NCBI RefSeq assembly: GCF_013139515.1
Contig: NZ_WTAR01000114.1
Location: 1-55,699, forward strand
Direction: 5' to 3'
DNA length: 55,699 nucleotides
Source of the DNA: Lutibacter sp.
GTDB lineage: Bacteria > Bacteroidota > Bacteroidia > Flavobacteriales > Flavobacteriaceae
Within the stretch, counting starts at the first letter, position 1, and each line of letters begins with the position of its first letter. The notes beneath the pieces were generated by a model. The model was given only the letters and a program-made list of their open reading frames with translations. It was not told the DNA's origin and ran no database searches. Shown piece after piece: positions 1 to 55,699 of this stretch. The position numbers and the translations under genes are program-made.

Positions 1-417
1 CAGTTTTTTAATGTACCACACATTATTATTTCAATTTCAATTTTTTTAATATTACTAGTTGGTTTTCAATTTATTTCCTCAAAAACACTATTTATATCAA
101 TTAGTATTGGAGGTGTAATTATTTTGGGTTTCAAACTGTATTTTTTGAATAAAGAAAAAAAGAAACGTTTTAAAGAAACCAATAAAAAGTGGTTGCTAGA
201 AGAATTTGTTTTTAATTTAGGAGGAGCAGTAGCTTTTTTAAATTTATTTTTACAAATGGCAAATTTTTCACCCGAAACAACTTCAAATACTCTTATCTTA
301 ATTGCCTCATTTATTTTAACAATATTTATTTTATTAATTTATATAACAACATTTATTTTACCTTCACAAATTGAAGAAATTTTAGAAAAACAATATCCTG
401 AATACAAATTAGTGTAA
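1..417 (+). CDS. Membrane protein, 5'-truncated by the window edge
   Basis: The reading frame is open from base 1 to the TAA at 415-417, so about 138 residues of a longer protein are visible. An apparent TTG start at 124 lies inside a hydrophobic stretch and is unlikely to be real. Two hydrophobic segments precede a short lysine-rich loop (KEKKKRFK), and two more follow, so this is the C-terminal part of a multi-pass inner-membrane protein. The tail (EEILEKQYPEYKLV) is polar. I do not recognise the family. It lies 53 bases upstream of an ABC exporter pair on the same strand and could be cotranscribed, but nothing ties it functionally to them. Confidence 0.6.
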   Translation, partial: QFFNVPHIIISISIFLILLVGFQFISSKTLFISISIGGVIILGFKLYFLNKEKKKRFKETNKKWLLEEFVFNLGGAVAFLNLFLQMANFSPETTSNTLILIASFILTIFILLIYITTFILPSQIEEILEKQYPEYKLV

Positions 418-470
418 CAATTTATGTTTAAAACATACTTATTAACCGTAAAGTCTCAAAAATTAACCAA

Positions 471-1946
471 ATGATTAAACATTTTATAAATTTTGAATGG
501 AAACAGTTTACCCGTTCATCTTATTTTCAAAAGGGATTAACCATTAAAATATTGCTTTTTATAGCCGTAATTTATTTTGGAGGAATGGCACTGCTTTTAG
601 GAACAGGGTTATTTTTTATTCTTAAAAAAATAATGCCAGAATTAGATCCTATTGTAGTAGTTAATAACTACCTTATTTTTTGGATTCTGACAGATTTGGT
701 TATTCGTTATTTTATGCAACAACTACCAGTAATGAATATTAAACCTCTAATGCTTATTCCTATTAAAAAAAGCAAGGTGATTAATTATTTACTTGGAAAA
801 ACAACCATATCATTTTTTAATTTTATTCCAATATTCATTTTTTTACCCTTTAGCATTGTTCTTTTAGTACATGATTACCCTGTATTAAATGTTTTAAGTT
901 GGTTTTTTTCGGTGATATTTATTGCTTTTTCAACTAATTTTTTAAACTTCCTTATTAATAAAAGTAACATAGGTTTTTATAGTATTCTTTCAGTATTAGT
1001 GGTGTTTGTTGGATTGGAGTTTTTTAATATTTTTAAAACTTCACATTTTTTTGGAATTGCATTTAATGCACTTTATAACAATCCTATTTTTACAATAATT
1101 CCTTTCTTGGTTTTGGTAGGAATGTATTATTTAAATTTCAGCTTTATTAAAAAAAGTTTTTATGTAGATGGTGCTATTTCTAAAGAAATAAAAGAAGTGA
1201 ATGCTACAGATTTATCTTGGATGAATAGATTTGGAAGCACTGCAACATTTTTAAAAAATGATGTAAAACTAATTTATAGAAATGCAAGACCTAAACAAGT
1301 TGTACTTATGTCGTTCTTATTTTTGTTTTATGGATTAATTTTTTATACACAAGACGCCTATAAAGATATGCCAGCAATGATGGCATTTGCATCCATATTT
1401 GTTACTGGTGGGTTTTTATTAACCTTTGGGCAGTTAGTACCGTCTTGGGATAGTGAATATTATAAAATGTTAATGAGTCAAAACATTCAGTATAAAGAAT
1501 ATTTAAAATCAAAATGGTATTTAATGGTATTTGGAGTGTCCTTGTCCTTTGTTTTAAGTACTCCGTATATCTATTTTGGATGGAAAATATACGGATTAAT
1601 AGCTGCCGCTGCGTCATTTAACATTGGATTAAATTCGTTTATCACACTATTTGGTGGTGCTCTTAATAGAGTGCCAATAGAATTAAATGTAAAGGCAAAA
1701 GCTTTTGGAAATACAAACGGATTTAACCCTACACAATTGTTAATAGCTTTACCAAAAATGGTATTACCAATGCTTCTATTTTATATACCATACAAATTAA
1801 TTAATTACGAAGCAGGCATAATATCTTTAGGACTAAGTGGCGTTTTAGGAATTGTATTTCAAAACTTTTTCTTAAACAAAATCGAAAAAATTTATCAAAC
1901 AGGAAAATATAAAACCATTGCTGCATTTGGCGAAAAAAATAATTAA
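471..1946 (+). CDS. DUF5687 family membrane protein, probable ABC exporter permease
   Basis: A 491-residue protein with about twelve hydrophobic segments. It opens with a short amphipathic stretch (MIKHFINFEWKQFTRSSYF) typical of ABC-2-like permeases. The pattern matches the Bacteroidota DUF5687 family, whose members are usually encoded beside a lone ABC ATPase, as here (10-base gap to the next gene). By family and context it is the membrane half of an exporter, or a membrane-remodelling pump, of unknown substrate. The ATG at 471 is well placed and no better upstream start exists. Family call from recognised pattern; substrate not inferable. Confidence 0.75.
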   Translation: MIKHFINFEWKQFTRSSYFQKGLTIKILLFIAVIYFGGMALLLGTGLFFILKKIMPELDPIVVVNNYLIFWILTDLVIRYFMQQLPVMNIKPLMLIPIKKSKVINYLLGKTTISFFNFIPIFIFLPFSIVLLVHDYPVLNVLSWFFSVIFIAFSTNFLNFLINKSNIGFYSILSVLVVFVGLEFFNIFKTSHFFGIAFNALYNNPIFTIIPFLVLVGMYYLNFSFIKKSFYVDGAISKEIKEVNATDLSWMNRFGSTATFLKNDVKLIYRNARPKQVVLMSFLFLFYGLIFYTQDAYKDMPAMMAFASIFVTGGFLLTFGQLVPSWDSEYYKMLMSQNIQYKEYLKSKWYLMVFGVSLSFVLSTPYIYFGWKIYGLIAAAASFNIGLNSFITLFGGALNRVPIELNVKAKAFGNTNGFNPTQLLIALPKMVLPMLLFYIPYKLINYEAGIISLGLSGVLGIVFQNFFLNKIEKIYQTGKYKTIAAFGEKNN

Positions 1947-1956
1947 AAGAAACAAA

Positions 1957-2652
1957 ATGATTAAGACAACTAACCTTTCAAAAAAATACGGAAATGTAAC
2001 CGTTTTAAATATAGAATCTTTAGAAATTCCAAAAGGACAAGCATTTGGTTTGGTAGGAAATAACGGAGCGGGTAAAACTACATATTTTAACTTACTGTTA
2101 GATTTAATAGCTCCTACAACCGGAACTATTTTTAATAACGAAATTCAAGTGAACACTAGTGAAGATTGGAAACCGTTTACAGCTTCTTTTATAGATGAAA
2201 GTTTTTTAATAGGCTATTTAACAGCTGAAGAATATTTTTACTTTATAGGAGAACTTCGAGGAATGAATAAAGCTGATATTGATACTTTTTTAGAACAGTT
2301 TTCAGAAATTTTTAATGATGAAATTATAGGTAAAAAGAAGTATTTAAGAGATCTATCAAAAGGAAATCAGAAAAAAGCAGGAATTGTAGCCGCTTTAATT
2401 GGAAACCCAGAAGTAATTATTTTAGATGAGCCTTTCGCTAATTTAGACCCAACCACACAAATTAGATTAAAAAAATTATTAAGTGATTTAACAAAAGATA
2501 GTAACTCAACAGTATTAATTTCAAGCCATGATTTAGGTCACATAACCGAAGTTTGTGAGCGTATTGTTGTTTTAGATAAGGGTTCAGTTGTTAAAGATTT
2601 AAAAACTTCAGAAGCAACATTAAAAGAGTTAGAGGCGTATTTTTCAGTGTAA
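1957..2652 (+). CDS. ABC transporter ATP-binding protein
   Basis: This 231-residue nucleotide-binding subunit has all ABC motifs: Walker A (GNNGAGKT), a signature-like LSKGNQKK, Walker B with catalytic Glu (VIILDEP) and the H-loop (SSHD). It should hydrolyse ATP at the cytoplasmic face and drive the preceding DUF5687 permease. The signature departs from LSGGQ but resembles that of many ABC-2 exporters. I start it at ATG 1957, which gives MIKTTNLSKKYG, the normal beginning of an ABC domain. The frame is open back to a TTG at 1918, but that would add 13 lysine-rich residues and overlap the permease gene. Substrate unknown. Confidence 0.9.
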   Translation: MIKTTNLSKKYGNVTVLNIESLEIPKGQAFGLVGNNGAGKTTYFNLLLDLIAPTTGTIFNNEIQVNTSEDWKPFTASFIDESFLIGYLTAEEYFYFIGELRGMNKADIDTFLEQFSEIFNDEIIGKKKYLRDLSKGNQKKAGIVAALIGNPEVIILDEPFANLDPTTQIRLKKLLSDLTKDSNSTVLISSHDLGHITEVCERIVVLDKGSVVKDLKTSEATLKELEAYFSV

Positions 2653-2691
2653 TTCAAATTAGTAAGTAGATTTTTGTATTTTTACAACCCT

Positions 2692-2708
2692 CTTACAATA
2701 ATTGTAAG
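2692..2708. promoter_or_regulatory. Small inverted repeat in the leader of the sprE-like gene
   Basis: CTTACAAT and ATTGTAAG are perfect 8-base arms around one central A. They lie just after a TATTTTTA element (2677-2684) that resembles the flavobacterial -7 box. A 16-base segment covering the right arm (2697-2712) recurs at 2765-2780, inside the first codons of the gene. Operator or RNA hairpin function is inference only. Confidence 0.35.
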
Positions 2709-2747
2709 CTTTAATTAGTTAGAAGGGTAGTAAAAAAACGGTTTCTT

Positions 2748-4931
2748 TTGAAAAACAACATTAAAATAATTGTAAGCTTTTTAGTAGTTCTTTTTGCTGT
2801 GGGTTGCTCCACTAAAAAAGATGCATTTTTAAATAGAAATTTCCATGTAATGACCACAAAGTACAATGTACTTTACAATGGAAATGAAGCTTTACGAATG
2901 GGTTTAATAAATTTAAACTCAAGTTATGAAGATAATTTTTGGGCGCGTTTACCTATTGAACCTTTAAAAGTTGAAGAACAGGTTTTTCCTGACATGCAAA
3001 ACAATTTAGACAACACGCCTAAAGAGTTTGAAAGAGCAGAAGAAAAAGCCGTAAAAGCAGTTCAAAAACATTCCATGTTAATTGCTAGGCAAGAGCGTAA
3101 CAGTCAAATAGACAATGCGTATTTGTTATTGGGAAAATCACGTTATTACTCAAGTAGATTTGTACCGGCTTTAGAAGCATTTAACTTTGTACTTTTAAAT
3201 TACCCAAGAGCCGATTTAATTAACGAAACCAAAATTTGGCAAGCCAAAACATTGGTTCGTTTACAAAATGAAGAGCAAGCAATAGAAAATCTTCACTATT
3301 TATTAAAAAACAAAGAATTAAGTAGCGAAATAAAAGAAAATGCGCATACTGCAATAGCAATGGCTTATATTAAAACGGATAGTTTACAGCAAGTAACTAA
3401 CCATTTAAACAAAGCTATTTTAACAACTAACAACAACGAACAAACTGCACGAAATTTATTTGTTTTAGGGCAAATTTATAGAGAATTAAAATTAAAAGAC
3501 TCTTCAAACTTTGCATTTCAAAAAATAATTGATTTCAAAAAGGCTCCTTATAAGTATAAGATTCACGCACATATTGAAAAAGTAAAAAATGTTTCAAATA
3601 AAGAAGAAGCTTTAAGCACTATTGAAACATTAAAAAAATTAGTAAAAAATAGAGATAACAGACCTTATTTAGATCAGTTAAATTATCATTTAGGAATGCT
3701 TACAAAAGAAGACGATTCCGAAAAAGCAATTTCTTACTTTAAGCAATCAATACATCATAGTGCAAAAGATAATTTTCAAAAAGAACTTACGTATGAAGCT
3801 CTTGGGAATTCTTATTTTGACAATACATCTTTTTTAAAAGCAGGAGCCTATTACGACAGTATTTTACAAATAACACAAGCGCATAACACAAAACGTGTGA
3901 GAATTGTAAAAAGAAAAAGAGATAAATTAAGTGATGTAATTTTATATGAAAACATCTCTAAAAGAAACGATAGTATTTTAAATTTAGTAGCTATGACCGA
4001 AAATGAAAGAGAAACTTATTTCTCTGATTTTATTGTGGCGCTAAAAGCAAAAGATAAAGAAAAAAAAGCAAAAATAAGCGCAGAACTTGAGCGTGCAAAA
4101 CAAGCAAGTAAAAAACTAGTAAAACTAGACAATACTGGTAAATGGTATTTTTATAATATTCAAACGGTACTTTTTGGAAAAGAAGAATTTAAAGCACTTT
4201 GGGGAGATAGAAGTTTAGAAAATAATTGGAGATTAGCAGATGAAACAATTATAAATATTAAAAATGAAATTGCTGTAGAAAATCTTCAAGTAGTAGAAGT
4301 TGGAAGCGTAAAAAGATACGAAGTATGGTATTATACAGATCAAATACCAACAAGCCCAGTAAAAATTGATAGTATTATTGCTGAACGAAATTCAGCCTAT
4401 TTTAAATTAGGAGTTATTTATAAAGAACAGTTTAAAGAATTGGAACTGGCAACAACCAGGCTAGAAAAATTACTAACATTTAAGCCAATACCAACTATTA
4501 CATTACCTTCAAAATATCATTTGTATAAAATTTACACAAACCAAGATAACAGTAAAGCTGAAGGGTTTAAAAACGACATAGTAAATGAGTATCCAAATTC
4601 AAAATATGCTAAAATTATTTTAAACGCTAACGAAGTTGTAACTAATGAAAATGAAACAACTCCTGAAGATGAGTACGCACTTGTTTTTTATGAATATAAA
4701 GATGAGCAATTTGAAAGTGTTATAGAAAAATCTATCAATGCTATTCATAAATATGAAGGAGGAAAAATTATACCTAAATTTGAATTGCTAAAAGCCTATG
4801 CTATAGGAAAAAAAGATGGTATTATTGCTTTTAAAGAAGCATTAGATTTTGTTGCTATGAATTACCCAAATACTGAAGAAGGAAAAAAAGCGTTAGAAGT
4901 AATTAATACGATTAAAGAAAAAATAAAATAA
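2748..4931 (+). CDS. sprE: SprE/PorW-like TPR lipoprotein of the type IX secretion/gliding machinery
   Basis: A 727-residue lipoprotein. The N-terminus is a signal peptide ending in a lipobox-like FAVGC (Cys20), followed by STKKD. The rest is helical with several tetratricopeptide-like repeats, clearest at about residues 120-160, 200-260 and 300-375. The opening after the Cys (NRNFHVMTTKYNVLYNG) matches SprE of Flavobacterium johnsoniae and PorW of Porphyromonas, which link the T9SS outer-membrane translocon to the PorLM/GldLM motor. The start must be TTG at 2748: no in-frame ATG lies between the upstream stop (2712-2714) and the signal peptide. Bactofilin and ATP synthase genes follow on the same strand. 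Confidence 0.8.
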   Translation: MKNNIKIIVSFLVVLFAVGCSTKKDAFLNRNFHVMTTKYNVLYNGNEALRMGLINLNSSYEDNFWARLPIEPLKVEEQVFPDMQNNLDNTPKEFERAEEKAVKAVQKHSMLIARQERNSQIDNAYLLLGKSRYYSSRFVPALEAFNFVLLNYPRADLINETKIWQAKTLVRLQNEEQAIENLHYLLKNKELSSEIKENAHTAIAMAYIKTDSLQQVTNHLNKAILTTNNNEQTARNLFVLGQIYRELKLKDSSNFAFQKIIDFKKAPYKYKIHAHIEKVKNVSNKEEALSTIETLKKLVKNRDNRPYLDQLNYHLGMLTKEDDSEKAISYFKQSIHHSAKDNFQKELTYEALGNSYFDNTSFLKAGAYYDSILQITQAHNTKRVRIVKRKRDKLSDVILYENISKRNDSILNLVAMTENERETYFSDFIVALKAKDKEKKAKISAELERAKQASKKLVKLDNTGKWYFYNIQTVLFGKEEFKALWGDRSLENNWRLADETIINIKNEIAVENLQVVEVGSVKRYEVWYYTDQIPTSPVKIDSIIAERNSAYFKLGVIYKEQFKELELATTRLEKLLTFKPIPTITLPSKYHLYKIYTNQDNSKAEGFKNDIVNEYPNSKYAKIILNANEVVTNENETTPEDEYALVFYEYKDEQFESVIEKSINAIHKYEGGKIIPKFELLKAYAIGKKDGIIAFKEALDFVAMNYPNTEEGKKALEVINTIKEKIK

Positions 4932-4952
4932 ATCCCAAAAACACATAGCAAC

Positions 4953-5351
4953 ATGTTTTCAGAAAAAAAAGAAACGAAACCACAAGTGTCAGAAAGAAAT
5001 ACCATTGGAAAAAACACCTCAATAACAGGTGATATTGTTTCTGATGGCGATTTTAGAATTGATGGAAAAATTGATGGAACTATTAAAACTTCAGGTAGAG
5101 TAATTGTTGGTAAATCAGGAATTATTAGCGGAAAAGTAGAATGCAATAATGCAGATATCGAAGGTAAATTTTCAGGTGAATTAATTGTAAATAGTTTACT
5201 TACGTTAAAGGCTTCAGCAGTTATTACTGGTGATGTAATTATTAGTAAATTATCAGTTGAACCTGGTGCAGATTTTAACGCAACTTGTTCTATGAAAGGT
5301 TCAGTTAAGGAATTAAAAAATGAACAAACCTCCAAAGAAAAAACAGCTTAA
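4953..5351 (+). CDS. Bactofilin family cytoskeletal protein
   Basis: A 132-residue protein whose core (about residues 20-115) is the bactofilin right-handed beta-helix. Regularly spaced glycines and short hydrophobic strands are visible, as in GDIVSDGDFRIDGKIDGTI and IIGDVIISKL-like repeats. Unstructured charged tails flank the core. Bactofilins polymerise without nucleotide into membrane-associated filaments that position cell-wall enzymes or other machines. The gene starts 21 bases after the sprE-like gene and overlaps the start of the atpZ-like gene by 32 bases, so it sits inside the operon. Its partner in this organism is unknown. Confidence 0.9.
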   Translation: MFSEKKETKPQVSERNTIGKNTSITGDIVSDGDFRIDGKIDGTIKTSGRVIVGKSGIISGKVECNNADIEGKFSGELIVNSLLTLKASAVITGDVIISKLSVEPGADFNATCSMKGSVKELKNEQTSKEKTA

Positions 5352-5550
5352 CCGTTATATACAATTAACAGGCGTTGCATTTCAAATGGGTATTACTATT
5401 TATTTAGGTGCTTATTTTGGAAAGTGGTTAGATGCACATTTTCAAACTTCAAATAAAACATTTACAATTATTGGAACTTTAGTAGCTATGGTTGTTTCAA
5501 TTTGGAGTGTTTTAGCTCAATTAAAAAAAATAAACGATAAATATGAGTAA
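5320..5550 (+). CDS. AtpZ/AtpI-family F1Fo ATP synthase accessory protein
   Basis: A 76-residue protein with two hydrophobic hairpin helices and basic ends (MNKPPKKKQ at the front, KKINDKYE at the tail). This is the size and layout of AtpZ/AtpI-family proteins encoded ahead of atpB. Family members help c-ring assembly or carry Mg2+/Ca2+ in some bacteria; which applies here cannot be read from sequence. The gene overlaps the bactofilin gene upstream (32 bases) and the DUF6168 gene downstream (8 bases), indicating tight translational coupling. Confidence 0.85.
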   Translation: MNKPPKKKQLNRYIQLTGVAFQMGITIYLGAYFGKWLDAHFQTSNKTFTIIGTLVAMVVSIWSVLAQLKKINDKYE

Positions 5551-5929
5551 AAACATCGTTGTGTTTTGTGTAAAACTAATACTTTCTTTAAGTGTAGTTT
5601 TTGCATTCCATTTAGCAATTTTACACTTTTTAGATTTCCCTTTATTTGAAAATCAACTAATAATGTCATATAGTATTAATGGAATTTTAGCCATTATAAT
5701 TTTTATAACATTATATAAGCTAAGAGTAAAATACCTAGATTTATTAGGGTTTATTTTTATGGCTGGAAGTTTTTTAAAATTTGGAGTTTATTTTGTTTTA
5801 TTTCGTCCAATTTTTAAACAAGACGGAGATGTCACAGCCTTAGAAGCTACCTCATTTTTAGCGCCATATCTTTTGTGTTTAATAATTGAAACTTTTTATC
5901 TTATAAAAATGTTAAATAATAAATTGTAA
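5543..5929 (+). CDS. DUF6168-like four-helix membrane protein
   Basis: This 128-residue protein has four hydrophobic helices and almost no soluble loops. It sits between the atpZ-like gene and atpB, the position occupied by AtpI-type proteins in other phyla and by DUF6168 proteins in flavobacteria. A role in ATP synthase assembly is a plausible inference from position. The start overlaps the atpZ-like gene by 8 bases. Function is not established. Confidence 0.65.
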   Translation: MSKNIVVFCVKLILSLSVVFAFHLAILHFLDFPLFENQLIMSYSINGILAIIIFITLYKLRVKYLDLLGFIFMAGSFLKFGVYFVLFRPIFKQDGDVTALEATSFLAPYLLCLIIETFYLIKMLNNKL

Positions 5930-5980
5930 CCCCTTAACAATTAGCAATAAACAACCGTTCAAATTCAAAGGAATTATTTT

Positions 5981-6009
5981 TTGGATTCTAATATAAAAAC
6001 GTACATTTG
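5981..6009 (+). promoter_or_regulatory. Promoter for atpB (TTG-N18-TACATTTG)
   Basis: A TTG at 5981-5983 and TACATTTG at 6002-6009 are separated by 18 bases. This matches the Bacteroidota sigma-ABfr consensus (TTG at -33, TAnnTTTG at -7). The expected transcript start is near 6015, giving a leader of about 30 bases to the atpB ATG. It would let the structural ATP synthase genes be transcribed apart from sprE and bactofilin. Confidence 0.75.
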
Positions 6010-6045
6010 CAAAATATTTTTAGAAAACAGCATTAATAAAGTGAT

Positions 6046-7155
6046 ATGCATAGAATTACCTTAGTAAAAATACTTACGTTACTATTTTTAACTGTAACAA
6101 TATCGGTAAAAGCACAACATGACACACCTGAAAAGGAAACTGTTCATGTAGAAAGTAGTGATTCGGAAAAAGGAAGCCTAAGAACTGAGATTAAAGAGTA
6201 CATTAATCATCACTTATTAGATTCTTACGATTTTAGTTTGTTTTCATATACAAATGATACTGGGGAACATATTTATTGGAGTGCACCTTTACCAGTAATT
6301 TTATTTGATGGCGGTTTAAAAGTATTTTCTTCCTCTAAATTTCACCACGGAGAAACTGTTGCTAATGTTAGCGGTAATTATTACAAAGTATTTCACAATA
6401 AAATATACAAAACAAACGCTGAAGGAACCATCAATTTAGATGACCATCATCATCCAACAAATGCAAAACCTTTAGATTTTTCAATAACTAAAAACGTAAC
6501 TGTTATTTTCTTAGTTGGGTTATTAATGTTCTTTATGTTTAGTAGAATGGCTAAGTCTTATAAAAAAAATGGATTAATGCCAAAAGGAATGGGACGTTTA
6601 CTAGAACCAATAGTATTGTATATAAGAGACGATATTGCAATTCCTAACATTGGTAAAAAACACTATAAGAAATACATGAGTTATTTACTAACGGTATTTT
6701 TCTTTGTGTGGATTATAAACTTATTAGGTTTAACACCATTAGGTGTAAACGTAACCAACAATATTGCAGTAACACTAGCATTAGCTTTAATTACATACAT
6801 TTTAACAACATTTACCGCAAATAAAAATTACTGGAAACACATTTTTTGGATGCCAGGTGTACCAGTACCAATGAAATTTATTTTAGCGCCAATTGAATTG
6901 TTAGGAACTATTATAAAACCTTTTTCATTAATGATTCGTTTGTATGCAAACATTACAGCAGGTCATATTGTATTAATGAGTATTATTGGATTAATGTTTA
7001 TTTTCAAAAGCTGGATTGGTAGCCCACTATCTTTCGGGTTGGCTTTTGCATTGGCTCTTTTAGAGTTATTAGTAGCAGCGCTACAAGCATATATTTTCAC
7101 CATGTTATCAGCACTATATTTTGGTATGGCTGTTGAAGAACACGATGATCATTAA
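6046..7155 (+). CDS. atpB: F1Fo ATP synthase subunit a
   Basis: A 369-residue protein, longer than the usual ~270. It begins with a cleavable-looking signal peptide (to about Ala23, VKAQ) and a ~120-residue soluble region before the membrane core, as is usual in Bacteroidota. The conserved core contains the essential stator arginine (R298 in FSLMIRLYANITAGH) and the last helix with LQAYIFTMLSALY. It forms the proton half-channels beside the c-ring. A near-consensus promoter lies just upstream. Confidence 0.95.
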   Translation: MHRITLVKILTLLFLTVTISVKAQHDTPEKETVHVESSDSEKGSLRTEIKEYINHHLLDSYDFSLFSYTNDTGEHIYWSAPLPVILFDGGLKVFSSSKFHHGETVANVSGNYYKVFHNKIYKTNAEGTINLDDHHHPTNAKPLDFSITKNVTVIFLVGLLMFFMFSRMAKSYKKNGLMPKGMGRLLEPIVLYIRDDIAIPNIGKKHYKKYMSYLLTVFFFVWIINLLGLTPLGVNVTNNIAVTLALALITYILTTFTANKNYWKHIFWMPGVPVPMKFILAPIELLGTIIKPFSLMIRLYANITAGHIVLMSIIGLMFIFKSWIGSPLSFGLAFALALLELLVAALQAYIFTMLSALYFGMAVEEHDDH

Positions 7156-7188
7156 AATTGAATGTTTAATTAATTAATTATATATATT

Positions 7189-7380
7189 ATGAATATTCCA
7201 GAAATTGTAGGAGCAGGTTTAATCGTTATTGGTGCTGGTTTAGGTATCGGTAGAATTGGTGGTTCAGCAATGGACGCTATTGCACGTCAACCAGAAGCTT
7301 CAGGAAAAATTCAAACAGCGATGCTAATTGCAGCAGCGTTAATTGAAGGTATTGGATTTGCTGCATTATTTGCTGCATAA
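7189..7380 (+). CDS. atpE: F1Fo ATP synthase subunit c
   Basis: A 63-residue hairpin of two membrane helices joined by the polar loop ARQPEA. Helix 1 has the glycine-rich GAGLGIG packing motif. Helix 2 carries the ion-binding Glu53 in ALIEGIGF. The position after this Glu is Gly, and no Gln/Ser ligand set of sodium-type rings is visible, so proton coupling is most likely (inference). A strong stem-loop follows the gene (7395-7423). Confidence 0.95.
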   Translation: MNIPEIVGAGLIVIGAGLGIGRIGGSAMDAIARQPEASGKIQTAMLIAAALIEGIGFAALFAA

Positions 7381-7394
7381 CAAAACTAACAACA

Positions 7395-7429
7395 AGTAGC
7401 TACAACGGTTGGTTGTAGCTACTGTTTTT
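7395..7429 (+). terminator. Intra-operon stem-loop with short T run after atpE
   Basis: Twelve perfect base pairs (AGTAGCTACAAC at 7395-7406 with its complement at 7412-7423) around a five-base loop are followed by G then five Ts. It has the form of a Rho-independent terminator but lies between atpE and atpF. It probably acts as a partial terminator or as a 3'-end stabiliser for the atpBE segment. Confidence 0.65.
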
Positions 7430-7466
7430 AAATTAGAAATTAAATTATATATAACACCAAATAAAC

Positions 7467-7967
7467 ATGGATAAGTTAATAGAACAGTTTTCATTAGGGT
7501 TATTTTTCTGGCAATTAATTTTATTTGTTGGATTGGTACTTTTATTGAAAAAATTTGCTTGGGGACCAATTTTAAATTCGGTAAGTGAAAGGGAAGAAGG
7601 TATTAAAAGTGCATTAGATGAAGCTGAGAATGCGCGTAAAGAAATGCAAAATTTAAATGCAGATAACGCTAGAATTTTAAAAGAAGCACGTGCTGAGCGT
7701 GATATACTTTTAAAAGAGGCGCGCGAAATGAAAGATGCAATTATTACCGAAGCTAAAGATGAAGCTCAAGTACAAGCAAATAAAGTTGTAGAACAAGCTC
7801 AAGCAACAATTCAATCTGAAAAACAAGCTGCAATTGCAGATTTAAAAAATCAGGTAGCTGAATTATCTATTAATATCGCTGAAAAAGTTGTTAGAGGTGA
7901 ATTATCTGATAAAAACAAGCAAACAAAACTTGTTGAAGATTTATTAAAAGAAGTAACTATTAGCTAA
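7467..7967 (+). CDS. atpF: F1Fo ATP synthase subunit b
   Basis: A 166-residue protein with one N-terminal membrane helix (about residues 9-29) followed by a long charged, alanine-rich coiled coil. This is the standard subunit b plan, and the length is typical. It forms the peripheral stalk that holds alpha3beta3 against subunit a. It follows atpE after an 86-base gap containing a hairpin and is followed 10 bases later by atpH. Confidence 0.95.
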   Translation: MDKLIEQFSLGLFFWQLILFVGLVLLLKKFAWGPILNSVSEREEGIKSALDEAENARKEMQNLNADNARILKEARAERDILLKEAREMKDAIITEAKDEAQVQANKVVEQAQATIQSEKQAAIADLKNQVAELSINIAEKVVRGELSDKNKQTKLVEDLLKEVTIS

Positions 7968-7977
7968 TTAAATTCAA

Positions 7978-8520
7978 ATGAGCGGATCTAGAGCAGCAAT
8001 AAGATATGCAAAAGCAATACTAAGTTTTGCACTTGAACAAAACAAAGAAGTTCAAGTGAATGATGATATGTTGTTAATTGCAAATACAATTGAAGAAAGT
8101 GAAGATTTACAATTGTTGCTAAGTAGCCCAATTATTAAATCTGAATTAAAAAAGACAGCTATAAAAAAAGTGTTTTCTTCAAAAATAACAAGTTTAAGTA
8201 CAGGTTTACTAGATTTGTTAATTGATAATAAAAGATTGTCAATTTTAAATGAAGTAGCAAAAAAATATACTATTCTTTTTGATACACTAAAAGGAATAGA
8301 AGTTGCACAAGTAACCACTGCAGTTCCATTAACCGAAGCTTTAAACAAACAAGTTTTAAGTAAAGTAAAAGAAATTACAGGAAAAGAAGCAACAATTGAA
8401 AACAATATAAACCCTGATATTATTGGCGGATTTATATTACGTATTGGAGATGTTCAATACGATGCAAGTATTGCAAATAAATTACAAGGATTAAAAAGAC
8501 AATTTGAAAGCGAAAGCTAA
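7978..8520 (+). CDS. atpH: F1Fo ATP synthase subunit delta
   Basis: A 180-residue protein matching the OSCP/delta family: helical N-domain (GSRAAIRYAKAILSFALEQ) and a C-terminal beta/alpha part ending in DPDIIGG-like and IRIGD-like strands (here NPDIIGGFILRIGDVQYDAS). It connects the b stalk to the top of F1. It lies between atpF (10-base gap) and atpA (44-base gap) in the usual order. Confidence 0.95.
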   Translation: MSGSRAAIRYAKAILSFALEQNKEVQVNDDMLLIANTIEESEDLQLLLSSPIIKSELKKTAIKKVFSSKITSLSTGLLDLLIDNKRLSILNEVAKKYTILFDTLKGIEVAQVTTAVPLTEALNKQVLSKVKEITGKEATIENNINPDIIGGFILRIGDVQYDASIANKLQGLKRQFESES

Positions 8521-8564
8521 ATTGAATAACATAAAAAAGATTTTAGTTTTAAAAATTATATAAA

Positions 8565-10142
8565 ATGGCATCAATAAAACCAGCTGAAGTATCAGCGATT
8601 TTAAAACAACAATTAGCCGGATTTGAAGCGTCAGCTTCATTAAACGAAGTTGGAACAGTACTACAAATAGGTGACGGTATAGCACGTGTCTATGGCTTAT
8701 CTAATGTTCAATACGGTGAATTAGTTGAGTTTGAAGGTGGATTAGAAGGAATTGTATTAAACCTAGAAGAAGACAACGTAGGTGTTGTTTTATTAGGGCA
8801 TTCTAAATTAATTACTGAAGGTTCAACAGTAAAACGTACTGAAAGAATTGCTTCACTAAAAGTAGGTGAAGGAATTGTTGGACGTGTTGTAAATGCATTA
8901 GGTTTACCAATTGATGGTAAAGGAGCAATTCAAGGGGAAACTTTTGAAATGCCTTTAGAGCGTAAAGCGCCTGGTGTACTTTTTCGTCAGCCAGTAACTG
9001 AACCATTACAAACAGGTGTAAAAGCTGTTGATGCAATGATTCCTATTGGTAGAGGTCAGCGTGAACTTATTATTGGTGACCGTCAAACAGGAAAATCTAC
9101 AGTTGCTATTGATACTATTATCAATCAAAAAGAATTTTACGATGCTGGTGAACCAGTATATTGTATATATGTTGCAATTGGACAAAAAGCATCTACAGTT
9201 GCTGGAATTGCAAATTTATTAGAAGAAAAAGGAGCAATGGCATATACAACAATAGTTGCTGCTAATGCTTCCGATCCTGCATCAATGCAGGTATACGCTC
9301 CAATGGGAGGTGCTGCAATTGGTGAATATTTTAGAGATACAGGTCGCCCTGCATTAATTGTTTATGATGATTTATCTAAACAAGCAGTTGCGTACCGTGA
9401 AATTTCATTGTTATTACGTCGCCCACCGGGACGTGAAGCATATCCAGGAGATGTATTTTATTTACACTCTCGTTTATTAGAACGTTCTTCAAAAGTAATT
9501 AATGATGATACCATTGCTGCTCAAATGAATGACGTACCAGATTCTTTAAAAGGAAAGATAAAAGGTGGAGGTTCATTAACAGCTTTACCAATTATTGAAA
9601 CGCAAGCAGGAGATGTATCAGCTTATATTCCAACAAACGTAATTTCTATTACTGATGGACAAATATTCTTAGAGTCTGATTTATTTAACTCAGGTGTACG
9701 TCCTGCAATTAACGTAGGTATTTCGGTATCACGTGTAGGAGGAAACGCACAAATAAAATCAATGAAAAAAGTAGCAGGTACTTTAAAATTAGATCAAGCA
9801 CAATACCGTGAGTTAGAAGCTTTCGCAAAGTTTGGTTCAGATTTAGATGCAGCAACTATGAATGTAATTGAAAAAGGAAAACGTAATGTGGAGATTTTAA
9901 AGCAAAATCAAGCCGATCCGTTTAAAGTTGAAGATCAAGTTGCAATTATTTATGCAGGTTCTAAAAATTTATTAAGAGATGTTCCTGTAGAAAAGGTTAA
10001 AGAATTTGAAAGTGATTACATTCAGTATTTAAATGCAAAACATAGAGATACTTTAGATACTTTAAAAGCGGGTAAATTAACTGATGATGTTATTGACACT
10101 TTAACAAGTGCAGCAAAGGAAGTTTCAGCAAAATACGCATAA
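8565..10142 (+). CDS. atpA: F1Fo ATP synthase subunit alpha
   Basis: A 525-residue protein with the beta-barrel N-domain, a P-loop (GDRQTGKST, residues 171-179), the [20 protein letters not shown] segment and the arginine-finger motif [10 protein letters not shown]. These mark the non-catalytic, nucleotide-binding alpha subunit. Three copies alternate with beta in F1. The length is typical. A 51-base near-perfect palindrome separates it from atpG. Confidence 0.97.
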
Positions 10143-10144
10143 AT

Positions 10145-10195
10145 TAGTTTTGAGTATTTAGTATTGAATCATTCAATACTAAATACTCAAAACTA
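10145..10195. repeat. 51-base near-perfect palindrome between atpA and atpG
   Basis: Bases 10145-10169 are exactly complementary to 10171-10195, with a single C (10170) at the centre. The 25-base arms are AT-rich and themselves built from ATTTAGTATT-like units. There is no T run on either side, so it is not a standard terminator. As RNA it would form a very stable hairpin immediately before the atpG start; as DNA it resembles a miniature palindromic repeat. Confidence 0.9.
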
Positions 10196-10210
10196 GATAC
10201 CAAATTTAAA

Positions 10211-11071
10211 ATGGCAAACTTAAAAGAAATACGTAACAGAATTACATCCATTGGTTCAACAATGCAAATTACCAGTGCCATGAAAATGGTATCGGCTGCA
10301 AAGTTGAAAAAAGCGCAAGATGCAATTACTCAAATGCGTCCGTATGCTAATAAGTTAACAGAACTTTTACAAAGTTTAAGTGCAACTTTAGAAGGTGAAG
10401 TTGGTGGAATTTATTCTGAGCAAAAAGAAGTTTCAAAAGTATTAGTAGTAGTAATTACTTCAAATAGAGGTTTGTGTGGTGGTTTTAATTCAAGTGTAGT
10501 TAAGGCAACCATCAAAAATATTGAAGAAAATTACACAGGTAAACAAGTTGATTTGTTAACTATTGGTAAAAAAGGAAACGATATTCTTGCAAAAAGTAAC
10601 AACGTAATTGAAAACCATAATGAAATTTTTGATGATTTAACATTTGATAATGTTGCTGAAGTTGCTGAAAAAATAATGAATTTATTTGCTGAAGGAGCTT
10701 ATGATAAAGTTGAATTGGTGTACAACCAATTTAAAAATGCAGCAACACAAATTGAAACTATTGAGCAGTTTTTACCAATTGCACCAATAGAAAGTGACAC
10801 AACTACAAATGTTGATTATCTTTTTGAACCTTCAAAAGCTGAAATTGTTTTAGAATTAATACCAAAGTCGTTAAAAACACAATTGTATAAAGCTATTAGA
10901 GATTCATTTGCAGCTGAACATGGTGCTCGTATGACCGCAATGCATAAGGCTACAGATAACGCAACTGAATTACGTGACGATTTACTATTAACTTATAATA
11001 AAGCCCGTCAGGCAGCTATTACAAGCGAAATTTTAGAAATTGTTGGTGGTGCTGAGGCTTTGAATAACTAA
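10211..11071 (+). CDS. atpG: F1Fo ATP synthase subunit gamma
   Basis: A 286-residue protein with the two long terminal helices of gamma (MANLKEIRNRITSIGSTMQI at the start, RQAAITSEILEIVGGAEAL at the end) around a central Rossmann-like domain containing TSNRGLCGGFN. It is the rotating shaft inside F1. It is the last gene of this block; atpD and atpC do not follow, and a strong terminator lies 50 bases downstream. Confidence 0.96.
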   Translation: MANLKEIRNRITSIGSTMQITSAMKMVSAAKLKKAQDAITQMRPYANKLTELLQSLSATLEGEVGGIYSEQKEVSKVLVVVITSNRGLCGGFNSSVVKATIKNIEENYTGKQVDLLTIGKKGNDILAKSNNVIENHNEIFDDLTFDNVAEVAEKIMNLFAEGAYDKVELVYNQFKNAATQIETIEQFLPIAPIESDTTTNVDYLFEPSKAEIVLELIPKSLKTQLYKAIRDSFAAEHGARMTAMHKATDNATELRDDLLLTYNKARQAAITSEILEIVGGAEALNN

Positions 11072-11122
11072 ACAAAACCAAATTCCTTAAAAGGTTGAGG
11101 TATTGAATAAAAACAAAACATT

Positions 11123-11157
11123 AAAAGAGCTTATCTGTACAGATAAGCTCTTTTTTT
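11123..11157 (+). terminator. Rho-independent terminator of the ATP synthase operon
   Basis: Fifteen-base arms (11124-11138 and 11139-11153), rich in GAGCTTATC, form an uninterrupted palindrome that runs into a T tract ending at 11157. Position and structure fit a strong intrinsic terminator after atpG. The A run before the stem could also allow weak activity on the other strand. Confidence 0.9.
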
Positions 11158-11203
11158 ATAGTTTGGTACACACTTTGTATATGATTGATTAAATAGTATA
11201 GTT

Positions 11204-11683
11204 ATGAGTAAATTTACAGTTATTTTTAGTTCGGTTATAATTCTTTTAACATGTACGTTTTGTAGTGCTACAAAAGATATTTCAAAAGAAAATCACCCGT
11301 TTAAAGTTACAAAAGCAACGTATAATACATGGGTTGGTGGACAACCAGGTGTTAAAGGAATTAATATTTCTATCATAATTGACAATCCAGAGATTCAATT
11401 AGATACTGTTTTTTTTAGAAATATGAAAACAAAATTAAAGTCTAATAAAAATACTGAACCTATTGTTTTTATAGGAACCTTTATATATCCAAATACTAAA
11501 AATGATTATGTTTTACATAAAAATGCAGAGAAAGAGTATGGTAATACACCTCCAAATATTTTAAAAAACATCCCTTTTGAAATTCAAGAAGATGAGGCTA
11601 TTGTAAGTTATATATTTAAAGGTAAAATACGTTATTATAAAGTTGAAAAATTAAAAGAAATCAAATCCGTAATTATGTATTAA
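11204..11683 (+). CDS. Hypothetical secreted protein
   Basis: A 159-residue protein with an N-terminal hydrophobic signal (VIFSSVIILLTCTFC). Two cysteines lie near its end, but neither has a clean lipobox, so it could be periplasmic or an atypical lipoprotein. The mature part is mostly beta-strand with a GG-containing turn (TWVGGQPGVKG) and no recognisable catalytic motif. It stands alone between the ATP synthase terminator and a convergent helicase gene (26-base gap). Function not recognised. Confidence 0.65.
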   Translation: MSKFTVIFSSVIILLTCTFCSATKDISKENHPFKVTKATYNTWVGGQPGVKGINISIIIDNPEIQLDTVFFRNMKTKLKSNKNTEPIVFIGTFIYPNTKNDYVLHKNAEKEYGNTPPNILKNIPFEIQEDEAIVSYIFKGKIRYYKVEKLKEIKSVIMY

Positions 11684-11709
11684 TTAAAAAGAAACCAGAA
11701 TTAGTTGAA

Positions 11710-12948
11710 TTAATACCAACGCTTTTTATTCTTTTTTGAAGCTTCAGATTTTCTATTTGGTCTGTGCTTACTTTTCCCAGGAGTTCTATGCACTTCTCTT
11801 TTAGCCTTTGGGTCTAAAACGTATGGATGCTCATCCATAACAGGTATTGTTGTATTTAATAACTGTTGAATTCCAGCAATATATGGTTTTTCATCAGCTG
11901 AGCAAAATGAGAATGCGGCACCAGAATTACCAGCTCTACCAGTTCTTCCAATTCTATGAATATAGGTTTCTGAAATATTTGGAATATCAAAATTTATAAC
12001 GGCATCTAAGTTATCAATATCAATACCACGTGCTGCAACATCTGTAGCAATTAATACAGTGGCTTTTCCTTCTTTAAACTTTTCTAAGGCATCTTCTCTG
12101 TCGTTTTGAGTTTTATCACCGTGAATACTTTCAACCTTAAAATCGTTGCCTTTTAGCATTTTTTCTAATTTAGCAATACCCATTTTGGTACGTCTAAAAA
12201 TTAAAATATTTCCTTCAATGTTGTTTCTTAATAAATGCAAACATAATTCCATTTTATGCTGTTTATCAACATAAAATAACAGCTGATTTACATTTTGTGC
12301 GGCTGAGGATGATGGTGTTGCGTTTACCGTTTCAGGGTCTTTTAAAATGGTATTTGCTAGTTGAACAACTTTTTCTGGCATAGTTGCAGAAAATAACAAT
12401 AGCTGTTTTTCCTTTGGACATAAACGTTCAATTTTTCGAACATCATCAATAAATCCCATATCCAACATTAAGTCGGCTTCATCTAACACTAAGGTTTCTA
12501 CATAATCGAAATTTAAGCAATCTTGTTTGTGTAAATCTAGCAACCTACCAGGTGTAGCAACTAAAATATCAACACCTTTGCGTAATATATCTTTTTGAGG
12601 ATCAATAGAAGTTCCACCATAAATAACAGTAGTTTTTAAATTAGAAAATTTACTATAAGCATTAAAATTTTCCTGAATTTGTAGAGCCAATTCTCTTGTT
12701 GGACTGACTATTAAAGCTCTTATTTTTTTTCCTTTTTTACCAGAATCTTGTTTGTTAAACAACATTTGTAAAATTGGTAGTGCAAAAGCAGCTGTTTTTC
12801 CAGTTCCTGTTTGGGCTGTAGTAATTACATCTTTTTTTGCCAAAACCAACGGAATGGTTTGCTGTTGAACAGGTGTTGGAACCTCATAATTTAGCTCTAA
12901 AAGGGCTTTTAAAATAGATTTATTTAACTTTAAGTCTTTAAATTGCAT
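11710..12948 (-). CDS. DEAD-box ATP-dependent RNA helicase
   Basis: A 412-residue superfamily 2 helicase with a complete motif set: Q motif (TPVQQQTIP), AQTGTGKT (45-52), PTRELALQ, TPGR, DEAD (156-159), SAT (187-189) and HRIGRTGR. The C-terminal ~40 residues are basic (HRTPGKSKHRPNRK), likely for RNA binding. It is of RhlE/CsdA type and should unwind RNA during ribosome assembly or mRNA turnover. A TATCTTTG box lies 26 bases upstream. A second helicase of the same type is encoded at 16323-17609. Confidence 0.93.
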   Translation of the reverse strand: MQFKDLKLNKSILKALLELNYEVPTPVQQQTIPLVLAKKDVITTAQTGTGKTAAFALPILQMLFNKQDSGKKGKKIRALIVSPTRELALQIQENFNAYSKFSNLKTTVIYGGTSIDPQKDILRKGVDILVATPGRLLDLHKQDCLNFDYVETLVLDEADLMLDMGFIDDVRKIERLCPKEKQLLLFSATMPEKVVQLANTILKDPETVNATPSSSAAQNVNQLLFYVDKQHKMELCLHLLRNNIEGNILIFRRTKMGIAKLEKMLKGNDFKVESIHGDKTQNDREDALEKFKEGKATVLIATDVAARGIDIDNLDAVINFDIPNISETYIHRIGRTGRAGNSGAAFSFCSADEKPYIAGIQQLLNTTIPVMDEHPYVLDPKAKREVHRTPGKSKHRPNRKSEASKKNKKRWY

Positions 12949-12974
12949 GTGTGTTTTTTAAAACAAGATTTCTG

Positions 12975-12982
12975 CAAAGATA
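12975..12982 (-). promoter_or_regulatory. -7 element (TATCTTTG) for the DEAD-box helicase gene
   Basis: A perfect TAnnTTTG match on the minus strand, 26 bases before the ATG at 12948. No clear TTG is seen at the -33 position. Confidence 0.6.
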
Positions 12983-13031
12983 CGGATATTTATAAGTACT
13001 TTTTTAGTGAAGAAGATAGATAAACTAAACT

Positions 13032-13268
13032 TTATTTTTCAATACTTTTTAGGTATAAGTTTTCAACTTTAGTTCTTGCCCATGGTGTTTTTCTTAAAAA
13101 CTTAAGGCTAGATTTAATGGTTGGATTGTTATTAAAACAGTTTATTTTAATACGAATTCCAAGTTCTTCCCAGCCATATGTTACAACTAAATACTGAATA
13201 ATTTCTGCTAATTTAACACCGTGAAGTGGATTGTTTGGTTGTTCTTTATCTGTGTTTTTTGAAATCAT
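13032..13268 (-). CDS. VF530 (DUF2132) family small protein
   Basis: A 78-residue protein with the VF530 hallmark [16 protein letters not shown] followed by W-E-L, and [18 protein letters not shown] near the C-terminus. The family folds as a small helical domain described as DNA-binding in Vibrio. The role here is unknown. I start at ATG 13268. The frame is open to TTG 13280, but a TATTTTTG promoter box (13278-13285) overlaps that extension, so those codons would not be transcribed. Confidence 0.85.
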
Positions 13269-13277
13269 ATTATTTTG

Positions 13278-13285
13278 CAAAAATA
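13278..13285 (-). promoter_or_regulatory. -7 element (TATTTTTG) for the VF530-type gene
   Basis: A perfect TAnnTTTG match ending only nine bases before the chosen ATG at 13268. This predicts a leader of a few bases at most and decides between the two possible starts. Confidence 0.6.
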
Positions 13286-13291
13286 AGCTAT

Positions 13292-13858
13292 TTAGAATGA
13301 TTTAAATTCTGTTTTCAATTTAAAGTTTTTAATTCCAACTAATATAAGTACTACAATTAATATCATAAAATAAATTGAAGTAGTGATGCTTTTAATAATG
13401 GTAAATAGGTTGGTACTCATTATTAAGTTTTGAGAATAGCTAGGGTAATTAGAAAGCATAAAAATGATTCCTATATTTTCAAAATAATCAAATATACCAG
13501 CAATAATTGGCAGAAAACACAAGTAATAAAATGGTGATTTTAACTTGTTTAATTTATTTAGAAAATAGGCAAGGATTAAAAAATAACTGACTCCGAATAA
13601 AAAAGGATAAACCATATCTATTGGAATTTGCCTGTATAAATATAAAAACCTCCCTTTTTCACCAAGTGTATTAAAAAGAGTGTTTACATACTCAGTATTA
13701 TAGCCAATGGGCATCATATCTAGTAGCTTTATTCCATTAGAAAAACTCATTACTTTAGGAATAGTTACTAGTAACATAAACCCATAAACAAAATTAGTGA
13801 GTAGAAAAAGCAGTAATACTTTTTTACCTTTTAAATGATTTTTTATTAATTTATCCAT
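13292..13858 (-). CDS. Hypothetical multi-pass membrane protein
   Basis: A 188-residue protein with about five hydrophobic segments. A roughly 50-residue extracytoplasmic loop separates helices 1 and 2, and DYFENIG lies near the middle helix. It starts with a basic [13 protein letters not shown] cytoplasmic segment. No family is recognised with confidence. It is upstream of the VF530-type gene on the same strand (23-base gap), but that gene has its own promoter box. A TATCTTTG element at 13895-13902 is a likely promoter. Confidence 0.6.
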
Positions 13859-13894
13859 CTCTAAATTTGTGTGAGTTCAATTGTAATTTTCATT

Positions 13895-13902
13895 CAAAGA
13901 TA
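13895..13902 (-). promoter_or_regulatory. -7 element (TATCTTTG) for the membrane protein gene
   Basis: A perfect TAnnTTTG match on the minus strand, 36 bases before the ATG at 13858. Confidence 0.5.
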
Positions 13903-13986
13903 CTTTTTTATGAATTATTTTTATGCGGATTGTTAGTAATTAGATACTAGAGAAATTAAAACTAAATTTTCATTACCTTTAGCAAT

Positions 13987-14715
13987 ATGATAAAAGATAT
14001 AAAATTAGCAGTACTTATTGATGGTGATAACATTCCTTCAAAATACATTAAAGAAATGATGGAAGAAATTACTAAATATGGTACGCCCACTATAAAACGT
14101 ATTTATGGTGATTGGACCAAACCACAATTAGGAAAATGGAAAACCATTTTACTTGAAAATGCCATTACTCCAATACAACAATATGGCTATACAACAGGGA
14201 AAAATGCTACAGATTCAGCTATGATTATTGACGCTATGGATATTTTATATTCTGAAAAAGTCAATGGTTTTTGCTTGGTTTCATCAGATAGTGATTTTAC
14301 AAAATTAGCAACACGTTTAAGAGAAGAAGGACTTGTTGTGTACGGAATTGGCGAAAAGAAAACCCCAAATCCATTTATTGTTGCTTGTGATAAATTTATT
14401 TATCTAGAAATTTTGGAAACGGAAGATGATAACAAAGATGGAATTAGAACACATAAAAATGTGAAACTAGATAAAATTACTCCAAAAGTAATTCAGTTAT
14501 TAAAAAATTCTGTTTCTGATGCTGCTGATGATGATGGTTGGGCTTTTATGGGCGATGTAGGTTCATTTCTTTTAAAGAAACAACCCAATTTTGATGCACG
14601 TAATTTTGGATTTCAAAAACTAACACAACTGTTTAAATCTTTAAAACAGTTTGAAATTGAACAAAAAGATAAAACAACGGGTCGTTTTAAATTAATTTAT
14701 GTTCGAAACAAATAA
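13987..14715 (+). CDS. NYN-domain nuclease-like protein with C-terminal LOTUS (OST-HTH) domain
   Basis: A 242-residue protein. Residues 5-142 form a NYN/PIN-like domain with the acidic residues expected of the metal site: D12 and D14 (LIDGDN), D76 (ATDSAM), D101 and D103 (SSDSDF). Residues 164-240 resemble an OST-HTH/LOTUS winged helix that binds RNA. The pair suggests an RNA-targeting nuclease (family knowledge), with substrate unknown. It is monocistronic. A TACCTTTA -7-like element lies just before the gene. Confidence 0.85.
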   Translation: MIKDIKLAVLIDGDNIPSKYIKEMMEEITKYGTPTIKRIYGDWTKPQLGKWKTILLENAITPIQQYGYTTGKNATDSAMIIDAMDILYSEKVNGFCLVSSDSDFTKLATRLREEGLVVYGIGEKKTPNPFIVACDKFIYLEILETEDDNKDGIRTHKNVKLDKITPKVIQLLKNSVSDAADDDGWAFMGDVGSFLLKKQPNFDARNFGFQKLTQLFKSLKQFEIEQKDKTTGRFKLIYVRNK

Positions 14716-14831
14716 AAAGCCAAATTTTCAACTGTAAATTATTTACTATAATTCAATATTAAAAGTAATCCTAAAATTAGTTGGAATTAGGCTGCACATT
14801 TAATTTTTACTACATATTTACACTCCTCTTT

Positions 14832-16310
14832 ATGAATGATTATGGATTTTTATCAATTCTTCCACCAGTTATCGCTATTATTTTTGCATTAAGAACCAAA
14901 CAAGTTTATATCGCATTATTTTTTGGAATCTGGTTTTCATGGTTTATAATGAACGACTGGAACTTTCTTACAGGAACATTAGCCGCTTTAGAAGGAATGG
15001 TGAATGTGTTTAAATCTGAAGGAAATACAAGAACAATTATGTTTAGCGCTTTAGTTGGTGCTTTATTATTATTTATTCAATATTCAAGAGGTGTTGAAGG
15101 CTTTGTAAATAAATTAAACATTTTAATAACTTATTTTGAACAAAAGAAAACAGGTTATAGTAGGGTAATTGTACAATTATTAGCAATGGTTACGGGTGTT
15201 GTTTTATTTGTAGAAACAAGTATTAGTTCACTAACAGTAGGTACTTTATACCGTCCAATTTTTGATAAATTAAAAATCCCAAGAGAAAAACTAGCATATA
15301 TAGCCGATTCTAGTTCAGCACCAACTTCAATTTTAATTCCTTTTAACGCTTGGGGAGCATTTATTATGGGTTTATTAATAACTCAAGGCATAGAAACCCC
15401 CTTTGCTACACTAATAATCTCCATTAAATATAATTTTTACCCAATTGTAGCTTTATTAATTTTAGCGGCTGTTATTATTTTTAAAAAAGATATTGGACCT
15501 ATGGCAAAAGCTGAAAAGCGAACCAAAGAAACTGGTAAGCTTATGAATGAAGGTTCTAAACCAATGATTTCAGAAATAGTAACATCATATCCGCCTAAAG
15601 AAGGAATTAAAGCAAAAGCCTATAATATGGTTATTCCTTTAGTAACTATGGTGGTAATGATGCCTATTAATTTAGCGTACACAGGTTGGGATAAAGTTGA
15701 AAATTATAGTTCTTTCAGACATCATTTTTCACAGGCCATAGGAAAAGGATCAGGATCTTCATCAGTATTATATGCAGTTGTAGCAGCACTTTTTGTAGCC
15801 ATGATTTTATATCGTATACAAGGAATTATGAAAACCAAGGAAATGGTAGATTTAACATTAAAAGGAATTAGTGAATTAATGCCTTTAGCGTTATTAATGT
15901 TACTAGCTTTTGCCATTGGAGATGCTTGTAATCAATTAGGAACAGGAGAATATATTGCAACTGTTTCTAAAGAATGGCTTTCGCCTGAATTATTACCTGC
16001 TATTGTTTTTTTAATTAGCTCATTTATTGCATTTTCTACAGGAACTTCTTGGGGAACTTTTGCAATTATGTTAGCCATTTCTTTACCTATGGCTGAAATT
16101 CATGGCGCAAATATACATTTGGTAATTGCAGCAACATTAGGTGGTGGTGTTTTTGGAGATCATTGTTCACCAATTTCCGATACGTCAATTATTTCTTCAA
16201 TGGCATCAGCAAGTGACCATATTGACCATGTTAAAACGCAATTACCTTATGCTTTAATTGGTGGATTGATAAGTACAGTTTTGTATCTTATTATGGGTTT
16301 TGTTGTTTAA
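14832..16310 (+). CDS. NhaC-type Na+/H+ antiporter
   Basis: A 492-residue membrane protein with about a dozen helices. Conserved polar motifs lie within the membrane (FVETSISSLTVGTLYRP, DSSSAPTSILIPFNAWG, STGTSWGTFAIML, GGGVFGDHCSPISDTSI), as in NhaC-family antiporters of the ion transporter superfamily. It probably exports Na+ for H+; amino-acid exchange is possible in the wider family. I start at ATG 14832 (MNDYGFLSILPP). A TTG at 14781 would add 17 residues encoded across a TATTTAC promoter-like stretch. Confidence 0.85.
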   Translation: MNDYGFLSILPPVIAIIFALRTKQVYIALFFGIWFSWFIMNDWNFLTGTLAALEGMVNVFKSEGNTRTIMFSALVGALLLFIQYSRGVEGFVNKLNILITYFEQKKTGYSRVIVQLLAMVTGVVLFVETSISSLTVGTLYRPIFDKLKIPREKLAYIADSSSAPTSILIPFNAWGAFIMGLLITQGIETPFATLIISIKYNFYPIVALLILAAVIIFKKDIGPMAKAEKRTKETGKLMNEGSKPMISEIVTSYPPKEGIKAKAYNMVIPLVTMVVMMPINLAYTGWDKVENYSSFRHHFSQAIGKGSGSSSVLYAVVAALFVAMILYRIQGIMKTKEMVDLTLKGISELMPLALLMLLAFAIGDACNQLGTGEYIATVSKEWLSPELLPAIVFLISSFIAFSTGTSWGTFAIMLAISLPMAEIHGANIHLVIAATLGGGVFGDHCSPISDTSIISSMASASDHIDHVKTQLPYALIGGLISTVLYLIMGFVV

Positions 16311-16322
16311 AGTAAACTTATG

Positions 16323-17609
16323 TTAATAACGGCGACGCTTTTTTGACGCATTTCTTCTAGATTGGTTTGGGTTTTTAGTTTCACCACCTCTAGGTTTTTG
16401 TGCCGAATGATGTTTTATCTTTTTCTTTTGATTTTTTGAAGGACCTTTTGGAATTGGAGCTGATTCAATTTCATCATCAACAAATGGATGTTCACTTATT
16501 ACAGGAATTTGCTGGTTAATTAATTTCTGAATATCTTTTAAATATGCTTTTTCTTCAATATTACAAAAAGACAAAGCAATACCACTCGCTTTAGCTCTTC
16601 CAGTTCGTCCAATTCTATGCACATAGGTTTCAGGAATATTTGGTAAATCATAATTTACAACTAAAGATAAATCTTCAACATCAATACCACGTGCAGCAAT
16701 ATCTGTAGCAATTAATACGTTTAGTTTCCCATCTTTAAAATTACCTAAAGCACGTTGTCTGGCACCTTGTGATTTGTTTCCATGAATTGCGGCAGATTTT
16801 ATCTGCGATTTTCCTAAAATCTTAACAATTTTATCTGCTCCATGTTTTGTTCTTGAAAACACAAGTACTGAAGCGTTTGGGTTTTCATTTATAAGATGAA
16901 TTAGCAATTTAGATTTATTAGGTTTACTAACAAAATAAATAGCTTGTTTTACTTTTTCAGCAGTTGCCTGTTTTGGTTTTATGGTTACTTTTTGATAGTT
17001 ACCAAGAATTTTACTCGATAAATCTATAATTGAAGAAGGCATTGTAGCTGAGAAGAAAAGTGATTGTCTTTTTTCTGGTAATTTGGCAATTATTTTTTTA
17101 ATATCATGAATAAAACCCATATCCAACATTTGATCAGCTTCATCTAATACAAAGTATTTTATATACTTTAAAGAGATAAACCCTTGCGAAATTAAATCTA
17201 ACAAACGCCCGGGAGTTGCTACTAAAATATCTGTCCCTCTTCTTAATTCATCAGTTTGTGATCGCTGTTTTACACCACCAAAAATAACCACATTGGTAAT
17301 ACCTGTATATTTTCCGTAATCAGTTATGTTTTGTGCAATTTGTATGGCTAATTCACGTGTTGGGGTCACAATTAGCGCTCTAACTTTTCGTTGTCCTTTA
17401 TGGTCATTTTTACTATTGTAAAGATGTTGTAATATTGGAATTGTAAACGCAGCAGTTTTACCAGTTCCTGTTTGTGCGCATCCTAGTAAATCTTTTCTAT
17501 CTAATAAAATAGGAATTGCTTCTGCTTGAATAGGTGTTGGATGTGTGTAACCTTCATCTTCTAAAGCTTTCAAGATTTGGTCGTTAATTCCTAAGTCTGT
17601 AAATTTCAT
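16323..17609 (-). CDS. DEAD-box RNA helicase, RhlE type
   Basis: A 428-residue helicase with TPIQAEAIP, AQTGTGKT (45-52), PTRELAIQ, TPGR, DEAD, SAT and HRIGRTGR motifs and a strongly basic C-terminal tail (KNQKKKIKHHSAQKPRGG). The N-terminus (MKFTDLGIND) is typical of RhlE. It is a paralogue of the helicase at 11710-12948. Its -7 box sits only five bases before the ATG, which predicts a leaderless transcript, so autoregulation through a long 5' leader as in E. coli csdA-type genes is not possible from this promoter. Confidence 0.93.
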   Translation of the reverse strand: MKFTDLGINDQILKALEDEGYTHPTPIQAEAIPILLDRKDLLGCAQTGTGKTAAFTIPILQHLYNSKNDHKGQRKVRALIVTPTRELAIQIAQNITDYGKYTGITNVVIFGGVKQRSQTDELRRGTDILVATPGRLLDLISQGFISLKYIKYFVLDEADQMLDMGFIHDIKKIIAKLPEKRQSLFFSATMPSSIIDLSSKILGNYQKVTIKPKQATAEKVKQAIYFVSKPNKSKLLIHLINENPNASVLVFSRTKHGADKIVKILGKSQIKSAAIHGNKSQGARQRALGNFKDGKLNVLIATDIAARGIDVEDLSLVVNYDLPNIPETYVHRIGRTGRAKASGIALSFCNIEEKAYLKDIQKLINQQIPVISEHPFVDDEIESAPIPKGPSKNQKKKIKHHSAQKPRGGETKNPNQSRRNASKKRRRY

Positions 17610-17614
17610 GGCGG

Positions 17615-17622
17615 CAAAGGTA
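17615..17622 (-). promoter_or_regulatory. -7 element (TACCTTTG) immediately before the RhlE-type gene
   Basis: A perfect TAnnTTTG match with only five bases between it and the ATG at 17609. Transcription starting the usual 4-8 bases downstream would begin at or next to the start codon. Confidence 0.55.
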
Positions 17623-17732
17623 AGTGAATTGTTTTAATAATTGGTTTTGTAAAAAAATATCAAAAAATAGTGTTTAAAACTCAATAGGGATGCTAACATT
17701 TGATTGCTTATTTTTACATCTGAAAAAATGAA

Positions 17733-18539
17733 ATGATGGCTTATAAATTAATTTGTACAGATATTGATGGAACACTTTTAAATAAAGACAGAAAACTATC
17801 TGAAGCTACAATTAGTGAAGTACAGCGAATTTCTCCAATTCCGTTTGTGCTTATTTCTTCTAGAATGCCAAAAGCTATGAGGCATTTACAACAGCAATTT
17901 AAAAATGAAACCACTCCAATAATTGCATATAATGGCGGGTTGATTTTAGATAATGACACTATTTTACATTCAACAGTAATTTGCAATACAGTTTTAGAAG
18001 TAATTATAAATCAATGTTCAACAACTTCAATTCATTTAAGCTTGTATTATGCAGATGAATGGTATGTGCCATCAATGGATTTTTGGGCAAAAAGAGAAGC
18101 TAATAACACCAAAGTTACTCCAGTTATAAAATCAAATAAAGCTGTTTTATCTCAATGGAAACTAGAAAAGAAAGGTGCGCATAAAATTATGTGTATGGGC
18201 GATGAAACTGAAATAGATGCGTTATATACACTATTAGAAAAAAACTTTTCAAATGAAATTATGTTGTATCGTTCTAAGCCAACATACATTGAAATTTCAC
18301 ATCATTCAATTTCAAAAAAAACAGCTATTGAAGTATTATTAAAAAATTGTTATCCTGAAATTTCAATAAAAAACGTAGTCGCTTTTGGTGATAATTATAA
18401 CGATATTAAAATGTTAAAAGCTGTTGGTTTAGGAGTTGCAGTTGCAAATGCAAAAGATGAAGTACTTCAAATTGCACATAAAATTACCGATACTAATAAA
18501 AATGATGGAGTTGCTAAAGTACTTCAGGAATTATTTTAA
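17733..18539 (+). CDS. Cof-type HAD-IIB hydrolase
   Basis: A 268-residue haloacid dehalogenase phosphatase: motif I DIDGTLL (nucleophile Asp near residue 9), motif II S near residue 42 (LISSRMP), motif III Lys in the C-terminal part, and motif IV GDNYNDIKML. The cap is type IIB. The family dephosphorylates sugar phosphates, nucleotides or cofactors; the substrate is not predictable. Two adjacent ATGs (17733 and 17736) could start it. Its stop codon abuts that of the convergent gene with no base between them. Confidence 0.9.
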   Translation: MMAYKLICTDIDGTLLNKDRKLSEATISEVQRISPIPFVLISSRMPKAMRHLQQQFKNETTPIIAYNGGLILDNDTILHSTVICNTVLEVIINQCSTTSIHLSLYYADEWYVPSMDFWAKREANNTKVTPVIKSNKAVLSQWKLEKKGAHKIMCMGDETEIDALYTLLEKNFSNEIMLYRSKPTYIEISHHSISKKTAIEVLLKNCYPEISIKNVVAFGDNYNDIKMLKAVGLGVAVANAKDEVLQIAHKITDTNKNDGVAKVLQELF

Positions 18540-21500
18540 TTAACGTCTAATTAAACTAAAGTGTCCTTTTCTAGTTCTAATAGTTCCGTTAATATCTATT
18601 AACTCAACAGAGAACCAATAATCTGTTGAAGGTAATCTCACGCCATTAAAAAAACCATCCCAACCATTACTTGTTGGGTCTATTTTGGTAACTAGTTTTC
18701 CAAACCTATCAAAAACAAAAATATTTGAAGTAGCATAAAAATTTTCATTTACACCTAATACTTTCCAAGTATCATTTGCGCCATCATTATTTGGAGTAAA
18801 AAATTTTGGGAATCCAATAATTGAAACATCAATTTGTGCAATTCCACAATTATTTTTATCTCTTATAAAAACAGTGTAAACCCCAGGTGTTAGTTGTTCA
18901 AAATAAGGTTCATCTTGAAAAGAAGAACTAAATTCATCGGACTTTTTGATAGCAAATTCGTAATCTCCAATTCCTAAATTACCGGTTGCAATTGTAATAG
19001 AATTATTTTCAGAATCATCAACTATTGTAATATCATTTTCAGTAATTGTAGCAATAATTGAAGGTTCAATAAGTATGGTTTTAGGAAGAGATTTACAGCC
19101 TCCAAGTGAGGTTGCAATTACAGTATATTCACCAGGGCTTGAAATTTCAGCATAAAAATTAGTGCTAATAATAAGTCCACTATTATTTTCCCATTGATAT
19201 GTGTAATTGCCAGAAGCATTGTAAGTTTCAACAGTAATTGGAGGTAGGTTTAAACAATAAACTGCAGTTTCATCTAACTCAAATTGAGGTTTAGGATTAA
19301 CAATAAAGTTAACCGTTGTTACAGCAATACAATTAGTATTTAATTCATTTTCTACTTTAACGGTAATTGTTTTTGTATCAGTAAAAAATGGGTTTGGAAG
19401 CGGGCTTGATAATGGGGTGTTATTTTCATCAAAATAAGAAACTAACATTCCTGGTTGTCCGTTTAAAATAGTAGTTTCAATAGTTGAAGTATCAAAAGAG
19501 AATAGTCCATCAAAATCATCGTCGCATTCTATTATATTTGGAATAGAATATGCTATTGGCTTTTTATCTACAATAAATTCCAATGTAGTTTCATCAAAAC
19601 AAGCTCCGGTAGAAACATTGGTATTATTATTTGTAACTCTAATTGTAATAATTTGGCTTTTGGTTAAAAAAGGATTTGGCAATGGACTTGATAAAGTAGT
19701 TCCATTTTCATCAAAATAACTAACTGTTGCATTTGTTTGAGTATTTAAAACAGTGTTTTCAATAGTTGAAGTATCAAAAGAGAATAGTCCATCAAAATCA
19801 TCATCACATTGTCTATCAATAGTAACATTATTGGCAATTGGTAACGCTTCAACATGCAATGTAATTACATGGCTTAATCCTAAACATGCGTTTACATCAT
19901 CACTATCAATTCTAACATAAATTTGTTGTTCCCAAGCAGTTGTATTTTCATAATTAGAAATGTTTACTATTGCATTAATTTCAGAAAGGGCATCATTTAA
20001 ATTTGCATAAAATGAAATTCTAACTAATTGTGATGAAAATATTGGTTTACTATCAATTAATTGTTGTTCTGCATCGCTAAAATCGAATAAAGTTTTCCCA
20101 TCTTGGTTATTTGAAGGATTATCTTCACAAGCATAATATTCTAACAAAAAATCAGAAGGTATTTGTGTAGCGCCTACTTTTAAAACTATTTTAGCAAAAC
20201 GTTCACAACTATTTTTGGTGATAACTTTTACAAAAACTTCACTATTAAGAACTATTGGGTTTTTGTAAGCTATTGGGTTGTTAATTAATTGTGTATGTAC
20301 ATTATCAGTATAAAACTCAAAGGTTTCATTTAGGTGATTTGTAGAAATTAATTCATTGGCTTCATTTAAATTAAAAATGCTAAATCCATCATTACTTAAA
20401 TCATCGTCACATTGTTCCAAAATAACTTCAGTATTTAATAAAACAGGTAAAGGATTTACTTTTAATTGGAAAGAAATATCAGTAAAACAAGAAGCGTCAA
20501 GATTATTAGTTATACGAACATAAATAGTTTGTCCACCAGAAACACTATTAGAAAATGAAGTTGGGTTTATTGGACTTAAATAAGCAGCATCTGTAAAATA
20601 TGTTAAGGTGAAATTGGAAGCTGATTTTCCATTTAATAAAACGGAAGCGTTTGAAGTTAAATCTACGTTTACAATACCATTTGTATCATCTCCATCTAAT
20701 AAGTTATCACACACATTCATTATAGGAATATCTATTGGCTGAAGAGGTACAACTGTATCAAAAATAGTAACACTAACAGCTAATCTAGTTGGGCTTTCAC
20801 ATCCATTTACAGTTTGCGAAGCGTAGTAAGTAGTGTTAGTTAGTATTTCAGAAATATTTAAAAGGTTTCCTGCGGAAGGGGTATCATACCATAAAACAGC
20901 ACTTCCTACAACTGATAAATCAGCTATTGATTTATTTTCAATATCGCAAAACGTTTGAATATTCACTCCAGAAGGTGAAGCTGTATGTTGAACCGTTAAA
21001 GTAACAGGAGTTCTACTTGTAGTTGTACATCCATTTTCAGTAGCATCAACATAAAAGGTTGTAGTGTTGGTAACTGTTGGAGAATAGTTGTTTCCTGAAA
21101 TAATAAAGTTACCTAGATTGTCGTACCAATTCACAATTCCTGCGGAAGAAGTAGCTGAAATAGTCCCAGTTCCTGAACCACAAATTTGAGTTTCAATTAC
21201 AGAAGTTATTGTTGGGATGTTATATATTGTTGCAATTACAGGTGTTCTAATACCTTCTTCACATAAAACAGTTGAAGAAGCTAAAACATAAAAAGTAGTA
21301 GTTGAACTTATGGAAGGTGTTGTAAAATTAGGGCCAGACCCTATGTTTCCTCCAGTTAACGAGTCAAACCATAAAATTGTAGCACCTAAAGTTGCTGTGG
21401 CTGATAATGAAACTGTGCCTATACCACAATTTGATTCTTCTGTAATTGAACTAATTTTAGGAACACTAATTTTTGTGCTCGCTGAAATATTTAATATAGG

Positions 21501-22403
21501 ATCGCCTGGCATTCCACCATATTCAACAATATAACCTTGAGGGTGATAATCGCTGTCAGAATCTGGATCACCTGATTCAGCTAAATCATTCCAAGAACCG
21601 GGCAGGCCCACGCCAGGAGCTGTAATATGTGCATAATTTTCATTTCCTAAATTATTGGGTTCGCCTGAATTCCAAAAGGCAAAAGGTATATCGGCACCAA
21701 TTGTAGTTCCCCCAGCCGTACCAAACCAAAAAGTTAATCCAGCTTCTGGGCCTGTCATCCATTTCCATGTATTTTCAATTTCAGAATCACTACCACCAAT
21801 CCATCCAAAATTTGAAGATTGTTCACCTGTTATTTGAGCCTCTTCAATTGAAGTTACAGTTGCTAAATAACCTTGTAATCCATAATGAAATTTACTTTCA
21901 GCAGCAGTTTTTGCAGCTGTCCAAGAGATTCCTTTATCAGGCACAAATTCATAAAAATGTCCGTTAGATGGTAAATAATTAGCCTCATCTATAGTAATTG
22001 AAAATAATTTCTCACCTGAAATTAAGGAAGTACTACTTTCAAAAACAACATCTTTTACAGCGGCAATTAAATCTAAATATGCAGTTGCTGATGGAGTTAA
22101 AGCGGATAAATTTAATTTTCCTTCAAGCGCATCCCAAGAAGTTGAAATAGTTGGATGACTTCCAAGTAACGTTAGTGTATCTTCACCTTGTATGTAGTTT
22201 TCTGAAATTTGTATAAATAGTTGATTTATTTCTGCATCACCTGGAATAATATCAAAGTTTGTAACAATATTTTGTTGACTTAACGGACAGTATAATTGAT
22301 TTCCAGTAGCTGTAACAATTGGAGGAATTTGCGCCCAATTGTTTTGAATTAAAAAAATTGAAAAGAATAAAGAAAATAAAGTGGTAAATCTTTTTTGAGA
22401 CAT
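18540..22403 (-). CDS. Large secreted T9SS type B sorting-domain protein with C-type lectin domain
   Basis: A 1287-residue protein with a signal peptide (to about Ala24, NNWAQ). Residues 148-297 form a C-type lectin-like domain that keeps Ca2+/sugar-ligand motifs EPN (248-250) and WND (271-273). After it come Ig-like modules and several ~95-residue repeats, two of which (starting CDDDFDGLFSFD) are nearly identical. The last ~90 residues (FPKFFTPNNDGANDTW to the end) are the gliding-motility-associated type B (CHU_C) sorting signal. It should be exported by the T9SS and attached to the surface, perhaps as an adhesin that binds sugars such as mannose (EPN-type; inference). Monocistronic. Confidence 0.9.
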   Translation of the reverse strand: MSQKRFTTLFSLFFSIFLIQNNWAQIPPIVTATGNQLYCPLSQQNIVTNFDIIPGDAEINQLFIQISENYIQGEDTLTLLGSHPTISTSWDALEGKLNLSALTPSATAYLDLIAAVKDVVFESSTSLISGEKLFSITIDEANYLPSNGHFYEFVPDKGISWTAAKTAAESKFHYGLQGYLATVTSIEEAQITGEQSSNFGWIGGSDSEIENTWKWMTGPEAGLTFWFGTAGGTTIGADIPFAFWNSGEPNNLGNENYAHITAPGVGLPGSWNDLAESGDPDSDSDYHPQGYIVEYGGMPGDPILNISASTKISVPKISSITEESNCGIGTVSLSATATLGATILWFDSLTGGNIGSGPNFTTPSISSTTTFYVLASSTVLCEEGIRTPVIATIYNIPTITSVIETQICGSGTGTISATSSAGIVNWYDNLGNFIISGNNYSPTVTNTTTFYVDATENGCTTTSRTPVTLTVQHTASPSGVNIQTFCDIENKSIADLSVVGSAVLWYDTPSAGNLLNISEILTNTTYYASQTVNGCESPTRLAVSVTIFDTVVPLQPIDIPIMNVCDNLLDGDDTNGIVNVDLTSNASVLLNGKSASNFTLTYFTDAAYLSPINPTSFSNSVSGGQTIYVRITNNLDASCFTDISFQLKVNPLPVLLNTEVILEQCDDDLSNDGFSIFNLNEANELISTNHLNETFEFYTDNVHTQLINNPIAYKNPIVLNSEVFVKVITKNSCERFAKIVLKVGATQIPSDFLLEYYACEDNPSNNQDGKTLFDFSDAEQQLIDSKPIFSSQLVRISFYANLNDALSEINAIVNISNYENTTAWEQQIYVRIDSDDVNACLGLSHVITLHVEALPIANNVTIDRQCDDDFDGLFSFDTSTIENTVLNTQTNATVSYFDENGTTLSSPLPNPFLTKSQIITIRVTNNNTNVSTGACFDETTLEFIVDKKPIAYSIPNIIECDDDFDGLFSFDTSTIETTILNGQPGMLVSYFDENNTPLSSPLPNPFFTDTKTITVKVENELNTNCIAVTTVNFIVNPKPQFELDETAVYCLNLPPITVETYNASGNYTYQWENNSGLIISTNFYAEISSPGEYTVIATSLGGCKSLPKTILIEPSIIATITENDITIVDDSENNSITIATGNLGIGDYEFAIKKSDEFSSSFQDEPYFEQLTPGVYTVFIRDKNNCGIAQIDVSIIGFPKFFTPNNDGANDTWKVLGVNENFYATSNIFVFDRFGKLVTKIDPTSNGWDGFFNGVRLPSTDYWFSVELIDINGTIRTRKGHFSLIRR
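19475..19802 (-). repeat. Internal direct repeat in the T9SS lectin gene
   Basis: Bases 19475-19520 and 19757-19802 are identical over 46 bases and lie 282 bases (94 codons) apart. The flanking codons are similar too, encoding the FSFDTSTIE and SYFDEN segments. They mark a recent tandem duplication of one module and a site prone to expansion or contraction. Confidence 0.85.
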
Positions 22404-22499
22404 TAAAAAATGATAAATATTTTTACAGCGTAAAAATACATAATTGTTTTAACATTAAGAGTAATATTAATAGTATTTAGAATTGAGCATATTCAAGTA

Positions 22500-22895
22500 T
22501 TAATCCCAAACAAATTTCCATGTATCATCAGCTTGTTTTTTCCAAACAGTATGAAAAACACCATTGGTTTTAACTGTATTCCCTTCAGGATTTAGATATG
22601 AGTAGTTGTATTTTCCATAAGTGTAGCCTAAATCTCCAGAATTTGAAACTTCAACAAAGCTGGTTTCCCAAACAAGCTTAATAAGTGTATTTTTTTCTGA
22701 TTGATTTTCAAAATAAATGCACATCTCTTTTTGGCCTTTTATTAATGAGTTGTTTCGCATTAATACTGCTTTTTCATCAGAAAAAGTTAGAAAAGCACTT
22801 TTAACACCTTCTTTTTTAACCATTTCAGCAAAACTTTGCTCGGTTTTAATAATTTCTTTTTTCCATTTTTCAATGGTTTCTTTTGAAGTTTTCAT
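22500..22895 (-). CDS. DUF4440/SnoaL-like NTF2-fold protein
   Basis: A 131-residue cytosolic protein starting with an amphipathic helix (EKWKKEIIKTEQSFAEMVKK). It then has FSDEKAVLMR and ends in the strand pattern YGKYNYSYLNPEG ... GVFHTVWKKQADDTWKFVWD, typical of DUF4440 proteins in the NTF2/SnoaL superfamily. Members are small ligand-binding or isomerase-like domains. No specific function can be assigned. The gene upstream on the same strand ends in a hairpin at 22923-22963. Confidence 0.75.
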   Translation of the reverse strand: MKTSKETIEKWKKEIIKTEQSFAEMVKKEGVKSAFLTFSDEKAVLMRNNSLIKGQKEMCIYFENQSEKNTLIKLVWETSFVEVSNSGDLGYTYGKYNYSYLNPEGNTVKTNGVFHTVWKKQADDTWKFVWD

Positions 22896-22922
22896 TTAAA
22901 AAGTAAGGGAATTATATGATGT

Positions 22923-22963
22923 ACGATTATATAATTATTAAAAATCAATAATTATATAATCGT
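22923..22963 (-). terminator. AT-rich 17-base-pair hairpin overlapping the end of the upstream gene
   Basis: Bases 22923-22939 are perfectly complementary to 22947-22963 with a seven-base loop. The right arm encodes the last residues (DYIIID) of the minus-strand gene and the loop holds part of its stop region. No long T run follows, so it is a hairpin of terminator or stability type rather than a classic intrinsic terminator. Confidence 0.5.
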
Positions 22964-23354
22964 TTTCTAGGAAATTTTCTTTTTCAAAATCAATATTTAA
23001 AAATTTTATAGAAGCTTCTAGTGTGCTAAAAACCTTTGTGTTTTTTCTAAAAAAAGGGTCAAAGGTAATTAACATTGATAAAGCAGTGGCTTTTGGTTTA
23101 GAAGTAATAATACCCCACTTTACCTCCCTCTCTTTTGTCATGTTTTTAACAAATTTAATGTATTCATTAACTTCAAAAATAGAAATCTTAAATTTAGCTT
23201 GCGCCACGTTGGTTAGCACCTTATCAAATTGCATGAATTGTTCGTCTGCACTAAGTTTTTCAAATAAAGTTTTTAACTCCGTGAAATTAAAAGTACCTGA
23301 AATAATTTCAACTAACAGCTTCTTTTTTGGGTATATTTTATATTTAAGCTTCAT
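22938..23354 (-). CDS. Hypothetical STAS/SpoIIAA-like small protein
   Basis: A 138-residue soluble protein with alternating strands and helices: KIYPKKKLLVEIISGTFNFTEL, then a helix, VLTNVAQAKFK, a long helix, WGIITSKPKATALSMLI. The order resembles SpoIIAA-like/STAS-fold proteins common in Bacteroidota, but I see no diagnostic phosphorylatable Ser motif. Its C-terminal codons form one arm of a perfect hairpin (22923-22963). Function not recognised. Confidence 0.6.
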   Translation of the reverse strand: MKLKYKIYPKKKLLVEIISGTFNFTELKTLFEKLSADEQFMQFDKVLTNVAQAKFKISIFEVNEYIKFVKNMTKEREVKWGIITSKPKATALSMLITFDPFFRKNTKVFSTLEASIKFLNIDFEKENFLENDYIIIDF

Positions 23355-23432
23355 AGCAACTAATTAATTTTAACATAGCATACAATAAACTAATAAGATA
23401 CTCATAAAGGTACAAATTATATGATGAGAATA

Positions 23433-23723
23433 TTAATAATAATTAAAAATCATAAAGATTACAAAAACGCCAATTGCAAAAAATAACCAATATATATGTT
23501 GTTTACGATACTCTTTTCTAGCCTCTTCTTTAATTTTAGTTTTAATTAGTTTTAATTTTGATATAGAGATTTCAGGAAAATCATATTCAGGTTTTGGTTG
23601 TTCTTTCTTTGAAAAATTTATTTTTCTATTATTTCCTTTAAATTTATTTCTACGAGAAACTTTTAAGGCTGCATTTTTCCTTATTCTGTTCATCATATCC
23701 ACTATGTGACCTCCTGCACTCAT
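23433..23723 (-). CDS. Hypothetical small protein with C-terminal membrane anchor
   Basis: A 96-residue protein. Residues 1-70 are polar and very basic (MNRIRKNAALKVSRRNKF, then KGNNRKINFSKKEQ). Residues 77-94 are a single hydrophobic helix (YWLFFAIGVFVIFMIF). The opening MSAGGHIVDMMNRI is distinctive and recalls conserved flavobacterial small proteins, but I cannot name a function. The topology suggests a tail-anchored protein with a cytosolic, possibly nucleic-acid- or membrane-binding, domain. Confidence 0.6.
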   Translation of the reverse strand: MSAGGHIVDMMNRIRKNAALKVSRRNKFKGNNRKINFSKKEQPKPEYDFPEISISKLKLIKTKIKEEARKEYRKQHIYWLFFAIGVFVIFMIFNYY

Positions 23724-23785
23724 TTTTAACTGTGGTTTAGTAGTTAAATTGTAAAGAATGTTACCAATATGCAGTATAATTCTTT

Positions 23786-23793
23786 TAAATTTG
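23786..23793 (+). promoter_or_regulatory. -7 element (TAAATTTG) for the OsmC-like gene
   Basis: A perfect TAnnTTTG match 22 bases before the ATG at 23816. Confidence 0.6.
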
Positions 23794-23815
23794 CACTTTT
23801 AAAATTAAAACTATT

Positions 23816-24235
23816 ATGACAAATAAAATAGAAGTTAATTGGAAAGGGCAAATGCTTTTTGAATCTGTAGCGCCTGAAGGAAGTGTTATGATTGATGCAG
23901 CTGAAGAAGTTGGAGGCCAAGGGAAAGGGTTACGTCCAAAAGCAATGATGTTAACAGCTATGGCTGGTTGTACAGCAATGGATGTTGCTTCACTTTTGAA
24001 AAAAATGCGTGCTGAGGTTGATGATTTTAAAATTGAAGTTGAAGCTAATTTAACTGATGAACACCCAAAATATTACGATAAAGTTCATGTAACGTACCGT
24101 TTTTATGGAAGCGATTTTAAAAAAGATAAAATTGAAAAATCGGTAAACCTTTCAGTTGATCGTTACTGCGGTGTCATGGAAATGTTTCGCCAATTTTCTA
24201 AACTTACAACAGAAATTTTATACATAGAGCAATAA
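23816..24235 (+). CDS. OsmC family peroxiredoxin-like protein
   Basis: A 139-residue protein with the two conserved cysteines of OsmC/Ohr folds, C52 (MAGCTAMDVASLL) and C118 (SVDRYCGVMEMF), and the expected strand-helix order. Family members reduce organic or fatty-acid hydroperoxides, though many are uncharacterised. It lies 35 bases before recJ, but each gene has its own -7 box, so cotranscription is optional. Confidence 0.88.
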   Translation: MTNKIEVNWKGQMLFESVAPEGSVMIDAAEEVGGQGKGLRPKAMMLTAMAGCTAMDVASLLKKMRAEVDDFKIEVEANLTDEHPKYYDKVHVTYRFYGSDFKKDKIEKSVNLSVDRYCGVMEMFRQFSKLTTEILYIEQ

Positions 24236-24246
24236 AATAATTTGCT

Positions 24247-24254
24247 TACTTTTG
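24247..24254 (+). promoter_or_regulatory. -7 element (TACTTTTG) for recJ
   Basis: A perfect TAnnTTTG match 16 bases before the ATG at 24271, in the short gap after the OsmC-like gene. Confidence 0.5.
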
Positions 24255-24270
24255 AGGAAAAAGCAATGCT

Positions 24271-25968
24271 ATGCGCTGGACATTAAAATCCGAAATAAAT
24301 CCTCAAATAACTTCAAAATTGGCTCAAGAATTAGGAGTTGAAAACACCATTGCTAAATTGTTAGTCAATCGTGGAATAGAAACTTTTGAACAAGCCAAAG
24401 ATTTTTTCAGGCCCAATTTGAATAAATTACACAATCCATATTTAATGAAAGATATGGATTTGGCTGTTGCCAGAATTGAAAAAGCAATTTCTGAGAGTGA
24501 AAATATATTAGTTTATGGAGATTATGATGTTGATGGAACAACTTCAGTTTCATTAGTTTCATCTTATTTAAAAACAATTCATCCAAACATTGCCACTTAT
24601 ATTCCTGATAGATATGCTGAAGGCTACGGTATTTCTTTCCAAGGAGTAGATTATGCTGAAGACAATGAAATTACACTTATTATTGCGCTAGATTGTGGAA
24701 TAAAAGCCGTTGACAAGGTTAAATACGCAAAAGAAAAAGGTATTGATTTTATAATTTGTGACCATCACCGTCCTGGAGATGAAATTCCAAATGCTATTGC
24801 TGTTTTAGATCCAAAACGATCAGATTGTAATTACCCGTATAAAGAATTGTGTGGTTGTGGCGTTGGTTTCAAATTAATTCAAGCTTTGGCTGGTGAAAGA
24901 AATCAAACAATTGATAATTTAGTTGAATACTTAGACTTGGTTGCTACTGCAATTGCTGCTGATATTGTTCCAATTACGGGTGAAAACAGAATTTTAGCAT
25001 ATTTTGGTTTGCAAGTAATTAATCAAAACCCAAGAACTGGTTTCAAAGCAATGATTCAGCAAGTAAAAAAAGAAAAATTTACAATAACGGATGTTGTTTT
25101 TACTATTGCACCAAGAATTAATGCTGCTGGAAGAATTAAACATGGAAATTATGCGGTTGAACTTTTAACTGAAATGGATTTTGATACGGCTGTTAAATTT
25201 GCTTCAGAAATTGAAAAAAACAATACAGATAGAAAAGAGTTGGATAAAAACATCACTATTGAAGCATTGCAACAAATTGAAGATAATAAGGAACAACATA
25301 CTTTTTCAACAGTTGTTTATGCTAAAAATTGGCATAAAGGTGTTATTGGTATTGTGGCTTCTAGATTGATAGAAACCTACTACAAACCAACCTTAGTGTT
25401 TACAAAAAGTGGTGATAAATTAGCAGCTTCAGCACGTTCAGTAAAAGGGTTTGATGTATATAATGCATTAGAAAAATGCTCAGAATTTATTGAACAATTT
25501 GGAGGTCATAAATATGCAGCTGGTTTAACTTTAGAACCATCAAATTACGAAAATTTCAAATCAAAGTTTGAAGAAGTTGTAAAAAACACGTTACCTAACG
25601 AGCTTAGAACACCTGAAATTTTTATAGATTCAGAAATTAATTTATCAGAAATTTCGCCAAAATTCTTTAGAATATTAAAACAATTTGAACCTTATGGACC
25701 TCAAAATATGAAACCTGCTTTTACAGCTAGTGGATTAAGAGATAATGGTTATGGGAAAAAAGTGGGTGCAGATGAAACTCACTTAAAATTGAACATTTTT
25801 CAAGGATCAGATCAAAAAACATATAATGCAATAGGTTTTAGTTTGGGTGAAAAACACCAACTAACACAAAAAGGAAACTCTTTTAAAGCTGTTTTTAATA
25901 TTGATGAAAACCATTGGAATGGAAACACATCTTTACAACTTTTACTGAAAGATATAGAAGAAGAATAA
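24271..25968 (+). CDS. recJ: Single-stranded-DNA-specific exonuclease RecJ
   Basis: A 565-residue DHH-family nuclease. Metal-binding motifs are visible: DYDVDG (84-89), DCG (141-143), the name-giving DHH (164-166), and the DHHA1 motif GGHKYAAGLTL around residue 411. It is followed by an OB-fold end. It degrades 5' ends of single-stranded DNA in recombination and mismatch repair. The length matches the family. The start MRWTLKSEI fits other Bacteroidota RecJ proteins; an ATG at 24265 is out of frame. Confidence 0.95.
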   Translation: MRWTLKSEINPQITSKLAQELGVENTIAKLLVNRGIETFEQAKDFFRPNLNKLHNPYLMKDMDLAVARIEKAISESENILVYGDYDVDGTTSVSLVSSYLKTIHPNIATYIPDRYAEGYGISFQGVDYAEDNEITLIIALDCGIKAVDKVKYAKEKGIDFIICDHHRPGDEIPNAIAVLDPKRSDCNYPYKELCGCGVGFKLIQALAGERNQTIDNLVEYLDLVATAIAADIVPITGENRILAYFGLQVINQNPRTGFKAMIQQVKKEKFTITDVVFTIAPRINAAGRIKHGNYAVELLTEMDFDTAVKFASEIEKNNTDRKELDKNITIEALQQIEDNKEQHTFSTVVYAKNWHKGVIGIVASRLIETYYKPTLVFTKSGDKLAASARSVKGFDVYNALEKCSEFIEQFGGHKYAAGLTLEPSNYENFKSKFEEVVKNTLPNELRTPEIFIDSEINLSEISPKFFRILKQFEPYGPQNMKPAFTASGLRDNGYGKKVGADETHLKLNIFQGSDQKTYNAIGFSLGEKHQLTQKGNSFKAVFNIDENHWNGNTSLQLLLKDIEEE

Positions 25969-26311
25969 GTTGTTTTTATTTAATGAAGGTTAGTTTTTGT
26001 TTACAATTTTGGCTATTCTAAGAGAATTTATCTAAAATACGTATATTATTAAAACGTTAATAATATATAATTTATTGATGTTTTGGTTATATCTAAATAA
26101 TATAATTATACGTTGAAATTCAGTGTAATAGCTATCCAAATACACATAAATAATGCGCGTGTTAACGCAACTATAAGAAAATCAATGTGTTACAAGTGAA
26201 AGTTGTTTAAGAATAACTAATTTAATTCATAGTTTTTTCCTATCTTTGTTTAAAACGCATGGAAAAACGAACTATTAACCCCGTAGTAACAATATAATAA
26301 CCCCGAAAAAA
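25969..26311 (+). promoter_or_regulatory. 343-base intergenic region with promoter and palindrome before the type A T9SS gene
   Basis: No coding frame is credible here. A perfect -7 element, TATCTTTG, lies at 26241-26248 with TTTAA about 17 bases upstream, predicting a leader of about 60 bases. Further upstream an inverted repeat with 11-base arms (26042-26052 and 26057-26067) surrounds AACG and could be an operator. The remainder is plain AT-rich DNA. Confidence 0.55.
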
Positions 26312-28195
26312 ATGTTAAAAAAAGCGCTTACTTTTTTAGGTTTCTTTTTAGCAATAACACTCACAGTTTATTGCTTAAATACCTATGCCAAAATAAATAC
26401 TGAGCTTGCTACAAATACTAGCGTTGGGTATTATAAAAATACCGAAACAGCAATAGCTACGTATCCTGTAGGAAAAAACAATAAAATAATTGAAGTTGAT
26501 GCTCCTGAAAAGGTGATGGCCGGGAGTTTTACATTAACACCCGTCAATAGTCCTGTGCATACGTGTAATACAATTGATGCTGCAACTTTCACAATTAGCT
26601 ATGCAACAACAGTTGATTATGATGAAACAACGACTTTCTCAGCTTCTTCAGCCAATCCAGAGCTTGCGGGCGCTATATATAGCTTTCCTTCTGGAGACTT
26701 AACAGTTGGCCCAGTAGATTTTAATATGGTTACTACAAATTTAACAGGTATTGCACCGGGAACATATACAATTACAGTTCTTGGAACTGGTAGTGGTGCG
26801 GCTACATTCTCTGTAGATGTTACTTTAACAATTGATGATTTTACTGTTGTTGTTGCTAATACTACAGCTCCAGTTAATGGCGCTACAGGTATTGCCATTG
26901 TTGGACATACGTTTACTTGGAATGCTTTTTCTAATGCAACTTTTTATTTTTTAGATATTGCTACTGACCCTGGATTTACAACAATTGTTAAATCTAAAAA
27001 AGTAACAACAGGTACATCTTGGGTAAATGATTTTACATTAACACAAGGAACAATATATTATTGGAGAGTTAGAGGTAGAAATGCTTGTGTAGCTGCTCCA
27101 GGGACAATTTCAACAACTAAAAATTTCCAAACTCTAGCATTAGATGATACTTGTGGTGCTCCAATAGATAGTGGAACTATTAATCTTGGAATACCTGATG
27201 CTGGTTCAATATCAAATGTTTTAAATGTAGCGTCTAGTATTACAATTAGCGATGTAAATGTAACTCTAAATATTACGCACGATCTTATTAGTGATCTAGT
27301 AGTTACTTTAGAATCTCCGTTAGGAACAACAATTACGTTGTTTGATAATCAATGTGGTGATCAAAATTTGAATGCAACTTTTGATGATTCTGGAAGTTTA
27401 ATATCTTGTACGTACCCAATAACTGGTTTAATCACACCCGTTAATGCGTTATCAAGTTTTAATGGTGAAGATACTGCGGGTAATTGGACTTTAACATTAA
27501 CGGACTCTTTTGGTGGTGATGTTGGAACTTTGGTTAGTTGGTCTTTAGAACTTTGCGAGGCTGTTGCAGCAACTGTTACAGATTCTGTACTTTTTCCACA
27601 TGATGATTATAATTTTTTATCTAGTAGTGTTGGTTCTGAATTAGTTCCTTTATGGTTAGAAGCTACAAGTGCAGGATCTACTGCTTTAGAACAAGTATTT
27701 ACCATTACCCAACTTCCAACTTATACTTTATTTAAAAATGGAGTTGCATTTATTGCTATTGGTGAGACGTTTACACAAGACGATATAAATAATAATTTAA
27801 TTACTTACAACAATACTGCACCAGGAACTGAAATAGACACTTTTATGGTTGATATTACCAATGCAACCAATGGATTTTTACCAAATCAGATAATTACCAT
27901 TAATCTTGACCTTGATGCTTTATTAGGTGTAGATGACGACTTTTTTATAAAAACAGGAATTTCAATATTTCCTACGGTTTCAAATGGAGAGTTTAAAATT
28001 TCTTCTAGTAAATATTTAGGGAAAGCTATAATAGAGTTATATACTTATACTGGTATGCGTGTATTTACAGATGAATTAAACTTTAATGGAAACACTTTAG
28101 AGTCTGTAAATGTTTCTAATTTAGCACAAGGAATTTATATTTTAAAAATAATTTCAGACACAACTGTTGGAAGTAAAAAAATAATTATTAGATAA
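26312..28195 (+). CDS. Secreted T9SS type A sorting-domain protein with fibronectin-like and P-domains
   Basis: A 627-residue protein. It has a signal sequence (about 1-26), an uncharacterised beta-rich region (70-175), a fibronectin III-like module (185-274, ending YYWRVRGRNAC), a proprotein-convertase P-domain (285-415, with HDLISDLVVTLESPLGT and FNGEDTAGNWTL), a cadherin-like module (422-532) and a type A C-terminal sorting domain (548-627). This architecture follows the catalytic domain in many flavobacterial secreted proteases, but no protease domain or HExxH motif is present. It is likely a cell-surface or shed binding protein exported by the T9SS. Confidence 0.88.
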   Translation: MLKKALTFLGFFLAITLTVYCLNTYAKINTELATNTSVGYYKNTETAIATYPVGKNNKIIEVDAPEKVMAGSFTLTPVNSPVHTCNTIDAATFTISYATTVDYDETTTFSASSANPELAGAIYSFPSGDLTVGPVDFNMVTTNLTGIAPGTYTITVLGTGSGAATFSVDVTLTIDDFTVVVANTTAPVNGATGIAIVGHTFTWNAFSNATFYFLDIATDPGFTTIVKSKKVTTGTSWVNDFTLTQGTIYYWRVRGRNACVAAPGTISTTKNFQTLALDDTCGAPIDSGTINLGIPDAGSISNVLNVASSITISDVNVTLNITHDLISDLVVTLESPLGTTITLFDNQCGDQNLNATFDDSGSLISCTYPITGLITPVNALSSFNGEDTAGNWTLTLTDSFGGDVGTLVSWSLELCEAVAATVTDSVLFPHDDYNFLSSSVGSELVPLWLEATSAGSTALEQVFTITQLPTYTLFKNGVAFIAIGETFTQDDINNNLITYNNTAPGTEIDTFMVDITNATNGFLPNQIITINLDLDALLGVDDDFFIKTGISIFPTVSNGEFKISSSKYLGKAIIELYTYTGMRVFTDELNFNGNTLESVNVSNLAQGIYILKIISDTTVGSKKIIIR

Positions 28196-28216
28196 TATTA
28201 AATCTAAAACACAACA

Positions 28217-28376
28217 GATTACTTCGTCGTGAAAAACTCCTCGTAATAACACGTCATTGCGAAGTTTTGAGAAAAACTGCGGCAATCTGTTTCTTTGTAA
28301 AAGATGACTACGTTGTGAGAAACTCCTTATAATAACACGTCATTGTGAATGCAACACAGTGAAATGAAGCAATCTC
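28217..28376. repeat. Degenerate dispersed repeat, two tandem copies
   Basis: Segments 28217-28263 and 28303-28349 share the pattern GAxxACTxCGTxGTGAxAAACTCCT...AATAACACGTCATTG, 86 bases apart. The end CGTCATTGTGAA...GAAGCAATCTCATG resembles the 'CGTCATTGCGA...GAAGCAATCT' noncoding repeats scattered through many Bacteroidota genomes. The copies have decayed and encode nothing. Confidence 0.65.
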
Positions 28377-28438
28377 ATGATTAAATATAAAAAGTAATAG
28401 ATTATTTTGTTGTTATGGTTCCTTGTAAAGACTATGTT

Positions 28439-28894
28439 TTAATAAATCTCTAAAATTTTAGCTTCATTAAAAGGAATAACAGCACCAATACTTTTCCCTA
28501 ATAATTGTTTTCCAATTGGTGAATTTGTAGAAACTGCATAAAAATTCACAGAATTAATAGTTATTTCACCAACACTTATAGCTAAATAATAATTTACTTT
28601 GGTAGTTTTAATTAAACTTCCCAAACAGATAATTTTAGAAGTTTTTTGAGTCTCTATTTTAGCTAACACTTCTTTCATTTCAATAATTGAGGCTAATTGT
28701 TGACTAGCTTTCTCCATTTCTAATTGCAACATTGCTCTTCCTGTTTCATGTTTATCACCGGCCGAACTTTTAGTTTCGGAAAACAAGGATTTTTTGTTAG
28801 ATTCAATAATTGAAGTAACAGTGTTGTGTTTTTCTTCAACAAACAACAAACAAGCTTTATATAATTTTATTTTTATTTCTAAGAAATTCTTCAT
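28439..28894 (-). CDS. GreA/GreB family transcript-cleavage-factor-like protein
   Basis: A 151-residue protein with an N-terminal helical hairpin (about 1-75) and a C-terminal FKBP-like GreA/B domain ending in SPIGKQLLGKSIGAVI. True Gre factors insert the hairpin into RNA polymerase's secondary channel. Here the hairpin tip has a GDKHETGRAM motif rather than the usual acidic D-x-x-E tip. It may therefore be a Gre-like regulator without normal cleavage activity (inference). A TATTTTTA -7-like element lies at 28905-28912. Confidence 0.8.
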   Translation of the reverse strand: MKNFLEIKIKLYKACLLFVEEKHNTVTSIIESNKKSLFSETKSSAGDKHETGRAMLQLEMEKASQQLASIIEMKEVLAKIETQKTSKIICLGSLIKTTKVNYYLAISVGEITINSVNFYAVSTNSPIGKQLLGKSIGAVIPFNEAKILEIY

Positions 28895-28936
28895 AATTTA
28901 AGAGTAAAAATAGCTCAATAAATTTTCATAAAAAAT

Positions 28937-30271
28937 TTAAAAACCAATATAAACTGCAACAACAATTGCTATAGCTCCAACGCTTAATATTACCAACGTA
29001 AATTTAAAAATGAACTTAAACCACTTATTAAAAGGTATTCCTGCAATGGCTATAATTGCCATTAAAGCGCCTTGTGTTGGATAAATTAAATCCGTCATAA
29101 CAGCACCATATTGATAAGCTAATACACAAACCTGACGAGAAATTCCAATTAAATCAGATAATGGAGCTAAAATGGGCATTGTTAAAATGGCTTGACCCGA
29201 ATAACTTGAAACTGGAAAATGTAACAAAGATTGAGAAACCATCATGGAGATAGCCGCTAAGCTTTTTGGTAAGTATTGCATTGGCTTAAACAAACCGTAT
29301 ATGATTGAATCTATAATCATTCCTTGTTTTAAAATAATTGAAATACTACTTGCAAAACCAACAATCATAGCGGCAAAAACTAATTCTTTAAAACCATTAA
29401 TATAGGTTTCAATAGTGCCGTTCATTCCTAGTTTTCCAATTAAACCAACTAGTATTCCAAGTGCGAAAAATTCTGCTGACATTTCATTAAATCCCCAGTT
29501 ATATTTCATCATTCCAATAACCAAAATAACAAAAGCTATCCCAACAAGTATTAAAATTAGAATACTTCGTACACTTACTTTTTCAATCAATTCATTCTTT
29601 TCTACAAGCTTTTCAATTTTGTTTTTATTTGCATATCTAATAATCATAAACATCCAAACTACAAATGCAATAAACATAATTATTAATCTAAATTCACTTC
29701 CCGAAAGAAATTCTAAACCAGTTTCTTTTTGAGCAATTACAACTGCAAACGGATTAATTGGACTAAAAGAAGCGCCTAAAATTGCAGATCCAAAACTTAT
29801 GGCAATTGCCACAAAAGCGTTATAACCTAAACGCGAAGTTAAATAGAGTAAAACAGGCATCATTGCAATTATTTCTTCTTGCAAACCCATAAGTGCACCA
29901 GCAATTAAAAAAATAATAGAAACTAATATTAATACAATTTCTTCTCTTCCTTTGAGTTTTACAGTTAAAAATGTAATCCCTTCTTTTAGTGCTCCTGTTT
30001 TTTCAATCACATAAAAACAACCGCCAATTAAAAGAATTAGCGCAATTAAATCTGCTCTATCTACTATTCCTTCGGGAATAGATACGATTGTTTTAAAAAT
30101 TGAAATTGGTTCTGCGTCAACTAATTTGTAAGAATTTGGAACTACGGTTACCTGATTCGTTTCTGGATTGGTAATTCTTTCGTATTGTCCTTGAGGAATA
30201 ATGTAGGTTAAAATTGCAGAAAGCAAGATAAACCCAATCATAATGACTAGCGCATTCGGGAATTTTTTCAT
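28937..30271 (-). CDS. YfcC-family (DcuC/ArcD-like) membrane transporter
   Basis: A 444-residue protein with about twelve membrane helices and an early periplasmic loop (QGQYERITNPETNQ). The motifs GALMGLQEEIIAMMPVL and SFSPINPFAVVIAQKETGL, and a late HFPVSSYSGQAILTMPILAPL, place it in the YfcC/SdaT group of the ion transporter superfamily. Members move basic amino acids or C4-type substrates. The substrate is unknown here. It precedes the Gre-like gene on the same strand by 42 bases. Confidence 0.82.
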   Translation of the reverse strand: MKKFPNALVIMIGFILLSAILTYIIPQGQYERITNPETNQVTVVPNSYKLVDAEPISIFKTIVSIPEGIVDRADLIALILLIGGCFYVIEKTGALKEGITFLTVKLKGREEIVLILVSIIFLIAGALMGLQEEIIAMMPVLLYLTSRLGYNAFVAIAISFGSAILGASFSPINPFAVVIAQKETGLEFLSGSEFRLIIMFIAFVVWMFMIIRYANKNKIEKLVEKNELIEKVSVRSILILILVGIAFVILVIGMMKYNWGFNEMSAEFFALGILVGLIGKLGMNGTIETYINGFKELVFAAMIVGFASSISIILKQGMIIDSIIYGLFKPMQYLPKSLAAISMMVSQSLLHFPVSSYSGQAILTMPILAPLSDLIGISRQVCVLAYQYGAVMTDLIYPTQGALMAIIAIAGIPFNKWFKFIFKFTLVILSVGAIAIVVAVYIGF

Positions 30272-30350
30272 TCGTTTAGTTAGTTAGTATTTTGAAAGGT
30301 AGTAAAAAAATATAACCAATAGGTTTTTAGGTAATTATACTAGATAATCT

Positions 30351-30358
30351 TAATTTTG
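30351..30358 (+). promoter_or_regulatory. -7 element (TAATTTTG) for the radical SAM gene
   Basis: A perfect TAnnTTTG match with eight bases to the ATG at 30367, predicting an almost leaderless transcript. Confidence 0.55.
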
Positions 30359-30366
30359 AATCGCAG

Positions 30367-31302
30367 ATGAAAAAAGTGAATTTTACAGGAAAAAGGTACT
30401 TAGATTACTCTTCTTTTATCAAATCGATATTTGGTGAAAGAGTTCAAAAAATATCGTTAGATATTGGTTTTTCTTGTCCGAACAGAGATGGTTCAAAAGG
30501 ATATGGCGGTTGCACGTATTGTAATAATAATACGTTTAATCCTGATTATTGCGAGCCAACAAAAAGTATTAAAGAGCAACTAGAACAAGGTATTTTCTTC
30601 TTCGGTAAAAAATACAAAGCGCAACAATATTTAGCATATTTTCAAGCCTATACAAATACATATTCCGATTTAGATTCGCTTAAAAAAATGTATGAGGAAG
30701 CGTTAAATGTTGAAGGAGTTATTGGGTTGGTTATTGGAACAAGACCCGATTGTATTTCAGAAGAAATTATTGATTATTTATCTTTTTTATCAGAAAAAAA
30801 CTTCATTTCGTTAGAATTTGGCGTTGAAAGTACTTTAAACAGAACATTGGAGAATGTAAACAGATGCCATACGTTTGAAGAAACTAAAGTAACGTACGAA
30901 AAATGCAAAAACAAAGGGTTTCATTTAGGTGCTCATTTAATAATTGGGTTACCAGGAGAAACAAAAGAGGAGTTGCTAAACCACGCTATTGAAATTTCTA
31001 AATTACCTATTGACACTCTAAAACTACACCATTTACAAATTGTAAAAAAGTCTGTGATGGAAGTTCAATACAAACGAAATCCTGAGAATTTCAACTTATT
31101 CACTTCAGAAAATTACATTGATTTTATAAGTGATTTTATCGGTAATTTACGCCCAGATATAATTATTGAACGCTTTATTAGTGAAACGCCACAAGGTTTA
31201 TTAATTGCGCCAAAATGGAACAACCTTAAAAATTTTGAAATAGTTGCTAAAATTGATAAAAAACTCATTGAAAAAAATACGTGGCAAGGGAAAAATTATT
31301 AG
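30367..31302 (+). CDS. TIGR01212 family (YhcC/YtqA-like) radical SAM protein
   Basis: A 311-residue radical SAM enzyme. The cluster cysteines are C37, C49 and C52 (CPNRDGSKGYGGCTYC), a CX11CX2C spacing typical of this family rather than classic CX3CX2C. GTRPDCIS and HLIIGLPGET provide further SAM-barrel signatures. The Bacillus relative YtqA is implicated in tRNA wobble-uridine side-chain modification; transfer of that role here is inference. It ends three bases from a convergent pseudogene. Confidence 0.9.
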   Translation: MKKVNFTGKRYLDYSSFIKSIFGERVQKISLDIGFSCPNRDGSKGYGGCTYCNNNTFNPDYCEPTKSIKEQLEQGIFFFGKKYKAQQYLAYFQAYTNTYSDLDSLKKMYEEALNVEGVIGLVIGTRPDCISEEIIDYLSFLSEKNFISLEFGVESTLNRTLENVNRCHTFEETKVTYEKCKNKGFHLGAHLIIGLPGETKEELLNHAIEISKLPIDTLKLHHLQIVKKSVMEVQYKRNPENFNLFTSENYIDFISDFIGNLRPDIIIERFISETPQGLLIAPKWNNLKNFEIVAKIDKKLIEKNTWQGKNY

Positions 31303-31305
31303 GTT

Positions 31306-32243
31306 TTACTGCTCATTCAAAAGAACTGTGCTCCAAGTACGCATATCATTCCACAAGCTTTCATTATCGATATCTGAAATATATAATTCATAATATCTTG
31401 CTTCATAGTTTGTATATCCTAATTCAATTCCTGTAGCCGGATTTCCACTTGTAACTTTATCAACGCCGGTAAATGGCGAAGTCCAAGAAGTTAATGCTTG
31501 AAACATAATATAAGTATCGTCAGAAACCATATTTATTTGGAAATGCTTCTCTTATATTGTGTACTGAAACACTAACTAATTGCGTTAATAAATTTTTCTC
31601 ATGTATAAGAAGCTAAATTAACCAATTTCCCAGAAGTATCTCGTATTCCAGATAAGCCCATAACAGGAGCGTCCACCGATTCAAGAGTTGGATGTTCAGA
31701 TAATGGAATCATTGTTCCGTCAGCTAATGCAACTTGATGATTTGCTAAAGCTTCAGCTGCATTACCCCAAGCTTCTAATCCAAATGCATCCCAAGGAACT
31801 GGACTTCCTGATGAAAAATTCCAAGTTTCAGAAGCACTATCTAAAACATATTGTGGTGTGTTAAAAACTAAAACTTCTAAAGTTAGTTTTTGATTAATGT
31901 CTTGTAATTTTGCAATAGCATCATCAATGGTAGTGTAATTGTAATTTCCTTGAGATGGCTCTAGTTCTCCCCAATTAATTCTTAAGGTAAAACCCGAAAC
32001 AAAATCGTAATCACGAATATTTCCCGTTGTATTTCCATTGCTTAAAACGTAAATTCCTTTTGGGTTTGTATCATTATCAGAATTCCCTGTAGTGTCTTCA
32101 TTATTTACAGTATCATAAATAATAGGATTGTCAGAATTTGAACAGTTAAAAAATAAAATTGATAGAAACAAAACAAGTGCTTGTTTTTTTATTTTAAAGG
32201 GTGTTTGAGAGTTTGGTTTATGTATACCTACATGTTTAGACAC
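31306..32243 (-). pseudogene. Broken glycoside-hydrolase-like lipoprotein gene
   Basis: The 5' part (32243-31599) encodes a lipoprotein signal (FLSILFFNC) and the start of a TIM-barrel-like enzyme (LRINWGELEPSQGNYNY). It stops at 31599. A second frame (about 31607-31520) continues plausibly with LLTQLVSVSVHNIREAFPNK, then a third frame (31551-31306) gives a C-terminal piece (YIMFQALTSWTSPF to LLNEQ). Two frame changes and a shortened middle indicate a decayed gene rather than two genes. The original function was probably polysaccharide degradation (inference). Confidence 0.75.
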
Positions 32244-32463
32244 TTAAAATACTAAAAAGTTTAATAGTCGTATTAAAAAAATCACATGACATAAATTGTT
32301 TAAAATTTTGTATGTTTAACATATGTTTATAAAAGCTGTAAAACACCTTTCTGAAATGCCTTGGGTTTTTATTCCCGGTTTATAGGTTAACATAACTTTT
32401 CCTGTTCGTAAGAATTTCTATTTACAACAAAATTTCATCATTCATTTTAAATTTAAAAACAGT

Positions 32464-33597
32464 ATGAGCAATATAATTGTATTAGGTGCCGGTATGGTTG
32501 GTAGTACTATGGCTATTGATATGGCAAAAAAACATAACGTAACAATCACAGATTTTAGTGAAAAAGCATTAGAAAAAGCTATAAAAAAATGTGACAAACT
32601 TATTCCTGAAATTCTAGATGTAACAGATAAAAAATTACTTCAAGAAATAATAAAGCCCTTTGATTTGGTAATATGTGCGGTGCCTGGATTTTTAGGTTTT
32701 GAAACTATGAGAGCTATTATTGAAGCTAAAAAAAATGTAGTTGATATTTCATTTTTCCCTGAAAATTCTTTAGAATTAGATACGCTCGCAAAACAAAAAA
32801 ATGTAACCGCTATTGTAGATTGTGGAGTAGCTCCAGGAATGGGAAATATAATTTTAGGGTATTACAATGAAAAATTAAAATTAACCGATTTTGAATGTCT
32901 GGTTGGTGGTTTACCAAAAGTAAAAAAATGGCCTTTTAGTTATAAAGCACCTTTTTCACCTGTTGATGTTATTGAAGAATATACGCGTCCGGCTCGTTAT
33001 GTTGAAAACAGTCATATTATTGTAAAAGAAGCTTTATCAGATTGTGAATTTGTGAATTTTGATGGAGTTGGAACACTTGAATCCTTTAATTCTGACGGAT
33101 TACGTTCTATTATTTTTACGATGCCTCATATTAAAAATATGAAAGAAAAAACATTGCGTTACCCAAATCATATTGAATATATAAAAGTGTTAAAAGCAAG
33201 TGGGTTTTTTAATGAAAAAACAATAAATATTAACGGAACTGAGGTTTCTCCTTTAGAATTTTCTTCAAAAATCTTATTTAACGAATGGAAACTAGGCGAT
33301 ACTGAAGAAGAACTTACTGTGATGCGAATAACGCTTAAAGGAACCAATGAAATAGGAGAAAATAAAACCATTGTTTATAATTTACACGATGAATATTGTG
33401 CTGATACTCAAACTTCATCTATGGCGCGTACAACTGGTTATACCGCAACTGCGGCTGCCAATATGTTTTTAGATGGTTTGTTTAGTGAAAAAGGTGTTTT
33501 TCCTCCTGAGTTGTTTGGAAAACATGAAGAGTGTTTTAAGTATGTTTTAAATTATTTAAAAGAACGAAATGTGATTTATAAAATGGAGGATTTTTAA
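32464..33597 (+). CDS. Saccharopine dehydrogenase family oxidoreductase
   Basis: A 377-residue protein with an N-terminal Rossmann fold (IIVLGAGMVGSTMAIDMA) and the family's DCGVAPGMGNIILGYY segment, followed by the catalytic domain. This is the saccharopine dehydrogenase/LYS9-like family, which oxidises or reduces amino-acid conjugates with NAD(P). Many bacterial members act on carboxynorspermidine or unknown substrates, so I do not assign lysine metabolism. A TAAATTTA -7-like element (32448-32455) precedes it. Confidence 0.85.
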   Translation: MSNIIVLGAGMVGSTMAIDMAKKHNVTITDFSEKALEKAIKKCDKLIPEILDVTDKKLLQEIIKPFDLVICAVPGFLGFETMRAIIEAKKNVVDISFFPENSLELDTLAKQKNVTAIVDCGVAPGMGNIILGYYNEKLKLTDFECLVGGLPKVKKWPFSYKAPFSPVDVIEEYTRPARYVENSHIIVKEALSDCEFVNFDGVGTLESFNSDGLRSIIFTMPHIKNMKEKTLRYPNHIEYIKVLKASGFFNEKTININGTEVSPLEFSSKILFNEWKLGDTEEELTVMRITLKGTNEIGENKTIVYNLHDEYCADTQTSSMARTTGYTATAAANMFLDGLFSEKGVFPPELFGKHEECFKYVLNYLKERNVIYKMEDF

Positions 33598-33793
33598 TAT
33601 ATTATTTTATACTTAATTTAAAATCGACAAACTAATTTATTACAACATAAAGGCATTATTGTGGAGACTATTTTAGTTTATAATTTAATTTTTAGAAAAG
33701 AAATAATTAAATTATAAACTTAAGCACAACGCCTCATAAAATTTTTGCTTAAATTTGAACTAACACAAACTACAAACATTTAAAGAAAATATC
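33598..33793 (+). promoter_or_regulatory. Hairpin and promoter region before the small lysine-rich gene
   Basis: A perfect 16-base-pair hairpin (33675-33690 with 33705-33720, 14-base loop) follows the dehydrogenase gene and may end its transcript, although no T run is present. A TAAATTTG -7 element at 33750-33757 lies 36 bases before the ATG of the 32-codon gene. Confidence 0.55.
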
Positions 33794-33892
33794 ATGGCAA
33801 AAGGTAGAGATTCACAGAAAAACGTTAAAAAAGAACCGGCTAAAACTCCAAAAGAAAAAAAAGCAGAAAAGAGACTGAAAAAAGCGAAATAA
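33794..33892 (+). CDS. Small lysine-rich protein (32 residues)
   Basis: The frame starts ATG (33794) and ends TAA (33890-33892). It encodes MAKGRDSQKNVKKEPAKT followed by a run of Lys, Glu and Ala ending in KKAK. Fifteen of 32 residues are Lys or Arg. The opening matches a small conserved Bacteroidota protein type that begins MAKG(K/R)D(S/A)QK. A -7 box 36 bases upstream and a hairpin downstream support a real transcript. It may bind RNA, ribosomes or DNA (inference from charge). No function is known to me. Confidence 0.7.
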   Translation: MAKGRDSQKNVKKEPAKTPKEKKAEKRLKKAK

Positions 33893-33930
33893 GATTACTT
33901 GTTTTCTTAAAACCCTCAACACTAAACCGT

Positions 33931-33989
33931 TATTATTCTTACGTAGATCGGGATCCACAAACTAGATTTCTTTCTACGTAAGAATGATA
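33931..33989. repeat. Inverted repeat between the lysine-rich gene and dinB
   Basis: ATTCTTACGTAGA (33935-33947) and its exact complement (33973-33985) flank a 25-base spacer; the outer four bases pair with one mismatch. It lies between two convergent genes and could end transcription in both directions or be a small mobile palindrome. Confidence 0.6.
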
Positions 33990-33998
33990 TACTAATTG

Positions 33999-35090
33999 TT
34001 AAAACTCAAATTTTAACTGAATATCAATTGCTTTTTCAATTTTTTTTGAATGAATATTTAAGTTAGTAACTGAAATTCCTAACAAACGTACTGAGTTCAT
34101 TACTTTTTCTTGAAAAAGTAATTCTTTAACGGTTTCAAATAAAATTGTTTTGTCTTTCACAAAATAGGGCACTGTTTTACTGCGAGTTTGTGTTTTAAAA
34201 TCGCTGTATTTTATTTTTAAAGTGATGGTTTTTCCTGAAACTTTTGAATGAATTAATCGTTGTTCTAATTCGGCTGAAATTTTTTCTAATTTTTCGAGCA
34301 TAAATATTTCAGAAGTCAAATTTTTTATAAATGTATGTTCTGCAGCAACTGATTTTCTAAGTCGGTTTGGTTTTACTTCACTATGGTGAATTCCGCGAAC
34401 AATATTGTAATAATGACTACCAGATTTTTTAAAATGCTGAGCTAAAAATTCCTGACTTTTATCTTTTAAATTTTCCCCGTTAAATATTCCTAAACTGTAC
34501 ATTTTTGCAGCAGTTACTTTCCCAATTCCAAAGAATTTTTCAATAGGTAATTCTTCTAAAAAAGAAAGAACTTCTTCTGGTGGAATAGTTTTTTGTCCGT
34601 TTGGTTTATTAATATCAGAAGCAATTTTAGCAACAAATTTACTGTTTGATATTCCTGCGGAAGCATTCAAATGCAATTCATTAAAAATCCGTTGTCTTAT
34701 TTCTTTTGCAATTAAACTTGCTGATGGATTTCCTTTTTTGTTTTCAGTAACATCTAAATAAGCTTCATCTAATGAAAGTGGCTCAATCAAATCGGTATAA
34801 TCATAAAAAATAGCGCGTATTTTTTGAGAAATTTCTTTATATCTCTCAAATCGAGGTTTTACAAATAGTAAGTGTGGACAATTCTTTTTGGCTATTACAC
34901 CACTCATTGCCGAACGAACATTAAATTTTCGCGCTTCATAACTTGCTGCTGCAACAACACCACGCTCTCCACCACCTCCAACAGCTACAGGTTTACCTCT
35001 TAATTCAGGATTGTCTAATTGTTCAACAGATGCAAAAAAGGCATCCATATCTATATGAATTATTTTACGATGTTGTACATTTTCGTTCAC
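33999..35090 (-). CDS. dinB: DNA polymerase IV (Y-family translesion polymerase)
   Basis: A 363-residue Y-family polymerase. The catalytic motifs are IHIDMDAFFASVEQ (first Asp pair) and SLDEAYLDV (Asp-Glu), with ERGVVAAASYEARKFNVRSA in the fingers and the little-finger domain at the end. It copies damaged templates. It is the last gene of a same-strand run, 22 bases after the small membrane protein gene. No LexA-type box is evident. Confidence 0.95.
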   Translation of the reverse strand: MNENVQHRKIIHIDMDAFFASVEQLDNPELRGKPVAVGGGGERGVVAAASYEARKFNVRSAMSGVIAKKNCPHLLFVKPRFERYKEISQKIRAIFYDYTDLIEPLSLDEAYLDVTENKKGNPSASLIAKEIRQRIFNELHLNASAGISNSKFVAKIASDINKPNGQKTIPPEEVLSFLEELPIEKFFGIGKVTAAKMYSLGIFNGENLKDKSQEFLAQHFKKSGSHYYNIVRGIHHSEVKPNRLRKSVAAEHTFIKNLTSEIFMLEKLEKISAELEQRLIHSKVSGKTITLKIKYSDFKTQTRSKTVPYFVKDKTILFETVKELLFQEKVMNSVRLLGISVTNLNIHSKKIEKAIDIQLKFEF

Positions 35091-35112
35091 TTTATAAAAC
35101 TACAAAACTTTA

Positions 35113-35484
35113 CTATTTCTTTTTGATTAGTATCCATTTTAATGAAATTAAACTGGCGAAAATTATAAAAGAAATATAACACATTGGAAAACCATGTTCG
35201 GTTTTTGGACATTGTACATTTCCAAATAACTGACCAATAGTTGCGTAAGTTGCAATTAGCAAGGCTGTGCCTGTAAATACAAAGTAAATGACTTTTCCTT
35301 TAGTTAAAATATGAGCAATAAAAGGAATTAATAAACAAGAAAAAATAATATAACAAGCTGGAATTATACCTAATTTAGGGCAAGTTCCTATTTTTAAAAA
35401 TTCATGATATGCTAAATTTCCAGCGCCTAACAACCCAAAAATAAAAACGAGATAAATACTGTAATCAATTACTTTTCTCTTCAT
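35113..35484 (-). CDS. Four-helix membrane protein with duplicated Cys motif
   Basis: About 123 residues and four membrane helices. After helix 1 comes CPKLGIIPACYIIF and after helix 3 comes CPKTEHGFPMCYISF. The same Cys-Pro-Lys...Pro-x-Cys-Tyr pattern thus appears twice, in equivalent places, suggesting a duplicated two-helix unit whose cysteine pairs face one side of the membrane. This recalls thiol-redox membrane proteins or metal sites, but I recognise no family. The start may be ATG 35484 (MKRKVIDYS) or 35502, which would overlap the upstream gene by eight bases. Confidence 0.7.
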   Translation of the reverse strand: MKRKVIDYSIYLVFIFGLLGAGNLAYHEFLKIGTCPKLGIIPACYIIFSCLLIPFIAHILTKGKVIYFVFTGTALLIATYATIGQLFGNVQCPKTEHGFPMCYISFIIFASLISLKWILIKKK

Positions 35485-35494
35485 TATAAAATTA

Positions 35495-37114
35495 TTATTC
35501 ATCAATAGTAATGGTTGTATTTATGGCTACCTTTTCAATAGTTTGATTCGTTCCATCTGTTTTATGAATAACAATTGAAGTAATAGTTTCTAGAGTGCCC
35601 AAACCAAAAATTAAGGTATTAGATTGATCACTACATAAACCCTCTCCAATAACATTGTAATTTGTTTGTGAGCTGTTTTCTGTATTAATAGTAATTGCTG
35701 CGCCAATTAAGTTAACAGCATCTTTCATTTTTACTTTTAAATAGTTTGCTGTTCCACCATTATTCATAAACCCTTTTACTTCGCCATTTAAATTAGCATA
35801 AACCAAATCGGGATAACCATCATTATTAAAATCGCTACTTAAAGGCGTAATTGCATAGTTTTTATTTTCAACATTTGCTTGTTGTTCTGTTGCTGCAAAA
35901 GCTCCATCTTCTAACTGCACTAAAAATCTGCAAGGTAATTTAAACAAAGCTTGAGGCGGAAATGCAATATAGTTTTCAGCAACTACCAAATCTTGTTTAC
36001 CATCAAGGTTAAAATCTTCAAAAATAGCGCCCCATGAAAATTCAAATTCAGCAATATTAGTTTCTTTGGCTGTGTTTTTAAATTCACCAGTTCCATCATT
36101 ATTAAATAAAATCCAATCGGTAAATAATTCTTGACCTTCTGTTAGATCTCCTTTTGCTAAAATTTTTGGTACTGAAGTTCCTGTGTTTGAAAAAAAGAAA
36201 TCAACCGTTTCATTGTTATCATAATCTCCTAAAGCAATTCCCATTGGGTATGAATATTTTCCAGTTAGCGGATTATTTTTTAATGTGAAAGAAACTCCAT
36301 CTTGGTTTATGTAAATTCTTGGTTCTCCAGTATCATAAGCTACTACTAAATCTAGTTTACTGTCTTTATTTACATCTACAAAAATGCCTTGGAACGTATT
36401 ATGAATATATTCTAAACCTGCTGATTTTGTTATATCTGTAAAGGTATTATCTCCATTATTCAACAACAACACGCTAGAACCACCATACGCCAAATCATTA
36501 AAAATAGTTTGCCCTTCCATCAGCTCTTTTTTAATGTAACCAGCAACAAACATGTCTATAAATCCATCTTGGTTTATATCACCTAATGTTAAAGAAATTG
36601 CCGTTGATTTTTCATTTAATTGCACATTTATTTCTTCTGAAGAAAAAGTACCATTGTTGTTTAATAAAACAAAAACACCTGTATCACGTGTTACTAAAAT
36701 ATCTGTAAATCCATCTTGATTAAAATCGTATGAAACAGCACCTAATGTGTTTCCTGTTTTTGAAGGTAATTTTACATCTTTAGAAATATTTTTAAATGTG
36801 TCATTTTCATATTGAAATAAGCCATCTTGTTGGCTACTTCCGCCACCAATAAAAAGTTCATCAATACCATCATTATTTATATCAATTAAGCAAGAACCTA
36901 AAACAGGCAAACTGGTTTCATCATTAAATTGATGTTTAAAATTGATGGTTATTTCTTCAAACTTTGGAATTAAATGATCTGCAACAGTTAAGTCACAACC
37001 TTTCACTGAAAGTGGCATAGCAACATACGGGTTTGTAGTGTCTTTCCAAAAATAAGTTAATAAAGTTCCAATTAATACGATTATTAACAGTAAAACCCAT
37101 TTAATTTTTTTCAT
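35495..37114 (-). CDS. FG-GAP/VCBS (CRTAC1-like) repeat protein, secreted or membrane-anchored
   Basis: A 539-residue protein with an N-terminal hydrophobic anchor/signal (WVLLLIIVLIGTLLTYFW). Behind it is a beta-propeller of FG-GAP repeats, each with a calcium-binding loop: DINNDGIDE, DFNQDGFTD, DINQDGFID, DFNLDGKQD, DFNNDGYPD. The C-terminal domain (SDQSNTLIFGLGTLETITSI) is the ASPIC/UnbV-type end found in CRTAC1-like proteins. It probably works in the periplasm or at the cell surface in ligand binding. The next upstream gene is only one base away. Confidence 0.87.
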   Translation of the reverse strand: MKKIKWVLLLIIVLIGTLLTYFWKDTTNPYVAMPLSVKGCDLTVADHLIPKFEEITINFKHQFNDETSLPVLGSCLIDINNDGIDELFIGGGSSQQDGLFQYENDTFKNISKDVKLPSKTGNTLGAVSYDFNQDGFTDILVTRDTGVFVLLNNNGTFSSEEINVQLNEKSTAISLTLGDINQDGFIDMFVAGYIKKELMEGQTIFNDLAYGGSSVLLLNNGDNTFTDITKSAGLEYIHNTFQGIFVDVNKDSKLDLVVAYDTGEPRIYINQDGVSFTLKNNPLTGKYSYPMGIALGDYDNNETVDFFFSNTGTSVPKILAKGDLTEGQELFTDWILFNNDGTGEFKNTAKETNIAEFEFSWGAIFEDFNLDGKQDLVVAENYIAFPPQALFKLPCRFLVQLEDGAFAATEQQANVENKNYAITPLSSDFNNDGYPDLVYANLNGEVKGFMNNGGTANYLKVKMKDAVNLIGAAITINTENSSQTNYNVIGEGLCSDQSNTLIFGLGTLETITSIVIHKTDGTNQTIEKVAINTTITIDE

Positions 37115-37115
37115 T

Positions 37116-37793
37116 TTATAAAGTTTTTTGTTTGGTTCTTATAATAATTAATGACAGTCCAAATACAATAAAGTGTACCACATTCATAGCAATTGGCCCA
37201 ATAATAAAACCTATTGAAGGAGCAATAGTATAAATTACTAAAACGGATAATAAAATAACTATTGGGTTAAAAATGGCCATCCATTTTGGATATATAGTAT
37301 TGCCTTTTAAAATTGGAATTACAAACAATACTGAAATAGCTGCAACCCATATTCGTAATGATTTTACTAAAATTTCAGCGTGGTTTTTGTAAACTTCTAT
37401 TAACGATTGCAAAGCGGCATCATTTGGAAATTTAGCTATTGAATGTACTAAATATCCCAATTGTGCTCGTGAAGAAATCCACATACCACCAATCATAAAA
37501 GCAATAATACCTAAAGAGAAAATACCCATTGCAATTTTTGGGTTGTATTGTTTAAATACTAAATATAAATGATAGTAGCCTGCAATATAAAACGGTACAA
37601 AAGATACAGCAACAAAATGCCCAAGAGTTAACCGGCTTAAAGATACTTGATTAAAAAACTCAAAATTAATACCATCATAGCCAATCCCATTAGGCGAATA
37701 ATGCAATAAAAATTCTCCAACTCCAACACCAATTGCACCAATAAACCCTAAAATTCCAAAAATATATAACTGTTTAATTGTTGATTTTTCCAT
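37116..37793 (-). CDS. DUF6796-like multi-pass membrane protein
   Basis: A 225-residue protein with about six hydrophobic helices. LYIFGILGFIGAIGVGVGEF opens the first and a soluble loop (KFPNDAALQSLIEVYKNHAE) lies between helices 3 and 4. It resembles the DUF6796 group; function is unknown. It sits between a LysE-like gene (15-base gap) and the FG-GAP gene (one-base gap), so all three are very probably cotranscribed. Confidence 0.65.
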   Translation of the reverse strand: MEKSTIKQLYIFGILGFIGAIGVGVGEFLLHYSPNGIGYDGINFEFFNQVSLSRLTLGHFVAVSFVPFYIAGYYHLYLVFKQYNPKIAMGIFSLGIIAFMIGGMWISSRAQLGYLVHSIAKFPNDAALQSLIEVYKNHAEILVKSLRIWVAAISVLFVIPILKGNTIYPKWMAIFNPIVILLSVLVIYTIAPSIGFIIGPIAMNVVHFIVFGLSLIIIRTKQKTL

Positions 37794-37808
37794 TTCTTAT
37801 GAGTTAGT

Positions 37809-38426
37809 TTAGACTATTTTTATGAAAGTAATTACAGCTAATACACATGTTAAAATACTTAATATTAAGTTTAAATTTTTAGCCAAGCCTTTAGATTTTA
37901 ACTGAATTACTTTCGCGAAATTTGCGTACATATAAAGTAAGGCGAAAGTTCCTAATGCTGAACCAACCACAAAAATTAAAATATTTTGTTGAGAAAACTG
38001 TAACCATCCTGCAACATCTAATGCTGTTGTAACACCACAATAAAAAGGTATTGAAAACATATTTAATGCTGATAGTAATAAACCAACAACAAAACTGTTA
38101 CCTGCTTTATCTTTTACAGCTTCAGTTGGCGCTTTATCTTTTTTAAATTGACGATAAAAATAAAATGACAATAGTGCAAAAATCACCATTGCTATTTTTT
38201 GAAGTGATTGTACAAAATCTGGATTTCCACGTAAAAACTTTGTAAATAAAATGGCTACATATGCTTGAAGAAATACAACAATTGAAACACCTATTGCAAA
38301 TTTAATAGCATCAAATTTACTTTTATGTAAACTAATTTTTGCAGCGGTCATATTTAACATGCTAGGTGTTAAAGTACCTAAAAATGAAGTGGTGAATCCT
38401 AAAATGAAGTGAAAAACTAAAGTCAT
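37809..38426 (-). CDS. LysE-type membrane transporter
   Basis: A 205-residue protein with six hydrophobic helices. The first helix ends in LGTLTPSMLNMTAAKISLHKS, which resembles the GPNN-type region of LysE/RhtB exporters, and a charged loop separates helices 3 and 4. The family exports amino acids or small solutes. It is the first gene of the run ending in dinB. An intrinsic terminator (38513-38544) separates it from gdhA upstream. Confidence 0.75.
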   Translation of the reverse strand: MTLVFHFILGFTTSFLGTLTPSMLNMTAAKISLHKSKFDAIKFAIGVSIVVFLQAYVAILFTKFLRGNPDFVQSLQKIAMVIFALLSFYFYRQFKKDKAPTEAVKDKAGNSFVVGLLLSALNMFSIPFYCGVTTALDVAGWLQFSQQNILIFVVGSALGTFALLYMYANFAKVIQLKSKGLAKNLNLILSILTCVLAVITFIKIV

Positions 38427-38512
38427 TGGTTGGTTAATTTTTTATTCAAAAGAATAAATGAATTAACACATAAGTCGTAATCTAGCTTAGATAATTACAA
38501 TATAAATTTCAT

Positions 38513-38544
38513 AAAAAAAAGGCTTGCAAATTTGCAAGCCTTTT
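38513..38544 (-). terminator. Rho-independent terminator of gdhA
   Basis: A perfect palindrome with 14-base arms (38517-38530 and 38531-38544, centred on GCAAATTTGC) is followed on the minus strand by eight Ts (38520-38513). It lies 13 bases after the gdhA stop. Confidence 0.92.
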
Positions 38545-38557
38545 AAAGATTTTTTTA

Positions 38558-39895
38558 TTAAACAATACCTTGATCTAGCATTGCATCTGCAACTTTAATA
38601 AACCCAGCAATATTTGCTCCTTTTACATAATCTATATATCCATCATCTTGAGTTCCGTATTTAGAACAAGCCACGTGAATTGAGGACATTATTTGATGTA
38701 ATTTAGCATCTACTTCTTCTTTTGTCCAGTTTAATTTCATAGCATTTTGAGACATTTCTAGTCCTGAAACACCTACACCTCCAGCATTTGCAGCTTTTCC
38801 GGGTGCAAATGGTAATTTATTTTTATGAAATAATTCAATAGCTTCAGGAGTACAACCCATATTAGAAACTTCAGCAATGTATCGTACACCATTTTTTATT
38901 AATAATGCAGCATCATCACCATTTAATTCATTTTGAATAGCACTAGGCATTGCAATATCACATTTCACTTCCCAAGGTTTTTTACCTGGTACAAATTTAG
39001 CTTCAGGAAATTCTTCAGCATAAGGAGAAACAATATCGTTATTAGATGCTCTAAGTGTTAATAAATAATCAATTTTATCTTCATCTAAACCAGCTTCATC
39101 ATAAATATAGCCATCAGGCCCAGAAATAGAAACAACTTTACCACCAAGCTCAGTTACCTTTAAAGCAACACCCCAAGCAACATTTCCAAAACCAGAAACA
39201 GCAACAGTTTTTCCTTTAAACGTATCGTTTTTAGTATCTAACATTTCTTTTGTGAAATATACAGCTCCAAAACCTGTAGCTTCAGGTCTAATTAAACTTC
39301 CTCCCCAATTTAACCCTTTACCAGTGAAAACACCGGTATTTTCTCTTTGTAATTTTTTGTACATACCATACATAAAACCAATTTCTCTACCACCTGTTCC
39401 AATATCTCCTGCAGGAACATCAGTGCTTGGACCAATAAGATGCCATAATTCAAGCATTAAGGCTTGACAAAAGCGCATAATCTCTGCATCAGATTTTCCT
39501 TTTGGGTTAAAATCAGATCCACCTTTACCACCACCCATTGGTAATGTTGTTAGTGCGTTTTTAAAAATTTGTTCAAAACCTAAAAATTTCAAAATGCTTA
39601 AATTCACACTTGGATGTAAACGAATACCTCCTTTATATGGGCCAATAGCATTGTTAAATTGAACTCTATGTCCCAAATTAACTTGAACTTCACCTTCATC
39701 ATCAACCCAAGAAATTCTAAACGTTAAAATACGGTCAGGCTCTACTAATCTTTCAATAATTTTTGCAGCTTCATACTGTGGGTTTTCATTATAAATACTT
39801 TCAATAGATTCTAATACTTCATGCACTGCTTGTAAATATTCTTGTTCACCCGGATGTTTAGTTTCTAGGTTATTTAATATATCTTTTACATTCAT
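38558..39895 (-). CDS. gdhA: NADP-type glutamate dehydrogenase
   Basis: A 445-residue hexameric-type glutamate dehydrogenase. The glutamate-binding lysines lie in LPMGGGKGGSDFNPKGKSD, followed by VPAGDIGTGGREIGFM. The Rossmann domain shows VAVSGFGNVAWGVALK. It makes glutamate from 2-oxoglutarate and ammonia and so is central to nitrogen assimilation. Length and motifs match the GdhA-type NADP enzymes; cofactor choice is inferred from family. It has its own -7 element and a strong terminator, so it is monocistronic. Confidence 0.95.
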   Translation of the reverse strand: MNVKDILNNLETKHPGEQEYLQAVHEVLESIESIYNENPQYEAAKIIERLVEPDRILTFRISWVDDEGEVQVNLGHRVQFNNAIGPYKGGIRLHPSVNLSILKFLGFEQIFKNALTTLPMGGGKGGSDFNPKGKSDAEIMRFCQALMLELWHLIGPSTDVPAGDIGTGGREIGFMYGMYKKLQRENTGVFTGKGLNWGGSLIRPEATGFGAVYFTKEMLDTKNDTFKGKTVAVSGFGNVAWGVALKVTELGGKVVSISGPDGYIYDEAGLDEDKIDYLLTLRASNNDIVSPYAEEFPEAKFVPGKKPWEVKCDIAMPSAIQNELNGDDAALLIKNGVRYIAEVSNMGCTPEAIELFHKNKLPFAPGKAANAGGVGVSGLEMSQNAMKLNWTKEEVDAKLHQIMSSIHVACSKYGTQDDGYIDYVKGANIAGFIKVADAMLDQGIV

Positions 39896-39940
39896 AATAC
39901 TATAATTTATAAGTGTTTAAACTTTTTAAAAATTCTTTTA

Positions 39941-39948
39941 CAAAATTA
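39941..39948 (-). promoter_or_regulatory. -7 element (TAATTTTG) for gdhA
   Basis: A perfect TAnnTTTG match on the minus strand, 45 bases before the ATG at 39895. No convincing -33 TTG is visible. Confidence 0.5.
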
Positions 39949-40088
39949 CTGATATTAAAATCATTTTTTAATTAAAAAAATAGAATATTTTTGACTTCTG
40001 TAATTTATGTTGCTAAACTTTGATAAAAACAAATAAAAAGCATACTCAAACATCTAAAAATTATCAAATTTATAACAATGTTAATTTT

Positions 40089-43000
40089 TTACATAAAACC
40101 TTCAGGAGGTAATTCTTCCATAGAATCCTCTAAAGTTTCTCTGTTTTTTTCTAATTTATATCCTTTTTTAAATATTGCTGCTTTGTTACTTTTACCTTCA
40201 ATTACTATGGTTATAGGTTCTTCAAAACAAATATGCCTTAAATACTCATCTTCACAACAAGCATCTTGTTTATTTAAATATTCTAAATCAAAAAAACCAT
40301 CATTGATAAATGGGTTTATAGTTAAATACCCAACTTTGAATGATGTTAAGTTTTGAAAAAAGTGAGTTCCTTGACTTGGGTCAATTCTAAAATCGTTAAG
40401 CCCCGCTTCTACAATTATTTTTGCGGCTGATATTTGTGCCCAAATTACTGGAATTCCCAACCAAGGATCGCTAGATCCCCATCTACCTGGGCCTACTAAT
40501 ACATATTTTCTATCTAATTCAATAAATTTTTTATTCATTTTTTCTACGGCAGCAGCAATTTCTCTTGTATTAGCACTGTTAAATGTTTCGGGCTTTACAT
40601 ATACAAAATCGTAAATATCATCATATTTACCATTTCCTAATGCAGATTCAGAGTAAATAATAGTGTCTTCAGTATCAATATTTTCTGGAAGCTCGCTAGT
40701 TGCTTCATAACTTTCAATAATTGGTCTAATTTGTAAAAAGCTAAACTCCTTAGGTTGACCTGCGGGAACATCTAATTTTACAGCAAATTCAATTTCAATT
40801 GGGTTTCTCATTTCACGTTGACCAATACGTAATAAATCTTTTAAAATATCAGGCAATGGAAACGTATTGTATTTTAAAATATTATCAAAAGTAATTACTC
40901 TAATACCATCATGTAAAACACCTGGTTTTATAATGTTATTTTGTAAATCGTAGGTTGAAGCTACAAATTTTAGAGATCCATGTTTTTCAGCACGTCTTAT
41001 TGAAATTTTCTTTTTATTGATAGATTCATTGGTTGAAGCCTTATAACTATCTGGGTTCACATCTAAACCGTAAATATGTTGTTGTGTTTCACGTTGTGTA
41101 GAATCTGGTGATGATAGTTGTAATATTTTTTTAGGATGCGCAGGTGAAAATCGTAAAGTTCTACCTCCACCAACAATTATTTCACCCAAACCTATTGCAA
41201 TATTTGCAATTCCTTCATTTGGTAATTCATGACCAATTGGATAAAAATTTATTGATCTTGCAACTCCAGAAATATTCGGATAATAGACATCGTTGTATTG
41301 TTTTCCTACAACTTCTTGTAAAATCACACCCATTTTATCTTCTTCAATAGAATGAGAAGTCGCTTTTAAGTATGATTTACTATTATGAAAAAAGGCAGAT
41401 GCCATCACCGACTTAATGGCATTGGAAGCCATTATTAGCATTCTTTCTTTTTCAGAACTTGGAATCATATATGTTGCAAAAACCCCTGCAAATGGCTGAT
41501 AGTGAGAATCTTCTAAAACACTTGAAGACCTTATTGCAATTGGTGAATTGGTTATTTTAAGAAATGCTTCGATATCATTTAAAACCCATTGAGGTAAAGG
41601 TTTTGAAATAAATTTTTCTAAAATTTCATCATCATTATCGCAGTTAGCAACAAATTGTATTAATTCATGAATTTCCATAAATTCATCAAAAACATCAGTA
41701 CTTAAAACAACGGTTCTTGGTATTGAAATTGTGACATCTTTATATTTATGAAAAAGTTTATGACGCTTTAAAAAAGAATCTATAAATGCTAAACCACGTC
41801 CTTTACCACCTAATGAGCCTTCTCCAATTCTTGAAAATCCTAAATATTCATCATATTTATCTTTATCAAATTTAGCAATAATACCCCTTGATCTAAATAT
41901 TCTATATGCTTTAATTGCTTTAATTAAAAAACCACGTACATGTTCAGCATCTTCAAAATCTTCAAATTCAACTTTACTAAATAAATTGGCTAAAGGGAAT
42001 AAAGCTCTAGATTTTAACCATTTAGAGTATTCGCTTCTTTTTGCGTGGTAAGAAATTGCTTCAGGAGTTACAAAGGTTAGTGCTTTTTGAAAGGTGTTTA
42101 AATCTTTCACTTTAGCTAAAACTTTCATTTGTTTTGGATCCCAAAATTCAAAAGCGCCAAAAGAAAAATATTTTGTAATGTATTTTTTTAATTCTTCACC
42201 TAAAGTTTCAGAATGTTTGTATAAAAACTTTCCTTTTAACTCTAATGCAATTTTTCCATTTTCATTGTCTGAAGATTGAATTAAAAATGGAAAATAACGC
42301 TCTAAACTTCTTACATATTTTAAAAATTCAAAACCCGCGTGTGGATCTCGTTTTCCTCCTTTAAAATAACTAACATCTGAAATAACTCCTAAAAGATTGT
42401 GCTGGTACTGTTCAAACAGTTCCATTCCTTCTTCGTAATTTGTAGCTAATAAGATTTTTGGACGACCTCGCATTAGCATCATTCCACGGTGTTCATTTAG
42501 TCCTTCAGACATAAATGAGTGCGTTTGCTTCAATATAATTTTATAAATAATTGGTAAATATCTTGAATAAAACCGCAATGAATCTTCCACTAACAAAATA
42601 GCTTTAACCCCAATTTTATTTATGTCTTTTTCAGCATTCATTCTGTCTTCAGTCAGTTTTATAATTGCTAAAAAAATATCAACATTGCCATTCCAATGAA
42701 AAACAAAATCTATAATTCCTGTATTTGCTCTTAATACTTTTTTTCTTAATTCAGATGAATAATGGCTAAGCGCTGCAATTGGAACATTTGGAAAATTTTC
42801 TTTTATTATTTTTGAAGTTTCAAAAGCTTTATAGTTTCCAATATCTAACCAAGTAATTACCAGGTCAATTTTATCTGAATTTAATTTTTTTACGGCACTT
42901 TTTGCAGAGTTTGCGTGCACAAAACTAGGAGGATATCTTAAGTTTAATGCAGTATATTCATTAAAAATTCGTTCATCAATCCTACCATCTTCTTCTAACA

Positions 43001-43121
43001 TATAAAAATCGTAATTAGAACAAACTATGAGTACTTTGTTTATCCTATTCTGCATTAATTCATTAAAAGCAACATCTTCAAATTCGTATGCTTTTAAATC
43101 TGGTAAAGGATTTTTTATCAT
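40089..43121 (-). CDS. Double-receiver, PEP/pyruvate-dikinase N-domain protein lacking the phosphohistidine domain
   Basis: A 1010-residue protein. Residues 27-155 form a degenerate response-regulator fold (no acidic pair; W91 where the phosphorylated Asp would be). Residues 172-315 form a second one with E179-D180, D249, S283 and K302 in place, so probably phosphorylatable. Residues ~430-800 are the ATP-binding domain of PEP synthase/PPDK (SLGGKGRGLAF; AIRSSSVLEDS with R531; ending FLQIRPI). A ~200-residue conserved end (LVGPGRWGSSDPWLG) follows. The swivelling His domain and TIM barrel of true PEP synthase are absent. This looks like a signalling or regulatory enzyme. Confidence 0.88.
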   Translation of the reverse strand: MIKNPLPDLKAYEFEDVAFNELMQNRINKVLIVCSNYDFYMLEEDGRIDERIFNEYTALNLRYPPSFVHANSAKSAVKKLNSDKIDLVITWLDIGNYKAFETSKIIKENFPNVPIAALSHYSSELRKKVLRANTGIIDFVFHWNGNVDIFLAIIKLTEDRMNAEKDINKIGVKAILLVEDSLRFYSRYLPIIYKIILKQTHSFMSEGLNEHRGMMLMRGRPKILLATNYEEGMELFEQYQHNLLGVISDVSYFKGGKRDPHAGFEFLKYVRSLERYFPFLIQSSDNENGKIALELKGKFLYKHSETLGEELKKYITKYFSFGAFEFWDPKQMKVLAKVKDLNTFQKALTFVTPEAISYHAKRSEYSKWLKSRALFPLANLFSKVEFEDFEDAEHVRGFLIKAIKAYRIFRSRGIIAKFDKDKYDEYLGFSRIGEGSLGGKGRGLAFIDSFLKRHKLFHKYKDVTISIPRTVVLSTDVFDEFMEIHELIQFVANCDNDDEILEKFISKPLPQWVLNDIEAFLKITNSPIAIRSSSVLEDSHYQPFAGVFATYMIPSSEKERMLIMASNAIKSVMASAFFHNSKSYLKATSHSIEEDKMGVILQEVVGKQYNDVYYPNISGVARSINFYPIGHELPNEGIANIAIGLGEIIVGGGRTLRFSPAHPKKILQLSSPDSTQRETQQHIYGLDVNPDSYKASTNESINKKKISIRRAEKHGSLKFVASTYDLQNNIIKPGVLHDGIRVITFDNILKYNTFPLPDILKDLLRIGQREMRNPIEIEFAVKLDVPAGQPKEFSFLQIRPIIESYEATSELPENIDTEDTIIYSESALGNGKYDDIYDFVYVKPETFNSANTREIAAAVEKMNKKFIELDRKYVLVGPGRWGSSDPWLGIPVIWAQISAAKIIVEAGLNDFRIDPSQGTHFFQNLTSFKVGYLTINPFINDGFFDLEYLNKQDACCEDEYLRHICFEEPITIVIEGKSNKAAIFKKGYKLEKNRETLEDSMEELPPEGFM

Positions 43122-43314
43122 TTTAATGGCTTTATTTGTATATGCAAGATAAAATTTTAACCCTACATTTTAATGATTTTAGAAAGATAAATTAGAGAAC
43201 CCAATAAAGGCAGTATTAAAAAGCCTAAAATAGAATTAACAACTCCTGTTTTTGAAATAAAAAGACTAGTAAAAGCTTTCAGTCACAAATTCTTTAATAC
43301 AAAATAAAATTGTT

Positions 43315-43322
43315 TAAATTTG
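43315..43322 (+). promoter_or_regulatory. -7 element (TAAATTTG) for pheS
   Basis: A perfect TAnnTTTG match 21 bases before the ATG at 43344. It overlaps an in-frame TTG at 43320, which therefore cannot be the translation start. Confidence 0.65.
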
Positions 43323-43343
43323 CAGCCTAATTTTATATACGAA

Positions 43344-44363
43344 ATGTTAGATAAAGTAAAAGAACTGATTGGTGAAGTAACTGCATTTAATGCAACTACT
43401 ACAAATGAAATTGAAACTTTTAGAATTAAATTCTTAGGTAAAAAAGGATTGTTAAATGATTTATTTGTTGAATTTAAAAATGTGGCTCCTGCAGAGAGAA
43501 AAGATTTTGGGCAAGCATTAAATACCTTAAAAAATTTAGCACTAAATAAAGTTACAGAACTTAAAGATATTTTAGAAAACTCAGCCGAGAAAAAAGGCTT
43601 TTACGGAGATTTAACTCGACCTTCTGAACCTATTGAATTAGGTTCTCGTCACCCAATATCATTGGTAAGAAATCAGATTATTGATGTGTTTTCACGTATT
43701 GGCTTTACAGTTTCAGAAGGGCCTGAAATTGAAGATGACTGGCATAATTTTACGGCTTTAAATTTACCTGAATATCATCCGGCACGTGATATGCAGGATA
43801 CTTTCTTTATTGAAAAAAATCCAGATTTGTTACTGCGTACACACACCTCATCGGTACAAGTGCGTTATATGGAAAATCATAAACCACCAATTAGAACCAT
43901 TTCTCCAGGGCGTGTTTTTAGAAATGAAGATATTTCAGCACGTGCACATTGTATTTTTCACCAAGTTGAAGGGTTATATATTGATACGGATGTTTCTTTT
44001 GCCGATTTAAAACAAACATTACTTTATTTTACCAAAGAAATGTTTGGGAAATCTAAAATACGCTTACGTCCATCTTATTTTCCATTTACAGAGCCAAGCG
44101 CAGAAGTAGACATTTATTGGGGTTTAGAAACAGAAACCGATTATAAAATTACAAAAGGGACTGGTTGGTTAGAAATTATGGGTTGTGGTATGGTTGACCC
44201 AAACGTACTTAAAAATGCAAATATTGATCCTGAAGTATACTCAGGTTATGCATTTGGAATGGGAATAGAACGTATTGCTATGCTATTGTATCAAATACCT
44301 GATATTAGAATGTTTTATGAAAACGATGTTCGATTTTTAGAGCAGTTTAAGTCGGTATTGTAA
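43344..44363 (+). CDS. pheS: Phenylalanine-tRNA ligase alpha subunit
   Basis: A 339-residue class II synthetase alpha subunit: an N-terminal coiled coil that contacts tRNA, motif 2 around [17 protein letters not shown] with upstream [10 protein letters not shown], and motif 3 [18 protein letters not shown]. It needs PheT, which is not in this window. The ATG at 43344 ([11 protein letters not shown]) is preferred over TTG 43320 because the promoter box covers the latter. Two further genes follow at 10 and 14 bases. Confidence 0.96.
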
Positions 44364-44373
44364 CATACTGTTC

Positions 44374-44775
44374 ATGAAAAAAGACATTCAAATTCCTGAA
44401 GTAACTAACGTTTATATAGCTATTGTTAAAGAGTTTAATAATGAATTTCAATGTGATGATTGGAACGCTTACATTATTAACAACAAAGAAGTTGCTATTG
44501 AAATGGTGATAATTGTTTCAAAAGGTTATGATGAAGATAAACTATTGGAAACTTCGGTAATGCGAAAAAAAATTGAAAAACTACCTGCAAAATCTTTCGC
44601 TAAAATTGAATTACTACAAGGTGAAGTTGTAAATATTACCAATTTTTTTAATGTTACTTTTTTTGAAGGAACTAAAATGTACGATAAAAAATATGTGTTT
44701 GAAAAAGGAACAATTAAAGAAAGTGCTTTGCGTACCATTCCTTTATTAAATAAACGAGGAATAGTCATAAAATAA
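44374..44775 (+). CDS. Hypothetical conserved protein downstream of pheS
   Basis: A 133-residue soluble protein without signal or membrane segments. It has mixed strands and helices (NVYIAIVKEFN, WNAYIINNKEVAIEMVIIVSKGYD, FFEGTKMYDKKYVFEKG). It begins 10 bases after pheS and ends 14 bases before the lactonase gene, so it belongs to the same transcript. I recognise no domain; linkage to pheS suggests but does not show a translation-related role. Confidence 0.65.
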   Translation: MKKDIQIPEVTNVYIAIVKEFNNEFQCDDWNAYIINNKEVAIEMVIIVSKGYDEDKLLETSVMRKKIEKLPAKSFAKIELLQGEVVNITNFFNVTFFEGTKMYDKKYVFEKGTIKESALRTIPLLNKRGIVIK

Positions 44776-44789
44776 TAAACATTTTAGGT

Positions 44790-45854
44790 ATGAAACAGTT
44801 ATTTAACACCTTATTTTTAGTTGTTGGAATTACAACTTGTGCTCAAAACATTCCTCTTTATTTAGGAACCTATACAGATGAAAAAAGTGAAGGAATTTAC
44901 TATTATAATTTTAATACAAAAACTGGTGAAATTAGCGATCAAAAACTAGTTGCTACATTAAACAATCCATCATTTTTATCTTATTCTTCAAACCGTAAAT
45001 TTTTATATGCGGTAAGTGAAGTTAATAATTTTAGCAACACCAATAGTGGGTTTGTTAGTGCTTTTTCTGTAGTTAAAAATGGTGAACTTCAATTTATTAA
45101 TAGTGTTAGTTCAAATGGCGCGCACCCTTGTCATATTGAAGTAAATTCAAAAAATGTCGCTATTTCAAATTACTCAGGTGGTACAATTTCAATTCATAAA
45201 ATTGGAGGTAATGGAGAAATTAAACCAGCGAATCAAATACTTAATCATAATACCGTTAAGAAGAAATCTCATGCGCATTCTACGCAGTTTTTTAAAAATG
45301 ATTTATTTGTTGCAGATTTAGGGCGTAATTTTTTAGCACATTATTCTAAAGAGGATAGTAATTTTGTTTTAAACGAGAATTATTTGATGGGTAAAAAATC
45401 AGGTCCTCGTCATTTTAAAATTACTAAAAACGGTAATTTTATTTATGTGATAAATGAATATTCTTCAACAATTTCAGTATTGAAAAATTCAAAACATCAA
45501 TACAAAAAAATTCAAAATATAAGTACTTTAGATACGAATTTTAAAGACGAAAATTCGTGTGCTGATATTCACTTATCAAATGATGAAAACTATGTGTATG
45601 GCTCAAACAGAGGTGAAAATAGTATGGTGGTTTTTAAAAGAAATGCAATAAACGGTACTCTAAAAAAAATACAAACTATTAGTGTTGAAGGAGATTGGCC
45701 TCGTAATTTTACGATTGCACCCAACGGGCAATTTTTATTGGTAGCCAATCAAAAAAGTAAAAATATTAGCGTGTACAAAGTCGCTTCTAAAACAGGTAAA
45801 TTAAGTTATTTACAAAGTGTACAAGTTCCAACACCTGTTTGTTTATTATTTTAA
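44790..45854 (+). CDS. Secreted lactonase-family (6-phosphogluconolactonase-like) beta-propeller
   Basis: A 354-residue protein with a signal peptide (LFLVVGITTCAQN) and a seven-bladed propeller of the YbhE/Pgl type: YLGTYTDEKSEGIYYY, SNGAHPCHIEVN, GPRHFKITKNGNFIYVINEY and GDWPRNFTIAPNGQFLLVANQ. Cytosolic homologues hydrolyse 6-phosphogluconolactone. The signal peptide here points to the periplasm and hence another lactone or a binding role (inference). Last gene of the pheS cluster. Confidence 0.85.
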   Translation: MKQLFNTLFLVVGITTCAQNIPLYLGTYTDEKSEGIYYYNFNTKTGEISDQKLVATLNNPSFLSYSSNRKFLYAVSEVNNFSNTNSGFVSAFSVVKNGELQFINSVSSNGAHPCHIEVNSKNVAISNYSGGTISIHKIGGNGEIKPANQILNHNTVKKKSHAHSTQFFKNDLFVADLGRNFLAHYSKEDSNFVLNENYLMGKKSGPRHFKITKNGNFIYVINEYSSTISVLKNSKHQYKKIQNISTLDTNFKDENSCADIHLSNDENYVYGSNRGENSMVVFKRNAINGTLKKIQTISVEGDWPRNFTIAPNGQFLLVANQKSKNISVYKVASKTGKLSYLQSVQVPTPVCLLF

Positions 45855-45873
45855 ATAAAGCAACAATTATACT

Positions 45874-46809
45874 TTATAAAGTAGAATTCCACTCTTTTTG
45901 TTCTTCTTTTGAAAGAAATGTCCAGGCTACAATACGAGTTGCTTTATTACCTTGATGCATTGGAATTGTTTTAATTTCAGTTGCGCCCAATTTTTTCAAA
46001 GAACTTAACATGCTTTCAGCGTTTTCCTTTTTTGAAACAAGCGTACTATACCAAAAACACTGAGTTTTAAACATAGAGCTTTCATACAAATACGTATGAA
46101 TAAATGCTTTTTCGCCTCCTTTATACCATAATTCTTGCTGTTTTCCACTAAAATTTCGAGATGTAGACATATTGTTATTTCCCAATCCTTCTAATTTTCG
46201 AGCATTGGCTTCCATAGCATCTTGTTGAGATCTGTAAAAAGGCGGATTACACATAGAAGCAGAAAATTTATCAGTTGCATTCAAAATACCATTAAAAATA
46301 TTGGCTGAATCTTTTTGATGTTTTAGTTGAATAGCTTCTGTAAGCTTGTTCTTTTTTAAAATTATTTGAGCTCTATCCAACGATTTTTTATCAATATCTG
46401 TCCCAACAAATTTCCAATTATATTCAGCGTTTCCTAATAACGGATAAATACAGTTTGCACCAGTTCCAATATCTAAAATTGAAATAGGTTCTTTAATTTT
46501 TGAAGATTTCAACACATCAGCTAAATAATGAATATAATCAACTCTACCTGGAATAGGCGGACATAAATTATCATCAGGAAAATCCCAAAAAGAAATAGTA
46601 TAAAATTTAAATAATAAAGCTGTATTTATTGCTTTTACCGCTTTTGGATTTGCAAAATCTATGGTTTCAGTACCGTATTTATTTACAAAAACAAACTCTT
46701 TTAAATCTGGATACGCTTCACATAGCTCATTAAAATCATAACCATTCTTATGTTTATTATTTGAATGTAATTGTTCGCTATTTTTTCCTTTAATTCTCAT
46801 ATTCTTCAT
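45874..46809 (-). CDS. rlmF: 23S rRNA (adenine-1618 N6)-methyltransferase
   Basis: A 311-residue class I methyltransferase with the SAM-binding ILDIGTGANCIYPLL (112-126) and the N6-adenine catalytic motif NPPF (188-191). The family-specific opening (HSNNKHKNGYDFNELCEAYP) and ending (GNKATRIVAWTFL) support RlmF. It methylates A1618 of 23S rRNA. A TACTTTTG element lies seven bases upstream of ATG 46809; ATG 46800 is an alternative start. It is divergent from the TetR operon. Confidence 0.93.
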   Translation of the reverse strand: MKNMRIKGKNSEQLHSNNKHKNGYDFNELCEAYPDLKEFVFVNKYGTETIDFANPKAVKAINTALLFKFYTISFWDFPDDNLCPPIPGRVDYIHYLADVLKSSKIKEPISILDIGTGANCIYPLLGNAEYNWKFVGTDIDKKSLDRAQIILKKNKLTEAIQLKHQKDSANIFNGILNATDKFSASMCNPPFYRSQQDAMEANARKLEGLGNNNMSTSRNFSGKQQELWYKGGEKAFIHTYLYESSMFKTQCFWYSTLVSKKENAESMLSSLKKLGATEIKTIPMHQGNKATRIVAWTFLSKEEQKEWNSTL

Positions 46810-46816
46810 TGTGCTA

Positions 46817-46824
46817 CAAAAGTA
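46817..46824 (-). promoter_or_regulatory. -7 element (TACTTTTG) for rlmF
   Basis: A perfect TAnnTTTG match on the minus strand, seven bases before ATG 46809. Use of ATG 46800 would give a leader of about ten bases. Confidence 0.5.
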
Positions 46825-46862
46825 CTCTTTTTAAGTCTTAACATTAATTTATATTTTCAAAA

Positions 46863-46902
46863 TGAATGAACGTTCGCTTTGTAAATTTTTTATTTATATT
46901 TA
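46863..46902 (+). promoter_or_regulatory. Palindromic operator candidate and promoter of the TetR operon
   Basis: GAACGTTC (46868-46875) is a perfect palindrome inside the imperfect repeat GAATGAACGTTCGCTT, the form of many TetR-family operators. TATATTTA (46895-46902) resembles a -7 box, which places the palindrome over the -33 region. Binding there would block transcription of the operon and might also affect the divergent rlmF promoter about 40 bases away. Confidence 0.5.
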
Positions 46903-46927
46903 CACTCTAAAATATTAATAAACTTAG

Positions 46928-47506
46928 ATGGCTATTCGACAAAAATGTGATAAAAAACGTATTGATTTATTAGATGCAACGCTTCATTTGGTAAACAATC
47001 ATGGGTTTCATGATGCACCAATGTCTAAAATAGCGAAAATGGCGGAAGTATCTCCAGCTACTATTTATATTTATTTTGAAAATAAACAAGATTTAATTAA
47101 TCAATTGTATTTAGAAATGAAAAAGTTGTTTAGTGCTTTTGCATTTAAAAATTACTATGAAGAAAAATGTGTAAAAGAAAGTTTCAAGCAAATATGGTTT
47201 AACATTGCAAATTTTAAATTAGATAAAGTTGAAGAAGCTGTTTTTTTATCACAATGTGATAATACACCTATGATTGATGATGCTTTTAAACGTGAAGGTT
47301 TAAAGCATTTACAACCACTACTAGATTTATGGGAAAGAGGAAAACAAGAAGGTGTTATTAAACCCATTTCTCCCTATTTATTGTATGCATTTACCATTTA
47401 TCCGTTAGCATTTTTAACAAATAAACAATATAAAAATAACTGTGAGTTAAATCAGGAAAAGCTAAATGAGGCATTTCAAGCTGCTTGGGATAGTATAAAA
47501 TTATAA
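46928..47506 (+). CDS. TetR/AcrR family transcriptional regulator
   Basis: A 192-residue regulator. The N-terminal helix-turn-helix (KRIDLLDATLHLVNNHGFHD through MSKIAKMAEVSPATIYIYFENKQDLI) is typical of TetR. The C-terminal ligand domain is less conserved. It probably represses its own operon with three oxidoreductases (next gene three bases away), with an aldehyde or electrophile as inducer (inference from the genes controlled). Confidence 0.9.
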   Translation: MAIRQKCDKKRIDLLDATLHLVNNHGFHDAPMSKIAKMAEVSPATIYIYFENKQDLINQLYLEMKKLFSAFAFKNYYEEKCVKESFKQIWFNIANFKLDKVEEAVFLSQCDNTPMIDDAFKREGLKHLQPLLDLWERGKQEGVIKPISPYLLYAFTIYPLAFLTNKQYKNNCELNQEKLNEAFQAAWDSIKL

Positions 47507-47509
47507 GTT

Positions 47510-48169
47510 ATGGGAAAAACTGCTATTATATTGGGAGCATCAGGTTTAACGGGTTCTATTCTTTTACAAAAATTGGTGAATGATAATCGTTATAAAACGA
47601 TCAAACTTTTTTCTAGAAAAAAAATAGATGGGTTGCCTTCAAAAGTGAATCAATATATGGGGGATTTATTTGAATTAGAAAGTTTTAAAGCTGAATTTAC
47701 AGGCGATGAAGTGTATTGTTGTATTGGAACCACCGCCAAAAAAACACCTAAAAAAACTATTTATACAGCCATTGATTATGGAATTCCGGTTGCTGCAGCA
47801 AAACTTTCAAAAGAAAATGCAATACATACCTTTTTAGTTGTTTCTGCTCTTGGAGCAAATGCAACTAGTAGCATTTTTTACAATAAAACAAAAGGTGAAA
47901 TGGAGCGTGATGTGCTTTCAAAAAAAATTAAAAAAACACACATTTTACAACCTTCAATTATTGCTGGAAACAGAAAAGAACAACGAATAGGAGAAAAAAC
48001 AGGAATATTTATATTTAAATTACTTCAACCTTTATTCTTCGGGAAATTAAAAAAATACAGAATTACAGAAGCTGAACATATTGTGAAAGCTATGCTAAAA
48101 TTAGCAAATTCAACTTCAACAGTACAAATTATAACTTCAGAAAAAATAAAAGAAATAGCAACTATATAA
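47510..48169 (+). CDS. NAD(P)-binding atypical short-chain dehydrogenase
   Basis: A 219-residue Rossmann protein starting AIILGASGLTGSILLQKL, with CCIGTTAKKTP, VVSALGANATSSIFYNKTKGEME and ILQPSIIAGNR. These are features of the atypical SDR group close to HTATIP2/TIP30 and 'NAD(P)H-binding' oxidoreductases. Catalytic activity is unproven in many members. Second gene of the TetR operon, nine bases before the nitroreductase. Confidence 0.85.
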   Translation: MGKTAIILGASGLTGSILLQKLVNDNRYKTIKLFSRKKIDGLPSKVNQYMGDLFELESFKAEFTGDEVYCCIGTTAKKTPKKTIYTAIDYGIPVAAAKLSKENAIHTFLVVSALGANATSSIFYNKTKGEMERDVLSKKIKKTHILQPSIIAGNRKEQRIGEKTGIFIFKLLQPLFFGKLKKYRITEAEHIVKAMLKLANSTSTVQIITSEKIKEIATI

Positions 48170-48178
48170 ATTGAAAAT

Positions 48179-48811
48179 ATGGAATTATTAGATAAATTAA
48201 ATTGGAGATACGCTGCAAAAGCAATGAACGGTAAAAAAGTAGCGCAAGAAAAAATTGACAACATTATTGAAGCGGCTCGTTTAGCACCAACATCAAGTGG
48301 TTTACAACCTTTTGAAATAATTGTAGTTAAAAATAAAGCTATTAAAGAAGCTATTAGACCTGTGGCTTGGAACCAATCTATGATTACAGACTGTTCTCAT
48401 TTATTAGTATTTGCTGCTTGGGACACTTATACAGAAGAAAGAATAAATAAAATGTTTGACTTAACTAATGAGATTAGAGGATTTAAAAACGAAGGCTGGG
48501 AAAACTATCGTAAAATGTTATTAGTTGCGTACCCTCAAAAAGATGCTGAGGAAAACTTTAACCACGCTGCAAAACAAGCTTATATTGCTTTTTCAGCGGC
48601 TATTATTGCTGCCGCTTACGAAGGTGTAGACACAACTCCTATTGAAGGTTTTGACCCTGCTAAAGTTGACGAAATTTTAGGATTACGCGAAAAAGGTTTA
48701 AGAAGTTGTGTACTATTACCCATTGGTTATAGAGATGTTGATAGCGATTGGTTAGTGAACTTGAAAAAAGTTAGAAAAAGCACTGAAGATTTAGTAACTG
48801 TAATTGAATAA
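48179..48811 (+). CDS. NAD(P)H-dependent nitroreductase-family flavoprotein
   Basis: A 210-residue FMN-dependent protein of the NfsB type: WRYAAKAMNGKKV, the flavin-binding ARLAPTSSGLQPFE, and a late LGLREKGLRSCVLLPIGYRD. It reduces nitro or quinone compounds with NAD(P)H. Third gene of the TetR operon. The set suggests detoxification of reactive carbonyls or quinones. Confidence 0.9.
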   Translation: MELLDKLNWRYAAKAMNGKKVAQEKIDNIIEAARLAPTSSGLQPFEIIVVKNKAIKEAIRPVAWNQSMITDCSHLLVFAAWDTYTEERINKMFDLTNEIRGFKNEGWENYRKMLLVAYPQKDAEENFNHAAKQAYIAFSAAIIAAAYEGVDTTPIEGFDPAKVDEILGLREKGLRSCVLLPIGYRDVDSDWLVNLKKVRKSTEDLVTVIE

Positions 48812-48833
48812 TTATTATTAAAAAAATGCGATT

Positions 48834-49994
48834 ATGAATAATTTCGATTTTAAAAATCCAACAAAAATACTTTTTGGAAAAAACCAAATAGAAAATCTTG
48901 CAACTGAAATTCCAGCAAATGCTAAAGTATTATTACTTTATGGAGGTGGAAGTATTAAAAATAATGGAGTTTATGAGCAAGTAAAAACAGCAATTTTAAA
49001 TTTTGAAGTCCTTGAATTTGGTGGAATTCCTGCAAATCCAGAATATGCAGTTTTAATGGATGCGTTAAAGGTAATTAAAGAAGAGAAAATCACATTTTTA
49101 CTAGCTGTTGGTGGAGGTTCTGTAATTGATGGAACTAAATTTTTATCATCTGCGGCATTATATAAAGGTGAAGATCCTTGGGAAATATTAACTAAAAACA
49201 TTCCAACACAAAAAGGAATGCCTTTTGGAACAGTGCTTACACTTCCAGCAACGGGTTCTGAAATGAATTCCGGTTCAGTAATTACACGAAAAGAAACTAA
49301 AGAAAAATTAGTGATGGGCGGACCAGGTTTATTTCCCGTGTTTTCAATTTTAGATCCAGAAGTAGTTAAATCTATTCCGCAACGTCAAATTGCAAACGGA
49401 CTTGCAGATGCTTTTACACACGTTTTAGAACAATATATGACGTATCCGGTTAATGGACTTTTACAAGATCGTTTTGCTGAAAGTATTTTACAAACCATTA
49501 TTGAAGTAGCTCCAAAAATATTAAAAGATACTTCTGATTATAATGCTGCTGCTAATTTTATGTGGAGTTGTACTATGGCTTTAAATGGTTTAATTCAAAA
49601 AGGTGTGCCGTCCGATTGGGCAATTCATATGATGGGGCACGAACTAACTGCTTTATTTGGAATAGATCACGCTTGTACTTTGGCAATTATTACTGAAAGT
49701 CATTACACGTATAATTTAGAAAGCAAAAAAGAAAAATTAGCACAATACGCTGAACGCGTTTGGAATATTTCTGAAGGTACTAAAGAAGAAAAAGCAATTG
49801 CTGGAATAAAAAAAACAACTCAGTTTTTTCAATCATTAGGTATTAAGACGAAACTTTCTGAATATACAAAAGATTATAAAGGCACTGCTCAAATTATTTC
49901 AAAACGATTTACAGATCGTGGTTGGAAAGGTTTAGGAGAACACGGTAAAGTAACACCAGGTGATGTTGAAAAAATTGTGGAAATGAGTTATTAA
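48834..49994 (+). CDS. Iron-containing alcohol dehydrogenase, YqhD type
   Basis: A 386-residue group III alcohol dehydrogenase. The NADP-binding GGGSVIDGTK, the metal-binding Asp/His in ADAFTHVLEQYM and the His-rich MMGHELTALFGIDHACTLAI are intact. YqhD-like enzymes reduce aldehydes such as butyraldehyde, methylglyoxal and lipid-peroxidation products using NADPH. Last gene of the TetR operon. A decayed dispersed repeat follows. Confidence 0.93.
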   Translation: MNNFDFKNPTKILFGKNQIENLATEIPANAKVLLLYGGGSIKNNGVYEQVKTAILNFEVLEFGGIPANPEYAVLMDALKVIKEEKITFLLAVGGGSVIDGTKFLSSAALYKGEDPWEILTKNIPTQKGMPFGTVLTLPATGSEMNSGSVITRKETKEKLVMGGPGLFPVFSILDPEVVKSIPQRQIANGLADAFTHVLEQYMTYPVNGLLQDRFAESILQTIIEVAPKILKDTSDYNAAANFMWSCTMALNGLIQKGVPSDWAIHMMGHELTALFGIDHACTLAIITESHYTYNLESKKEKLAQYAERVWNISEGTKEEKAIAGIKKTTQFFQSLGIKTKLSEYTKDYKGTAQIISKRFTDRGWKGLGEHGKVTPGDVEKIVEMSY

Positions 49995-50037
49995 AAAATT
50001 ACTCTTAAATTGAAAGAGAGACCGTTTGAAAATAAAA

Positions 50038-50157
50038 TTGTCATCAACCTGAACTTGTTTTAAGTTCTCATAACCATTGAAAATAATTTTGCTGAGATTC
50101 TAAAATAACACTTCGACAAAGCTCAGTGTGACATTATTCAGAATGATGGAATTTAAT
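50038..50157. repeat. Dispersed noncoding repeat, copy A
   Basis: Bases 50092-50154, read on the minus strand, match 55629-55690 on the plus strand almost throughout; the shared core is GTCACACTGAGC(T)TTGTCGAAGTGTTATTTTAGAATC. The left half (50038-50075, GTCATCAACCTGAACTTGTTTTAAG) resembles the 'GTCATCCTGAACTTGTTTCAGGATC' repeats of flavobacterial intergenic regions. No coding content. Confidence 0.75.
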
Positions 50158-50176
50158 AAATTTTCAAACAGTCTTC

Positions 50177-51628
50177 TTAAAGAATTGAAAATGCTTCTTT
50201 AGTCTGCGTTAAACATTTTTGAATCATTTCAATAGCTGTATCAATAGTTGCTTTTTTAGTTCTAATAGAAAGTATAGCCATTCGTATTACAAACTTTCCA
50301 TTTATTTTAGTTGTGCTAAAAAACACATCACCATTTTCATGGATAAACTCAACTAACTTTTTATTAAATGTGTTTTCATCAATTTTTGCTGAAGGATACC
50401 AAAAATAACTAATTGTTAAGTCTGGTTGAGGTCCTACTTTAAAGCCTATTTCAGTTAATTTATTTCTGAAATATTCAGTTAATAATATTTTTTCCTCAAA
50501 ACTAGCAATAAAAGGTTTTAACCCGTGAATTTGTAACGGTAACCACATTCTTAACCCTCTAAAATGTTTTGTTAATTCAGGAGAAACATCTGAAGGATTT
50601 ATTTGTAAATCTGCTGAAATTGCATCTTGCATATAATCTGCCGTGTAATGATGTGAATGAAAAACAGCTTCTTTATCTTTAATTAAAACAGCGCCTATTC
50701 CGTAAGGTAAAAATAATCCTTTATGTGGATCAACAACTAAAGAATCAGCTAATTCAATTCCTTTAAATAGTTGTTTTTTACTTTCCACCAACATAAAAAA
50801 CCCACCATAAGCACCATCAATATGATACCATAAATTGTTTTCTTTCGCTATTTTTCCTATTGCTGATAACGGATCAATTGCGCCTGTGTCAGTTGTTCCA
50901 GCAGTAGCAATTACCATAAATGGATTCAGTCCATTTGCAATATCTTCTTCTATTTTATCTGTTAATTTACTCGTATCAATTTTAGATAATTCATCCAACT
51001 CTAAAATGCTAATTTTGAGATCTTCTAAGCCGATAATTCGAAGCGCTTTATGAATGCAATGATGTGCTTGCGGACTTAAATACAACACACTTTTGGGAAT
51101 TTTTTCATTTTTAATTTTATGTTTATCACGTGCTGCTGTTAATGCAATAAGATTTGCTATTGAACCTCCAGAAGTTAGATTTCCAACGGCATCTTTTGGA
51201 AAACCAAAAATAGATTTCATCCAATTTAATGTTTCATTTTCAATAGCAACAGCACCAGGTGAAGCATAATACATTCCTGCATATTCATTAGTAACACTCG
51301 CTAAAAAATCGGCTAAAGCTGCTGTATAAATTCCACCGCCAGGCACATATCCTAAATGTTTTCCTGAGGCTGGTTTAATTCCTTTTGAAACAACTTCTGA
51401 ATTATAAATAGCTAAAATTTCAGCCAAATCTTTTTTAATTGAATTAATAGTTAGTTTGTTAAAATCTGGATTTCCTTCAACATAAGCAGGATAATTTTCT
51501 AAATTTTCAATAAAATTGTTGGCAAATTCACGAACTTGTTGATTCAGTTTTTCTCTTTCTTTAAAAGAAGGGTTTAGTTGCTGAGAGATTTGTTGTAGTG
51601 CTTCTATTTGATTAATTAAATTATTCAT
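50177..51628 (-). CDS. PLP-dependent group II amino-acid decarboxylase
   Basis: A 483-residue fold type I PLP enzyme. NLTSGGSIANLIAL binds phosphate, HIDGAYGGFF holds the pyridine-contacting Asp, and DPHKGLFLPYG contains the PLP lysine near residue 303. Relatives decarboxylate aromatic amino acids, glutamate, aspartate or diaminobutyrate; the substrate cannot be chosen. I start at ATG 51628. The frame runs to 51676, but a TACCTTTG promoter box (51644-51651) lies in that extension. Confidence 0.88.
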   Translation of the reverse strand: MNNLINQIEALQQISQQLNPSFKEREKLNQQVREFANNFIENLENYPAYVEGNPDFNKLTINSIKKDLAEILAIYNSEVVSKGIKPASGKHLGYVPGGGIYTAALADFLASVTNEYAGMYYASPGAVAIENETLNWMKSIFGFPKDAVGNLTSGGSIANLIALTAARDKHKIKNEKIPKSVLYLSPQAHHCIHKALRIIGLEDLKISILELDELSKIDTSKLTDKIEEDIANGLNPFMVIATAGTTDTGAIDPLSAIGKIAKENNLWYHIDGAYGGFFMLVESKKQLFKGIELADSLVVDPHKGLFLPYGIGAVLIKDKEAVFHSHHYTADYMQDAISADLQINPSDVSPELTKHFRGLRMWLPLQIHGLKPFIASFEEKILLTEYFRNKLTEIGFKVGPQPDLTISYFWYPSAKIDENTFNKKLVEFIHENGDVFFSTTKINGKFVIRMAILSIRTKKATIDTAIEMIQKCLTQTKEAFSIL

Positions 51629-51643
51629 AAGTAAAATAAACAT

Positions 51644-51651
51644 CAAAGGTA
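51644..51651 (-). promoter_or_regulatory. -7 element (TACCTTTG) for the decarboxylase gene
   Basis: A perfect TAnnTTTG match on the minus strand, 15 bases before ATG 51628. It rules out the longer N-terminus. Confidence 0.6.
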
Positions 51652-51844
51652 ATTTATTGTATTTAAAGGATAACATAAGTATTTAAAGAAGTACAAACCC
51701 TTAAAAAGGCTCATTAAAATATGAAATTATGCTATTATTGATTTGTTTTCTCTAAAAAATAAAATTTACAAAAATCTCACATTTCACATATTTATCTATA
51801 TATCAGTAATTTACATTTTTAACATGTGTTAAATATTTCACAAT

Positions 51845-51894
51845 ATAGTACTTTGTTTTGCATAGTACTATATTTAAATATATATTTGTACTAT
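51845..51894 (+). promoter_or_regulatory. Near-consensus promoter with three ATAGTAC/GTACTAT boxes
   Basis: TTTTG (51856-51860) and TATATTTG (51881-51888), 20 bases apart, form a strong Bacteroidota promoter. Its start would be near 51895, about 25 bases before the first small gene. ATAGTAC occurs at 51845-51851, the full palindrome ATAGTACTAT at 51862-51871 between the two promoter elements, and GTACTAT at 51888-51894 over the expected start. The arrangement suggests a regulated promoter with three operator sites. Confidence 0.65.
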
Positions 51895-51918
51895 CATTAA
51901 CCAATTAAACTATTTATT

Positions 51919-52053
51919 ATGAAAACTTTAAACAATATTATCGATTATTTAAGCACAACGGAAAACGATCAGTTAAAACACAAAGGAAGATTTATTAATT
52001 TCCATACCACAAAAAGAACAAGCTGGAACAGAAAAAGAAATTACGGATTTTAA
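51919..52053 (+). CDS. Small basic protein (44 residues), first of a tandem pair
   Basis: ATG 51919 to TAA 52051-52053 encodes 44 residues starting MKTLNNIIDYLSTTENDQL. The N-terminal third looks like an amphipathic helix. The rest is basic and aromatic, with the pattern KHKGRFINFH, then TKRTSWN, then KRNYG at the end. No signal peptide or membrane segment is present. A nearly identical gene follows after 44 bases (37 of 44 residues the same), and the differences are spread across the protein. A strong promoter precedes it. I do not recognise the family. Confidence 0.7.
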   Translation: MKTLNNIIDYLSTTENDQLKHKGRFINFHTTKRTSWNRKRNYGF

Positions 52054-52097
52054 TCCTTGAATTAACCACATTAAACTAACTATTAAAACTATATATT

Positions 52098-52232
52098 ATG
52101 AAAACTTTAGACAACATTATTGACATTTTAACTACACAAGAAAACGATCAGTTAAAACACAAAGGAAGGTTTATTAATTTCCATCATACAAAAAGAACAA
52201 GCTGGAATAATAAGAGAAATTACGGATTATAA
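52098..52232 (+). CDS. Small basic protein (44 residues), second of a tandem pair
   Basis: ATG 52098 to TAA 52230-52232 encodes MKTLDNIIDILTTQENDQL followed by the shared KHKGRFINFH, TKRTSWN and KRNYG blocks. It differs from the first copy at residues 5, 10, 12, 14, 30, 38 and 44. The leader before the ATG (TAAAACTATATATT) is also similar to that of copy one, so the duplicated unit includes its translation signals. It ends ten bases from the convergent rsmI gene. Function unknown. Confidence 0.7.
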   Translation: MKTLDNIIDILTTQENDQLKHKGRFINFHHTKRTSWNNKRNYGL

Positions 52233-52242
52233 AATTTAAGTA

Positions 52243-52914
52243 TTATTTCTTTCCTCCTACTACAATAACAAATTCACCTTTGGTTGATTTTGTTGTGAAA
52301 TGCTCAATAACTTCTAAAACAGTTCCTCTTACAGTTTCTTCGTATAATTTTGTCAATTCTCTTGAAACTGAAATAGCGCGACCTTCACCAAAATACTCTG
52401 AAAAATGAGTTAGTGTTTTTAATAATTTATGAGGCGATTCGTAAAAAATCATAGTGCGTGTTTCTTCGGCTAAAAAAGTTAATCGAGTTTGTCGTCCTTT
52501 TTTTACAGGTAAAAACCCTTCAAATACAAATTTATCATTTGGCAAACCACTATTCACAAGCGCTGGTACAAAAGCTGTTGCGCCAGGTAAACATTCAATT
52601 TCAACATTATTTTCTAAACAAGCACGCGTTAATAAAAACCCAGGATCGGAAATTGCAGGTGTACCAGCATCAGAAATTAAAGCGATGTTTTCACCATTTT
52701 TAATTCTCTGAACAATGTTGTTTACCGTTTTATGCTCATTGTGCATATGGTGGCTATGCATATGTGTAGAAATTTCAAAATGTTTTAATAATTTTCCACT
52801 TGTACGTGTATCTTCAGCTAAAATTAAATCAACTTCTTTTAAAATTCGAATTGCTCTAAGGGTAATATCTTCTAAATTTCCAATGGGAGTTGGCACTAAA
52901 AAAAGCTTTGCCAT
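52243..52914 (-). CDS. rsmI: 16S rRNA (cytidine-1402 2'-O)-methyltransferase
   Basis: A 223-residue tetrapyrrole-methylase-fold enzyme with MAKLFLVPTPIGNLEDITLR, AEDTRTSGKLLKHF and ISDAGTPAISDPG, all diagnostic of RsmI. It lacks the extra C-terminal domain of the E. coli protein. The ATG at 52914 is one base after the end of the cupin gene; a longer frame to 52938 would overlap that gene and is not needed. Confidence 0.94.
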   Translation of the reverse strand: MAKLFLVPTPIGNLEDITLRAIRILKEVDLILAEDTRTSGKLLKHFEISTHMHSHHMHNEHKTVNNIVQRIKNGENIALISDAGTPAISDPGFLLTRACLENNVEIECLPGATAFVPALVNSGLPNDKFVFEGFLPVKKGRQTRLTFLAEETRTMIFYESPHKLLKTLTHFSEYFGEGRAISVSRELTKLYEETVRGTVLEVIEHFTTKSTKGEFVIVVGGKK

Positions 52915-52915
52915 A

Positions 52916-53275
52916 TTATATATTTTCGAATGTTTCAACGGTTAAATTACTCACCACATTTCCTGTGTGTTTAATAGCTAAAGGTTCAAATAGTAACACA
53001 TGAACTTCTTCTTTTGCAATTGGTTTATGTTCAACACCTTTTGGAATAATAAAGATTTCACCTTCGTTTAATTCAACAGTTTTATCTCTAAATTCAATAA
53101 TTAAACTTCCTTTTATTATAAAAAAAAGTTCGTCTTCATTTTCATGTGCATGCCAAATAAATTCACCTTTTATTTTTGCTAATAATAACTGTTGTCCGTT
53201 TAACTCTCCAATTTTTTTTGGAGTCCAATGTTTACTAAACAGCTTAAATTTTTCAGAAATATTAATTGGTTTCAT
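52916..53275 (-). CDS. Small cupin-domain protein
   Basis: A 119-residue single cupin barrel. Motif 1 HAHENEDELFFIIKGSLII contains the His/His/Glu metal ligands, and motif 2 GEIFIIPKGVEHKPIA supplies the last His, so a metal site is likely complete. Such small cupins include isomerases, dioxygenases and binding proteins. I start at MKPINISEKF (ATG 53275); the frame is open for five more codons. It is one base from rsmI and probably cotranscribed. Confidence 0.85.
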   Translation of the reverse strand: MKPINISEKFKLFSKHWTPKKIGELNGQQLLLAKIKGEFIWHAHENEDELFFIIKGSLIIEFRDKTVELNEGEIFIIPKGVEHKPIAKEEVHVLLFEPLAIKHTGNVVSNLTVETFENI

Positions 53276-53359
53276 TTTGCTAAAATACAAAGTTTTTAGC
53301 TAAAAAAATGGTATTAATGAAGTCTTCATTTTTTAAATCAACTGTAAAACATCAACAAC

Positions 53360-53713
53360 TTAACGTCCCTTTTTTTTGCCTGTAACATAAGAAATAACCA
53401 ATAATGTCATAAAAATAGTAGGGAATGGGTCAAATTCACCAATCATAACATGAGCAAAAAAAGCCAATACAAAATTGAAGAAAAAACCAGCATACGCCAA
53501 TTCCTTTAACCGCGATTTTTTATAAAACAAAACAACTAGTGAGCCTGCTATTTTAGCAATAGCCAAGGGATAAATTAAATAGATTGGATAGTCGTAATTC
53601 TCAAAATACAATACTAATTTTTCATAATATACCATGTAAAAAATCCCCGTAAGAATAAGCAAACTAAACAGGCTTATAGTTGATATCCAATACAGGTATT
53701 TATTATAAATCAT
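53360..53713 (-). CDS. DoxX-like membrane protein
   Basis: A 117-residue protein with four membrane helices. YPLAIAKIAGSLVVLFYKKSRLKELAYAGFFFNFVLAFFAH has the conserved Ala-Lys-Ile and Glu-Tyr-Gly/Ala positions of the DoxX-like family. Members are involved in thiol or quinone redox and membrane stress, but most are uncharacterised. It ends KKKGR. The gap to the cupin gene is 84 bases. Confidence 0.8.
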   Translation of the reverse strand: MIYNKYLYWISTISLFSLLILTGIFYMVYYEKLVLYFENYDYPIYLIYPLAIAKIAGSLVVLFYKKSRLKELAYAGFFFNFVLAFFAHVMIGEFDPFPTIFMTLLVISYVTGKKKGR

Positions 53714-53818
53714 TGTACCGTTCTTTTAAAAATGGTATAAATCTTTTCTTCAAATTTAAAGTTTTATTGTGAATTTCAAAAAATACTTTTAATTCTATTT
53801 ATCTAGCTACTATTTCAT

Positions 53819-53826
53819 TAAATTTG
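53819..53826 (+). promoter_or_regulatory. -7 element (TAAATTTG) for aspS
   Basis: A perfect TAnnTTTG match 23 bases before the ATG at 53850; the arrangement is almost the same as that upstream of pheS and the OsmC-like gene. Confidence 0.6.
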
Positions 53827-53849
53827 CACTTTCTTATAAAAATAATACA

Positions 53850-55598
53850 ATGTATAGAACACATTCAAACGGAGAATTACGATTAACAAGTGTAGGCCAG
53901 GAAGTTACTTTGGCTGGTTGGGTGCAAAAATCGCGGGATAAAGGGTTTATGATGTGGGTTGATTTACGTGACCGTTACGGAATTACGCAATTAATTTTTG
54001 ACGAAGAGCGCACTCCAAAAGAAATGATGGAAAAAGCGAAAACTTTAGGGCGTGAATTTGTAATTCAAGTAAAAGGTGAAGTTATTGAGCGTGTTTCTAA
54101 AAATAAAAATATTGAAACTGGCGAAGTTGAGATATTAGTGAAAGAATTGACTGTTTTAAACAAATCTATTACACCTCCTTTTACAATTGAAGACGAAACC
54201 GATGGTGGTGATGAATTAAGAATGAAATATCGTTATTTAGATATTAGAAGAAACCCTGTAAAAGACAATTTAATTTTCCGTCATAAAGTAGCTATTGAGG
54301 TTCGTAAATATCTTTCAGACAAAGGGTTTATTGAAGTTGAAACACCTGTGTTAATTAAATCTACTCCTGAAGGTGCTCGTGATTTTGTGGTGCCAAGTAG
54401 AATGAACGAAGGTCAATTTTATGCATTACCACAGTCACCTCAAACTTTTAAGCAATTGTTAATGGTTGGTGGAATGGATAAGTATTTTCAAATTGTAAAA
54501 TGCTTTAGAGATGAGGATTTACGTGCAGATAGACAACCAGAGTTTACACAAATTGATTGTGAAATGGCATTTGTTGAACAAGAAGATATTTTAAACAGGT
54601 TTGAAGGATTAACACGTCATTTATTAAAAGAAATTAATAATGTTGATGTTGCTGAATTTCCAAGAATGACGTATGATGAAGCCATGAAGAAGTACGGAAA
54701 CGACAAACCAGATATTAGATTTGGAATGGAGTTTGGCGAATTGAATGAAGTTGCTCAACACAAAGAATTCGGTATTTTTAACAATGCTGAATTAGTTGTT
54801 GGTATTGCAGTTCCTGGAGGAAATAACTACACAAGAAAAGAAATAGACAAATTAATTACGTGGATAAAACGTCCACAAGTTGGCGCTTTAGGAATGGTTT
54901 ATTCACGTTGTAATGATGATGGTTCTTTTAAATCATCAGTTGATAAATTTTATGATCAAGAAGATTTAGCAAAATGGGCTGAAGTTACCGGAGCACAAAA
55001 AGGAGATTTAGTTTGTGTTTTATCTGGTAATGCCGATAAAGTTAGAGCTCAACTAAGTGCTTTGCGTATGGAATTAGCTGAGCGTTTAGGGTTGCGTAAA
55101 CCAAATGAGTTTGCACCATTATGGGTGGTTGATTTTCCATTGTTAGAATGGGACGAAGAAACTGAACGTTACCACGCAATGCATCACCCGTTTACTTCAC
55201 CAAAACCTGAAGACATGGCAATGTTAGATACCAACCCAGGAAAAGTTAGAGCAAACGCTTATGACTTGGTATTAAACGGAAATGAAATTGGTGGTGGTTC
55301 TATTCGTATCCACGATAAAGCAACACAGGCTTTAATGTTTGATCATTTAGGGTTTACTCCTGAAGAAGCAAAAGAACAATTCGGATTTTTAATGAATGCG
55401 TTTGAATATGGAGCACCTCCACATGGTGGTTTGGCTTTTGGATTGGATAGATTGGTTGCTATTTTAGGTGGGCAAGAAACCATTCGTGATTTTATTGCAT
55501 TCCCAAAAAATAATAGTGGTAGAGATGTTATGATAGATGCTCCTTCAAATATTGATAAAACGCAATTAAAAGAATTAAACTTAAAGTTAGATTTATAA
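53850..55598 (+). CDS. aspS: Aspartate-tRNA ligase
   Basis: A 582-residue bacterial-type AspRS. It has an N-terminal OB-fold anticodon-binding domain ([20 protein letters not shown]), class II motif 2 [18 protein letters not shown], the bacterial GAD insertion domain (about 280-410) and motif 3 [12 protein letters not shown]. It charges tRNA-Asp. Whether it also charges tRNA-Asn cannot be decided; no gatCAB genes are in the window. The length is normal for the family. Confidence 0.96.
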
Positions 55599-55628
55599 AA
55601 ATAACAATAGGCTGTATAAAAAGTTATA

Positions 55629-55699
55629 AAATTCGTCATTCTTGATAATGTCACACTGAGCTTGTCGAAGTGTTATTTTAGAATCTTATCATACTGGTT
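55629..55699. repeat. Dispersed noncoding repeat, copy B, at the window edge
   Basis: Bases 55629-55690 match the minus strand of 50092-50154 with a few small differences. The copy lies right after aspS and may continue past the window. It encodes nothing. Confidence 0.75.

Follow-up and report, generated by a model that had tools for sequence, protein, structure and literature searches.

What two adjacent genes of 44 codons contribute to a cell, when their products match no family in the libraries searched, is the question raised by a locus of Lutibacter sp. (Flavobacteriaceae; assembly GCF_013139515.1). The DNA analysed here, henceforth the window, is a stretch of 55,699 nucleotides from contig NZ_WTAR01000114.1, and the features under study are collected in Table 1. 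The original prediction had described two complete small genes with 44 bases between the stop codon of one and the ATG of the next, encoding proteins identical at 37 of 44 residues and preceded by similar leaders. The reading frames, the spacing and the seven differences are all confirmed, and the similarity of the leaders extends to a repeated unit of 156 nt (leader included) whose copies are 85% identical, at a start-to-start distance of 179. Selection on the protein is likewise borne out, as changes fall mostly at the third codon position and dN/dS lies between 0.06 and 0.25 in 10 pairwise comparisons of five copies (both window genes and the copies in genomes G033, G018 and G031), the genes being short and dS near saturation in some pairs. 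The window pair is a tandem duplication of protein-coding genes. Neither protein carries a secretion signal, as predicted, nor a long hydrophobic stretch of the kind found in type I toxins, both judged by eye, and the two are probably cytoplasmic.

Table 1. Coordinates of the features discussed, in window positions, with loci in other genomes given by label.
Feature	Coordinates	Strand	Basis or remark
Palindromic operator TATAGTACTTTGTTTTGCATAGTACTATA, putative PadR-type repressor site	51844..51872	.	sequence; same site type at PadR operon
Sigma-A type -7 box TATATTTG	51881..51888	+	TAnnTTTG consensus; begins 38 bases before ATG
Untranslated short leader of gene 1, resembling that of gene 2	51889..51918	+	presumed transcription start
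Gene 1, 44-aa basic protein MKTLNNIIDYLS..TKRTSWNRKRNYGF	51919..52053	+	ATG ORF
Intergenic leader, 44 bases, resembling gene 1 leader	52054..52097	+	sequence comparison
Gene 2, 44-aa paralogue MKTLDNIIDILT..TKRTSWNNKRNYGL	52098..52232	+	ATG ORF
Convergent neighbour, TP_methylase family (PF00590)	52243..52914	-	domain match
KRRFG(I/L/F) subfamily loci	L034, L069, L072, L076, L080, L082, L084-L088, L090-L093, L095, L099, L100, L102-L104		

The two genes are members of a broad, apparently unnamed family of flavobacterial proteins of about 40 residues, and homologues with an open frame, whose absence would have spoken against the original prediction, are abundant. A search with one of the window proteins, at an E value as loose as 1, matched 44 of 100 related genomes, in part surely by chance; profile A1 recovered the family in 34 of 38 Lutibacter genomes (E <= 0.01), and a read-out of the DNA yielded 74 distinct sequences sharing the C-terminal motif (S/T)K(R/S)xxWxxxR(R/N)(Y/F). 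At E <= 0.01 the wider profile A2 gave matches, a few of them with internal stops, in 67 of 299 Flavobacteriaceae genomes, and the still wider A3 matched 64 of 397 genomes in 39 of 237 genera (E <= 0.0001). Across the order, 8 of 296 genomes gave a match (E <= 0.001), six of which are open frames, all six in Flavobacteriaceae; the matches in G480 and G526 contain internal stops and look like chance. Members from the other genera whose DNA was read out usually conform, exactly or closely, to M(K/R)x..TPTE(S/A)RR..FFSNFK(N/D)SKRVRW(S/A)E.RNY, and tandem arrays of two to five copies are common. Residues W36 and R40 are invariant in all 41 rows of the A3 alignment, and 162 of the 170 collected members fit (S/T/A/C)(K/R)(R/S/G)xxWxxxR, a pattern that fixes W and R by construction; four of the eight members outside it lack the last R. 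The conserved arginine of the motif is written with six different codons and the lysine with two. Neither the family and its spread nor the palindrome at 51844-51872 had figured in the original prediction.

Searches of the Pfam, NCBIfam, PHROGs and PDB sequence libraries returned no credible family match, so that the proteins remain without a described family there, as first claimed. Four weak Pfam matches, each to one member and with a best E of 0.018, are regarded as chance, as are the EgtB_X signature TIGR04373 in one member (E of 0.015; 15.4 bits against a cut-off of 71) and the methylase 3ldu (E of 0.052 and 0.15). The motif and operator strings were not found in the literature searched. 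The Rfp small RNAs of F. psychrophilum, according to the accessible part of their description, typically lack coding potential, and no link to them was found. With a mean z of 0.27 over 157 cores, the sequences give no support to an amphipathic helix that would bind membranes. The AlphaFold2 model, at a mean pLDDT of 65.5 and a pTM of 0.26, is weak; it places helices at residues 3-18 and 32-40, and only block 31-40, which holds the motif, reaches about 81 and is the sole fairly confident part. A stable fold finds no support in the model.

The main new result is regulatory, namely that one type of operator is common to the promoters of many of the small genes, the window pair included, and of a PadR operon. 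The palindrome that precedes the window pair is of the form TAGTACTTTGTTTTGCATAGTAC and, at up to three mismatches within 260 bases, stands before 68 of 117 array-leading genes of the family (those with no other hit within 200 bases upstream), against a mean of 0.0 in 20 base shuffles each, which preserve composition only. Leaving out the seven genes that had been fetched by means of the operator gives 61 of 110. The 68 comprise 45 of 78 leading genes from Lutibacter and 23 of 39 from other genera; the remaining 49 of the 117, the KRRFG(I/L/F) subfamily among them, have no such site. In the genome of the window, a relaxed form of the pattern occurs at five distinct places and its reversed control at none: three lie before family members, one (contig C49) before the PadR operon, and one at the end of contig C140, where, by eye, a probable member is cut off after its first seven codons, beside a divergent CoA-binding neighbour that resembles the one at loci L230-L237. 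Scanning the genus revealed sites in 36 of 38 Lutibacter genomes, with 152 strand matches versus 7 for the reversed pattern. At least 92 distinct sites are listed: 34 precede family members, another 34 the PadR operon, and the other 24 lie elsewhere; at no more than one mismatch, the 46 among the sites listed divide, in this order, into 22, 19 and 5. Three of these five can be placed: the C140 site, a copy of the PadR-operon site at the end of a contig in G027, and, in G015 and close to a contig end, a site preceding a DUF4870-like gene. All operator counts include related genomes of one genus, uncorrected for kinship. Moreover, since promoters of the family had supplied the pattern, and the C49 site had already been seen when it was set, what is counted at family members does not amount to independent evidence; the PadR-operon counts in other genomes and the loci predicted from the operator weigh more.

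On contig C49 the operon has the order DUF4870-PadR-HAAS/PspC. In this genome, the one scanned for domains, a PadR-family winged helix-turn-helix gene (PF03551, 67.3 bits) adjoins the HAAS/PspC gene (PF04024, 79.3 bits), the HAAS domain PF22564 scoring 25.4 bits against a cut-off of 27. The PadR gene is present in 36 of 38 Lutibacter genomes and in 113 of 120 sampled Flavobacteriaceae genomes, and since the small proteins occur in far fewer, this regulator does other work too. The best-scoring PadR loci, 59 in number, were retrieved as DNA; within 700 bases upstream of the operon's first gene and at up to three mismatches, the operator is found at all 31 from Lutibacter (G017 included) and at 20 of the 28 from other genera, where shuffling gives expectations of 0.0 and 0.05 in the two batches. 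At the positive loci the site lies, by eye, just before a reading frame resembling the DUF4870 gene or a relative of it, and the eight loci of other genera without a site within 700 bases may be longer operons.

The operator also led to family members. Twenty regions were fetched, 19 of them around sites without an assigned member or PadR gene, and eight (L230-L237) contain a tiny motif-bearing reading frame 21-48 bases downstream of the site, that of L230 being a variant of the motif. Seven of the eight had been missed by the A1 search, and genome G028, with no member there, gained one. In all eight, by eye, the tiny gene is followed by a gene that starts with MK(K/N)I, has a signal-peptide-like beginning and runs into AQ(L/I)P; its fragment in L231 matches CarboxypepD_reg-like domains, and a longer copy of this type in another genome (L101) matches OMP_b-brl_3 and TonB_dep_Rec. 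The remaining twelve regions are C140, one DUF4870-like gene, seven CreD-like or membrane-protein genes and three other genes; 10 of the 20 hold neither a member nor a PadR operon, and seven of these sites precede the CreD-like or other membrane-protein genes.

Several side observations belong to these regions. L230-L237 and C140:1-230 form a conserved small locus made up of the operator, a divergent tiny reading frame (..TKRTNWNSKRRYEVLTHFKF type), the MK(K/N)I gene and a divergent gene of CoA-binding type. A related palindrome of the type AAGTACTTTGAAATACAAAGTAA provides the operator-like sites of L238-L240, L244, L245 and L248, before a gene that is presumably CreD-like, and is also seen before a membrane-protein gene containing SRF(I/L)SLSGL(S/A)GILAG; a different regulator of similar type probably uses it. 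At L243 1056-1382, directly behind an operator-like site, a gene encodes a protein of some 109 residues that looks secreted and has no Pfam match, and the same protein type follows a tiny gene at L097 2141-2467 and L083 2201-2524.

Two kinds of promoter box accompany the small genes. The window pair has a sigma-A box matching the flavobacterial -7 consensus TAnnTTTG (PMC9723704, in the part accessible), as do 38 of 117 array-leading genes (8.6 after shuffling). The other, GTAAC(A/G)-N15-18-CGT(C/T), is ECF-like and is found upstream of 63 of 117 array-leading genes (0.15 after shuffling; Lutibacter 39 of 78, others 24 of 39), and not in the promoter of the window pair. In F. psychrophilum, according to the accessible part of the same source, the hallmark of the ECF-type SM6 promoters is a CGT in the -10 region. 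Operator and ECF-like box occur together before 52 of the 117 genes, without exception with the GTAAC beginning exactly 1 base behind the operator 23-mer; because the box abuts the operator at this fixed spacing, repressor and sigma factor would be expected to compete. The best reading of these boxes is that the family regulon is driven in part by a putative ECF factor. The KRRFG(I/L/F) subfamily, found by eye once per genome, has the sigma-A promoter without the operator; the family is therefore wider than the regulon. Its genes sometimes precede exported or lipoprotein-like genes.

The window pair ends 10 bases short of a convergent gene of the TP_methylase family, taken here to be RsmI-like. 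Relatives of the same subfamily adjoin an RsmI-like gene in G033 and G018, and also in G032 at a contig end, so that this neighbour identifies the orthologous position in the three genomes; the gene was not found in the fetched G031 locus. As G033 and G018 show a single copy beside the RsmI-like gene (the G032 locus is cut by the contig end), the duplication may be local to the lineage of the window. In G018 the single tiny gene is separated from the RsmI-like gene by a hydrophobic, probably membrane-spanning reading frame, MRKYNYLIIAGF.. (L106 3164-3418), which the window lacks. Among genes behind the arrays, a domain set of nine hand-chosen ones from the same-strand cases described below, together with that of L243, includes several that fit the envelope, namely an HlyD adaptor at two loci, a MacB/FtsX permease and a TonB-type receptor; the others encode a beta-lactamase-fold protein, thioredoxin-fold and S9 peptidase products and, in two cases, proteins without a Pfam match.

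Taken as a whole, the best explanation, and one that is probably correct as far as sequence can indicate, is that the pair encodes tiny basic effectors of a PadR-repressed, envelope-stress regulon. At rest, the PadR-family repressor of the DUF4870-PadR-HAAS/PspC operon would occupy the palindrome before the pair as well as the promoter of its own operon; upon damage sensed by the membrane-linked HAAS/PspC partner, PadR would be released and the small genes transcribed, in the window from the sigma-A promoter, in many relatives from one directly adjoining the operator that appears to depend on an ECF sigma factor. HAAS-PadR dyads have been proposed to relay membrane signals from PspC (PMC11237479, in its accessible part), and membrane stress is the presumed signal because that source proposes an envelope link for HAAS-PadR. 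The conserved C-terminal motif would be the part through which the proteins act, most likely serving as a short, peptide-like binding element for docking on one stress partner at the inner membrane face, and tandem copies would raise the dose. That the partner lies on the membrane side is the least certain point of the proposal and is itself rather doubtful. The proteins would accordingly be effectors or tuners of a membrane-stress response.

Other readings compete with the proposed regulon. The original prediction had derived nucleic-acid or ribosome binding from composition, and a role in stress as ribosome or RNA binders, akin to small hibernation-type factors, would indeed suit a net charge averaging +6.5 in 37 residues, the conserved W, Y/F and R, and a high dose from arrays such as a stoichiometric binder might need. 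No credible ribosome- or nucleic-acid-binding relative was found, however, in Pfam, NCBIfam or PDB sequences, and no homology to a described family of ribosome-associated stress proteins of the RMF or Sra type; a ribosomal protein, presumably bL38 of F. johnsoniae being the candidate relative, was dropped after a PDB sequence search without a credible match and a literature search that yielded only a ribosome study on Borrelia. Since the common operator and some neighbours (TonB-type receptor, HlyD, MacB/FtsX) point instead to the envelope, ribosome or RNA binding appears unlikely. An equally improbable alternative would have the peptide bind PadR or its HAAS/PspC partner and tune the response by feedback: the operator is common to the small genes and the PadR operon, and small proteins that tune their own sensor, such as MgrB, are known in other bacteria, but PadR is nearly universal in Flavobacteriaceae and the small proteins are not, and many members have no operator.

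Translated leader peptides controlling the gene behind them are a much weaker candidate. At 22 of 115 array ends a same-strand reading frame does begin within 200 bases (16-198 away), several of them exported or envelope genes; at 73 of the 115, however, the largest reading frame within 900 bases, as called mechanically throughout, lies on the opposite strand. At the window pair no same-strand gene follows directly, the next gene being the convergent one 10 bases away, the motif is kept at the level of the protein, and an Rfam search of 51600-52400 found no match, which together make such a role very improbable. The near-identical tandem units might even suggest a repeat that is mobile or carried by phages, or chance reading frames within a non-coding RNA, yet the third-position changes and low dN/dS, the absence of a PHROG match for 41 members and of any match when one query apiece was put to phage and to plasmid records, and the RsmI-like neighbour kept in G033, G018 and G032 leave that reading with hardly any probability.

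Beyond the window, Flavobacteriaceae may have a class of micro-effectors, so far undescribed, whose dose is amplified by tandem genes. These proteins of about 40 residues would share a fixed C-terminal W/R/Y motif, their genes would be gated by a PadR repressor together with an ECF sigma factor, the sites of the two abutting at a fixed spacing, and they would execute or tune the response to envelope damage. This generalization is tentative, with chances slightly short of even. How Bacteroidota respond to envelope stress, and which small proteins they make, has in the authors' judgement been little explored; a family detected in 39 of 237 sampled genera, nameless in the libraries searched and equipped with a readable operator offers direct experimental handles in its repressor, operator and motif, and suggests possible targets for a regulator so widely distributed. 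Genes of about 40 codons are, moreover, easily omitted from annotation, and one profile could fill this gap in many genomes.

Comparison with known systems places the proposal between several precedents. The SM6 (CGT-box, ECF-type) promoters of Flavobacterium psychrophilum share the CGT in the -10 region with many family promoters, and the accessible part of their description mentions neither a tiny-protein family nor a PadR operator (PMC9723704). LftR of Listeria, an organism of another phylum than Lutibacter, is likewise a PadR-like repressor with envelope-related targets, according to the portion of the source available (PMC6624303). Further precedents are the PSP/HAAS-PadR-like wHTH envelope-stress systems, of which the main text, in its accessible part, describes no family of tiny motif-bearing effectors and does not name DUF4870 (PMC11237479); the small proteins themselves match no Pfam family. 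They likewise place PadR beside a HAAS-like and PspC protein, and the logic of membrane sensing followed by release of PadR, which the genes suggest for Lutibacter, would be the same in both (PMC11237479, same part).
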